From contig JAABTH010000016.1 in the NCBI GenBank assembly GCA_011389985.1, positions 1 through 43,705 on the forward strand: a DNA stretch of 43,705 nt. Reading direction: 5' to 3'. The position numbers were made by a program, and so were the translations under genes. The notes beneath the pieces were generated by a model that searched no databases, was not told the origin of the DNA, and saw only the letters and a program-made list of their open reading frames with translations. Shown piece after piece: positions 1 through 43,705 of this stretch. How positions within the stretch are numbered: the first letter of the stretch is position 1; every line of letters begins with the position of its first letter. Source of the DNA: Bacillota bacterium (GTDB lineage Bacteria > Bacillota > Dethiobacteria > DTU022).

Positions 1-1
1 T

Positions 2-361
2 CCTGTTTTGTTGGTATTATCACTAGCCGTGCCAGCTTTTCTTGCTGCAGTTCTGCCGGGAACCGATCCACCAAAGATTTTGGGTTATCTGGCCGGGGCT
101 TCATTTGGTTATGTCATTGAAAGAAATAATCTGCGATCATCGGTTAAAGCTAATCCGCTGCAGCATCTTATTAAAATATTTGTAGGTATTGCGGTTCTCT
201 TTGCTATAATCGTTGGTCTTGGTAGTCTGTTGCCCTCTTCGGTTGCCTGGCTTGGATTTATACGTTATGCCTTGGGTGGTATCTGGGTAACACTTTTTGC
301 CCCTATGCTGTTTTTGTACCTTAAACTATCTGACAAAGAAAATGGTGAAAATATCACTTAG
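2..361 (+). CDS. PAP2-family phosphatase, C-terminal part (5' end outside window)
   Basis: The reading frame is open from the left edge, so the gene is cut by the window and its true start is not visible. The visible part of about 119 residues has three hydrophobic stretches and ends in a charged tail. The pattern of a glycine-rich segment, then FGYVIERNNLRSSVKAN, then hydrophobic helices resembles the C-terminus of phosphatidic-acid-phosphatase-related (PAP2) membrane proteins of Firmicutes, which dephosphorylate lipid phosphates or undecaprenyl diphosphate. The PAP2 catalytic histidines and arginines would lie upstream and cannot be checked. The assignment rests on the tail alone. Confidence 0.55.
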   Translation, partial: PVLLVLSLAVPAFLAAVLPGTDPPKILGYLAGASFGYVIERNNLRSSVKANPLQHLIKIFVGIAVLFAIIVGLGSLLPSSVAWLGFIRYALGGIWVTLFAPMLFLYLKLSDKENGENIT

Positions 362-388
362 GTGATCGTATTTTTTCTCAAAATAAGC

Positions 389-394
389 TATAAT
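389..394 (+). promoter_or_regulatory. possible -10 element of the tat operon
   Basis: TATAAT lies 63 bases before the first tatA start. No good -35 box is seen 16-18 bases upstream, only a T-rich stretch, so this is a weak promoter call. Confidence 0.35.
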
Positions 395-456
395 ATAAAG
401 CGGTTAAAAAAATCACAATGATTGTGGAGTGCATTAGCTCCCTGGAGGTGATAGTA

Positions 457-657
457 TTGATTGGCGGTAAAATAGGTTTGTGGGAGATTGTTCTTATTCT
501 GGCTGTAGCCTTGATTATTTTTGGTCCGGCTAAACTGCCTGAACTCGGTCGTTCCATCGGTAACGGTCTTAAGGAATTCAGAAAGGCAACAAGGGAATTA
601 AAAGAAAGCGTTAGTCTTGATGATAATGATCTAGATCTTAATGATAAAAAGAATTAG
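457..657 (+). CDS. tatA: Sec-independent translocase protein TatA (first copy)
   Basis: TatA forms the pore-like component of the twin-arginine export system, which moves folded, often cofactor-loaded proteins across the cytoplasmic membrane. The 66-residue product has the usual layout: a short N-terminus, one transmembrane helix (about residues 6-21), the FGPAKLPELG hinge, an amphipathic helix and an acidic-lysine tail. The TTG at 457 is chosen because GGAGGTG sits at 444-450, six bases upstream. An earlier in-frame start at 418 would place this ribosome site inside the gene and add residues before the membrane helix. A second tatA and tatC follow. Confidence 0.93.
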   Translation: MIGGKIGLWEIVLILAVALIIFGPAKLPELGRSIGNGLKEFRKATRELKESVSLDDNDLDLNDKKN

Positions 658-659
658 TT

Positions 660-682
660 TTATATTGTATGTTACAATATAA
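660..682. repeat. 23-bp inverted repeat between the two tatA genes
   Basis: Two perfectly complementary 10-base arms (660-669 and 673-682) are separated by TGT. The arms are A/T-rich and no T-run follows, so it looks more like a protein-binding palindrome or a weak RNA hairpin than an intrinsic terminator. Confidence 0.6.
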
Positions 683-731
683 CTGAAATAGACATGAAAC
701 ATCTGAGAATTACTTCTGAGGAGGACACAAT

Positions 732-920
732 ATGTTTGGCAAAATAGGCCCATGGGAAATAATTGCTATACTGGCTGTGGTTCTGCTGATATTCGGTTCC
801 AAGAAACTGCCCGAGTTAGCCAAGGCTATCGGGAAAAGTGTAGTTGAATTGAAAGAAGGATTAAAGGGAGCATCGGATTCAGATGAATCGACAGCGCCTG
901 ATTCTGATTCGAAAAAGTAA
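732..920 (+). CDS. tatA: Sec-independent translocase protein TatA (second copy)
   Basis: This 62-residue TatA paralogue has one transmembrane helix, the FGSKKLPELAKAIGKS hinge and amphipathic helix, and a Ser/Asp-rich tail. ATG 732 follows GAGGAGGA at a normal distance. The GS in place of GP at the hinge and the shorter tail distinguish it from the first copy. Two TatA-type proteins with one TatC is common in Gram-positive genomes, where the copies can differ in substrate or also fill the TatB role. It lies between the first tatA and tatC in the same direction. Confidence 0.93.
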   Translation: MFGKIGPWEIIAILAVVLLIFGSKKLPELAKAIGKSVVELKEGLKGASDSDESTAPDSDSKK

Positions 921-1005
921 GGCTGCTGTTAATTCTAAACCGGGCTCTTGAAGCCGGAAAGGATCCCGAGGCAGCGCTTGGAATGCCGGGAGGTATTCAG
1001 CAACT

Positions 1006-1737
1006 TTGAGTAAAAATAAAGACGGCACTATGCCCGTTCTTGAGCATCTTGCAGAGTTGCGATCGCGCCTGCTCATATCAGCAGGCGCTTTGCTTGTTGC
1101 CGCTATTATCTGTTTCGTCAATATCGAGGCAATCAGGGGCATTCTTACCGATCCGCTTGAAGGACTTAAACTGATTTTCCTATCTCCCCCTGAAGCCTTT
1201 ATGGCTAATCTGCGATTGGCGATAATTAGCGGCCTGGTAGTCGCATCGCCAGTGATAGTATATGAAATAGTTGCTTTTATATTTCCCGGTTTAACCCGCG
1301 GGGAAAAGATATTTTTCATTCTAATAATATTCGGTATTGTTTTGTTGTTTGCCGGTGGTGTGATCTTTGCTTATGTTGTGGTTTTTCCTTTCACATTAAG
1401 ATTTTTTCTGCAATTTGCCTCGGCCGATCTGGAACCCCGGTTTACCATCAGCGAGTATATTGCATTTCTTGTTTCATTTCACCTGGCTTTTGGCATTGTT
1501 TTCCAGCTGCCTCTTTTTACATGGGCTCTCGGTAAAATCGGTCTGCTCAGCACTGATTTTCTAAGGCGACACCGTAAAGTAGCTTTGCTGATAATGTTGA
1601 TACTGTCGGCGATTATTACCCCGCCGGATATAATTTCACAAGTGGTGATGGTTTTGCCGCTTGCCTTTCTCTATGAGGTTGGTATCATTATGGTTTTAAT
1701 CAGCGAGAGAAAACGGAAAAAAGAGCTGGCATTATAA
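1006..1737 (+). CDS. tatC: Sec-independent translocase protein TatC
   Basis: TatC is the membrane receptor for twin-arginine signal peptides. The 243-residue product has six predicted membrane helices and the family's N-terminal MPVLEHLAELRSRL segment and the FLSPPEAF region. Its length is typical. The TTG at 1006 is preceded by GGGAGGT at 988-994, 11 bases away, somewhat long. The ATG at 1030 is a possible shorter start that would keep the LEHLAELR motif. Downstream mobA begins 20 bases later, so export and molybdenum cofactor synthesis are probably co-transcribed, which fits Tat export of molybdenum or tungsten enzymes. Confidence 0.95.
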   Translation: MSKNKDGTMPVLEHLAELRSRLLISAGALLVAAIICFVNIEAIRGILTDPLEGLKLIFLSPPEAFMANLRLAIISGLVVASPVIVYEIVAFIFPGLTRGEKIFFILIIFGIVLLFAGGVIFAYVVVFPFTLRFFLQFASADLEPRFTISEYIAFLVSFHLAFGIVFQLPLFTWALGKIGLLSTDFLRRHRKVALLIMLILSAIITPPDIISQVVMVLPLAFLYEVGIIMVLISERKRKKELAL

Positions 1738-1757
1738 AAATAATTAAGAGGTGCGAT

Positions 1758-2393
1758 TTGAATAATTCCGGAAAAGCAAAAAGTTCCCCACGGGGATCAA
1801 TTATACTGGCCGGAGGAGATAGTAAACGACTTGGGCAACCTAAGGCCCTGCTCGATTTTTATGGTAAAAGTCTTATTGCTCATATGGTTGAGATTCTTCA
1901 GATTTCCTTTGACCAAATTACTTTAGTGACCGATCGCCCGGAACTTTATGACAACCTGCCTGTGAAGATTACAGGTGATTTACTTAAAAATGAAATGAAA
2001 AGCCCTTTGCGTGGCATACATGCCGGTTTAAGCTCATCAAGCCTGCCTTTCCAGTTTGTAATAGCCTGCGACATGCCTTTTTTGCAGCCTGACTTGATTG
2101 AGTATATGGCAAAATATGCCCCTGATTATGACGCAGTTGTGCCATGCAATGGAAGTTACTACCAGCCGCTGCATGCTTATTATAACCGCAGGTGTATTGA
2201 AGTAATCGAAGAACAGATTAGCAATGGTCATTATAAAGTAACCGATTTTTACTCAAAGCTGACTATCCGGTATATCAATTCAGCTGAAATAGCAAAATAC
2301 GATCCCAAAGAACTGTCATTTGTTAATATTAATACCTGGTCTGATTACGAGCAGGCTATCGCTGTTATGGCTGAAAGGCTTAAAACCAGTTAA
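1758..2393 (+). CDS. mobA: molybdenum cofactor guanylyltransferase MobA
   Basis: MobA transfers GMP from GTP to molybdopterin to make the guanine dinucleotide cofactor used by DMSO-reductase-family enzymes such as formate dehydrogenases. The 211-residue protein begins with the nucleotidyltransferase signature LAGGDSKRLGQPKALL, has the metal-binding ACDMPFL motif in the middle, and ends with the FVNINTWSDYEQA segment seen in MobA. TTG 1758 follows GAGGTG at 1748-1753. It sits directly after tatC. A related nucleotidyltransferase such as MocA or CofC is possible, given the CofE-like neighbour, but the NINT motif favours MobA. Confidence 0.88.
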   Translation: MNNSGKAKSSPRGSIILAGGDSKRLGQPKALLDFYGKSLIAHMVEILQISFDQITLVTDRPELYDNLPVKITGDLLKNEMKSPLRGIHAGLSSSSLPFQFVIACDMPFLQPDLIEYMAKYAPDYDAVVPCNGSYYQPLHAYYNRRCIEVIEEQISNGHYKVTDFYSKLTIRYINSAEIAKYDPKELSFVNINTWSDYEQAIAVMAERLKTS

Positions 2394-2410
2394 AAAATGG
2401 AGGAGATATT

Positions 2411-3577
2411 ATGTTGAAATTACCAGACTATATAGGGCCAATGGCTTTTGGTCTTAAGATGGGTGTAATATTGCCGGGGATGAATATAATTGAGAAGGTG
2501 TTTGAACCTGTCTCAAATTGCAGCAGGGACGGTCTGCTTACTGACGGTGATGTAATTTGTATTACAGAATCGGTTGTAGCGCGTGCCCAGAACAACTACA
2601 TAACCATAGATGATATTGCCCGGGAAATTAGAGAAAAGCTGAAAATTGAGCCAGAGAGTAGAATAGCGGTTGTATTCCCTATTGCAAGCCGTAATCGTTT
2701 TTCGATGATTCTGAAAGGAATTGCCAGGGCTGTGCCAAGGGGCGAAGTAGTGGTTCAGCTTTCTTATCCCGCTGATGAAGTTGGCAATCTGATTATCGAC
2801 ATCGATTTTGCGATGAATTTAAACAAAGAATTAATTACATATGAAGACTTACAAGGGCGGTCATACATGCACCCGGTAACTGGAGTTGATTACCTGGAAC
2901 TATATCGTCAAATTATTGCTGCAGAAGGAGCCAATCCGGTAATCATATTGTCGAATAATCCCCTGCATGCTCTTGAATTACAGCCCGATGCAGTTATTGC
3001 CGCAGATATACATACCAGATTCGATACCGAGAAAAAGATTTCCGCCTGGTTTGAAAACTGTATTACCCTGGACAAAATATGTAATGAGGGAGAAAAATTT
3101 TCTGAATGGGGTCTGCTGGGAAGCAATATGTCCGCCGGGGAAAGAATTAAGCTGGCGCCACGCCAGGGACAGCAGGTTGTCGAAAGCCTTCAGCAAAAAA
3201 TCAAGAGCGATTTGGGCTTAAATGTTCAGGTAATGATCTATGGTGACGGAGCTTATCTCGATCCTTCCAGCGGCATATATGAACTAGCTGATCCCCGGAC
3301 CGCTTTTGCCGCCACTGCCGGCTTGGATCGTTTTCGCGAAGGGCTGAAATATAAATACCTGGCTGACCAGTGCTTTCATGAGCAGAATAAAACGGCTGAA
3401 GAGATAGAATCAATTCTTTTGGAAAGCATGTGCCGGGAAATGGCTGAAGACAGTCTTGAAAAAGAAGGGACAACTCCGAGGCGAATGGAAGATGTTCTGG
3501 CCAGCCTTGCTGACCTGGTCAGCGGTTCTGCCGATGCCGGTACTCCGGTGGTTGTCATTAAAGGTTTTATCAGGTAG
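2411..3577 (+). CDS. coenzyme F420-0:L-glutamate ligase-like protein (CofE family)
   Basis: The 388-residue product matches the COG1478 fold: an N-terminal GVILPGMNIIEKV segment, LTDGDVICITESVVARAQ, and later the DPRTAFAAT region. CofE adds gamma-linked glutamate to F420-0 in F420-using organisms. This protein is longer than archaeal CofE (about 250 residues) and belongs to a long form known in Clostridia. No other F420 gene is in the window, so its real substrate is uncertain. It starts 17 bases after mobA with GGAGGAG upstream, so a role tied to the molybdenum cofactor or to a Tat-exported enzyme is conceivable but unproven. Its last 8 bases overlap the convergent lnt gene. Confidence 0.8.
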   Translation: MLKLPDYIGPMAFGLKMGVILPGMNIIEKVFEPVSNCSRDGLLTDGDVICITESVVARAQNNYITIDDIAREIREKLKIEPESRIAVVFPIASRNRFSMILKGIARAVPRGEVVVQLSYPADEVGNLIIDIDFAMNLNKELITYEDLQGRSYMHPVTGVDYLELYRQIIAAEGANPVIILSNNPLHALELQPDAVIAADIHTRFDTEKKISAWFENCITLDKICNEGEKFSEWGLLGSNMSAGERIKLAPRQGQQVVESLQQKIKSDLGLNVQVMIYGDGAYLDPSSGIYELADPRTAFAATAGLDRFREGLKYKYLADQCFHEQNKTAEEIESILLESMCREMAEDSLEKEGTTPRRMEDVLASLADLVSGSADAGTPVVVIKGFIR

Positions 3578-5093
3578 CTTTTCGGCGGATGATCAGTAAA
3601 ATGCCCAGCAGGAGAAATAGAGCCCAAAAAGCAGGGAAATAATCGCCTAAGCTTTTATACGGGGTGTACCTGTGAGCAAGGCTAAGCTGGGTATTGATAG
3701 TTTCCCTTTTTTCTTTAGACGAACGTAATATTTCACGGCCGTTATAGTCAAAAGAAATTGTAATACCGCTGTTTGCAACCTGGGTAACCCCGATACCCAT
3801 TTCTGCTGCCCGGATCGCTGCTGCCTGGGCATGCTGATCCAGGCCATTGGAGCGGCCGAACCAGGCATCATTGGTTAAGACGAAAAGATGCTGAGCGCCC
3901 TTGGCTGCAAACAGACGGGTATGATCGCCGAAATATGACTCGAAACATATAACCCCTGCCAGGGGTTTATTTTTTACTTCAAATATGATAATTTCTTCCC
4001 CAGCAGTATAACTGCCCAGCAGCAGGTCCAGTTTAATTACTTTATTTAAGAGATCTTTTGCAGGGAAATATTCTACGAAGGGCACAAGACGTATTTTTTC
4101 GTAAATAAGGTTTTCTTCTATTCCGGGCTCGTATAATGCAATTGAATTGAAGAGCATGCCACTATTCCTTAGTCGCGCACCATACAATATGGCCACATCA
4201 AGATCGTCAGCTGTTTCAACCAATTCTGTCGGGTGACCAAGACGCCTGTTAAAATCAAGATCTATGACTGTTTCCGGCCAGACAACGAGATCAGTCGGGA
4301 AGGTAACTGCTTGCCTGGTTAAGTCAAGATAAAGTCTTTTTGTTTCTTCCCTGTTGCCCATTATTTGTTCAGGGTGAGTATTACCCTGAATTAAAGTGAC
4401 CCAAATCGTTTCATTCTTTTCTTTTATTGTGCTCATGCCCGGTATTGACAGGCCTGCGGCAAAGAGGAAGATAAAGAGAGCAGCTATAATAACCAGTTTA
4501 TTTTGCCGCAGAGCTTTAATGCAGATCAAAACAACGGTGGCTTGGAAAAAAACAATCATAAAAGGAAGCCCCCAGTAGCCGTATGTTGCAGCCAGGTTGA
4601 GCAGACCGGGATACTGCCACTGGGTATAACCAAGGTAGCCTACATTGTAACCCAGGAAACTAAATGAGCGTATATATTCACTGAGCAGCCATATCGCCGG
4701 TATTGCTAATGCCGTAAAAAGGGGTCTTTTAAGCTGGTTAACCAGGCTCGTTGCTATGGCAAAGAGACCATGGAATAAACTTGTATATAGGATCAGTAAA
4801 ATCATGGCTAATACTGCCAATGGGGTGGAAAGATAAGTGAACAATACATTTGTCAGGTAAAAATTAACATAGAGGTGAAAGACCAGGCCGAAAAATATTC
4901 CGGCTTTAAAAGCCTGAACCGGTTTTACCTGCAGGCATAAAGTTATAAGGGGTATTAGTGCAAACCAGGCAATGTAGCCTTGCTCAAAAGGAGGAAAAGC
5001 AGCAATAAGTAAAAATGCTGATAAGAGAGCAGGAATTATGAACAAACAAGGTTTGGTTTTGCTCTTAGATATATTTAATAAAGTCTCTGACAT
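3570..5093 (-). CDS. lnt: apolipoprotein N-acyltransferase
   Basis: Lnt adds the third acyl chain to the N-terminal cysteine of lipoproteins on the outer face of the cytoplasmic membrane. The 507-residue protein has an N-terminal block of about six to seven membrane helices (to about residue 220), a nitrilase-type domain, and a last C-terminal helix. The catalytic triad is visible: Glu274 in VVWPETV, Lys333 in YEKIRLVPFVEYFP and Cys383 in GVICFES. These match E267, K335 and C387 of the E. coli enzyme in order and spacing. ATG 5093 is preceded on the minus strand by GAAAGGA. It is alone on its strand and runs into the end of the cofE-like gene. Confidence 0.93.
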   Translation of the reverse strand: MSETLLNISKSKTKPCLFIIPALLSAFLLIAAFPPFEQGYIAWFALIPLITLCLQVKPVQAFKAGIFFGLVFHLYVNFYLTNVLFTYLSTPLAVLAMILLILYTSLFHGLFAIATSLVNQLKRPLFTALAIPAIWLLSEYIRSFSFLGYNVGYLGYTQWQYPGLLNLAATYGYWGLPFMIVFFQATVVLICIKALRQNKLVIIAALFIFLFAAGLSIPGMSTIKEKNETIWVTLIQGNTHPEQIMGNREETKRLYLDLTRQAVTFPTDLVVWPETVIDLDFNRRLGHPTELVETADDLDVAILYGARLRNSGMLFNSIALYEPGIEENLIYEKIRLVPFVEYFPAKDLLNKVIKLDLLLGSYTAGEEIIIFEVKNKPLAGVICFESYFGDHTRLFAAKGAQHLFVLTNDAWFGRSNGLDQHAQAAAIRAAEMGIGVTQVANSGITISFDYNGREILRSSKEKRETINTQLSLAHRYTPYKSLGDYFPAFWALFLLLGILLIIRRKAT

Positions 5094-5220
5094 ACAAAAT
5101 CCTTTCGTATGCTCTTCGGCATGTAGTAGATATCCATTTGAAAATTATAGCAAATAGCTCTGGCGGTGATTTCTTTTACTTTAACATAACCTTTATCTGC
5201 AGCCAACAGCAGGGCCAGCC

Positions 5221-5249
5221 TTGACCACAGTTTAAATGAGTGGTATAAA
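5221..5249 (+). promoter_or_regulatory. sigma-A-type promoter of the marR gene
   Basis: TTGACC (5221-5226) and TATAAA (5244-5249) are exactly 17 bases apart and point toward marR. A 10-bp perfect palindrome, ATTAATTAAT (5260-5269), lies just past the expected start of transcription and could be the site of an autoregulator. Confidence 0.7.
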
Positions 5250-5316
5250 TAAATTACAGATTAATTAATGTAGTGAATAGTTTACAGGATAAAATATTAA
5301 AAGGGAGCGATTCAAA

Positions 5317-5787
5317 ATAAGCAGTGACAGCCTGATAGAATACATCAAAGAACTTGATCTCGTTGTCAGCCGTTTGATTTACCGTGTTCGGGTCCTGCAC
5401 AACCGGTATACTGTAGACGAAATTACCGATACACAATTTATTGTTTTACGTTCTTTGCGAAAAGCGCCCTGTAATACTTCTTTCTTAGCCCATATGCTCG
5501 GTGTTACATTAAGCGCGGTAACAGCATTAATTAACCGTTTGCATAAGATGGGCCTGGTAACAAGGGAAAGACAGGAGAAAGACCGCAGGCAGGTTTTGAT
5601 TACAATAACACCGAAAGGTTTGGAAGTTCTTGAAGATGTTGAGGAAAAGCGTAACCTATTACTTGCCCTTTACCTGGCCAAGGTGCCGGAAAGTGAAAGG
5701 GAGCAATTGCTGGAACTGTTACAGCGAACTGTTAAATTGTTTGAGAGTGAAGACATCCTTGACGAAGAGATAGCAAGACCTGAATAA
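5317..5787 (+). CDS. MarR-family transcriptional regulator (apparent ATA start)
   Basis: The protein has the MarR winged helix-turn-helix: a helix-rich N-terminus, a recognition region NTSFLAHMLGVTLSAVTALINRLHKMGLVTRER and the wing with the DRRQVLITITPKG signature, followed by C-terminal dimerisation helices. The first conventional in-frame start is TTG 5374, which gives 137 residues but cuts into the first helix. The frame is open back to 5293, and AAGGGAG at 5301-5307 is well placed for ATA at 5317, giving about 156 residues that begin ISSDSLIEYIKELDLVVSRL. That added piece looks like a genuine MarR dimerisation helix. No ATG, GTG or TTG lies between the upstream stop and 5374. The ligand and target are unknown. 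Confidence 0.8.
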   Translation: MSSDSLIEYIKELDLVVSRLIYRVRVLHNRYTVDEITDTQFIVLRSLRKAPCNTSFLAHMLGVTLSAVTALINRLHKMGLVTRERQEKDRRQVLITITPKGLEVLEDVEEKRNLLLALYLAKVPESEREQLLELLQRTVKLFESEDILDEEIARPE

Positions 5788-5825
5788 AGCAGCACACATA
5801 TAAATAAGAAGATCGTATCAAAACT

Positions 5826-5857
5826 AAGGTAAGGGCTTATAAACGCCCTTACCTTTT
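5826..5857. terminator. bidirectional terminator between marR and the DUF4349 gene
   Basis: The arms AAGGTAAGGGC (5826-5836) and GCCCTTACCTT (5845-5855) pair perfectly around an 8-base loop. A short T-run follows on the plus strand and A/T-rich sequence follows on the other strand. It sits between convergent genes. Confidence 0.85.
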
Positions 5858-5877
5858 AAAATAATTAACATTTATTC

Positions 5878-6837
5878 TTACTCATTGTTTTTATCGGCAA
5901 CCTCAATTTGTTCTTTCTCCTTGTTCTTTTTTCGCCTGGTCACTTTTTTTACCAGCAGCCAGATAATCAGGATAATAATACCGATCATGGCCAGAACAGG
6001 AAGCATAGAGATGATCCCTAAAATGAGGATTGAAAATGCGCTTAAAACAAAGTTTACGCTTCTTACGAAAGCCTGTTGAATTTTTTTCCCGAAGTTGTCA
6101 AATGCGCCCGGAGTAATAACCTCGGTTGGAATGGTTTCTTCCCGCAGGTTGAGGTTAATTGTTGCGTATGAAACCTGGTCCTTCAGATAATTAAGCTGGG
6201 CGGTCATCGATTCTATTTCTCCCCGTATCCGGTATAGTTCTTTTTCTACCTCTAAAACCTCTTCCACTGATTCCGCCATATCCAGTATTTCCACAAGACG
6301 GGCTTCCTGGGCCAACTGATTATTTAAACGCGATTCGAGATCTACATACTGCATTGTTACATCATCAATTCCGGTTTGTACATTTGTTGCTTTTCCGTAT
6401 GTTTCAAGCTGCTCCATGAAGAAATCAAATTGTTTTTCAGGAATTCTTAATGTCATGCTGCCGGCATATTGTCCTTCGCGTACTTCATAAACATATGAGT
6501 TGCTGACAATGCCTTCTGCATCGTTAACCATTTCTTTTATTTCCTTCATGGTTGCCCGGGTATCCTGTACTGCAATGTCCATGGAGCCGTTGCGAATAAC
6601 ATGTCTTAAACTGTTTTGCCCGACTTCTCCGTTTATTCTTTTTGTACTTCCATCACTATCGTAAGCATCGTCCATAGCATATTCAGGTGCTGTAGCAGAG
6701 CCCTCTTCTGCCACATAATCATAGGATGAATCTTCGCTGCCCAGGTAACTGCTTGCACCGCAGGAGCTTAGGATCAAACCTGCTGTAATAATAAGCAGGG
6801 TTAACGAAGATAACAAAATATTTCTTTTTATGGTCAT
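5878..6837 (-). CDS. DUF4349-domain lipoprotein
   Basis: The 319-residue product starts with a lipoprotein signal ending in LSSC, with Cys26 as the lipidated residue. An acidic Ser/Tyr-rich linker follows, then a DUF4349 domain containing a long helical hairpin (about residues 165-220, with QLAQEARLVEILDMAESVEEVLEVEKEL). One or two membrane helices (about residues 260-295) and a Lys/Glu-rich cytoplasmic tail end the protein. The family's function is not known. It is widespread in Firmicutes and is assumed to be a cell-surface protein. ATG 6837 is preceded by GGAGGGC. It lies 56 bases after the HutP-like gene on the same strand and may share its transcript. Confidence 0.85.
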   Translation of the reverse strand: MTIKRNILLSSLTLLIITAGLILSSCGASSYLGSEDSSYDYVAEEGSATAPEYAMDDAYDSDGSTKRINGEVGQNSLRHVIRNGSMDIAVQDTRATMKEIKEMVNDAEGIVSNSYVYEVREGQYAGSMTLRIPEKQFDFFMEQLETYGKATNVQTGIDDVTMQYVDLESRLNNQLAQEARLVEILDMAESVEEVLEVEKELYRIRGEIESMTAQLNYLKDQVSYATINLNLREETIPTEVITPGAFDNFGKKIQQAFVRSVNFVLSAFSILILGIISMLPVLAMIGIIILIIWLLVKKVTRRKKNKEKEQIEVADKNNE

Positions 6838-6893
6838 TTGACTTGCCCTCCTTTACAGCTTTGACAAGCGAAATTGCCTGGTGGTTCCTTCTA

Positions 6894-7298
6894 CTAGACA
6901 ACCCTGTGTCCAAGCCCTATTGCAACATCGTTTCTGTGTAAAAGACCTATACCGAAAAAAATGGCAACAGCTATATGGGTGCCCCCCCTGGCAATGCCGA
7001 CTTTACCTCCCACATTTAAACCCAGTGCCTTTGGCATTATCTGCACGAGGGCTTCGCGGGTGGCTCCGGCCACGGCGCCGTCGGAATGACTTGAATCGTC
7101 TATGATTCCCTCTCTTTTTGAAGCTACAACAGCTCTTTCCACTACTTTTTGCAGTGAACTTAAAAATTCACCACCGTAATCGACAGCCAATGACTGAATT
7201 CCTTCTTCTGAATGTATTTTCTTCATATTCATTTCTGCTTCCCGGGTTGGAGTCATGGCAATGCTTATAGCCGCCTGGGCAACATCTCTGCTTTCCAT
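6894..7298 (-). CDS. HutP-family RNA-binding regulator homologue
   Basis: The 134-residue protein matches the clostridial HutP family: an N-terminal VAQAAISIAMTPTREAEM helix, a central VVERAVVASKREGII and GAVAGATREAL block, and the C-terminal GGTHIAVAIFFGIGLLHRNDVAIGLGHR strand-helix with conserved histidines. In Bacillus subtilis HutP is an antiterminator that binds hut mRNA in the presence of histidine and magnesium. No histidine utilisation gene is visible here, so the RNA target must be elsewhere or different. ATG 7298 follows GGGGGAGAT on the minus strand. The DUF4349 lipoprotein gene follows. Confidence 0.8.
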   Translation of the reverse strand: MESRDVAQAAISIAMTPTREAEMNMKKIHSEEGIQSLAVDYGGEFLSSLQKVVERAVVASKREGIIDDSSHSDGAVAGATREALVQIMPKALGLNVGGKVGIARGGTHIAVAIFFGIGLLHRNDVAIGLGHRVV

Positions 7299-7426
7299 TA
7301 ATATCTCCCCCTAATTGCTGAGCTGGTTTAATTATCCTCTTTTGGGTTACAAAGGGCAAGCAGAATTTTTATAGTTTAAAAATGCCTGTGCTTATCTATG
7401 TTATAATATAAATGGAGGTATTGCTG

Positions 7427-7984
7427 ATGAAAGAAAACTACTGCAGTACATGTGGAGAGGAATTTAAGCCGGGAGATACTTCTATACGCTGCCGGTTATG
7501 TATGCGTAATTACCACACCGCCTGCTGGGAAAAAACAGGAGGTTGTACTACCTGGGGTTGTGCCGGCAAGCCAGAAATAATCGATAAAGAAGACCAGTTA
7601 ACTTATAAGAGGTGCCCCTACTGCGGTGAAGAAATAATCAGTTTTGCGGTGAAATGCCGTTATTGCCGTTCAATACTCGATCCTTCGGCATTAGAACTAA
7701 AAGAAGCGCCAAAGCGCTATGAAAAAGAGAGTCATACAGGGTTTCGCAAAGACCCCATCTTAACCGGTTTACTCAATCTGATCTTTCCGGGAGCGGGTTA
7801 TATGTACCTGGGGCAGTTCAGCAAAGGCTTATTCTGGTTTTTAATTGCAGTGGCTGCATGGTTTTTTACCCGTGGACTTGGCTTAATTGCAGTTTACATT
7901 TGGGTTATGTACGATTCATCACGCCAGGCAGTCCTTTTAAACAGGAGTTTGACAAATGATCCGAAAACAATGCAGCGCCCTTGA
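7427..7984 (+). CDS. RING-like / zinc-ribbon membrane protein with TM2-like helices
   Basis: The 185-residue protein has three parts. The first 45 residues carry a prokaryotic RING-like cluster (CSTC, CRLC, NYHTACW, GGC). Next is a CPYCGEEIISFAVKCRYC zinc ribbon. The C-terminus has two hydrophobic segments (GLLNLIFPGAGYMYLGQFSKGLFWF and the following helix ending before VMYDSSRQA) resembling the TM2 domain. ATG 7427 is chosen because GGAGGT at 7414-7419 is 7 bases upstream; the ATG at 7412 overlaps that ribosome site. Function is unknown. It is a single gene with a possible TATAAT at 7402-7407. Confidence 0.8.
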   Translation: MKENYCSTCGEEFKPGDTSIRCRLCMRNYHTACWEKTGGCTTWGCAGKPEIIDKEDQLTYKRCPYCGEEIISFAVKCRYCRSILDPSALELKEAPKRYEKESHTGFRKDPILTGLLNLIFPGAGYMYLGQFSKGLFWFLIAVAAWFFTRGLGLIAVYIWVMYDSSRQAVLLNRSLTNDPKTMQRP

Positions 7985-8043
7985 CCCGAATAGCGTTAAT
8001 ATTATATTTATATAAAATATTTTGTTATTTATGCAGGAATCTG

Positions 8044-8090
8044 AACACGGATGTTGAAATTATTTTAAGCAAACCGTGTTTTGTTATTTA
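8044..8090 (+). terminator. possible weak terminator after the RING-like gene
   Basis: AACACGG (8044-8050) and CCGTGTT (8074-8080) can pair around a 23-base loop and are followed by TTGTTATTTA. The loop is long and the stem short. The same 12-mer TTTTGTTATTTA also occurs at 8020-8031. The rest of 7985-8138 is A/T-rich and holds no visible gene. Confidence 0.35.
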
Positions 8091-8138
8091 GCACTATTTT
8101 AATTAGTAATTATTGTTTAAACCTAACCTCCTACTATA

Positions 8139-9404
8139 TTATTGCAGGGCTATGCCCTGTATTTTTTTTAATATTACTATTCGGTTGCTGTTAGTGCCGG
8201 CGCAGTTATTTTTAATACCCCATATATTCGATGTTTTCGTAAACCTTTGCGAGTTAATTAAAACACCGAAACAATTAAAACCATTATTGACGGCCAGGGG
8301 GATAATTTCTTTTTCAAGTTTGATTCTGCCACTTCGTACTTCTCCTACTTCGAAAGCAACCCAACCACCCGGTCTGGTTACCCTGTAAAGTTCTTTAAAT
8401 ACAGCATTCATTTCCTTTGACCATGTTTCTATTTTTGAAGCCATAGTTAATTTGCTTGCCAGTTCATTCTGATCGATACTGTTAAACCATAAGCGCAGCC
8501 AGTTGTCTCCGGAATATTGAACCACATTCAGAAATGGCGGTGAGGTGATTGTTAAATCTACACTATTTGATTTGATTACTCCGGTATGGGCAGCATTATT
8601 TTCGAGAAACAGGGCCCGCTCAGACATATTTACGAGGTTCTTAAGCTGTTCGCAGGTCAAATTGCGAAGCAGTTGTCTGCTTTTGCGTAACATTAAGGTA
8701 GCGACATTACGATATTCAGGCGATTGTTTTCGCTTTAAATTTATCAAGCGCTGTCTTTCGGCTGAAACTGCCTGATTGGGAGGCATAGTATAAACTGAAA
8801 AGAATCCCTTTGAATGTCCGGTGAGGCGGCTTGTGGCAACCATTCTGATCCACCCATCCAAAGAGTCTTCAGTGCCGCTTTCCCTTTTTCGATTAAGATA
8901 TTGGCGCAGTGCCAGCAGTTCACCCTCAGTTTGTGGATGGTAGAACATGGAAAGATCTCTATCAGCGGTTGCGTCAACATTAGTAGGTATTTCTGCAAGT
9001 CTTTGTTCAAGATCTTTTATTGAAGGAGGGGACAGCCTTGGTGAACATAATATTTTACTTAAGGGATTGATATCGTTGGCTATAACGTTTCTGCCCCTTA
9101 GCGCTGCTTCTATTGCTGTGGTGCCTCGGCCCGAAAAAGGATCATAAACAACTTGCCCCGGTTTTGTCAGCAGCTTTATGAAAAATTGCGGTAACTGGGG
9201 CTTAAAACAGGCTCGGTAAGATATTTCATGAATTGAGGCTGCCTGCCTCTGGCGTGATGTCCAGAATTCATTGATGTATGACCTGTAGCGGTTATCATCG
9301 ATAAGTAAATTTATTATCTCTGTGTTCCGCAGATATTCCGGAGAATCAGAATTTTTTAGAGTGAAGTTTTTCAGATAATTACTAAATTCAGATTCGGTCA
9401 GCAA
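8139..9404 (-). CDS. orphan DNA methyltransferase (N4-cytosine/N6-adenine type)
   Basis: The 421-residue protein carries an S-adenosylmethionine-binding motif I, DPFSGRGTT (residues 88-96), and a catalytic motif IV, TSPPF (287-291), with the SPP form typical of N4-cytosine enzymes. The order is motif I then IV, with a long insert of about 190 residues between them that could hold target recognition. Motif LYRVTRPGGWVAFEVGE follows. TTG 9404 is preceded on the minus strand by AAAGGTGA. No restriction endonuclease or specificity gene is adjacent, so it is either a solitary regulatory methylase or the survivor of a restriction-modification pair. The target sequence cannot be read from the protein. 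Confidence 0.87.
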   Translation of the reverse strand: MLTESEFSNYLKNFTLKNSDSPEYLRNTEIINLLIDDNRYRSYINEFWTSRQRQAASIHEISYRACFKPQLPQFFIKLLTKPGQVVYDPFSGRGTTAIEAALRGRNVIANDINPLSKILCSPRLSPPSIKDLEQRLAEIPTNVDATADRDLSMFYHPQTEGELLALRQYLNRKRESGTEDSLDGWIRMVATSRLTGHSKGFFSVYTMPPNQAVSAERQRLINLKRKQSPEYRNVATLMLRKSRQLLRNLTCEQLKNLVNMSERALFLENNAAHTGVIKSNSVDLTITSPPFLNVVQYSGDNWLRLWFNSIDQNELASKLTMASKIETWSKEMNAVFKELYRVTRPGGWVAFEVGEVRSGRIKLEKEIIPLAVNNGFNCFGVLINSQRFTKTSNIWGIKNNCAGTNSNRIVILKKIQGIALQ

Positions 9405-9468
9405 ATAGTTTCACCTTTTCTAAACCTTTTATATTCAGATTATAGCAGAATAAGAATGTTTCTGCCGC

Positions 9469-9497
9469 TTGCCAGCGGTGAATCTTTGTGATATAGT
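9469..9497 (+). promoter_or_regulatory. promoter of the cold-shock gene
   Basis: TTGCCA (9469-9474) and TATAGT (9492-9497) are 17 bases apart. This gives an untranslated leader of about 130 bases before the cold-shock ORF, in line with the long thermosensitive leaders of csp genes. Confidence 0.6.
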
Positions 9498-9636
9498 ATA
9501 AACTGGTATTGAAAAGAAGGATACGACTAAAAAGATCTTAGCCCTCCGGCGGCAAGAACAGACACAATGACAGGCAAAGGTATTTTCAGTTACTCCGCTT
9601 TTTAATCCTAAATTACATTTTAAAGGAGATTTTTGC

Positions 9637-9834
9637 ATGCAAGGTAAGGTAAAATGGTTCAACCCGGATAAGGGCTATGGTTTTATCGAAAGTGAAGAGG
9701 GCGTAGATGTTTTCGTGCACTTTTCCGCAATCCAGAGTGAAGGTTTTAAAACCCTTGAAGAAGGACAAAGCGTAGAATTTGAAACAGTCGAAGGCGACCG
9801 CGGCAAACAGGCCGCTAATGTCGTACCTCTGTAG
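9637..9834 (+). CDS. cold-shock protein, CspA family
   Basis: The 65-residue protein is a full single cold-shock domain. It opens with [18 protein letters not shown], which contains RNP1 (KGYGFIE), and continues with [10 protein letters not shown] (RNP2). Such proteins bind single-stranded RNA and DNA and melt secondary structure, aiding translation and transcription antitermination. ATG 9637 follows AAAGGAGAT. It has its own promoter with a long leader and a strong terminator, so it is a one-gene unit. Confidence 0.97.
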
Positions 9835-9853
9835 AACTTAACGCAAACAACTT

Positions 9854-9889
9854 AAAAGAGGCGCTTTAGATATAGCGCCTCTTTTTTTT
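9854..9889 (+). terminator. intrinsic terminator of the cold-shock gene
   Basis: AAAAGAGGCGC (9854-9864) pairs with GCGCCTCTTTT (9875-9885) around a 10-base loop, followed by an uninterrupted T-run to 9889. Confidence 0.95.
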
Positions 9890-9934
9890 GATTCTTTTTC
9901 TATACGGTTTTGCTACTTCTTAGAGCTCGGGTAA

Positions 9935-10339
9935 TTAATTGCTTTGCTTTAAATTTGAGCATGAAGGGCAGATTCCGTAAAAATCAAGACGGTGGTTTTC
10001 AACCTGGTAACCTGTTTCTTTTCTGACCATATCATCCAATTCGGGAAGCTTATCCAAAGGCAAATCTTCAATACAGCCGCATTCCCGGCAGATAAAGTGG
10101 TAATGTACATCGATATTAGCGTCGAAACGATCAAAACTGCTTCCGGCTTCTATTTTCTGAACCAGGTTTTGGTCGATCAAAATGTTGATATTACGGTAAA
10201 CAGTACCCATGCTCAGGTTGTTAAATTCTTTTTTTAGTTCATCGTAAACCCAGCTTGCAGTCGGATGAGTATCGGTATTTTGCAAAATACCAAGAATTCG
10301 TTCCCTTTGTCTGCTTCTCTTGTACTTATGCTTATTCAT
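9935..10339 (-). CDS. perR: PerR-type Fur-family peroxide regulator
   Basis: The 134-residue protein is a Fur-fold repressor with an N-terminal winged helix (MGTVYRNINILIDQNLVQKI) and a C-terminal dimerisation domain. The structural zinc site is two CxxC pairs (C84/C87 and C124/C127). The regulatory metal site has H25, D73, H79, H81 and D92, with the same spacing as H37, D85, H91, H93 and D104 of Bacillus subtilis PerR. The aspartate at the D85 position supports a peroxide sensor rather than Fur. The ATG lies behind a weak ribosome site. Its promoter overlaps a PerR-box-like palindrome, suggesting autoregulation. A superoxide reductase gene is nearby. Confidence 0.88.
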   Translation of the reverse strand: MNKHKYKRSRQRERILGILQNTDTHPTASWVYDELKKEFNNLSMGTVYRNINILIDQNLVQKIEAGSSFDRFDANIDVHYHFICRECGCIEDLPLDKLPELDDMVRKETGYQVENHRLDFYGICPSCSNLKQSN

Positions 10340-10370
10340 ATTTAATCAGGTCTCAATTCTTATAAAATTT

Positions 10371-10409
10371 TATTATAACGATAATATACATTAAATTCTT
10401 TTTGGTCAA
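10371..10409 (-). promoter_or_regulatory. perR promoter with overlapping PerR-box-like operator
   Basis: On the minus strand TTGACC (10409-10404) and TATTAT (10386-10381) are 17 bases apart. The sequence at 10373-10387 matches the 7-1-7 Per box consensus TTATAATnATTATAA at 11 of 14 positions and covers the -10 element. Confidence 0.65.
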
Positions 10410-10424
10410 GGGAATTTAAGAAAC

Positions 10425-11165
10425 TCAAAACCAGGCAGTAAATAAAAGACCCAGAATTGTGCCGGTAAAAATGCCGAATATGGAAAGATGAGCGCCGGCG
10501 CTCTCATAAGCATCGGGTATGAGCTCATCACAAACTATATATAACATGGCTCCAGCGGCAAAGCCGAGCGATATGCCAAGGATATTATCCGAGATACTAC
10601 CAATTGCTGCGCCGATTAAAGCTCCAAGACCCATCGGAACGCCGGCCAGTGCAGTTATGCTAACTACTTTTAGATAGTTGAACCCACCCTGCTTCAGCGG
10701 TGCGGCAACGGCCATGCCTTCCGGAATATTGTGCAGGCCAATCAGTATTGCCAGGGATAAACCCAGTTCGGCTGAGCCGACAAAACCGGTTCCGATGGCA
10801 AGCCCTTCCGGTAGATTGTGCATGCCTATTCCGAGCGCTAAAAGTGTGCCTTTTTTCAGGTAACCTTTAAAAGGTGTATCTTCGGCGGTTACGGTGTGAT
10901 GGTGAGGCAGGTAGTGATCTAAAAGATAAAAAACGCCCATGCCCAGGGTCAGACCGATTATTGCTGGCCAGTGACCGGTGGAAACCATTGCCTCTACTAT
11001 AAGTTCCAGGAAAATTATTGAGAGCATTACGCCGGCGGCAAATGCCAGTATGGTTCCGGTAAAACGCGGCGTCGGTTTTTTTACAAGTATAGATAGAATT
11101 CCTCCGGCACCGGTTCCCACAACACCGGCCAGCATTCCCAGCATCCCTACTTCAAACCAGTTCAA
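10425..11165 (-). CDS. ZIP-family divalent metal transporter
   Basis: The 246-residue membrane protein has about eight helices and the two ZIP metal-binding motifs, HNLPEG in helix 4 and HNIPEG in helix 5, plus a short histidine-rich loop (LPHHHTV) between helices 3 and 4. ZIP proteins bring zinc, iron or manganese into the cytoplasm. Specificity cannot be read from sequence. The start is a TTG at 11165 with only a weak GATGTGA upstream. Placement between perR and a superoxide reductase suggests metal supply in oxidative stress. Confidence 0.92.
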   Translation of the reverse strand: MNWFEVGMLGMLAGVVGTGAGGILSILVKKPTPRFTGTILAFAAGVMLSIIFLELIVEAMVSTGHWPAIIGLTLGMGVFYLLDHYLPHHHTVTAEDTPFKGYLKKGTLLALGIGMHNLPEGLAIGTGFVGSAELGLSLAILIGLHNIPEGMAVAAPLKQGGFNYLKVVSITALAGVPMGLGALIGAAIGSISDNILGISLGFAAGAMLYIVCDELIPDAYESAGAHLSIFGIFTGTILGLLFTAWF

Positions 11166-11214
11166 TATTAATCACATCCCATAGATAATGCCCCATAAAA
11201 TAATATGTGTAATG

Positions 11215-11262
11215 CAAAGCCCCCTCTTATTGTCAGGAAATGAGCGTGTTAAGGGGGCTTTG
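11215..11262. terminator. hairpin after the superoxide reductase gene
   Basis: CAAAGCCCCCT (11215-11225) pairs with AGGGGGCTTTG (11252-11262) around a 26-base loop. It lies between the superoxide reductase stop and the ZIP gene. The T-tract on the minus strand is poor, so termination may be partial. Confidence 0.65.
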
Positions 11263-11292
11263 ATTAATGTGCGTTGTTTGTTAATATCTTAA

Positions 11293-11688
11293 TTATGCTA
11301 AGCTGACTTTTTCACTGTTATCCCAGAGTCCGTGAATATTGCAATAACTAAGGGCAACCAGCTCACCTGATTTTTCCAGGGATACCGTAGCGGTAACTTT
11401 GGGTTCACATTTTGCACTGCCTTCATTAGCGCCCTCAACCGATTCGCCGTGAGCCTCAAACATGAACGACCCCAGGTGTACAATAAACTTTTCGCCATCT
11501 GGCTTAAAAAACAGCTTTATATAACGAATATGATGTTCGGTTGTATGTGGATGAGCTATTTCTGCCCCAACACTTAATTGAACCTGGCAGGGTTCCCCTT
11601 TTTTTACAGGTCCTATAACTTCAATTACAGGAACATGTTTTTCCGATTTCCAATCAGCCGACTGAACGTGATCTCCGATCTTGCTCAT
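11293..11688 (-). CDS. sor: superoxide reductase (neelaredoxin / class II desulfoferrodoxin)
   Basis: The enzyme reduces superoxide to hydrogen peroxide without making oxygen, a defence typical of anaerobes. The 131-residue protein has the whole iron centre: Glu16-Lys17-His18, His46 and His52 in AHPHTTEHH, and Cys116 with His119 in SYCNIHGLW. This is the same arrangement as in Pyrococcus furiosus SOR. The N-terminal rubredoxin-like desulforedoxin domain of class I enzymes is absent. ATG 11688 follows GAGGAGGT on the minus strand. It sits near perR and is divergent from a NifU-like gene. Confidence 0.94.
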   Translation of the reverse strand: MSKIGDHVQSADWKSEKHVPVIEVIGPVKKGEPCQVQLSVGAEIAHPHTTEHHIRYIKLFFKPDGEKFIVHLGSFMFEAHGESVEGANEGSAKCEPKVTATVSLEKSGELVALSYCNIHGLWDNSEKVSLA

Positions 11689-11823
11689 AAAAATACCTCC
11701 TCATAATAAAAAAATTGACTCTTTTCTATAGTATTCTTCAAAAAAAGATTACTTCCTCTATGGAATCTTGGATTATTCAGCAAAATCATAATTATTACTG
11801 TCTGAAATATTGTAGTAAAATGT

Positions 11824-11829
11824 TATAAT
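11824..11829 (+). promoter_or_regulatory. possible -10 element of the nifU-like gene
   Basis: TATAAT is followed by a leader of about 75 bases. The -35 region (TCTGAA, 17 bases upstream) is poor. Confidence 0.4.
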
Positions 11830-11912
11830 AGGTATATATCCATTCTCCGGCTTGTTGTAATCTCTGCCAGGGGTAAAGAGTTGTAACAGCATGATTATAC
11901 AGAGGTGAAAGT

Positions 11913-12287
11913 ATGTATACTGAAAAGTTAATAGACCATTTTAATAATCCCAGGAATGTGGGGTGCCTAAACGATGCCGATGGTACAGGTACGATCGGTG
12001 ATCCTGATTGCGGAGATTTTATCAGAATCTACATACGGGTTAAGGGTGACCGTTTGAGCGAGGTTGTTTTCGAAGCCTGCGGCTGCCCCGCCTCAATAGC
12101 CACAACCAGCGTTCTCACCGAACTGGCTGAAGGAAAAACTCTTGATCAGGCCTTTGCCATCAGCGAAATGGATATTGTCAGGGCTTTGAATGGATTGCCT
12201 GATCCTAAAATTCATTGTTCCAACCTGGGCGCTGCTGCTTTGCGCCAGGCTATACTCTATTACCGGAAAAAGTTGAAGGAAAAATAG
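11913..12287 (+). CDS. NifU/IscU-like iron-sulfur cluster scaffold
   Basis: The 124-residue protein matches the N-terminal scaffold domain: HFNNPRNVG near the start, Cys33 and Asp35 in GDPDCGD, Cys56/Cys58 in ACGCPASIATTS, and Cys102 in IHCSNL. These are the cluster-assembly cysteines of IscU, on which [2Fe-2S] clusters are built from sulfur delivered by a cysteine desulfurase. No iscS or sufS gene is adjacent. ATG 11913 follows AGAGGTGA. The next gene starts 14 bases after its stop and is probably co-translated. Confidence 0.92.
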   Translation: MYTEKLIDHFNNPRNVGCLNDADGTGTIGDPDCGDFIRIYIRVKGDRLSEVVFEACGCPASIATTSVLTELAEGKTLDQAFAISEMDIVRALNGLPDPKIHCSNLGAAALRQAILYYRKKLKEK

Positions 12288-12301
12288 GAGGTTTGATTCT
12301 T

Positions 12302-12676
12302 GTGGTTAAATGTGCGCGTTGTGGTGAAGATGTATCTAAAGAAGATATTTACCTTCATCGCAACCAGGAATTGTGCGAAGATTGTTATATGGGATCACTT
12401 CAAACACCGAAAACCTGTGATGTGGCTGCTACACAGCATGCTACAAAGCATCGGAAAGCGGCAGGCCAGTCCGGCACTGAAGGGTTGTTACCAATCCAAA
12501 AACAGATTCATGATTATATTAAAGAAAAGGGCAGGGTAACCCGTGATCAGGTTACCAAAGAATTGAATATTCCCGACTGGGAGCTTGAAAAACAGATTGC
12601 AGTATTAAGGCACTGTGAGCTGGTAAAAGGGAAAAAAGTTGATGGTAATGTATACCTGGTTCTATTTGACGATTAA
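12302..12676 (+). CDS. zinc-ribbon winged-helix protein of unknown function
   Basis: The GTG at 12302 is chosen because AGGAGG at 12286-12291 is 10 bases upstream; longer in-frame starts overlap the nifU-like gene. The 124-residue product starts with a four-cysteine zinc-binding segment (CARCGE and CEDC) and, after a polar linker, ends in a helix-turn-helix unit (VTRDQVTKELNIPDWELEKQIAVLRHCELVKGKK). This suggests a small DNA- or RNA-binding regulator. Close linkage to the scaffold gene suggests a tie to Fe-S status, which is an inference. It ends 9 bases before the convergent MFS gene. Confidence 0.75.
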   Translation: MVKCARCGEDVSKEDIYLHRNQELCEDCYMGSLQTPKTCDVAATQHATKHRKAAGQSGTEGLLPIQKQIHDYIKEKGRVTRDQVTKELNIPDWELEKQIAVLRHCELVKGKKVDGNVYLVLFDD

Positions 12677-12685
12677 AGTTTATTG

Positions 12686-13888
12686 TTATTGACGGCTAAG
12701 AACCACACTGGCTTTATTTAAGGGGACTATTAAAAATACTGTCAGCACACCTGCCACCAGAAAGGCAGTGCCTAGACCGGGGCCCCCTGCCGCCATCCCG
12801 AAGGATAATGCGCCCAGGGCAAAAAAGATATCAATGGTATTTTCCTGAATGCTGATAGTTGTTGCCCGCAGTGAAGGTTCGCTTACATCTATCAGCCAGG
12901 CGGTTAGAACAAGAGAAGTACCCTGCATTCCGATCCCGAGAATGATCGCACATATTATTAGCAGGGCAGGCCAAAGAGGCAGAAAATAAAAGAGAGCCGC
13001 TCCTGTTCCAAGAATAGCAAGCATAGGCCAGCCAACCTGGCGGCGACCGAAATGATCCGATAGTGCGCCAGCGCCTAAACAGGCTGCAATTCCTGCAAGC
13101 CCAAGGACGACAAAAAATAACGGTGCTTCGCCTTTGTAAGAAGATGTATCAATATGGACAGCGGCAAAAGATATCACAGCGCTGTATGTAAATGAGTACA
13201 CTGCTATACCGCCAATAATCGGGTAAATTGCTTTTACCTTAAAGGCTTTTTTGATCTGGTTTAATGAACCGGAAGTTAATTCAGCAATTGAAGGAACAGG
13301 CGGAGTTTTTACAGTGGCCAATGCGGCCAGGGCAATGGCGCTGGTTATTGCGCTAACGACAAACCAGCTATTGTAACCAATGTTTTCAATAAGCGTAAAC
13401 GCAACGGAAGGTCCGGCCAGAAGGCCCAGGTTAAAAAAAATTCGGGTTGTCCCCAGGTATGTGCCGATACGAGCAGCGGGCGCCATCCCGGCAACAAGGG
13501 TCGATATGCCGGGTAAGACAACTGCCAGCCCAAGCGCCTGGTAGATGCGCATAGCAAGAAGCATGCTGTAGGTGGGACTCAAAATAATTAAAAGTGGCGC
13601 AGTGGCAAAAGTAAATATGCCAATTAGCATCAGTGGTTTTGGCCCCTGTTTATCCAGAAGAGGGCCCAAAAAAAAGCGTAATAATACTGCTGCAAGAGCA
13701 AAAGCAGTGCTTTGCAGACCTGCCTGAAAAGCACTGCTTCCGATAGCGAGGCTGTAGGCAGGGAAAATAGCAATTGCGGCAAAGAGATTTCCCATAAATA
13801 AGAAAGTAGCCAAATAAAACATGGCCCAGTTTCCCCGGCTGTAAGTGCTCTGAATATTTTTATTTATTTTCCTGTCATGAATCTCCAA
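12686..13888 (-). CDS. MFS transporter
   Basis: The 400-residue protein has about 12 membrane helices in two halves. It shows the loop 2-3 motif GPLLDKQGPKPLM and its repeat GALSDHFGRRQVG in the second half. This layout is typical of drug or metabolite exporters of the major facilitator superfamily. The substrate cannot be assigned. The start is a TTG at 13888 with AAGGATGA upstream on the minus strand. The N-terminus is polar and lacks a signal. Confidence 0.88.
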   Translation of the reverse strand: MEIHDRKINKNIQSTYSRGNWAMFYLATFLFMGNLFAAIAIFPAYSLAIGSSAFQAGLQSTAFALAAVLLRFFLGPLLDKQGPKPLMLIGIFTFATAPLLIILSPTYSMLLAMRIYQALGLAVVLPGISTLVAGMAPAARIGTYLGTTRIFFNLGLLAGPSVAFTLIENIGYNSWFVVSAITSAIALAALATVKTPPVPSIAELTSGSLNQIKKAFKVKAIYPIIGGIAVYSFTYSAVISFAAVHIDTSSYKGEAPLFFVVLGLAGIAACLGAGALSDHFGRRQVGWPMLAILGTGAALFYFLPLWPALLIICAIILGIGMQGTSLVLTAWLIDVSEPSLRATTISIQENTIDIFFALGALSFGMAAGGPGLGTAFLVAGVLTVFLIVPLNKASVVLSRQ

Positions 13889-14019
13889 AGGTATAAGGTC
13901 ATCCTTTTCTCATTAACTATAAATTCTATCGTAGTCTAGAAGCAGCTTAAATATTTTATCATAAGATTAACAGGTGCAACATGCTCCTACTTTTACTAAT
14001 TTTTTAACACAACTAAGAG

Positions 14020-14697
14020 CTAGTTATCTTTCACTTTCAACTTGTCGCTAAGAGCTTTTCCTACCGTAGCGGCCACATCAGCTGCTACGTAATGTTTGGC
14101 GGATGCGTCAAAAAGCACCGTTGCCCAGGCTTTATTGCCACCTGCTGGTTTGCGGTAGCAGAGGCAGAGAGGCAAACGGGGCAACACCCGCCATTCAAAA
14201 GCAAGATCGGCCAGCTTCGGAATATCCCAACCGCCCCAAGCCCGGCAAATTATTCTCAGGCCGTCAATGTTATCTCGCCAGTATTCTGCCAGTTCATCAC
14301 CGCAGTAACTCTGGAAAGCCTGCTGGTAAAAAAGACCGCCAATTTCACTCAAATTAACCCAGCGGCCTTCGAGGGGGTGGCCATCTGCCCGGTCAAGATA
14401 ATGAAGCCAGAGCGCTTCAGTATAAAGAGGAACTGGTTTGCCTTCAGCATCAGTTACTTTCAGCTCCGGCCAGCTGATATGGTTTGTTTCAAGCAGGTTG
14501 TCTCCGGTGAATGCTATGGTGCCATCTTCATATTTATGCAGGCTCAGTGCCGCCAGGTGGGCTAAGTCACAGGGATCACGTTTTTCAAGAGCATATCTGT
14601 ATTTTTCACAGAGTTCTCTAAGAGCACTTTGTCTTTTATTATCCAAAAAACCCCGGTTGAGTTTCGGTAATATATTTTTATTTTCTTCCTCTGACAC
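14020..14697 (-). CDS. DUF3786 family protein
   Basis: The 225-residue soluble protein matches the DUF3786 pattern: LWLHYL, GRWVNLSEIGGLFYQQAF, and the WRVLPRLPLCLCYRKP plus VLFDASAKHYVAAD C-terminal block. The family occurs in anaerobes and often lies near corrinoid or metal-enzyme genes. Its role is unknown. The GTG at 14697 is preceded by GGGGGTGA. It has its own promoter and is divergent from the lysine operon. Confidence 0.82.
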   Translation of the reverse strand: MSEEENKNILPKLNRGFLDNKRQSALRELCEKYRYALEKRDPCDLAHLAALSLHKYEDGTIAFTGDNLLETNHISWPELKVTDAEGKPVPLYTEALWLHYLDRADGHPLEGRWVNLSEIGGLFYQQAFQSYCGDELAEYWRDNIDGLRIICRAWGGWDIPKLADLAFEWRVLPRLPLCLCYRKPAGGNKAWATVLFDASAKHYVAADVAATVGKALSDKLKVKDN

Positions 14698-14730
14698 AGG
14701 GTCACCCCCTGGCTAGATTTAGCTGCGGCC

Positions 14731-14760
14731 ATTATATCGGCAAAAATATGTAGCAGTCAA
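14731..14760 (-). promoter_or_regulatory. promoter of the DUF3786 gene
   Basis: On the minus strand TTGACT (14760-14755) and TATAAT (14736-14731) are 18 bases apart, about 35 bases before the GTG start. Confidence 0.65.
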
Positions 14761-14848
14761 ATTTAAAAATAATAAAGGAACAGCGCAGATTTTGCCGAAT
14801 AGTAATTATTCAACATTTCGATTACGTGTCAATTGGGAGGTGAAATAG

Positions 14849-15604
14849 ATGAGAATCGGTATTGCCGGCTATGGACGAATGGGACAAATTATTCACCGGA
14901 CAGCTCTAGCCGCAGGCCATGAAGTGCCTCTTATCATTGATCCGGCTAGTATGGATAAAATGGTAAATGCAAAAAAGGCAGAACCCGGAATGCCGGCGGT
15001 TGATGTTATAATAGATTTCACATCTCCCAGGGCGGTAATAGCCAACATAAAGCTTTATGGTGAGCTAAAAATACCGGCAGTTATTGGTACAACAGGTTGG
15101 TACGACGAGATGGGCCAAGTAATTTCTGTTGTTGAAAATACCGGTATTGGTCTAATCTGGTCGGGAAATTTTTCCCTGGGTGTAAACATCTTTTTTTACA
15201 TGGTCAAGGCCGCGGGAAATATTATGAATCGGTTTACCGGTTATGACGTTGCTATTGATGAATATCACCACCGTTATAAAGCAGACAGTCCTTCAGGAAC
15301 CGCAGCTATGCTTGGAGAGATACTGCTAAACAGCTTAGATCGCAAAAAAAATATTTTTCCAGGTTCACCTGAAGAAGTTATTGCCGAAGATCAACTTAAT
15401 ATTTCATCAACCAGATGTGGTTCAGTTCCGGGCACCCACCGGATTATATTTGACAGCGAAGTAGATACGATAATACTTGAGCATGCAGCCCGCAGCCGCG
15501 AAGGATTCGCGCTGGGTGCCGTTAAAGCTGCCGAATGGATCTGCGGCCGCAGCGGATTATATTCCATTGATAACATGATGGAATCTATTTTGGGAGGAGA
15601 ATAA
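14849..15604 (+). CDS. dapB: 4-hydroxy-tetrahydrodipicolinate reductase
   Basis: DapB reduces the dihydrodipicolinate precursor with NAD(P)H in lysine and diaminopimelate synthesis. The 251-residue protein has the N-terminal nucleotide fold GIAGYGRMG, DFTSP and GTTGW near the cofactor site, SGNFSLGVN, and the substrate motif DEYHHRYKADSPSGTA with the catalytic histidine and lysine. ATG 14849 follows GGGAGGTG. It opens a tight four-gene operon dapB-dapA-dapL-lysA. No lysine riboswitch or T-box is seen upstream. Confidence 0.96.
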   Translation: MRIGIAGYGRMGQIIHRTALAAGHEVPLIIDPASMDKMVNAKKAEPGMPAVDVIIDFTSPRAVIANIKLYGELKIPAVIGTTGWYDEMGQVISVVENTGIGLIWSGNFSLGVNIFFYMVKAAGNIMNRFTGYDVAIDEYHHRYKADSPSGTAAMLGEILLNSLDRKKNIFPGSPEEVIAEDQLNISSTRCGSVPGTHRIIFDSEVDTIILEHAARSREGFALGAVKAAEWICGRSGLYSIDNMMESILGGE

Positions 15605-15606
15605 TT

Positions 15607-16551
15607 TTGAAAACAATCAATGACATCTTCAGAGGTGTGCATACTGCCCTGGTCACTCCGTTTACATCAACAGGCTCCGTCGATATCGGAGCGTTTAAAA
15701 GGCTTGTTGAATACCAGATTGAAGCAGGTATTGACGGGTTGGTGCCCTGTGGCACTACCGGGGAAAGCTCAACCCTGACACATGATGAACACGACCGTGT
15801 AGTTGCTCTTACTGTAGAATATGCAGATGGACGTGTTCCTGTTATCGCCGGTACCGGCAGTAATGCTACCAGCGAGGCGATACAGCTTTCACAACATGCC
15901 GAACAGGCTGGTGTGGATGCGGTGCTGCTGGTTAATCCCTATTATGTAAAGCCGACTCAGAAAGGTCTCTACCTTCATTTTAAAGCAATAGCCGAGTCGG
16001 TTTCAATTCCCTGTATTGTCTATAATATTCAGAGCCGCACCGGTGTAAATCTCGAAAATGAAACACTGCTCCGCCTGATGAACGAGCGATCGAATATCGT
16101 CGGTGTGAAAGAAGCTTCCGGCAGCCTTGAACAGATGAAGAACCTGATCGGATTACGTCGTGAGCAGTTCGTTGTCCTCTGTGGTGATGATAACATGACG
16201 GTTGATTTAATTGAGGCCGGGGGTAACGGAGTGGTTTCGGTGGCAGCCAACCTGGCGCCGCGTCTGATGAAGGAAATGGTTCACAGCGCGCTGAATAGAG
16301 ATATGAAGAAGGCACGCGAGCTTGAAGCAAAACTGATGCCTTTTTTTAAAGCATGCTTTGTAGAAACTAATCCCATACCGATCAAGACGGCAATGGCTAT
16401 GAAGAAATGGTGCCAGGAAGCATTTCGTCTGCCCATGTGTTCACTTGCTGCTGAAGAAAATTATGCTCTAATAGAAGAAGCAATGCAGGGTCTTGATCTT
16501 CCCGAAGCGGATGCCTTCAAGGTTAATATCATCGGAAATGGCAGGAAGTAA
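15607..16551 (+). CDS. dapA: 4-hydroxy-tetrahydrodipicolinate synthase
   Basis: DapA condenses pyruvate with aspartate semialdehyde. The 314-residue protein is a TIM barrel with Thr50-Thr51 in CGTTGESSTL, Tyr139 in VYNIQSRTG, and the Schiff-base Lys168 in VGVKEAS. The usual YNVPGRTG is YNIQSRTG here. TTG 15607 follows GGGAGGAGA, which overlaps the end of dapB, so translation is probably coupled. Length is slightly above the usual 290-300 because of a C-terminal extension. Confidence 0.95.
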   Translation: MKTINDIFRGVHTALVTPFTSTGSVDIGAFKRLVEYQIEAGIDGLVPCGTTGESSTLTHDEHDRVVALTVEYADGRVPVIAGTGSNATSEAIQLSQHAEQAGVDAVLLVNPYYVKPTQKGLYLHFKAIAESVSIPCIVYNIQSRTGVNLENETLLRLMNERSNIVGVKEASGSLEQMKNLIGLRREQFVVLCGDDNMTVDLIEAGGNGVVSVAANLAPRLMKEMVHSALNRDMKKARELEAKLMPFFKACFVETNPIPIKTAMAMKKWCQEAFRLPMCSLAAEENYALIEEAMQGLDLPEADAFKVNIIGNGRK

Positions 16552-16554
16552 AAT

Positions 16555-17784
16555 ATGGCTAAAATAAACGACAACTATCGCAAATTAAGCGCCGGTTATC
16601 TTTTCCCGGAGATCGGGCGGCGTGTAAAACTTTTTCAGCAGGAAAATAAGGGTGTTAAAGTGCACCGTCTCGGCATTGGCAACACAACTGAGCCCCTGAC
16701 TCCCGCGGTTATAAAAGGCCTTCATGAGGCGGTAGACCTTTTGGCAGACGTGGATACTTACAGCGGTTACGGCGATGAGCAGGGTGAAGCAGAGCTGAGG
16801 TCTGCCCTGGCCCGATTCTATCAAAACCGTGGAGTTAGCTTGAGTAGTGATGAGTTTTTTATCAGTGACGGCGCCAAACCGGACGCCGGCAATATACAGT
16901 CTATATTCAGCGCGAATAATCTGGTAGCCTTTCAAGATCCGGCTTATCCGGTATACGTTGATTCAAATGTAATTGGCGGCCGCTGTGGCCCTTATAACCC
17001 GAAACGCGGTGACTATGCCGGTTTTATATACATGGTTTGCAGTGAAGAAAAAAATTTTATTCCCGAGCCTCCGAAAGAAAAGGTGGATCTTATCTATATC
17101 TGCAGCCCCAACAACCCGACCGGGGCTGTGGCAAATCATGCAGATCTTCGCGCTTTTGTAGAGTATGCTTTAGAAAGTAAGGCAGTAATCATTTTTGATG
17201 CGGCCTATTCCGAATTTATTCAGGATCTAACCCTGCCGCGTTCCATTTATGAAATAGAGGGAGCCCGGAAATGCGCTATTGAAATAAACAGTTTTTCAAA
17301 GTCAGCCGGTTTTACCGGAGTGCGCCTTGGTTGGTCTGTTGTGCCCGAAGAAATAGAAACTGAGGATAGCGAACCCGGAGATTTACACCGTTTCTGGCTG
17401 CGCCGTCAGACAACTTTTTTTAACGGAGCCTCCAATCTAGCGCAAAAAGGTGGGTTTGCAGTATTGTCTGAAAAAGGGCAGAAAGAGTGTGCCCAACTTA
17501 TTACTTACTATATGGAAAATGCCCGGGTCATCAGGGAAGGTCTGCAATCAATGGGGCTTAAGGTACACGGTGGAGTTAATGCTCCCTACCTGTGGCTTAA
17601 AACCCCCGCTGAGATGTCATCCTGGAATTTTTTTGATAAACTTCTAAATGAAGCGCATGTGGTCGGCACCCCCGGTTCGGGTTTTGGCCCCTCGGGGGAA
17701 GGATATTTTCGCCTGAGCGCATTCGGTCACAGGGCAGATGTAGAAGATGCAGTAGAGAGTATTAAGAACAACCTGATTTTATAA
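16555..17784 (+). CDS. dapL: LL-diaminopimelate aminotransferase
   Basis: DapL converts tetrahydrodipicolinate directly to LL-diaminopimelate with glutamate, bypassing acylated intermediates. The 409-residue class I/II aminotransferase shows SGYGDEQGEAELR, the CSPNNPTGA motif, DAAYSEF and the PLP lysine K249 in NSFSKSAGFTGVRLGW. Length matches the family. It starts three bases after dapA, with AGGAAG inside the end of dapA. Its presence in place of dapD/dapE-type genes marks the aminotransferase pathway common in Clostridia. Confidence 0.96.
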   Translation: MAKINDNYRKLSAGYLFPEIGRRVKLFQQENKGVKVHRLGIGNTTEPLTPAVIKGLHEAVDLLADVDTYSGYGDEQGEAELRSALARFYQNRGVSLSSDEFFISDGAKPDAGNIQSIFSANNLVAFQDPAYPVYVDSNVIGGRCGPYNPKRGDYAGFIYMVCSEEKNFIPEPPKEKVDLIYICSPNNPTGAVANHADLRAFVEYALESKAVIIFDAAYSEFIQDLTLPRSIYEIEGARKCAIEINSFSKSAGFTGVRLGWSVVPEEIETEDSEPGDLHRFWLRRQTTFFNGASNLAQKGGFAVLSEKGQKECAQLITYYMENARVIREGLQSMGLKVHGGVNAPYLWLKTPAEMSSWNFFDKLLNEAHVVGTPGSGFGPSGEGYFRLSAFGHRADVEDAVESIKNNLIL

Positions 17785-17809
17785 GGCACAATTTTTGGAG
17801 GCGGTAAAG

Positions 17810-19072
17810 ATGACTGAAAAAAGAATACCACTAGCAAAGGAACAGCTCGAAGAAATTGCCAGGCAGTACCCGACTCCTTTTCACCTTTATGACGAAAAGG
17901 CTATTCGAGAAAATGGCCGTGCTTTTTATAAAACCTTTTCCTGGATAGAAGGCTTTAAAAACCATTTTGCTGTAAAAGCATGTCCCAACCCGGCCATACT
18001 TACTATTCTATTGGAAGAGAATATGGGTGTAGATTGCAGTTCACTTACAGAATTGCTCTTAGCTGATAAAGTAGGTTTTCAAGGTTCAGATATTGTGCTT
18101 ACATCCAATGACACCCCCCCGGAAGAATTTGCTGCTGCAGCCCGCATGGGTGCTGTTATTAATCTTGATGATCTGGCTCATATCGAAACACTCGAGAAAA
18201 GCGCCGGTATACCCGAGACGATTTCATTTCGCTACAACCCCGGAGATGCCAGAACCGGCAATGTTTTGATCGGTTTGCCGCAGGAGGCAAAATATGGTTT
18301 AACACGCGACCAGGTTGTCGAAGCTTACCAAATCATGAAAGAGAAAGGGGTAAAGCGTTTTGGCCTGCACACAATGGTTGCTTCAAACGAACTAGAGAGC
18401 AGCTATTTTGTTGAAACTGCCCGGATGCTTTTCGAGCTTGCAGTTAAAATAAAGAGGGAAAGCGGAGTTCGTATTGAATTAATTAATATGGGTGGCGGTA
18501 TCGGCATCCCATATAAACCCGAAGATGAGCCGGTTGACCTGGAATATATTTCGGAAGGGATGAAAAAACTATATAATGAAATTATAGTTGCAGAAAACCT
18601 GCACCCGGTCCGCATAGTATTTGAATGCGGTCGCCTGATAACCGGACCTTACGGTTACCTGGTCAGCAGGGTTCGTCAGGTTGCCAGGAAATATAAGCAG
18701 TATGTGGGGCTTGATTCCTGCATGGCCAACCTGATGAGACCGGGGCTTTACGGAGCTTATCATCATATTACAGTTCCCGGTAAAGAAGATCTGCCCCGCG
18801 ATCAGATTTACGATGTAACCGGTTCGCTCTGTGAGAATAATGATAAGTTTGCCATTGACCGCGAACTGCCGGCAATAGAGGCCGGAGACCTGGTTGTGAT
18901 ACATGATACCGGTGCTCATGGCTACTCTATGGGATTTAATTATAACGGCAAGCTGCGTTCTGCCGAATTGCTGTTGAGTGAAGACGGTTCAGTTCAATTG
19001 ATCCGCAGGGCGGAAACCATCGATGATTATTTTGCAACCATGAGATTCCCCGGTTCCCCGGTCAAAGTATAA
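17810..19072 (+). CDS. lysA: diaminopimelate decarboxylase
   Basis: LysA removes carbon dioxide from meso-diaminopimelate to give lysine. The protein of about 420 residues is a fold III PLP enzyme with Lys56 in HFAVKACPNP, the glycine-rich NMGGGIGIPY, ECGRLITGPYG, and SLCENND with the catalytic cysteine near the C-terminus. ATG 17810 is chosen over the TTG at 17795 because GGAGGCGGT (17797-17805) lies between them. No diaminopimelate epimerase gene is in this operon, so that step must be encoded elsewhere. A related carboxynorspermidine-type decarboxylase is less likely given the context. Confidence 0.9.
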   Translation: MTEKRIPLAKEQLEEIARQYPTPFHLYDEKAIRENGRAFYKTFSWIEGFKNHFAVKACPNPAILTILLEENMGVDCSSLTELLLADKVGFQGSDIVLTSNDTPPEEFAAAARMGAVINLDDLAHIETLEKSAGIPETISFRYNPGDARTGNVLIGLPQEAKYGLTRDQVVEAYQIMKEKGVKRFGLHTMVASNELESSYFVETARMLFELAVKIKRESGVRIELINMGGGIGIPYKPEDEPVDLEYISEGMKKLYNEIIVAENLHPVRIVFECGRLITGPYGYLVSRVRQVARKYKQYVGLDSCMANLMRPGLYGAYHHITVPGKEDLPRDQIYDVTGSLCENNDKFAIDRELPAIEAGDLVVIHDTGAHGYSMGFNYNGKLRSAELLLSEDGSVQLIRRAETIDDYFATMRFPGSPVKV

Positions 19073-19116
19073 ACTGCCGTCAGGAACGATTTTAATAACG
19101 GGAAGGAGAGATTTAC

Positions 19117-19884
19117 ATGATTCGTAGTGATATAAGAGCTTATATCAATATCGGAGCGTTGGCTCTTGTCTTACTCTTTAACTTTTTATCGAATGCCTTA
19201 CCTTTTAATGGTCTGACCCAGGGTGATCTGGGCGAGTTGTACCCGGTTTTACTCACTCCTGCCAGTTACGTATTTTCAATTTGGGGTCTCATCTATCTGG
19301 CCCTTATTGCTTTTATTATTTACCAGGCCTTGCCGGGTTCCAGAGACAACCCTCTAGTTAAGGCAGTGGGAATACTTTTTGCGGTAAGTTCACTTTTTAA
19401 CATCCTCTGGCTTTTTGCCTGGCATTATCAGAGAGTCGGCTGGTCTATGATCATCATGCTCCTACTGCTGGCAACACTGATTGTGATTTACCTGCGTTTA
19501 GGAGCGGTAACGACAGAAAAAAACATGTACGAGCGCTTTCTGGTTAAGTATCCCTTCAGCCTTTACCTGGGATGGATTTCAGCGGCCACGCTTGTTAATT
19601 TTAACGCGCTTTTATACGATATTGGTTGGCTTGGCACAGGTGGCGGGGGTATTTTCTTTACCATGCTTATGATCCTGGTTGCCGGTTTAGTAGCCCTGGC
19701 TGTTTTTTACCTGCGGCAGGATTATATCTATGCAGCCGTTTTTGTCTGGGCTTTAGTCGGTATAGGGGTCAAACATGGCACAGATATTGTTATCCTAACA
19801 ATTACTGCCTGGCTTGCCGCTGCAGCGATTCTGTTTTTCCTTGGCTGGATTACCGCCGGTAAGAGCCGTGGATATTCAGGGTAG
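19117..19884 (+). CDS. TspO/MBR-like tryptophan-rich membrane protein
   Basis: The 255-residue protein has about seven to eight membrane helices and regions typical of TspO-related proteins: PASYVFSIWGLIYLALI, LFNILWLFAWHY, and YPFSLYLGWISAATLVNFNALL. It is longer than classic TspO (about 160 residues, five helices) and belongs to the extended group found in bacteria. TspO proteins bind tetrapyrroles or act in stress signalling; the role here is unknown. ATG 19117 follows GGGAAGGAG, 44 bases after lysA with no terminator between. Confidence 0.75.
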   Translation: MIRSDIRAYINIGALALVLLFNFLSNALPFNGLTQGDLGELYPVLLTPASYVFSIWGLIYLALIAFIIYQALPGSRDNPLVKAVGILFAVSSLFNILWLFAWHYQRVGWSMIIMLLLLATLIVIYLRLGAVTTEKNMYERFLVKYPFSLYLGWISAATLVNFNALLYDIGWLGTGGGGIFFTMLMILVAGLVALAVFYLRQDYIYAAVFVWALVGIGVKHGTDIVILTITAWLAAAAILFFLGWITAGKSRGYSG

Positions 19885-19886
19885 CT

Positions 19887-21215
19887 ATGACTGAACCTAT
19901 AAATAAGAAGCGTTATTCAACGCTTAAGATGATCACCGGTACAGTATTTTTGCTTAACGCGGTGATCTTCTTTTTCCAGGCCTTTACAAAGAACCTTTTT
20001 CCACCACTTTTACTTCCGCTTCGCGAAATATTTTTACTTGATAACAGCGAAGCGGGCTTATTGGTAACCCTTGTTTTTTTCGGGTATGCGCTGGCCAGGT
20101 TCCCTTCAGGTATTCTTGCCGATATTTACGGCTGTACGCGCACGGTGCTAGTGGGCAGCGCGGCGATGGCGCTTTCTTTTCTGGCCATTGCACTTTCTCC
20201 ATCATACAATGTATTGGCAGTAATGACTTTTATGCTGGGAGTCAGCAGTGGCATCTACGTCACTGCAGGCTATACTCTGGCAGTAATAATCGGTTCCCGT
20301 GACAGGGCGGCAACAGCAACGGCTGCCTTCGAATCGTTTGGCATGATTGCTGCCATCATTTCACCTGTCCTGGTCACTTTTTTTATACTATTTCTGAACT
20401 GGCAGCTACTATTTATTTTTAACGGTCTTTTGTTAGCTGTCGTCACCTATTTCTTTTTTCGGGCCGGCAGTAAATCATCTGCACTCGAAGAAGAATATGG
20501 TCATAGTAATGGCTTAGATGTTAAGGGAAAAAATACAGTTCAGGAACCAGACCCTGCCAGAATAAGCAAAAAAAGTTTTTCTGATGAAGTTAAATCATCT
20601 TTTGTTATTTTCAGTAATCCGATGATCAGGCGCTTTATAATTTGGAGTACGCTGGTTGGTGGGTTGGGTGCACTTTCCTGGACTGGAATTAATTCATTTA
20701 TCCCCACGTTCCTGGTTGAAGAGAGAGGGTACAGTTACGAAATAGCAAATCAGTTGTTTATCACAGTGGCAGTGGCTGGTTTGTTGGCCAAGATAGCCAC
20801 GGGTTGGTTGGCTGATCGCTTTGGCAATAATGTTGTTTTATTCATCAATCTGGTTGTCAGTGTTGGTTTGTTTATAACATTAACCCTGGTAGTAAATCTT
20901 TGGGCTATAATTTTAACCCTTGCCCTGCTGGGAGCAGCTTGTCTCAATACGAATACCCTCATCAATTCACATGTTTTGCGTCATATGCCTCCGCGGTACC
21001 AGGGAGCCGGGTTTGGCCTTTTTTGTACTGCCTACACGGTCATATACAGCGCCGGTCCCTATATAACCGGATTTTTATCAGATCTTTTTGGTATAAGCAG
21101 GGCTATTCAGCTAAGTTCAGCAGGTGCTGTAGCTGCATTTTTGTTGATACTTCTGGCCGATCGTTTTATACCCAGGCAAATGCTCAGAGAACTGTCTTCC
21201 TGGAGAGAAAGTTAA
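19887..21215 (+). CDS. MFS transporter
   Basis: The 442-residue protein has 12 predicted helices with a polar central loop (about residues 195-235). It has the motif ARFPSGILADIYGCTRTVL after helix 2 and ATGWLADRFGNNVV in the second half. Substrate is unknown. ATG 19887 is two bases after the TspO-like stop, so the two are probably co-expressed, and with the lysine genes if transcription continues. It ends five bases before the convergent thioesterase gene. Confidence 0.88.
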   Translation: MTEPINKKRYSTLKMITGTVFLLNAVIFFFQAFTKNLFPPLLLPLREIFLLDNSEAGLLVTLVFFGYALARFPSGILADIYGCTRTVLVGSAAMALSFLAIALSPSYNVLAVMTFMLGVSSGIYVTAGYTLAVIIGSRDRAATATAAFESFGMIAAIISPVLVTFFILFLNWQLLFIFNGLLLAVVTYFFFRAGSKSSALEEEYGHSNGLDVKGKNTVQEPDPARISKKSFSDEVKSSFVIFSNPMIRRFIIWSTLVGGLGALSWTGINSFIPTFLVEERGYSYEIANQLFITVAVAGLLAKIATGWLADRFGNNVVLFINLVVSVGLFITLTLVVNLWAIILTLALLGAACLNTNTLINSHVLRHMPPRYQGAGFGLFCTAYTVIYSAGPYITGFLSDLFGISRAIQLSSAGAVAAFLLILLADRFIPRQMLRELSSWRES

Positions 21216-21220
21216 AGCAA

Positions 21221-21706
21221 TTAGCGCTGTGACTTTCCTTCACGCTTGCGTTCTTCAAGTCTGATCTTGCGTCTTTCTTCAGCTTCCCGGTGGCGTCTTT
21301 TTTCATCTTCAGTTTGAAGACTAAGGGGTGGAACATTTTTGGGCTTTCCATCGCTGTCGAGAGCTACATAAGTGAGATAGGCTGAAGCAGTATGACGGCG
21401 CTCGCCGGTTAGAAAGTTTTCTGCTTCAACTCTGGCCCCGATTTCCATAGATGATCTTCCCACGTAATTGATAGAGGCATTCACTTTTAAGAGATCGCCA
21501 ACATAGACAGGGTTATGAAAATCAAGCCGGTCAATTGAAGCTGTTACCACGTTGCTTGATGCATGCCGGCTGGCAACAATTCCGGCAGTATTGTCAATAA
21601 GTTTCATGATAATACCTCCGTGAACATTCCCCGCCAGGTTTGCATCAGCCTGGGTCATTTGTTGCACGATAAAGACGCTGCTTTGATCAATTGTTTTGCC
21701 TTTCAT
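21221..21706 (-). CDS. acyl-CoA thioesterase (hotdog fold)
   Basis: The 161-residue protein has the hotdog signature ANLAGNVHGGIIMKLIDNTAGIVASRHA, followed by DRLDFHNPVYVGDLL, as in YciA and BACH-type thioesterases that hydrolyse acyl-CoAs to free acids. The last 35 residues are a highly charged Glu/Arg/Lys helix common in this family. The start is ATG 21706 with GGGAGGGAACC upstream. The neighbour on the same strand is the YgbA-like gene, 81 bases upstream. Confidence 0.88.
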   Translation of the reverse strand: MKGKTIDQSSVFIVQQMTQADANLAGNVHGGIIMKLIDNTAGIVASRHASSNVVTASIDRLDFHNPVYVGDLLKVNASINYVGRSSMEIGARVEAENFLTGERRHTASAYLTYVALDSDGKPKNVPPLSLQTEDEKRRHREAEERRKIRLEERKREGKSQR

Positions 21707-21787
21707 CTAGGTTCCCTCCCGAGTTATGATTTATGTATCGATATTTTTTTATGTTTGCTCACAGAGACAAAGGTTTGGGCAAAAGAA

Positions 21788-22117
21788 TTATAAATGCTGT
21801 TTAGGTCTGGCAAATGAATCGAAGAGGTGGTAAATGGCTAAAATAGGATGTTTATAGATCATTCTTGGGCCGGAATATCTCATAATCCGGCGAATACTTT
21901 CCCTCGGCCCAGGTTTAAAACAATGAATGCTGCATTTTGCACAGGTTGTCTTTTTCTCTCCCAGTTTACAGTTTTGAATTCTTTCGCAGGCATAATTGAA
22001 GATTTCTGTGCAATTTTCACAGGGCACCTTTTCCCGGTGATGATTCTCTCTGCAGTATAAGATAATCATTGCTTCAATTGTTTTAATTTCGCGTTCGGTT
22101 TTCTTTTTATCATTCAT
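21788..22117 (-). CDS. nitrous-oxide-stimulated promoter family protein (YgbA-like)
   Basis: The 109-residue protein carries the family's cysteine pattern (YCRENHH, CENC, CERIQNC, CAKCSIHC) followed by the signature RIMRYSGPRMIYKHPILAIYH. In E. coli the homologue ygbA is induced by nitric oxide through NsrR. The biochemical role is unsettled, and the cysteines could bind a metal or an Fe-S cluster. It has its own promoter and is divergent from the KdpD-like kinase. Confidence 0.85.
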   Translation of the reverse strand: MNDKKKTEREIKTIEAMIILYCRENHHREKVPCENCTEIFNYACERIQNCKLGEKKTTCAKCSIHCFKPGPRESIRRIMRYSGPRMIYKHPILAIYHLFDSFARPKQHL

Positions 22118-22158
22118 ACCGAATTCACTTCAATTCACTGTGATCGTTACTCTTTTCT

Positions 22159-22186
22159 ATTATAACTTAAGATATCAAGGTGTCAG
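22159..22186 (-). promoter_or_regulatory. promoter of the YgbA-like gene
   Basis: On the minus strand CTGACA (22186-22181) and TATAAT (22164-22159) are 16 bases apart. Confidence 0.5.
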
Positions 22187-22209
22187 GTTACATTTCCTAT
22201 TTTTAAAGG

Positions 22210-22238
22210 TTGCAGGATCTAATCAGAAGGGTTAAGAT
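22210..22238 (+). promoter_or_regulatory. promoter of the KdpD-like kinase gene
   Basis: TTGCAG (22210-22215) and TAAGAT (22233-22238) are 17 bases apart. GATCTAA occurs at 22216-22222 and again at 22236-22242, 20 bases apart, as a possible two-site operator. The leader is only about 20-30 bases. Confidence 0.5.
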
Positions 22239-22263
22239 CTAAAATATATATCTTTCCAGCTTA

Positions 22264-23745
22264 ATGTGGACAACTATGGTTAAACAAGAAAAATATTACC
22301 CAAACTTTAAATACATCTGCCGGCAGATTATTGTCGTCATGCTGCTAACTCTGCTGGCTACTTTGCTGTCGTTTTTGATAAAGCATCTTGGTTTTAACGA
22401 AGTAAATATTGTTATTGTTTATATCCTATCTGTATTACTTGCTTCACGCTATACGAGAGGCTTTATCTACGGGATTTTTACTTCTTTTATTGCCACTCTA
22501 TCATTTAATTTCTTTTTTACAGAACCTGTTTATACCTTCACTGTATATGATAAATCTTATATCTTTACATTTATAATTATGTTGTTAGCTTCATTATTTT
22601 CAAGCACTTTAACCAGCAACCTTATTAATGCCAAAGAAAGGGCCAATGCCCAGGAAAAGCAGGCACAAACGCTGTATGGGATTACCAGTTCACTGGCAAA
22701 AACCAGGGGAATAAAAGACGTTATAGCTGTTTCCATGAGATGTTTATCCAGCCTTTACGAATGCGAAGTAATTTGTGTTATGACAGATGAAAACAAAAAA
22801 AAGTTGGATACAATAAAACTGCTGGAAAGCGGGGAAGATTTTATATACGGTGAACTGGAGCTGGATCAATTAGATCATTTTCTTGCTCCTTATTACTCAA
22901 CGCCCATAATAATTCAAGATAATCGCGTCTGCATTTTTTGCCTGCTAAATGATCTGGCAGATATTAACCAGGAGAGCCGTTATTTACTGGAATCAATATA
23001 TATGCAAATTAATATTGCCATGGAGCGCGAATATCTGGCCAAGGAAAAAGAGACTGCCAAAATTGAAACAATACAGGAAAGATTTAAAAATAACCTGCTG
23101 AGGGCCATCTCTCACGATTTAAGAACTCCTCTGGCAGTTATTACCGGCGCTTCAGAAATGCTGCTGCATAGTCTTGACAAACCTGAAGATATTAATGTTG
23201 CCGCAGAAATATATGAAGACTCCATCTGGCTTACCCGCCTGGTAGAAAATATATTAAGCTTAACCCGCATTCAGGAAGGCCGCCTTAATATAGTTACTCA
23301 ACTTGAAGCTGTAGAAGAAATAATCGCTGAATCAATAAGGCGGGTTCACAAGTATTCTCCAAACCATAAAATATCCGTGACTATTCCAGATGATGTAATA
23401 TTTGTAGATATGGACAGTAAACTAATCGTTCAGGTGTTGATCAATCTATTGGATAACGCGGTCAAACATACCGGACCGGAAGACGAGATAAATGTTAATG
23501 TGACACTAGGCAGCGACAAAGTCTGGTTCGAGGTCTCTGATAATGGTACGGGAATTGACGAAAATGATCTTAAAAGGCTTTTTAATATATTTGATCTGGC
23601 TGATAGCCAGAGGACAGATGCAAAAAGGGGCATTGGTTTCGGATTGGCAATCTGTAAAGCAATAGTGAATATGCATGGAGGCGAGATTTATGCTGATAAT
23701 AACAATACCGGCGGGGCAACGTTTAGCTTTTTCCTGAATCGATAG
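22264..23745 (+). CDS. KdpD-like sensor histidine kinase lacking the N-terminal KdpD domain
   Basis: The 493-residue protein has four membrane helices of the DUF4118 type (about residues 20-120), a GAF-like linker region, the phospho-acceptor His284 in AISHDLRTPL, and an ATPase domain with NLLDNAVKHT, DNGTGI and GIGFGLAICKAIV. Full KdpD (about 890 residues) also has an N-terminal ATP-binding KdpD domain and a universal-stress-protein domain; both are absent. The start could be ATG 22264 or ATG 22276, as neither has a clear ribosome site. It is followed 11 bases later by its regulator. Potassium or c-di-AMP related sensing is inferred from the family and the TrkA genes. Confidence 0.9.
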   Translation: MWTTMVKQEKYYPNFKYICRQIIVVMLLTLLATLLSFLIKHLGFNEVNIVIVYILSVLLASRYTRGFIYGIFTSFIATLSFNFFFTEPVYTFTVYDKSYIFTFIIMLLASLFSSTLTSNLINAKERANAQEKQAQTLYGITSSLAKTRGIKDVIAVSMRCLSSLYECEVICVMTDENKKKLDTIKLLESGEDFIYGELELDQLDHFLAPYYSTPIIIQDNRVCIFCLLNDLADINQESRYLLESIYMQINIAMEREYLAKEKETAKIETIQERFKNNLLRAISHDLRTPLAVITGASEMLLHSLDKPEDINVAAEIYEDSIWLTRLVENILSLTRIQEGRLNIVTQLEAVEEIIAESIRRVHKYSPNHKISVTIPDDVIFVDMDSKLIVQVLINLLDNAVKHTGPEDEINVNVTLGSDKVWFEVSDNGTGIDENDLKRLFNIFDLADSQRTDAKRGIGFGLAICKAIVNMHGGEIYADNNNTGGATFSFFLNR

Positions 23746-23756
23746 GAGGCCTGGAT

Positions 23757-24443
23757 ATGGAACCGTTATTTTTAATAGTAGAAGACGACTCAAAAATAAG
23801 GAATTTTATAAAGTTTTCGTTAAAATCCCATCAATATAAATGTCTGGAAACTTCAACTGGAAAAGCAGCATTGAATATTCTCTCTACAGAACCGGTAACA
23901 ACAATAATTTTGGATCTGGGCTTGCCCGATATGGATGGTTTGGAAATAATAAAACAAGTACGAACATTTTCTGATATTCCCATCATAGTTGTCTCTGCCC
24001 GCGATCAGGATACTGAAAAAGTGGAAGCACTGGATGCAGGCGCTGATGATTACCTGAGCAAGCCGTTTAGTATTAAAGAATTATTGGCCCGCATAAGAGT
24101 TGTTCTTCGTCATACCTGCGCGTTAAAAAATGATGGACTATCTGTTTATAATCTCGCTGATCTGGAAATAGATTTAGCCAGACACAAAGTTACACTTAAA
24201 GGGAAAGAGATACATTTTACGCCGATTGAATTTAAAGTAATCACTTTGCTTCTCAAGAATTACGGCAAAGTATTAACCCACAATTTTATTTTAAAAGAAG
24301 TATGGGGTTCATCTATCGGCAACGACGTGCAATCATTAAGAGTATTTATGGCTAACATTAGAAGAAAAATTGAAGAAAATCCAGCAGAGCCGCGATATAT
24401 CATAACAGAAGTAGGCGTTGGCTACCGCTTTGCAGATGAATAA
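23757..24443 (+). CDS. KdpE-like response regulator
   Basis: The 228-residue OmpR-class regulator has a receiver domain with acidic Asp10/Asp11, the phosphorylation site Asp53 in ILDLGLPDMDG, and Lys in LSKPF. A C-terminal winged helix (FTPIEFKVITLLLKNYGKVLTHNFILKEVWG and the final EVGVGYRF) follows. It is closest in style to KdpE. ATG 23757 follows AGGAGG. Targets may be the downstream trkA genes or a K+ transporter elsewhere. Confidence 0.92.
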   Translation: MEPLFLIVEDDSKIRNFIKFSLKSHQYKCLETSTGKAALNILSTEPVTTIILDLGLPDMDGLEIIKQVRTFSDIPIIVVSARDQDTEKVEALDAGADDYLSKPFSIKELLARIRVVLRHTCALKNDGLSVYNLADLEIDLARHKVTLKGKEIHFTPIEFKVITLLLKNYGKVLTHNFILKEVWGSSIGNDVQSLRVFMANIRRKIEENPAEPRYIITEVGVGYRFADE

Positions 24444-24470
24444 TATATATCTAACTTAATTCTATCCAGG

Positions 24471-24495
24471 GGCTGTCCTAAACGGACAGCCTTTT
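24471..24495 (+). terminator. terminator after the two-component system
   Basis: GGCTGTCC (24471-24478) and GGACAGCC (24484-24491) pair around TAAAC and are followed by TTTT. Confidence 0.9.
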
Positions 24496-24704
24496 AAATT
24501 TATGAAATCTTTATACCGAGACCTGTAATATTAATACAATCTTTATATCAAACCTGATAGCATTTAATTGAATTGCCAATGAACAGCATTCAGAACAAAA
24601 TCATTAAGCAGGATTAACTTGGGTTGATGGTTTCTAGCAGTAACCTGGTTGATAATTGCAGTTGTTCAGAAGCAGTTAAACAATTAATTCCCCGGAGGTT
24701 AATA

Positions 24705-25361
24705 GTGAAAAAATCATTTTTGGTGATCGGTGCAGGAAGGTTTGGTAAAAGTGTTGCCCACACTTTCTGTACACTCGGGCATGATGTAATGTTGGTCGAT
24801 AAAGATGAGGCTCTGATTCAGCTAATGAGTAAAGAAGTTACCGATGTGTTAATCGCCGATTGCACTTCGGAAAGCTGTCTAAAGTCCCTGGGCGTCAGAA
24901 ATTTTGATGCGATAGTTTTAGCAATCGGTTATGACATTCAAGCCAGTATCATGACGGCAATTCTTTTAATTGAATTGGGCGCCAAATATGTTGTTTCAAA
25001 AGCGCAAACTGAACTGCATGGAAAAGTGCTTCAAAAAGTCGGAGTTAACCGGGTGGTCTATCCGGAAAGGGATATGGGTCAAAAATTGGCCCGCAGTTTA
25101 ATTGCTCCAACTATTATCGATATGATTGAACTCTCAGATGATTATAGCGTGGTTGAAGTTACCGCTCCGAAAGATATGATCGGTAAATCTCTGTTAGAGT
25201 TAAACCTGCGTGCTCGCTATGGAATTAGTGTCATCGCTTTGCGTAGAAATAACGGCGGCAAGACACTTATTTCACCGGTTGCAAAAGAAGTTATTGCAGA
25301 AAATGATATAATCGTCGCTATTGGTGAAAATAAATTTTTAAAAAAACTGCAGTGGCTTTAG
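24705..25361 (+). CDS. KtrA/TrkA-like potassium channel gating protein (single RCK unit)
   Basis: The 218-residue cytosolic protein has an RCK N-terminal Rossmann domain (FLVIGAGRFGKSVAHTF) that binds NAD(H) or ATP/ADP and an RCK C-terminal domain. Length matches KtrA (about 220). The GTG at 24705 is preceded by GGAGG; the longer ORF from 24624 adds an unlikely leader. KtrA rings gate the KtrB/TrkH membrane subunit. No such subunit is encoded beside it. It follows the KdpDE-like system after a terminator. Confidence 0.88.
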   Translation: MKKSFLVIGAGRFGKSVAHTFCTLGHDVMLVDKDEALIQLMSKEVTDVLIADCTSESCLKSLGVRNFDAIVLAIGYDIQASIMTAILLIELGAKYVVSKAQTELHGKVLQKVGVNRVVYPERDMGQKLARSLIAPTIIDMIELSDDYSVVEVTAPKDMIGKSLLELNLRARYGISVIALRRNNGGKTLISPVAKEVIAENDIIVAIGENKFLKKLQWL

Positions 25362-25458
25362 GGAACACAGTTATCTATTATCAAGCTGGTGCCGGTTTTT
25401 GTTACAGGCGGAAGGTTAAAAGTGGAAAAGAGCTAATCGTCAGCGAGGAGGCCCTTGC

Positions 25459-26811
25459 ATGTATATAATTATTGTCGGTGGAGGTCGGGTTGGATACGAA
25501 TTAGCCCGCAACCTTGCCAATAAAAAACTGGATGTCGTTATCATTGAAAAAAACGAAAATAAAGCCAGAAGTATCATGGAATCTCTCGGTGTGAAGGTAA
25601 TTATAGATAATGGGGCTGCTGTTTTAGCCCTGGAAAAAGCCGGTGTTAAAAATGCCGATATGCTTATAGCAGTTACTAATCTGGATGAAGTAAATACAGT
25701 TGCCTGCATGATGGCAAAAAAATATTATGTTCCCCTTACAGTATGTCGCATCCGTGATTGCGGTTATGTGGACGAGAACATAGGATTAAATCCAAAACAA
25801 CTCGGTATCGATGTTTTGATCAACCCGGAGCAAGTAGCTGCTGCGGAGATATTGAAGATATTTCACTTCCCTGATGCCAGTGAAATTGAATACTTTGCCC
25901 GGGGAAAAGTGATCATGTTGGGAGTTATAGTTGGGGAAGAGGCCGGTATAACCGGCGTGCCTCTTCATAAATTACCCCAAAATACAGGCAGCATTATTGC
26001 CGGCATCTGTAAACCAAATGGCAAATTTATTATTCCCGGTGGAAATGATATTATCGAGCCCCACAGTAAGATATATTTACTGGGCAAAAGCAGCTCTTTG
26101 AAGGAAATCAGCACGCTTTTACATCAAAAAGAAACCAGGATCAACCAGGTTACAATTTTCGGCGGTGGAGCAATTGGTCTACGGTTAGCCTCGATGCTTG
26201 AAGAAAGCAAGCAGCCCTTTTCAGTCAAAGTAATCGAAAAAAATGAAAAACGCTGTGAAGAATTGTGCGTAAAGCTTAAGAAAACCCTGATTATTAATGG
26301 CGACGCGACGGAAATTGCCATTTTCAGGGAAGAGGACATGGGTACCACTGATGCTGTTGTCGTGGCAACCAGTGAAGATCGGACCAATATTGTAGCTGCA
26401 TTACTGGCCCGCCAGTTCGGGGTTAAAAAAATCATTTGCGAAGTTAAGAAGCCGCAGTTCATGGATGTATATAACACCCTTGGTATTAAAAGCCTGATTA
26501 ACCCCCGCTTACTGGCGGCAGCCCGGATTATCCATCTGACAAGGCGTGAAGAAATTGTGGCCTTATCAATTTTGCAGGGTGAAGAGGCAGAAGTATTCGA
26601 ACTGGTTCTGCCTGAAACCGCTGAAGTAGCTCACAAAACAATTGGCCAGGTTAATTTTCCGCAAGGCATGCTTATTGGGTCGATCATACGTGGTGAAGAA
26701 GTAATTGTGCCGAATGGAAGTACCAAACTGCTTCCCGAAGACCACCTGGTAATTTTCACCTTACCCGAAATTGCCGCAAATCTTGACCGATTTTTTGCCC
26801 CGGCAGCATAA
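25459..26811 (+). CDS. trkA: TrkA potassium uptake protein (two RCK units)
   Basis: The 450-residue protein is a tandem of two RCK halves. The first nucleotide-binding motif is IIVGGGRVGYELARNL and the second is VTIFGGGAIGLRLASML near residue 230, each followed by a C-terminal RCK domain. This is the classic TrkA architecture. ATG 25459 follows GAGGAGG. TrkA gates TrkH, which is not adjacent. Having both a single-unit and a double-unit protein in tandem suggests either one shared channel or two elsewhere in the genome. Confidence 0.92.
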   Translation: MYIIIVGGGRVGYELARNLANKKLDVVIIEKNENKARSIMESLGVKVIIDNGAAVLALEKAGVKNADMLIAVTNLDEVNTVACMMAKKYYVPLTVCRIRDCGYVDENIGLNPKQLGIDVLINPEQVAAAEILKIFHFPDASEIEYFARGKVIMLGVIVGEEAGITGVPLHKLPQNTGSIIAGICKPNGKFIIPGGNDIIEPHSKIYLLGKSSSLKEISTLLHQKETRINQVTIFGGGAIGLRLASMLEESKQPFSVKVIEKNEKRCEELCVKLKKTLIINGDATEIAIFREEDMGTTDAVVVATSEDRTNIVAALLARQFGVKKIICEVKKPQFMDVYNTLGIKSLINPRLLAAARIIHLTRREEIVALSILQGEEAEVFELVLPETAEVAHKTIGQVNFPQGMLIGSIIRGEEVIVPNGSTKLLPEDHLVIFTLPEIAANLDRFFAPAA

Positions 26812-26908
26812 CGAATATAAGTTAATTCTTAATAATGATCGATGGAATCCAAACAGGGCTGAAGTATTTATGCTGCAGCAGAAAACTGATTCATGAAGGC
26901 TGTGGAGG

Positions 26909-27177
26909 TTAACTGGAAATAGTTTCTTCTGTTAAAAGGACTCATAAGAATATTGATTTATAATGGCATACGTTCCGGAGAAGATGTGTTAAAAGCGATT
27001 GCTTCGGGTACAGAAACATTACTGGTTGGTCCTATGGCCGCGGTAGGTGGCGAAAGTGAGGGTTTTCACTTGCTCTGCCAGCAAATTAAAGTTGATCTAA
27101 GGCGCGCGACGCTAATAATCGGATGCTCTGTGCTACTGTCTGTGGGATCACAGGTTATAAGCGAGTCTACATGGTAA
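26909..27177 (+). pseudogene. remnant of an FMN-dependent alpha-hydroxy-acid dehydrogenase
   Basis: The open stretch from about 26953 reads NGIRSGEDVLKAIASGTETLLVG, then AAVGGESEGFHLLCQQIKVDLRRATLIIGC. This matches the C-terminal FMN-binding region of lactate/glycolate oxidase-type proteins (normally DGGIRSGxDVLKALALGADAVLIGRP). The conserved arginine after the LIG motif is lost. Just upstream, in another frame, EIVSSVKRTHKNID matches the preceding conserved strand, so there is a frameshift near 26955 and stops before it. The N-terminal two-thirds is missing. It is a decayed gene and not expected to make an enzyme. Confidence 0.75.
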
Positions 27178-27205
27178 AAAAACCTATGCATGATGACATA
27201 AATTA

Positions 27206-27243
27206 AAAAGGGTTTTTGAGGACAATTTGTCTCAAAAACCCTT
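27206..27243 (-). terminator. terminator of the tRNA-Pro transcript
   Basis: Two 13-base arms (27208-27220 and 27231-27243) pair around a 10-base loop. On the minus strand the hairpin is followed by a T-rich tract. It begins 9 bases past the tRNA 3' end. Confidence 0.88.
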
Positions 27244-27251
27244 CGTTCTTC

Positions 27252-27328
27252 TGGTCGGAGCGAGAGGATTTGAACCTCCGGCCTCTTGGTCCCGAACCAA
27301 GCGCGCTACCAAACTGCGCTACGCCCCG
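27252..27328 (-). tRNA. tRNA-Pro (anticodon CGG), with encoded CCA
   Basis: The 77-base cloverleaf has acceptor arms CGGGGCG and CGCTCCG (one G-T pair), anticodon stem CTTGG/CCAAG with loop TTCGGGA, giving anticodon CGG for proline codon CCG, a T-arm with TTCAAAT, and a 3' ACCA. It reads on the minus strand with its own promoter and terminator. Confidence 0.95.
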
Positions 27329-27344
27329 CCGCCAACGTATCCTG

Positions 27345-27373
27345 ATTATAGCACAGCAGTTTTAATAGAACAA
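27345..27373 (-). promoter_or_regulatory. promoter of tRNA-Pro
   Basis: On the minus strand TTGTTC (27373-27368) and TATAAT (27350-27345) are 17 bases apart, ending 17 bases before the tRNA. Confidence 0.75.
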
Positions 27374-27445
27374 TACTCAGATTCAGCAGCAAATAAGGAA
27401 GAGAGCTTGAGAAAATATTAACTTGCCTAAATATTTGCAATTTAC

Positions 27446-27474
27446 TTGACAGAAAGATTTGGTGTCGTTATAAT
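27446..27474 (+). promoter_or_regulatory. perfect consensus sigma-A promoter
   Basis: TTGACA (27446-27451) and TATAAT (27469-27474) are exactly 17 bases apart. It faces two tiny ORFs and the COG3580-type gene. The predicted leader before the first tiny ORF is about 75 bases. Confidence 0.88.
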
Positions 27475-27555
27475 CAACGAAAGACAGTGAAACACTTACA
27501 TTTAACCGTCAACAGGATATCGTGATCAGCAGTAACCGGGAAGGTGGGGACAGGC

Positions 27556-27681
27556 TTGCATTATATCGTGTTTATCGGCATATTCTTACTCATCTCCTGG
27601 GGAGTCAGAATCTTGATACATTTTGATGTTAAAAAGCGCACGGATGAGAACTTCCGGAAAGGAGATGCAGACAATGCTTAA
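27556..27681 (+). CDS. small membrane protein, 41 residues (unrecognised)
   Basis: A TTG at 27556 behind AAGGTGGGGA opens a 41-codon frame. About 20 hydrophobic residues (HYIVFIGIFLLISWGVRILI) form one likely membrane helix, then a charged tail rich in Lys, Arg, Asp and Glu. It overlaps the next tiny ORF by eight bases, a sign of translational coupling, and lies behind a perfect promoter. I recognise no family. Function cannot be stated. The coding call rests on ribosome site, coupling and helix-plus-charged-tail layout. Confidence 0.6.
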   Translation: MHYIVFIGIFLLISWGVRILIHFDVKKRTDENFRKGDADNA

Positions 27682-27766
27682 CGCTGTAATATTTATTGCT
27701 GTATTTCTGAGTATAGCCCTTTTTATCAGGTATCTGGTGGTAAAAGATCTGCGGCGTGTCGGTTGA
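27674..27766 (+). CDS. small membrane protein, 30 residues (unrecognised)
   Basis: ATG 27674 follows AAAGGAGAT and overlaps the end of the preceding tiny ORF. The 30-residue product is a single membrane helix (LNAVIFIAVFLSIALFIRYLV) with a basic tail ending KDLRRVG. With its neighbour it forms a pair of one-helix proteins with opposite-charge tails that could assemble together or with a larger membrane complex. No family is recognised. Confidence 0.6.
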   Translation: MLNAVIFIAVFLSIALFIRYLVVKDLRRVG

Positions 27767-27862
27767 TATAAGAAGCTCGTATGCTTTTGTTCGGGTTGGT
27801 TTTCCTGCTCGATTATTTTTTAAAAAAGGGTTTTGTATTTTTTTAATCTATGCGTTATTATT

Positions 27863-27887
27863 AAAGGGGTGTCGAGGACATCCCTTT
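27863..27887 (+). terminator. hairpin after the twin small ORFs
   Basis: AAAGGGGTGTC (27863-27873) and GACATCCCTTT (27877-27887) pair with one G-U pair around GAG. Few T residues follow, so it may be a partial terminator or a leader hairpin 27 bases before the ribosome site of the next gene. Confidence 0.55.
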
Positions 27888-27925
27888 GTCTATTCTGCGC
27901 AGAAACGCTTAACGAGGTGAAATAA

Positions 27926-28951
27926 TTGAAAAGGCAAATTAGGGTGGGTATTCCCCGAGCCCTTTCTTATTATACGTTTTTCCCCATGTGGAAAGTTTAT
28001 CTGGAAAAACTGGGCGCGGAGGTTATAATTTCAGAACAGACTAACCGCCGTATCCTTGAAGCCGGGATCAAAGAAACGGTTAACGATGCCTGTATACCGA
28101 TTAAGGTTTTTCATGGTCATGTATTTGATCTTGCCAATAAAGTTGATTATCTGTTTATTCCGCGCATGGTCAGCGCCGACGGTAAGGCTACATTCTGCCC
28201 CAAGTTTTTAGGCTTGCCTGATATGGTCCGCTTCGCCGGAGTTGCCATGCCCAAAATAATCGATGTTCGATACCACATCAAAGGCTTCCCGGGAGGTCTG
28301 ACCCGTTTTTTCATAGCTGTAGCGGGAAGCATTGGAGTAAAAAACCCTGTAACTATGATCAGGGCGGCAACAAGCGCCCTGGTAGTTCAAAAAAAGTATA
28401 AGCAGCTCTTACAGGAAGGGTTAAAACCAGTTGAAGCTTTAAAGGTAGTTTTCGGCAGCGGAAAACGGGATGATTACCATCGTTCAGGGCGCTCTAAAAA
28501 ATGGCGGGGCGGCAAAAGGGTTTCAGTTGCGCTTCTTGGTTATCCCTACGCGATATTTGACCCCTATATAAGCGCAGGGATATATGAAAAACTGATTAAA
28601 CTCGATGTTGATGTGATTACCTTTGAGCAGATACCAAATAAACAGATGCGCCATTATTCCAAGGTTATGCCTCAGAATTTTTTCTGGTATTATAGCAACC
28701 AGGTTTGCTGGGCCGGGCTTTACCTGCTTGAGAATAAAAATATTATAGATGGCATCATTCATGTTACCGCTTTTGGATGCGGTCCCGATGCCATGGTTGA
28801 TAAAACGCTGGAACTCGAAGCAAAGCATGCGGGATTACCATTTTTAAGCCTTACAATTGATGAACATACCGGCGAGGGGGGTGTGCAAACCCGTCTGGAA
28901 GCTTTTGTAGACATGTTATGGACTAGACAGGCCAAACATAGGGCGGGTTAG
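27926..28951 (+). CDS. acyl-CoA dehydratase activase-related protein (COG3580 / DUF2229 type)
   Basis: The 341-residue protein resembles the 2-hydroxyacyl-CoA dehydratase subunit-like family that accompanies HgdC-type activases. Likely cluster or active-site cysteines are Cys56 in NDACIPIK, Cys91 in TFCPKF and Cys285 in AFGCGPD, and the C-terminus has the LTIDEHTGEGGVQTRLEAFVD signature. Members are thought to carry Fe-S clusters, in some relatives a double-cubane cluster, reduced by an ATP-driven activase. The reaction is unknown. TTG 27926 follows GAGGTGA. The activase gene follows by six bases. Confidence 0.85.
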   Translation: MKRQIRVGIPRALSYYTFFPMWKVYLEKLGAEVIISEQTNRRILEAGIKETVNDACIPIKVFHGHVFDLANKVDYLFIPRMVSADGKATFCPKFLGLPDMVRFAGVAMPKIIDVRYHIKGFPGGLTRFFIAVAGSIGVKNPVTMIRAATSALVVQKKYKQLLQEGLKPVEALKVVFGSGKRDDYHRSGRSKKWRGGKRVSVALLGYPYAIFDPYISAGIYEKLIKLDVDVITFEQIPNKQMRHYSKVMPQNFFWYYSNQVCWAGLYLLENKNIIDGIIHVTAFGCGPDAMVDKTLELEAKHAGLPFLSLTIDEHTGEGGVQTRLEAFVDMLWTRQAKHRAG

Positions 28952-28957
28952 CATGTA

Positions 28958-29941
28958 ATGAGCAAAATTTACCTTGGCATAGATGTTGGTTCGGTGAGTA
29001 CAAATTTGGTCATGGCTGATACAGATAACCAGGTTATGGCCTTTGAATATCTGCGTACACGTGGGCAGCCGATTCAGGTTGTTCAGGAGGGGCTGCGTAA
29101 ACTGGGGTCTAAAATGCCGCAGGATGCAAAAGTTGCCGGTGTTGGAGTAACCGGCAGCGCCCGTAATCTGATTGGAGTTGCTGTCGGCGCGGATGTTGTC
29201 AAGAACGAAATCACTGCCCATGCCATAGCTGCTGACCTGGTTGAACCCGGAGTGCAGACGGTCTTAGAAATTGGCGGTCAGGATTCAAAGATAATAGTGC
29301 TGCGCCATGGTGTAGTGGTCGATTTTGCCATGAACACGGTTTGCGCAGCAGGAACAGGTTCATTTCTTGATCACCAGGCGGCCCGGCTCGGCATACCAAT
29401 CGAAGATTTTGGTTCGCTGGCGCTTAAAAGTAAAAACCCTGTGCATATTGCCGGCCGCTGCTCGGTTTTTGCCGAATCTGATATGGTGCACAAGCAGCAG
29501 ATGGGGCACGGCATTGAAGATATCATTGCCGGGCTTTGCGATGCGCTGGTAAGAAACTACCTTAATAATGTTGGTAAAGGAAAAGAGATTCTTTCTCCGG
29601 TTGTTTTTCAGGGCGGTGTTGCCGCTAATGTCGGCATTAAAGCCGCTTTTGAAAAAGCGCTTGAATGCGAAGTTATCGTGCCGGAGCACTATCATGTTAT
29701 GGGCGCTCTCGGTGCGGCTGTTCTGGCCCGCTATTCTTTGCAGGAAGGCGATGTTTCGTCATTCCGCGGATTTTCATTAAGCGATCTTGAATTTGAAGCA
29801 AGTACTTTTACCTGTGATGGGTGTCCCAATATATGTGAAATAGTAAATCTTTCGCTTGATGGTAAACTTTTGGCCCGCTGGGGAGGCCGCTGCGGCAAGT
29901 GGGAAGATCTTGATACTGAACCGGTTACTGTTAAAAGTTAG
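28958..29941 (+). CDS. acyl-CoA dehydratase activase (HgdC/BadF-type ATPase, COG1924)
   Basis: The 327-residue ASKHA-fold ATPase has the phosphate-binding GIDVGSVSTN, VTGSARN and GGQDSK loops, and two cysteines, Cys129 in NTVCAAGTGSF and Cys168 in AGRCSVF. Their 39-residue spacing equals that of the [4Fe-4S] ligands in HgdC (Cys127/Cys166), one from each subunit of a dimer. A C-terminal CDGCPNICEIVNL segment adds three more cysteines. ATP hydrolysis drives a low-potential electron into partner proteins, here probably the COG3580 and COG3581 types. ATG 28958 lacks a strong ribosome site, so coupling to the upstream gene is likely. Confidence 0.9.
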   Translation: MSKIYLGIDVGSVSTNLVMADTDNQVMAFEYLRTRGQPIQVVQEGLRKLGSKMPQDAKVAGVGVTGSARNLIGVAVGADVVKNEITAHAIAADLVEPGVQTVLEIGGQDSKIIVLRHGVVVDFAMNTVCAAGTGSFLDHQAARLGIPIEDFGSLALKSKNPVHIAGRCSVFAESDMVHKQQMGHGIEDIIAGLCDALVRNYLNNVGKGKEILSPVVFQGGVAANVGIKAAFEKALECEVIVPEHYHVMGALGAAVLARYSLQEGDVSSFRGFSLSDLEFEASTFTCDGCPNICEIVNLSLDGKLLARWGGRCGKWEDLDTEPVTVKS

Positions 29942-29972
29942 TAACAATAGCGAATTTTATTTGCATATAAAG

Positions 29973-30001
29973 TTGAGTTTTATTGATAATTATAATATTA
30001 T
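29973..30001 (+). promoter_or_regulatory. possible promoter of the peptide-transport operon
   Basis: TTGAGT (29973-29978) and TATTAT (29996-30001) are 17 bases apart, about 40 bases before the leader ORF. Confidence 0.5.
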
Positions 30002-30041
30002 AGACATTACAGTGAGTTATTGTATTCTTTGGAGGTGATCA

Positions 30042-30107
30042 ATGAGTATAAAGAAGCTGTTTTGTTTAAGAGGCACCAAAATAAAAAGGGGGTACATAAA
30101 AAGATGA
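30042..30107 (+). CDS. 21-codon leader ORF coupled to the peptide-binding protein gene
   Basis: ATG 30042 stands right behind GGAGGTGATC, an exceptionally complete match to the 16S anti-Shine-Dalgarno end. The frame encodes 21 residues, strongly basic (MSIKKLFCLRGTKIKRGYIK), and its TGA overlaps the ATG of the substrate-binding protein gene in an ATGA. This layout suggests translational coupling or a regulatory leader peptide. The peptide itself resembles no family I know. Confidence 0.55.
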   Translation: MSIKKLFCLRGTKIKRGYIKR

Positions 30108-31708
30108 AAAAGTATTTAGTATTATTGCTTGTATCAATTTTTGCCATCGGCCTTTTGGTTGGTGGATGTGGTCCTGCTGAAGATGTTGTTGATGAGGTAG
30201 ATGATGTAACTGATGAGCTCGAAGACGTAGTTGATGGTGGCCAGGACTTGGTTATCGCCATTGGCGCTGAGCCGGAAAACTTAGACCCGTTAAAGATGAT
30301 GTCGGCCCCGGCTGCAACTGTTGCCGAGCACATGGTTGAAACTCTAATCTACCTTGCTGTAGATGGAAGTCTTGAACCGGCGCTTGCAGAATCATGGGAA
30401 CCGACTGAAGACGGACTTGCCTGGGATCTTATGCTTCGTGAAGGTGTAAGCTTCCACGACGGTAGTCCCTTCAATGCTGAAGCAGTTAAATTAAACCTTG
30501 ATCGCTTCATGGGCAAGGGAGATTTTGAAGGAGAAGCTGCTGTTTATGCTTTTCTGCTGAGTGAAGTTGACGAAGTAGAAGTAGTTGATGAATATTTAGT
30601 AAGGTTGCATTTAAACCAGGAGTTTGCACCTATCGCAGCTCACCTGTCTCACTCATTTATCGGAATGCACAGCCCCGCTTCACTTGAAGCTCTTGATGCC
30701 GGTCAATATGTTGAAGCTCCTGTCGGCACCGGCGCCTTCAAGTATGCTGCCTGGGATCGCGGCGAGCAGATTGTAATGGAGAAGAATGAAGATTACTGGG
30801 GCGGTGCCCCGGAACTTGATACTGTTACCTTCAAGTTTGTCCCTGAAGCAAGCTCCCGTGTGATTATGCTTGAAACGGGCGAAGCGCATGCTATAATGGC
30901 AGTTCCGCCTACCGATATTGAAAGGCTCAATGATTTAGAGGATATTGACGTTGTTTTTGAAAATAGCGTTCGTGTTATCTATATGGGCTTTAACATGGAA
31001 GATGAAAAATTCGAAGATGTCAGAGTCCGTCAGGCTTTAAACTATGCCATCGACAAAGAAGCGATTATCGCTACCACCTTCCAGGGTGTAGGCGAGCCAT
31101 CTTCTGCGCCGATTGTTCCTGCTGTTTTCGGTTATACAAAGGTTGGTCCTTATGAGTATAACCCAGAGATGGCAATGGAATTGCTTGCTGAAGCCGGTTA
31201 TGCCGATGGCTTTGATATCGAACTTTTCCATCCAACCGGCAGGTACTCGCAAGATGCAACTGTAACTGAAGCTATCCAGGCAATGCTGGCTGAAGTTGGC
31301 ATCAACGCAACTTTAACCACATATGACTGGGGCACCTATCTTGACACAGTAATTGTTCCTCCCGAGCAGGCCGAACATGATGTTTATATGCTTGGTTGGG
31401 GAACGGTTACACTGGATGCCGACTATGGTCTGTATGCTCTGTTCCATTCAAGCCAGTGGCCTCCGGCAAACAACGTTTCTTACTATGCGAATGCAGATGT
31501 AGATGCATTGCTTGAAGAAGCAAGAGTGACGCCCGATAGAGCTGTTCGCGAAGCACTTTACAGCGAAGCAATCGAGCTTATCTGGAATGACGCTCCCTGG
31601 ATCTTCCTGCACAATGAAGGTCAGGTTAATGCCGTTCGCTCCAATGTTAAAGGCTTGATTCATCATCCGCTGGAAAACATTCTGGCTTGGGATGCATCCA
31701 TTGAGTAA
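30104..31708 (+). CDS. peptide ABC transporter substrate-binding lipoprotein
   Basis: The 534-residue protein is an extracellular solute-binding protein of family 5 (OppA/DppA type). It has a lipoprotein signal ending LLVGGC with Cys22, an acidic linker of about 30 residues, then the binding fold starting DLVIAIGAEPENLDPL, with LAESWEPTEDGLAWDLMLREGVSFHDGSPF and VRQALNYAIDKEAI signatures. ATG 30104 is chosen over upstream in-frame codons because GGGGGT precedes it and the signal peptide starts there. It is followed by a hairpin and then permease genes. Confidence 0.93.
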   Translation: MKKYLVLLLVSIFAIGLLVGGCGPAEDVVDEVDDVTDELEDVVDGGQDLVIAIGAEPENLDPLKMMSAPAATVAEHMVETLIYLAVDGSLEPALAESWEPTEDGLAWDLMLREGVSFHDGSPFNAEAVKLNLDRFMGKGDFEGEAAVYAFLLSEVDEVEVVDEYLVRLHLNQEFAPIAAHLSHSFIGMHSPASLEALDAGQYVEAPVGTGAFKYAAWDRGEQIVMEKNEDYWGGAPELDTVTFKFVPEASSRVIMLETGEAHAIMAVPPTDIERLNDLEDIDVVFENSVRVIYMGFNMEDEKFEDVRVRQALNYAIDKEAIIATTFQGVGEPSSAPIVPAVFGYTKVGPYEYNPEMAMELLAEAGYADGFDIELFHPTGRYSQDATVTEAIQAMLAEVGINATLTTYDWGTYLDTVIVPPEQAEHDVYMLGWGTVTLDADYGLYALFHSSQWPPANNVSYYANADVDALLEEARVTPDRAVREALYSEAIELIWNDAPWIFLHNEGQVNAVRSNVKGLIHHPLENILAWDASIE

Positions 31709-31758
31709 AGTTCATATGCAGATAATTTGCATTTTGCTTGATCGGTAAATAGTAATTT

Positions 31759-31811
31759 AGGGGCAGGGCGCACCGGACGGATTAGCGTTTCAGTTGCCCT
31801 GCCCCTTTATT
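31759..31811 (+). terminator. attenuating hairpin between binding protein and permease genes
   Basis: AGGGGCAGGGC (31759-31769) and GCCCTGCCCCT (31796-31806) pair perfectly around a 26-base loop, followed by TTATT. It lies within an operon and probably limits read-through, so the binding protein is made in excess over the membrane parts. Confidence 0.8.
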
Positions 31812-31878
31812 GTATAAATGTTAACTATTTAACCAGCAGAGCTTTTTATGAAGTCAGCTGCCGGGGAGTTGAACTCAT

Positions 31879-32814
31879 TTGTATGGATATATAATAAGAA
31901 GATTAATGCTGGCGGTTCCGGTTTTAATCGGGGTTTCAATATTAGTATTTGCAATCATTCGTTTTATACCCGGTGACCCCGCCCGGGCAATAGCCGGTGT
32001 TCACGCCAGTCCCGAATATATTGAGCAGGTGCGCAAAGAACTTTTGCTCGATGAAGGGCTGCATGTGCAATATTTTGTTTATATGACTAACCTGCTGCAG
32101 GGTGATATGGGTAGGTCAACTTTCACCCGCCGTCCTGTCACAGTAGAACTTGCTCAGCGTTTTCCCAATACAATGATTTTAGCCGTTACAGCAATGGGTA
32201 TTGCCGCTGTTATTGGCATGAGTGCCGGTATAGTTTCAGCAACCAGACGCTATTCACTGTTTGATAATGTCAGCATGCTAGCCGCACTGGTCGGAGTGGC
32301 AGCACCTGTCTTTTGGCTTGGTGTAATGTTTCAAATCCTTTTTTCCGTTAACCTGGGCTGGCTTCCATCAGGTGGTATCGGCACCTGGAAACACCTAATT
32401 TTACCTGCTTTAACCCTTGGTTTGGCCACAGCGGCGCTGATTGCCCGCATTACCCGCTCAAGCATGCTCGAGGTATTGGGTCAGGATTATATAACCACTG
32501 CCCGCTCAAAAGGTTTGGTTGAGCGAGTGGTCATCTATAAACATGCTTTTAAAAATGCCCTGATTCCGGTTGTTACTGTGATGGGTTTACAATTTGGCAC
32601 CCTTTTAGGAGGCGCTGTATTAACTGAAACAGTTTTTTCATGGCCCGGCATAGGCAGGCTAATGGTTGATTCGATTCTTACCCGGGATTATCCGGTAGTG
32701 CAGGGTGCGGTACTCCTGTTGGCTGTATTTTTTGTCATGATCAATCTTGTCGTGGATGTAATTTATGCATTCCTTGATCCCCGCATTAATTACGGTTCGA
32801 AGGAGGTGGAGTAG
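31879..32814 (+). CDS. peptide ABC transporter permease (DppB/OppB type)
   Basis: The 311-residue protein has six membrane helices, an N-terminal MYGYIIRRLMLAVPVLIGVSILVF, and the ABC permease EAA-type loop near TARSKGLVERVVIYKHAFKNALIPV. It pairs with the DppC-type permease that starts one base after its stop. TTG 31879 has GGGGAG ten bases upstream. Together with the two ATPases it imports di- or oligopeptides; nickel or other small ligands are less likely but possible for this family. Confidence 0.93.
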   Translation: MYGYIIRRLMLAVPVLIGVSILVFAIIRFIPGDPARAIAGVHASPEYIEQVRKELLLDEGLHVQYFVYMTNLLQGDMGRSTFTRRPVTVELAQRFPNTMILAVTAMGIAAVIGMSAGIVSATRRYSLFDNVSMLAALVGVAAPVFWLGVMFQILFSVNLGWLPSGGIGTWKHLILPALTLGLATAALIARITRSSMLEVLGQDYITTARSKGLVERVVIYKHAFKNALIPVVTVMGLQFGTLLGGAVLTETVFSWPGIGRLMVDSILTRDYPVVQGAVLLLAVFFVMINLVVDVIYAFLDPRINYGSKEVE

Positions 32815-32815
32815 C

Positions 32816-33715
32816 GTGAAAGTTGATAATAAAGTAGACGAAATTTGCGAGCTGCCCACCCCTAAACGTGATACTGAATTACGCCAGGTATGGCGCCACC
32901 TGCGCCGCAACCGTCTGGCCATGATTGGGCTTGGTGTGCTCCTGGTGTTTTTATTATGCGCTATCTTCGCTCCTCTGCTTACCGGCTATGATCCCATAAA
33001 GATAGATCTGGGAAATGCTTTTAAACTTCCTTCAACTGAAAATTTGCTTGGTACAGATTGGCAGGGGCGTGATGTTTTTACCAGAATTCTTTATGGTTCG
33101 CGCATATCCCTGGCGATTGGTCTGATCTCAGTTACAATTGGCATGCTCATCGGCGTGCCAATCGGCGCTTTGTCAGGTTATTATGGTGGCAGATTCGACC
33201 TTTTTATCCAACGTATTATCGACATTTTAATTGCTTTTCCCGGTATATTGCTTGCCATTGTTGTTGTTACCGTCTTGGGGGTTGGTGTTGAAAATGTAAT
33301 GATTGCCGTGGGTATAGCTTCAGTGCCTATCTACACCCGCCTGGTTCGTGGTTCAGTTCTTGCCGTAAAAGAACAGGGCTACATAGCGGCGGCCAAAGCT
33401 CTGGGAATTGGTGACTTCAGGATAATTATGCGCCACATTATGCCAAACTGTCTCGGTCCAATTATTGTTCAATCTACATTTCAGATAGCAACAGCTATTC
33501 TCTGGGCTGCCGGTCTTGGTTTTCTCGGGCTTGGCGCTCAACCGCCCGATCCCGAGTGGGGCGCCATGCTGAGCAAAGGGCGTGAATATATTCGAACTGC
33601 CCACCACCTTACTACTTATCCCGGACTGGCAATTTTATTCATGGTCCTCGGCTTTAACCTGATTGGCGACGGATTACGTGATGCTCTCGACCCTCGATCA
33701 AGAAAGCATAAGTAG
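32816..33715 (+). CDS. peptide ABC transporter permease (DppC/OppC type)
   Basis: The 299-residue permease has the family's N-terminal RQVWRHLRRNRLAMIGLGVL helix, the LGTDWQGRDVFTRILYGSRISL motif, and the EAA loop AAKALGIGDFRIIMRHIMPN. GTG 32816 follows AGGAGGTGG and is one base after the previous stop; a longer frame from 32765 would overlap the upstream gene without a ribosome site. Confidence 0.94.
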   Translation: MKVDNKVDEICELPTPKRDTELRQVWRHLRRNRLAMIGLGVLLVFLLCAIFAPLLTGYDPIKIDLGNAFKLPSTENLLGTDWQGRDVFTRILYGSRISLAIGLISVTIGMLIGVPIGALSGYYGGRFDLFIQRIIDILIAFPGILLAIVVVTVLGVGVENVMIAVGIASVPIYTRLVRGSVLAVKEQGYIAAAKALGIGDFRIIMRHIMPNCLGPIIVQSTFQIATAILWAAGLGFLGLGAQPPDPEWGAMLSKGREYIRTAHHLTTYPGLAILFMVLGFNLIGDGLRDALDPRSRKHK

Positions 33716-33780
33716 AAAAGTAAATTTTGTTTGCGGGACAATTTAGGTGAGAATTAAGAAAGTTTAAAGGAAGGTTACTG

Positions 33781-34770
33781 ATGGACTATTTGCTTAAGGT
33801 CAAAGATTTGCATACAACATTTTATACCGATGAAGCGGTCATAAAAGCTGTTGAAGGTGTGTCATTCAACGTGAAACCCGGTGAAGTTGTCGGTCTGGTT
33901 GGAGAATCGGGCTGCGGTAAAAGTGTTGTATCTTTAAGTATAATGCGACTAATTAAGTATCCGCCCGGCAGAATTGAGGGTGGCAATATTATTTTTGAAG
34001 ATCGAGATCTGCTTAAACTTGACGAAAAAGAGATGCGGCGGATACGTGGTAATGAAATTGCCATGATATTCCAGGAACCGATGACATCTTTTAATCCCGT
34101 CTACAAAGTTGGGGATCAGGTCAGTGAGGCAATTCGACTGCACCAGGGGCTTGACAAAGCCGCAGCCTGGGCTGAAGCGGCAAAAATGCTTGAACTGGTC
34201 GGCATACCCCGGCCTGGCGAAGTTGTTAATGATTACCCCCACCAGCTTAGCGGTGGTATGCGTCAGCGGGCAATGATTGCTATGGCATTATCATGTAACC
34301 CTAAGCTATTAATTGCTGATGAACCAACCACGGCCCTTGATGTAACTATTCAAGCCCAGATACTTGAACTGATGAAAGATATAAAAGAGAAAATGAATAC
34401 AGCAATTATTTTTATTACTCATGATCTCGGCGTAATAGCCGAGATGGCTCAGCATGTTGTGGTCATGTATTCCGGTAAAATAGTTGAAGATGCCAATGTG
34501 AACTCAATTTTTAATGAACCGATGCATCCTTATACTGCAGGTTTGATTCGCTCGAAACCTAAATTGGAAGAAGAAAAAGATATACTTGAATTTATACCCG
34601 GAGCAGTGCCGAATCCAATGGAAATGCCATCTGGCTGTGCATTTCATCCCCGTTGTCCCGAAGTAATGGAGATATGCTGCCGGGAAATGCCTGATTTACT
34701 TGAATCAAAGCCGAAACACCTGGTCAGGTGCTGGCTTTATCAGAAAGAAAAAGCCAGGGGGGTGAAATAG
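33781..34770 (+). CDS. peptide ABC transporter ATP-binding protein (DppD/OppD type)
   Basis: The 329-residue ATPase has Walker A GESGCGKS, the Q-loop FQEPMTSFNPV, the ABC signature LSGGMRQR, Walker B LLIADEPTTALD and the switch histidine in ITHDLGV. A C-terminal oligopeptide-transporter domain holds CAFHPRCPEVMEICC, a cysteine cluster that binds an Fe-S centre in some OppD/DppD proteins. ATG 33781 follows GGAAGG. Confidence 0.95.
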   Translation: MDYLLKVKDLHTTFYTDEAVIKAVEGVSFNVKPGEVVGLVGESGCGKSVVSLSIMRLIKYPPGRIEGGNIIFEDRDLLKLDEKEMRRIRGNEIAMIFQEPMTSFNPVYKVGDQVSEAIRLHQGLDKAAAWAEAAKMLELVGIPRPGEVVNDYPHQLSGGMRQRAMIAMALSCNPKLLIADEPTTALDVTIQAQILELMKDIKEKMNTAIIFITHDLGVIAEMAQHVVVMYSGKIVEDANVNSIFNEPMHPYTAGLIRSKPKLEEEKDILEFIPGAVPNPMEMPSGCAFHPRCPEVMEICCREMPDLLESKPKHLVRCWLYQKEKARGVK

Positions 34771-35754
34771 GTGAACAATCCTGAACCGATGCTTGAAGTT
34801 GAAGATCTGAAAAAATATTTTCCTATCAGAACAGGAGTATTCTCTCGTGTAGTCGGGCATGTAAAAGCTGTTGACGGTATCAGTATGCGTATTAACCCTG
34901 GAGAAACCTATGGGTTGGTCGGTGAATCGGGTTGCGGTAAATCTACTGCCGGTTTGACAATATTAAACATGCTAAACCCCAGCGGGGGTTCAGTTCTCTA
35001 TAAAGGAAAAGACATATATTCTATGGGTAAGGAAGAGATGCGGAATTTGAGAAAAGAGATGCAGATAATTTTTCAGGATCCTTATAGTTCCCTGAACCCG
35101 CGCATGAGCGTGGGCGAAGCAATCGGTGAAGCATTAGAAGTACATGGTATCGCCACCGGCAAAAAACGCAGGGAAAAGGTAGAATATATCCTTAAAGTAT
35201 GCGGACTCGATACATATCATTATCGCCGTTACCCACATGAGTTTTCTGGCGGACAGCGCCAAAGGGTTGTAATTGCCAGGGCATTGGTCCTTGAACCTCA
35301 GTTTATTGTTGCCGATGAGCCTATTTCGGCCCTTGATGTTTCGATTCAGTCGCAGATTATAAATTTGCTCGAAGAACTGCAGGATCAGTTTGGTCTTACT
35401 TTTTTATTTATTTCGCACGATCTTAGTGTTGTTAAGCATATGGCCAATCGTGTCGGTGTTATGTACCTGGGCCGGATAGTAGAGGATGCGCCTAAAAAAG
35501 AATTTTACGCATCACCGCTTCATCCTTACTCGCAGGCTTTGCTTTCAGCCGTGCCATCGATGCTGCCTGCTCAACAAAAAGAGAGAATTATTCTGACCGG
35601 TGACGTTCCAAGCCCGTCCAACCCGCCACCGGGCTGCACTTTCCATACGCGCTGCCCCTGGGCGGTTGCGATCTGTTCTAATGAAGTGCCGCATCTGAAA
35701 AAGGTAGGGCCGGATCATTTTGTCTCCTGCCACCTGGTCGAAGAAGTTATTTAA
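34771..35754 (+). CDS. peptide ABC transporter ATP-binding protein (DppF/OppF type)
   Basis: The 327-residue ATPase has Walker A GESGCGKST, the Q-loop FQDPYSSLNPR, signature FSGGQRQR, Walker B FIVADEPISALD and switch ISHDLSV, plus the C-terminal CTFHTRCPWAVAIC cysteine motif. GTG 34771 begins on the base after the stop of the preceding ATPase, with GGGGGGTGA just upstream, so the two are coupled. Confidence 0.95.
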   Translation: MNNPEPMLEVEDLKKYFPIRTGVFSRVVGHVKAVDGISMRINPGETYGLVGESGCGKSTAGLTILNMLNPSGGSVLYKGKDIYSMGKEEMRNLRKEMQIIFQDPYSSLNPRMSVGEAIGEALEVHGIATGKKRREKVEYILKVCGLDTYHYRRYPHEFSGGQRQRVVIARALVLEPQFIVADEPISALDVSIQSQIINLLEELQDQFGLTFLFISHDLSVVKHMANRVGVMYLGRIVEDAPKKEFYASPLHPYSQALLSAVPSMLPAQQKERIILTGDVPSPSNPPPGCTFHTRCPWAVAICSNEVPHLKKVGPDHFVSCHLVEEVI

Positions 35755-35831
35755 CCAGCCATTTAGTTGGAGGAAGAAACGGTGTAAAATTATAAACTTA
35801 GCGAGTATAATAAAAACAGGAGGTATATTTA

Positions 35832-37127
35832 ATGGCCGTAACACCGGAAAAAATATTAAGCGATTTAATTCGTATTGACAGTTCTAATCCTCCGGGTAAT
35901 GAAACCGCTGTTGCGCTTTACCTGAAAAAATTATTTAATGATGCCGGCATGCCGGGAGAAATTATCGAGCCGGAAGAAGGGCGCGGCAGTTTTATTGTTC
36001 GTTTTGGTAAAGGGCCAAAGAAATTGCTCTATATTGCCCATTCTGATGTAGTCCCGGTAGGTGATGGCTGGGATTTTGAGCCATTTTCCGGTGAAATTAA
36101 AGATGGTGTTGTTCATGGTCGCGGTGCGCTCGACTGCAAAGATTTAATTGCTGCCGAGGTTTCAGCGGCCCTTCAGCTTATCGAAGAGAAGGGTCCCCTT
36201 GGCGGTGAATTGATTGTAGCTGCTACTGCCGATGAAGAAATAGGAGGAAGGTTAGGTGCCGCTTATCTGGCTGAAAAGTGTCCTGAACTTATCGAGGCAG
36301 ATTTTGCCGTTAACGAAGGCGCCGACCAACCTATAATGATAAACGGACAGCTGGCTTATTTCCTGCAGGTTGGTGAAAAAGGCACTGCATGGTGCACTTT
36401 AAAAGTTCACGGTACCGCAGGGCACGGCTCTATTCCTACTCTTGCCGATAACGCCGTGGTTAAAATGGCCCGGGCCGTTAGCAGGTTAAACAATTACCGG
36501 GCAGAAGTAATCGTTGTGCCCGAGGTGGAAAAGCTCCTTAAAAGTTTGGCCAAGCTTTGTGGCATTAAAGTCCAGGCGCTTGGACCTGATCAAGTTGATG
36601 CCTTGCTCGGAGATCTGCCCCTGGAAAAAGCATTTGTCGAATCTTTGCGCTCTATGACTCGTATGACTGTATCTCCCAACCAGATTCGTGGCGGCACAAA
36701 AACCAATATTGTTCCCGACTATTGCGAAGCCGATATTGATATTCGCATACTGCCCGGTCAGGATTGCGAATATGTCGAAAAAGAATTGCGACTGATCATA
36801 AGCAAAGATATAGAGATTGAGTTTAATGAATACCGGGCACCGACATTTTCCAGCTCCAGGGAAAACTTCTATAAATTGATGGAAGAGATAACTTTAGATT
36901 TGGCCGGCGAAAAGGCCATATGCCTTCCTGTAATTTCTGCAGGTTCTACCGATTCTAAGTTTTTGAGAGGCAAAGGCATACCCTCGTATGGCATCGGACA
37001 CATGGCCCGCGGTTTTGATCAGCAGGCCAGAACTACGGTGCATGGTCGAAATGAAAGAATAGATATTGAAAGCTTACAGCTGAAAACAGCATTTTTAAAG
37101 GAATTAGCCCGGCGTTACCTGGCGTAA
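35832..37127 (+). CDS. M20-family metallopeptidase
   Basis: The 431-residue enzyme is of the ArgE/DapE/ACY1/CPG2 type, which removes amino acids from small peptides or acylated amino acids with two zinc ions. Visible metal or catalytic motifs are HSDVVP, GRGALDCKD, the DEEIGG glutamates, NEGAD, and a late histidine in IGHMARGFDQQARTTVHG. The M20 dimerisation domain occupies the middle. ATG 35832 follows AGGAGGT. Position right behind a peptide importer suggests that it hydrolyses imported peptides. A DapE role is unlikely because dapL is present. Confidence 0.9.
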   Translation: MAVTPEKILSDLIRIDSSNPPGNETAVALYLKKLFNDAGMPGEIIEPEEGRGSFIVRFGKGPKKLLYIAHSDVVPVGDGWDFEPFSGEIKDGVVHGRGALDCKDLIAAEVSAALQLIEEKGPLGGELIVAATADEEIGGRLGAAYLAEKCPELIEADFAVNEGADQPIMINGQLAYFLQVGEKGTAWCTLKVHGTAGHGSIPTLADNAVVKMARAVSRLNNYRAEVIVVPEVEKLLKSLAKLCGIKVQALGPDQVDALLGDLPLEKAFVESLRSMTRMTVSPNQIRGGTKTNIVPDYCEADIDIRILPGQDCEYVEKELRLIISKDIEIEFNEYRAPTFSSSRENFYKLMEEITLDLAGEKAICLPVISAGSTDSKFLRGKGIPSYGIGHMARGFDQQARTTVHGRNERIDIESLQLKTAFLKELARRYLA

Positions 37128-37145
37128 TAATGGAGGTTAGCTACG

Positions 37146-38231
37146 GTGAAAGTTACTTTTGGCCACATGGGTACACTTACTCCTATTATGGAGATGATCT
37201 TAGAAGATCTCGGGCATGAGTCTATCACTCCAAACCGGCCGACCCGCCAAACTCTTGCTCTCGGAGCCAAACATTCGCCCGAGTTTGCCTGTATACCCTT
37301 TAAAATTGTGTTAGGCACTTATCTTGAAAATCTCAAGCAAGGGGCAGACACTCTTGCCAGCGGGGGCGGTTACGGTCCCTGTCGTGCCGGCCTTTACGGT
37401 GAACTGCACGGCAGAATCCTCAGAGATCTGGGCTACGATTTTGATTTCATATTTTTCTGGCCACCTTTGAAAAAGCCTCTGCATTTTTACCGTCAGATGA
37501 AAAAACTGAAGGGCAAAAATACTTGGTGGCAGGTTTGGAAAGCAATCAAAAAAGGCTACCTCAAATTATCTATTCTCGACGAGCTTGAAATGATGACTCA
37601 GAGGATCAGGCCGCGGGAAATAAAACATGGAAGCGTTTCAAAAGCCTTTGATCAGGCTATGAAAATTATGCGAAGCCCAACAACCATACCGGAAATTCAA
37701 GCTGCCGGTGAAGAAGCCAGGGCGTTGCTGTTAAAAATCCCGATTGATGAGCAAAAACAACCGCTTAAAGTAGGAATTATTGGCGAAATTTATGTTCAGC
37801 TTGAGCCTTTTGCAAACTTTTTTCTTGAAGAGCAGCTCGGCCATATGGGAGTTGAAGTGCGGCGCAGCATTTATCTGACCAGCTATGCCCACCATGATGT
37901 ACTTTCAACCAAGGGCGATATGGGCAGTCGAAAGCTTGCCCTGCCTTACCTGGCCCAAAAAGTCGGAGGTCATGGCCAGAACAGCGTGGGTGATATAATT
38001 CGCTATGCTAAGCAGGGCTATAACGGGGTCGTTCAACTGGCCCCTTTCTCATGTATTCCCGAAATTGTGGCTAAAAGCCTGGTGCCCAGGCTGAGCAAAG
38101 ATTACGGTATTCCGGTACTGACTCTTTTTATAGATGAACAGACAGGTGCAGCCGGAGTGCAGACAAGGCTTGAAGCATTTGTTGATTTAATGGAGCAGCG
38201 TCGTTCCCGTACTCTCGGCGTCGGCGCCTGA
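37146..38231 (+). CDS. 2-hydroxyacyl-CoA dehydratase-like protein (COG3581 type)
   Basis: The 361-residue protein shares the HgdB-like layout: a conserved Cys49 in FACIPFK, Cys79 in GYGPCRAGLY, Cys303 in PFSCIPE, and the C-terminal LFIDEQTGAAGVQTRLEAFVDL that mirrors the COG3580-type protein. It is the usual partner of the COG3580 and COG1924 proteins encoded 7-9 kb upstream, from which it is separated by the peptide operon. It likely binds an Fe-S cluster. The reaction is unknown. GTG 37146 follows GGAGG, 18 bases after the peptidase stop. Confidence 0.85.
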   Translation: MKVTFGHMGTLTPIMEMILEDLGHESITPNRPTRQTLALGAKHSPEFACIPFKIVLGTYLENLKQGADTLASGGGYGPCRAGLYGELHGRILRDLGYDFDFIFFWPPLKKPLHFYRQMKKLKGKNTWWQVWKAIKKGYLKLSILDELEMMTQRIRPREIKHGSVSKAFDQAMKIMRSPTTIPEIQAAGEEARALLLKIPIDEQKQPLKVGIIGEIYVQLEPFANFFLEEQLGHMGVEVRRSIYLTSYAHHDVLSTKGDMGSRKLALPYLAQKVGGHGQNSVGDIIRYAKQGYNGVVQLAPFSCIPEIVAKSLVPRLSKDYGIPVLTLFIDEQTGAAGVQTRLEAFVDLMEQRRSRTLGVGA

Positions 38232-38364
38232 AAAGTTCAGAATCAGGGCAAAGCCGGTTCAGTAAAGCAAATCTGATATCGCACTGGAGACTAATATTGG
38301 GGTGTGAATAGCCGGTTTAAATCTTTTTAACTCCCTTCCAGTCAAGAAGGTTTGGGGGTGTGAT

Positions 38365-39357
38365 TTGGAAAAATATAAATTACCGCTCACTATCGGTTCA
38401 ATCAAAGTGCAGCCGGGTCTTGCCTTAGCGCCCATGGCCGGAATTACCAGCCAGCCTTTCAGACTTCTGGCCAGGGAACAGGGATGCCGGTTGCTTTTTT
38501 CTGAAATGATCAGTGCAAAGGGCCTGATCTATAATAACCATCGTAATGATTCACTGCTCTATTTCAGGGAAGATGAGCGGCCACTAGGTCTTCAGCTTTT
38601 TGGCAGTGATCCAAAGATTCTGGCTGCCGCTGCTCTTCGACTGGAAAAACTTGAACCAGATTTCATAGATCTAAACCTTGGTTGCCCGACCCGAAAAATA
38701 ACAAAAAATGGCGAAGGCGGCGCTTTACTGCGCAACCCCAAATTGTGTAGTGAAATTTTTAAAACTCTGGTTAGTGCTTTAAACTGCCCCGTTACTGTGA
38801 AGTTGCGAAAAGGATGGAATGAAGGTTCAGTAACAGTTCAGGAGGTTGCCCTTCGTGCTGAAGATGCGGGAATTTCAGCAGTAACTGTTCATGGCCGCAC
38901 TGTTGAGCAGGGCTACAGCGGAAAAGCCGACTGGGATATAATCAGGCAGGTTAAAGAACTGGTAAGGATACCTGTTATTGGTAATGGCGATCTAGATTCA
39001 GGGCAGGCTGCCCGTGAAATGATCAGCTTGTGCCACTGCGACGGTATCATGATTGGCCGGGCTGCCCGGGGTAACCCATGGCTTTTTGCCGAAGTGACAG
39101 CTGCCCTTGAAAACAGGCCGCTGCCTGAACCTCCCTCAGTTGATCAAATTGTAGATATGGCTCTAAAGCATTTTAAACTACTGATTGATCTGAAAGGAGA
39201 AGCATCTGCCTCCCGGGAAATGCGCAGGCACAGTGCCTGGTATATCAAGGGGCTGCCCGGTGCCGCATCTGTAAGACAAAAGCTAATCAAAGTTTCGAGT
39301 TACGCTGAAACAGAAGCGATGATGCGCGAATTTGCCCTTCAGAGCACGTTATCCTGA
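38365..39357 (+). CDS. dus: tRNA-dihydrouridine synthase
   Basis: Dus proteins use FMN and NADPH to reduce uridines in the tRNA D-loop. The 330-residue protein has LAPMAGITSQPFRLLAREQG at the start, the catalytic cysteine in NLGCPTRKI, KLRKGW, HGRTVEQGYSG, GNGDL and the IGRAARGNPWLF phosphate loop, followed by the helical C-terminal domain. TTG 38365 follows GGGGGTG. It is of the DusB type usual in Firmicutes. Confidence 0.94.
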   Translation: MEKYKLPLTIGSIKVQPGLALAPMAGITSQPFRLLAREQGCRLLFSEMISAKGLIYNNHRNDSLLYFREDERPLGLQLFGSDPKILAAAALRLEKLEPDFIDLNLGCPTRKITKNGEGGALLRNPKLCSEIFKTLVSALNCPVTVKLRKGWNEGSVTVQEVALRAEDAGISAVTVHGRTVEQGYSGKADWDIIRQVKELVRIPVIGNGDLDSGQAAREMISLCHCDGIMIGRAARGNPWLFAEVTAALENRPLPEPPSVDQIVDMALKHFKLLIDLKGEASASREMRRHSAWYIKGLPGAASVRQKLIKVSSYAETEAMMREFALQSTLS

Positions 39358-39431
39358 TATGTTTGCCACCACTGTTTTTTAGTGCTAAAATGGGAGCGAT
39401 CACAAAACTGTGCACAAACTTGAAGTTTACG

Positions 39432-39453
39432 TTTTGCGCTTATTTTGCACTTA
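39432..39453 (+). repeat. tandem 11-bp repeat upstream of the HTH gene
   Basis: TTTTGCGCTTA (39432-39442) is followed directly by TTTTGCACTTA (39443-39453). A related palindrome, TTTTAGTGCTAAAA, and a GTGCAC lie within the preceding 60 bases. The group looks like a set of binding sites for the HTH protein just downstream. Confidence 0.5.
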
Positions 39454-39474
39454 TTAAAATAGTGGGGTGTGAGT

Positions 39475-40014
39475 TTGAATTTAGATCGGGTCTTTCGTAT
39501 TGGCGAAAAGCTGATCAGTCTCGACAAGACAGTGCGGCTGGTTGAACGGGCTCTTGAACTGCGTGAAAAAGGGCTATCCCAGCAGGAGGCGGCAAACAGG
39601 TTGCAGCTTGACCGCAGTTTTTTTTCGCGCCTTGAGTCTCTTGGCGAGATTCGCAAAGGTAACCGTATAGCGGTAATTGGTTTCCCTGTTTCAAATGTAA
39701 AAGAACTGACAGATACCTGCCGTGAATATGGACTCGATTTATATATGATTTTAAACAACAAGGAACGCTGGGAGCTTGTGCGTGATAAGCAGGCTCTTGA
39801 TTTTTTTAATAGCATGCTTGAACTTGTTACAAGACTGCGTGAATTTGACACATTGATTATGATCACTTCGAATAAGTGGTATCATCTGGCCGAAGCCTTG
39901 CTGGATATTCAGATAATTTATCTTGAACTCGGCCAATCACCAATTGAACACGATTTGCCGGTTGACAGAGAAATGTTTGAAAACACCTTAAAAGGGATAA
40001 TATCCAAAGAGTGA
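39475..40014 (+). CDS. helix-turn-helix regulator paired with a quinate-dehydrogenase-like gene
   Basis: The 179-residue protein has an N-terminal helix-turn-helix (ALELREKGLSQQEAANRLQLDRSFFSRLESLGEI) and a C-terminal domain of about 120 residues (RIAVIGFPVSNVKEL onward) of unknown function. TTG 39475 has GTGGGGTG just upstream; GTG 39469 would be the only slightly longer alternative. It is commonly found next to the following gene in Clostridia. Ligand and targets are unknown; direct repeats upstream suggest autoregulation. Confidence 0.78.
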   Translation: MNLDRVFRIGEKLISLDKTVRLVERALELREKGLSQQEAANRLQLDRSFFSRLESLGEIRKGNRIAVIGFPVSNVKELTDTCREYGLDLYMILNNKERWELVRDKQALDFFNSMLELVTRLREFDTLIMITSNKWYHLAEALLDIQIIYLELGQSPIEHDLPVDREMFENTLKGIISKE

Positions 40015-40030
40015 AGGGAGCGCTTTTAAC

Positions 40031-40927
40031 TTGAAACATGTAGTCGGCATCAGCCTTGGCTCATCAAAAAGAGACCATAAAGTTACAGTAGAACTGCAGG
40101 GCGAGCATTATACGATTGAACGGATTGGTACCGATGGCGATATGAAGAAAATGGTAGAGATGATTAGTGAACTCGACGGTAAAGTTGATGCTTTTGGGCT
40201 TGGCGGTATGGATCTTTATGTCTATGCGGTTGACCGGCGTTATACCTTCCGGGATGCCAAAAGAATTGTCAGGGCAGCGAAGCAAACACCGATAGTGGAT
40301 GGTTCAGGGCTGAAAAATACTCTTGAGCGTCGGGCTATCGAATATGTTGCTGCCACCACAGATCTGTTCGAAGAACCGAAGAAAGTGCTGCTTATGAGTG
40401 CCATGGATCGCCTTGGCATGGCCCAGGCTCTTGAAGCAACTGGATCAGCCATGATCTACGCCGATCTGCCCTTTGTCATTGGGCTGCCTATACCGCTTAA
40501 ATCGCTTAAAACTCTGGCGGCAATCGCCCGTGTTATTGCTCCAATTGTCTGCCAGCTGCCCTTTACGATGATCTATCCGACCGGTGAAAAACAGACGGTG
40601 AGGAAACCCCGGTTTACCCGTTATTTTGAAGAAAACGATATAATAGCCGGTGATTTTCACTTCATTCATCGCTACATGCCGGATAAATTGTCCGGTAAAA
40701 CAATTATTACTAACACCGTCACCAGAAGCGATATTGAATTTTTAAGGGAGAGTGGACTTAAAACTCTGATCACCACAACACCGGAAATGGACGGACGTTC
40801 CTTCGGAACCAATGTCATGGAGGCTTTGCTCGTTTGTATGGCCGGAGGTGATCACGAGTTGAGTGAGCAGCAGTATAACTTAATGTTGAAAGAACTCGAT
40901 CTCAAGCCCAGAATTCTTGAACTTTAA
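40031..40927 (+). CDS. conserved protein often annotated quinate 5-dehydrogenase
   Basis: The 298-residue protein carries a block conserved among Clostridia: SLGSSKRDHKV at the start, IGTDGDM, DAFGLGGMDLYVYA, DGSGLKNTLERR, AGDFHFIHRYMP, TNTVT and LITTTPEMDGRSFGTNVMEA near the end. The usual database label is quinate 5-dehydrogenase, but no clear glycine-rich NAD(P) loop is visible, so I would not trust the enzymatic name. TTG 40031 follows AAGGGAG and is 16 bases after the HTH gene, so the two form an operon. Confidence 0.7.
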   Translation: MKHVVGISLGSSKRDHKVTVELQGEHYTIERIGTDGDMKKMVEMISELDGKVDAFGLGGMDLYVYAVDRRYTFRDAKRIVRAAKQTPIVDGSGLKNTLERRAIEYVAATTDLFEEPKKVLLMSAMDRLGMAQALEATGSAMIYADLPFVIGLPIPLKSLKTLAAIARVIAPIVCQLPFTMIYPTGEKQTVRKPRFTRYFEENDIIAGDFHFIHRYMPDKLSGKTIITNTVTRSDIEFLRESGLKTLITTTPEMDGRSFGTNVMEALLVCMAGGDHELSEQQYNLMLKELDLKPRILEL

Positions 40928-40977
40928 TAGCATGGATGAGATGGATCATTATCTGGAGTGGTTTGAAAATTGCTTTC

Positions 40978-41006
40978 TTGACAATGTCAGTTTAAGACCT
41001 TATAAT
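40978..41006 (+). promoter_or_regulatory. perfect consensus sigma-A promoter upstream of greA
   Basis: TTGACA (40978-40983) and TATAAT (41001-41006) are exactly 17 bases apart. Transcription would start near 41013. Confidence 0.85.
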
Positions 41007-41012
41007 AAATCA

Positions 41013-41106
41013 AAAATTTAGCTTCTTGATCCCTAAAGTGTCAGAGTTTGCTTGACACTATCTTTATCTGGCCAGGCTTTGCTCACTTCTAAAGCCGGTT
41101 TTTATT
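41013..41106 (+). ncRNA. candidate small RNA or leader RNA ahead of greA
   Basis: This stretch is bounded by the consensus promoter and an intrinsic terminator, giving a transcript of about 95 bases. Inside are a 7-bp hairpin, AGTGTCA (41037-41043) with TGACACT (41053-41059), and the terminator stem. It contains no ORF with a ribosome site. It may be a free-standing small RNA or an attenuated leader for greA-lysS. No known riboswitch or T-box signature is recognised. Confidence 0.5.
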
Positions 41107-41110
41107 TTGA
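41075..41110 (+). terminator. intrinsic terminator before greA
   Basis: GGCTTT (41075-41080) pairs with AAAGCC (41091-41096) around a 10-base loop, with two more C-G pairs across a bulged A (41072-41073 with 41097-41098). TTTTTATTTT follows. Confidence 0.7.
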
Positions 41111-41144
41111 CAGCTAAGAATAGATCAGATGAACAAACGCTTTT

Positions 41145-41150
41145 TATAAT
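41145..41150 (+). promoter_or_regulatory. possible -10 element of greA
   Basis: TATAAT lies 40 bases before the greA ATG and past the terminator. Its -35 region is weak. Confidence 0.4.
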
Positions 41151-41189
41151 AACTTTACCTTAGGATTATAAGCAGGGAGGCGGTATTAA

Positions 41190-41669
41190 ATGGAAAACCC
41201 GAGTAATGAATTATTATTGACTAAAGACGGCCTTGAAAAGCTTGAAAACGAACTTAATCATCTTAGAACTGTTAAACGCAAAGAGGTCGCTGCCCGCATC
41301 AAGGAAGCAATCTCATTCGGTGACATTACAGATAACTCTGAGTATGAAGACGCCAAAAACGAGCAGGCATTTATTGAAGGCAGAATAATTACCCTTGAGA
41401 AGATGCTGCGGCGGGCCCGTTTGCTGGAAAAAGATGCTAGCAGTGACTACCAGATATCGCTTGGTTCGACGGTAGTATTAAAAGATTTAAATCTTGATAA
41501 AGAATACGAATATACAATTGTCAGCACAGCTGAAGCTGACCCAACGGAGAAAAAGATTTCGAATGAGTCTCCGGTTGGCAAAGCCATACTCGGCCTTACC
41601 GTGGGCGATCAGGTTGAAGTTAAAGTGCCTGCAGGCAATTTCAATTACAGGATTGAGGGGATAAGCTAA
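41190..41669 (+). CDS. greA: transcription elongation factor GreA
   Basis: GreA rescues backtracked RNA polymerase by stimulating transcript cleavage. The 159-residue protein has the N-terminal coiled coil with the acidic tip (ISFGDITDNSEYEDAKNEQAFIEGRI) and the C-terminal FKBP-like domain ending with ESPVGKAILGLTVGDQVEVKVPAG. ATG 41190 follows GGGAGGCGG. It is followed 40 bases later by lysS, a common Firmicutes pair. Confidence 0.97.
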   Translation: MENPSNELLLTKDGLEKLENELNHLRTVKRKEVAARIKEAISFGDITDNSEYEDAKNEQAFIEGRIITLEKMLRRARLLEKDASSDYQISLGSTVVLKDLNLDKEYEYTIVSTAEADPTEKKISNESPVGKAILGLTVGDQVEVKVPAGNFNYRIEGIS

Positions 41670-41709
41670 GAATATTTAGTGTAAATAATAGTTTTCTGGA
41701 GGTTGACAA

Positions 41710-43191
41710 ATGGATCAGGAACAACAACAGTTAAACGAGCTACTGCTGGTCAGGCGGCGCAAGATGGAAGCCCTACGGGAAAAAGGGATTGAACCTTTCG
41801 GTCGTAAATTTGAAGCAGATCACTACTCTGCAGAGGTAATTGACAACTTCAACTCCCTGGAAGGGAAAGAGGTTACCATTGCTGGAAGACTGGTTTCAAT
41901 CCGTTCGCATGGCAAAGCCACTTTTGCCCATCTTCAGGATTACCGGGGGCAAATCCAGATATATATCCGCCAGGACCAGGTTGGACCTGAACAGTACGAA
42001 ATATTTGACTTAGTTGATATCGGTGATTTTATCGGTGTAGCGGGGGAAGTATTCCGGACTCAAAAAGGCGAGATTACGGTAAAAGTTAACCAGTACACCT
42101 ATCTTGCCAAGGCTCTGCGACCCCTTCCCGAAAAATGGCACGGTCTTAAAGATGTGGAACTGCGCTACCGCCAGCGTTATGTCGACCTGATCGTTAACCA
42201 GGAGGTAAGGGAAACCTTTATCAGAAGAAGCCGTATGATTTCTGCCATGCGCGACATATTAAACAGCTGGGGTTTTCTTGAAGTCGAAACACCGATCATG
42301 CAGACTATCGCAGGCGGTGCATTAGCCCGCCCCTTTGTTACCCATCATAATGCTTTAGATATCAAACTTTATCTGCGTATTGCTACCGAGTTGCATTTGA
42401 AGCGATTGCTTGTCGGCGGATTGGATAAAGTATATGAGGTTGGCCGTATCTTCCGCAATGAAGGCATATCGACTATCCATAACCCTGAATTTACCTCGGT
42501 AGAGATTTATCAGAATTATGCTGATTACGAAGATATGATGGAAATTACGGAGAACCTTGTCTTCCAGATTGCAGAAAAAGTCCTGGGTACCGGAAAAATT
42601 GTTTTCCAGGGCAAGGAGCTTGACCTGACCCCGCCCTGGCCGCGTGAATCAATGATTGAAGTTGTCCGCAAGTATTCAGGAGTTGATTTCTCGCAGATAC
42701 CTGACGATCAGGCTGCTTTTGAAGCAGCGCGGAAAGCCGGTCTTGAACTTGACAAAGGGTTGCCCTGGGGAGAGATCCTTTACATGTTTTTTGAGGAATT
42801 TTGCGAAGAGCAGCTACTTGCACCCATATTTGTAACCGGATTTCCCGTTGAAGTATCGCCGCTGGCCAAAAAAATGTCTGAAGATGCCCGCTTGACCCTT
42901 CGTTTCGAAGCATTTATTGCCGGGTGGGAGATCGCCAATGCATTTACAGAGCTTAACGATCCGATTGACCAGCGCGAACGTTTTGAACAGCAGTTAACCA
43001 AGCGTGAAGCCGGCGATGATGAAGCTCATGTGATGGATGAAGATTTCATTAATGCCCTGGAATACGGGATGCCTCCTGCTGGCGGTCTTGGCATTGGTAT
43101 AGACAGAATGATCATGTTGCTTACAGATAACATCTCCATCAGGGATGTGATTCTTTTCCCGACCCTAAAGCCTAAAGCTTTAAATGACTGA
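41710..43191 (+). CDS. lysS: lysyl-tRNA synthetase, class II
   Basis: The 493-residue protein has an N-terminal OB-fold anticodon-binding domain (about residues 55-155, [23 protein letters not shown]) and a class II core with motif 1 ([10 protein letters not shown]), motif 2 ([11 protein letters not shown]) and motif 3 ([14 protein letters not shown]). Length matches LysS. ATG 41710 follows TGGAGG. The rRNA operon starts shortly downstream with its own promoter. Confidence 0.98.
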
Positions 43192-43544
43192 TCATAATAG
43201 CTTCTATTCCCATGAGTTTTATTAATTATTTGCGTTGCACTTGAACTTTCAATTCACCTTAAAAAGTTTTTCTTGAAAAATGTTAAAAAGTGTTTGACAG
43301 GGTAATAGAACCGTGCTATTATTTAAAGGTCGTGCTCGTCCGGTAGGGGCAGCGAGAAAGTGGAGCTGCTCCCTCTCTATGAAAAGAAGTCTTTCAGGCG
43401 AAATCGGCAGGAAAGAAGCAAAACAGTTCTTTGAAAACTGAGCAAGGAAAGGTGGGTCTCTTTTTTAAGAGGCCTTGTGATCAGTGATACTTTTGAGCTA
43501 ATGAAGGATTAGAGTTAAGATAACTTAAGAGTTTGTAGAGATAT
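43192..43544 (+). other. rRNA operon upstream region and leader
   Basis: No protein gene is seen. An A/T-rich stretch (43256-43292) precedes the promoter and could act as an UP element. After it comes a leader of about 215 bases with a boxA-like GTTCTTTGAAAACT (43426-43439) and a hairpin around GGTCTCTT/AAGAGGCC (43455-43474), likely part of antitermination and RNase III processing signals. Confidence 0.75.
43294..43322 (+). promoter_or_regulatory. rRNA operon promoter
   Basis: TTGACA (43294-43299) and TATTAT (43317-43322) are 17 bases apart, upstream of the 16S rRNA gene. Confidence 0.88.

Positions 43545-43705
<161 letters not shown>

Follow-up and report, generated by a model that had tools for sequence, protein, structure and literature searches.

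Described greA leaders

GreA governs how RNA polymerase backtracks, how faithfully it transcribes, and how it escapes promoters; outside Escherichia coli, little is understood of how the level of GreA is itself set. In E. coli, GreA with catalytic activity reduces expression of its own gene in cis through the leader RNA GraL; this effect was obtained in vivo only and was not reproduced in vitro, and an extra factor seems to be needed (PMC6829880). For the Bacillota, predicted greA-leaders in bacilli and Clostridia are described by Naville and Gautheret 2010 (PMC2965389). In Bacillus subtilis, suboptimal terminators whose U-tracts are interrupted are acted upon by NusA, and NusG retains polymerase at T-rich sequences that follow a hairpin (PMC12288461).

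The locus described here lies in a 43,705-nt stretch of DNA from a Bacillota bacterium (contig JAABTH010000016.1, hereafter the window); it is probably an attenuator that acts in cis, from within the leader, on transcription of greA-lysS. It resembles the Enterobacteria greA leader (RF01769, E. coli GraL) in its position in the greA leader close to the promoter, in its intrinsic terminator, and in the short RNAs that termination, predicted in the present case, would release. It differs in sequence and stems, in having one consensus promoter where RF01769 has two overlapping ones, and in a further conserved hairpin that stands apart, upstream of the terminator. A search of 351 bases of the window at E <= 10 gave no match to RF01769, whereas the E. 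coli positive control scored 127.5 bits. By analogy, the leader very likely works much like RF01769 leaders, though it is not a member of that family. The sequence-only reading, made before any database search, had recognised no known riboswitch class here and had suggested a search with Rfam models; none of 4227 families gave a relevant match to the leader, either at the gathering threshold or at E <= 10, and none matched the greA leaders of 20 relatives, yet greA-leader attenuators are as such a known kind of element.

Structure of the greA leader

The following features were assigned in the window.

40978..41006, + strand: sigma-70/A promoter TTGACA-17-TATAAT, 12/12 (sequence match; conserved at Bacillota greA)
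41007..41019, + strand: start region AAATCAAAAATTT (alignment of subtype-I leaders)
41037..41059, + strand: hairpin A, AGTGTCA-N9-TGACACT, the class-A hairpin of greA leaders (pairing; 42 aligned versions)
41060..41069, + strand: interrupted T-tract ATCTTTATCT after hairpin A, putative weak terminator or pause site (as a rule, 6 of the 10 nt behind the stem are T)
41070..41108, + strand: intrinsic terminator, stem GGCTTT..AAAGCC at 41075-41096 (present in 19 subtype-I leaders)
41190..41669, + strand: greA, the regulated gene (ORF; GreA search in related genomes)
41710..43191, + strand: lysS, next gene of the presumed operon (identified by sequence and synteny, not by family search)

The perfect promoter noticed earlier ahead of greA is confirmed at 40978-41006: the -35 element TTGACA (40978-40983) and the -10 element TATAAT (41001-41006) are separated by 17 bp and agree with the consensus at 12/12 positions. 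Promoters of this quality with a spacer of 16-18 bp occur at only 18 sites in the whole 1.9-Mb genome, and the reversed control pattern occurs at none. From the spacing, we infer a transcription start at about 41012-41014, 6-7 nt after the -10 element, and in the alignment of relatives' greA leaders the motif (G/T)CAAAAATT is kept in this start region. Transcription from such a start to the end of the terminator would give an RNA of ~95 nt. The TATAAT at 41145-41150, previously taken for a -10 element belonging to greA itself after the terminator, was rejected as a separate promoter, having a -35 element of 3/6 at best and no counterpart in the wider family. A second perfect TTGACA-17-TATAAT is present in the window at 27446-27474 on the + strand, near a tRNA-Pro gene on the opposite strand.

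Within the leader, the extra 7-bp hairpin of the sequence-only reading corresponds to hairpin A, the arms of which (AGTGTCA/TGACACT) form seven Watson-Crick pairs, or eight when one more inside is counted. The terminator with a T-tract that it had described was likewise found, with a stem at 41075-41096 that can be extended to 41070-41100 and the T-tract TTTTTATTTT at 41099-41108. In keeping with the absence of a convincing ORF, no ORF of at least 40 amino acids is present on the + strand of 40927-41190. By folding energy, the 96-nt leader RNA does not stand out (z = -1.23, with 21 of 200 shuffled sequences doing equally well), and energy was discarded as sole evidence for the leader; chance must therefore be judged by comparison with relatives.

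Conservation among close relatives

A search for GreA in 60 related genomes was positive in 53, and the regions upstream of greA were read in 28 of these. Most of the organisms are uncultivated, and the labels Syntrophomonadaceae or Bacillota MAGs carried by the relatives are a rough affiliation only. The perfect promoter precedes greA in all 28 relatives except one masked by N, and most of these upstream regions contain a hairpin of the form AGTGTCAAG..CTTGRCACT. Comparison of the leaders in related genomes, for which the sequence-only reading had proposed a covariance analysis, yielded a layout common to the window and 18 relatives (subtype I, 19 leaders), in which hairpin A is followed by GGCTTC..GAAGCC and GTTcTTTATTTT; the consensus has one stem of 8 and one of 6 pairs (14 in total). 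A second group (L021, L022, L024, L026, L028, and L029) has a different terminator in the same place (GGAAC..GTTCC or similar, TTTTTTATTT), partly formed around hairpin A. In a third group (L023, L025, L027, L030, and L031), as in Sporomusa, hairpin A is present with no clear terminator after it. Since hairpin A persists in several lineages that lack a clear second terminator, the latter is not essential; on the aligned sequences, hairpin A is the more constant part of the leader and the strong terminator the more changeable one. Judged by this comparative evidence, a chance origin of the layout is excluded. Two of the subtype-I leaders, both from one genus, L007 (genome G023) and L010 (genome G013), have lost AGTGTCA from the first hairpin while the terminator is unchanged; in L007 the first hairpin is rebuilt from other bases (TTGCAGA..TCTGCAA).

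A covariance model built from the 19 subtype-I leaders (R1) gave one confident match in its own genome, at greA (E 4.6e-18), the next best being 0.49. In a search of 45 relatives, R1 gave 15 matches better than 1e-9, every one of them at greA, with only weak matches elsewhere; some of the 15 helped to build the model and match by construction, so the informative part of this result is the absence of strong second sites. A model of the class-A hairpin alone (R2) also matches away from greA, and those matches that were opened were ordinary terminators with clean T-runs or A/T-rich tails. This suggests that the stem of hairpin A is of terminator type and that the interrupted tail sets the greA versions apart. 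A regulon beyond greA was rejected, there being no strong second match to R1 and the opened R2 matches off greA being ordinary terminators.

Distribution across the Bacillota

The comparison was extended to 80 greA loci from named genomes, including Sporomusa, Dethiobacter, Pelotomaculum, Desulfotomaculum-like organisms, Alicyclobacillus, Tumebacillus, Paenibacillus, and Cohnella. A 12/12 promoter lies no more than 420 nt upstream of greA in 77 of the 80 loci, with a 17-bp spacer in 71, and the remaining sequence of these loci (878 kb, both strands) contains only 5 other 12/12 promoters. Among 60 greA genes sampled from families across the phylum, the best promoter scored 12/12 in 50 and 11/12 in 10. 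The consensus promoter is thus near-invariant at greA far outside the clade of the window; such constancy at a single gene throughout a phylum is in itself unusual.

Class-A hairpins were found in 42 distinct greA leaders, including those of Sporomusa and Dethiobacter, at distances from the -10 element that range from 27 to more than 100 nt; those of the Sporomusa type run on into TATTTATATTG. When shuffled sequences served as the control in the phylum sample, 30 of 58 greA leaders had a best hairpin, no more than 100 nt from the promoter, with p <= 0.05, so that many but not all Bacillota greA leaders carry a strong hairpin near the promoter. A further hairpin, class B (AAGCACTGC..GCAGTGCTT), was found in 24 of the 58. 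Class-B hairpins of the form AACAAGCACTGC..GCAGTGCTTGTT occupy the same leader position in, for example, L175, L179, L181, L191, L193, and L221.

The leaders of Naville and Gautheret are alike in being predicted terminators before greA in the same phylum with the same proposed role, and the class-A hairpin is set beside them here by description, not by alignment. The accessible text of that paper reports a clear antiterminator per cluster, whereas none was found here as a conserved feature, and it holds no mention that we could find of a near-invariant consensus promoter (PMC2965389). The features that seem to be new are the class-A hairpin family, the way in which it is paired in tandem with a second terminator in the clade of the window, and the near-invariant promoter; no report of these was found in the open literature searched, outside of which most subscription papers lie. 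The near-perfect promoter and leader hairpin, combined throughout the phylum, offer a testable place at which to seek GreA feedback in the Bacillota and a candidate new Rfam family.

Among the sequences ahead of greA in other Bacillota, 20 of 129 contain the pattern GAATA-N13..19-CATATA, against 0.1 predicted by simple shuffling; it lies ~70-130 nt before greA (e.g. in L059, L063, L070, L093, L191, and L205) and was not seen in the window. It is reminiscent of promoters of sporulation sigma factors and could be a second greA promoter in those Bacillota.

Probable attenuation and alternative explanations

As in described greA-leader attenuators, an intrinsic terminator lies between the promoter and greA and is conserved in relatives. 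Starting from the observed structure and conservation of the leader, we infer termination and GreA feedback along the following lines. RNA polymerase would start at the strong consensus promoter and transcribe the leader, upon which hairpin A would form. The T-tract behind it is interrupted in nearly all class-A versions (usually 6 T in 10 nt), which, by analogy with the B. subtilis sites, suggests a weak terminator or pause, so that pausing or weak termination may occur there, with NusA and NusG as likely helpers. The second, better terminator would then stop many of the remaining transcripts. Early stops would produce RNAs of ~50 and ~95 nt, and read-through would produce the greA-lysS mRNA. 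The B. subtilis NusG/NusA-dependent hairpin pause sites are alike in consisting of an RNA hairpin and a T-rich stretch; their motif TTNTTT is absent from the window in its exact form, ATCTTT being present with one mismatch (PMC12288461).

GreA activity itself would be the most likely signal, acting as negative feedback by analogy with E. coli GraL, a proposal that we make tentatively. A broader version, in which a full-strength promoter and a hairpin pause or backtrack site form a Bacillota-wide sensor of polymerase state and the GreA level sets the terminated fraction, is doubtful. No antiterminator emerged from the consensus when truncated leaders were folded. An outer stem (P1) that joins the 5' leader to TCTTTATC appears in about one-third of single folds and was dropped as inconsistent across the family.

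It is unlikely that the hairpin and terminator merely insulate greA from upstream read-through or protect the 5' end of its mRNA, with no regulation involved. Many bacterial intergenic terminators do have such an insulating role, and other loci of the phylum use the same stem sequence in ordinary 3' terminators; nearly all versions of hairpin A, however, are followed by an interrupted T-tract, unlike the non-greA terminators. Furthermore, the terminator is downstream of the strong promoter of greA with no further conserved promoter behind it, and must therefore reduce transcription of greA.

The sequence-only reading had offered either an independent small RNA or a leader whose termination controls greA-lysS. 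The second part holds up well, since the element stays with greA in relatives and R1 matches strongly only there; for the first, no evidence of its own was found. An independent, trans-acting RNA that has its own promoter and terminator, and is tied to greA control by position alone, is a rather improbable reading: a perfect promoter and a terminator do frame the ~95-nt stretch and E. coli GraL works in trans as well as in cis, but the element accompanies greA across families and classes, its conserved parts are the promoter, hairpin, and terminator with no common unpaired seed outside the family, and several lineages keep hairpin A without the terminator. A trans-acting small RNA would at most be a by-product.

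Hairpin A as a probable RNA structure

When the 42 class-A hairpins were aligned, 99.2% of cells were paired, compared with 30-44% when the partner was slid by 1-3 columns. Covariation is modest, with 4 of 9 class-A pairs never varying, because the stem sequence itself is conserved. One pair is UA in 26 versions, UG in 13, and CG in 3, and another occurs as AU, GU, and GC. The covariation score and paired percentage were reached by 10 to 11 of 500 shuffles, a control that ignores kinship. An RNA structure fits these alignments better than a DNA operator, given the wobble pairs (G-U in 27 of the 42 hairpins), the few compensatory changes, and loop lengths that run from 4 to 11 nt. It is very improbable that the inverted repeat serves as a DNA operator to which a repressor binds immediately after the start site. 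The half-sites AGTGTCAAG/CTTGACACT do form a near-perfect palindrome of strongly conserved sequence, but their spacing varies with the loops, which a dimeric DNA-binding protein is not expected to accept and an RNA hairpin would; many versions contain G-U pairs, as given above; a C as the fifth base of GTGTC is always matched by a G in the other arm; and the distance from the -10 element is as variable as given above.

Genomic surroundings

A role of the leader as an antitermination site for the downstream rRNA operon was rejected: that operon has its own promoter-like TTGACA..TATTAT and boxA-like TTCTTTGAAAACTGAGCAA (43290-43450), and class-A leaders occur without need of rRNA synteny. In the window, greA-lysS lies directly ahead of the rRNA operon (43290-43545), and many contigs of relatives stop ~2 kb after greA, as expected for assembly breaks at rRNA.
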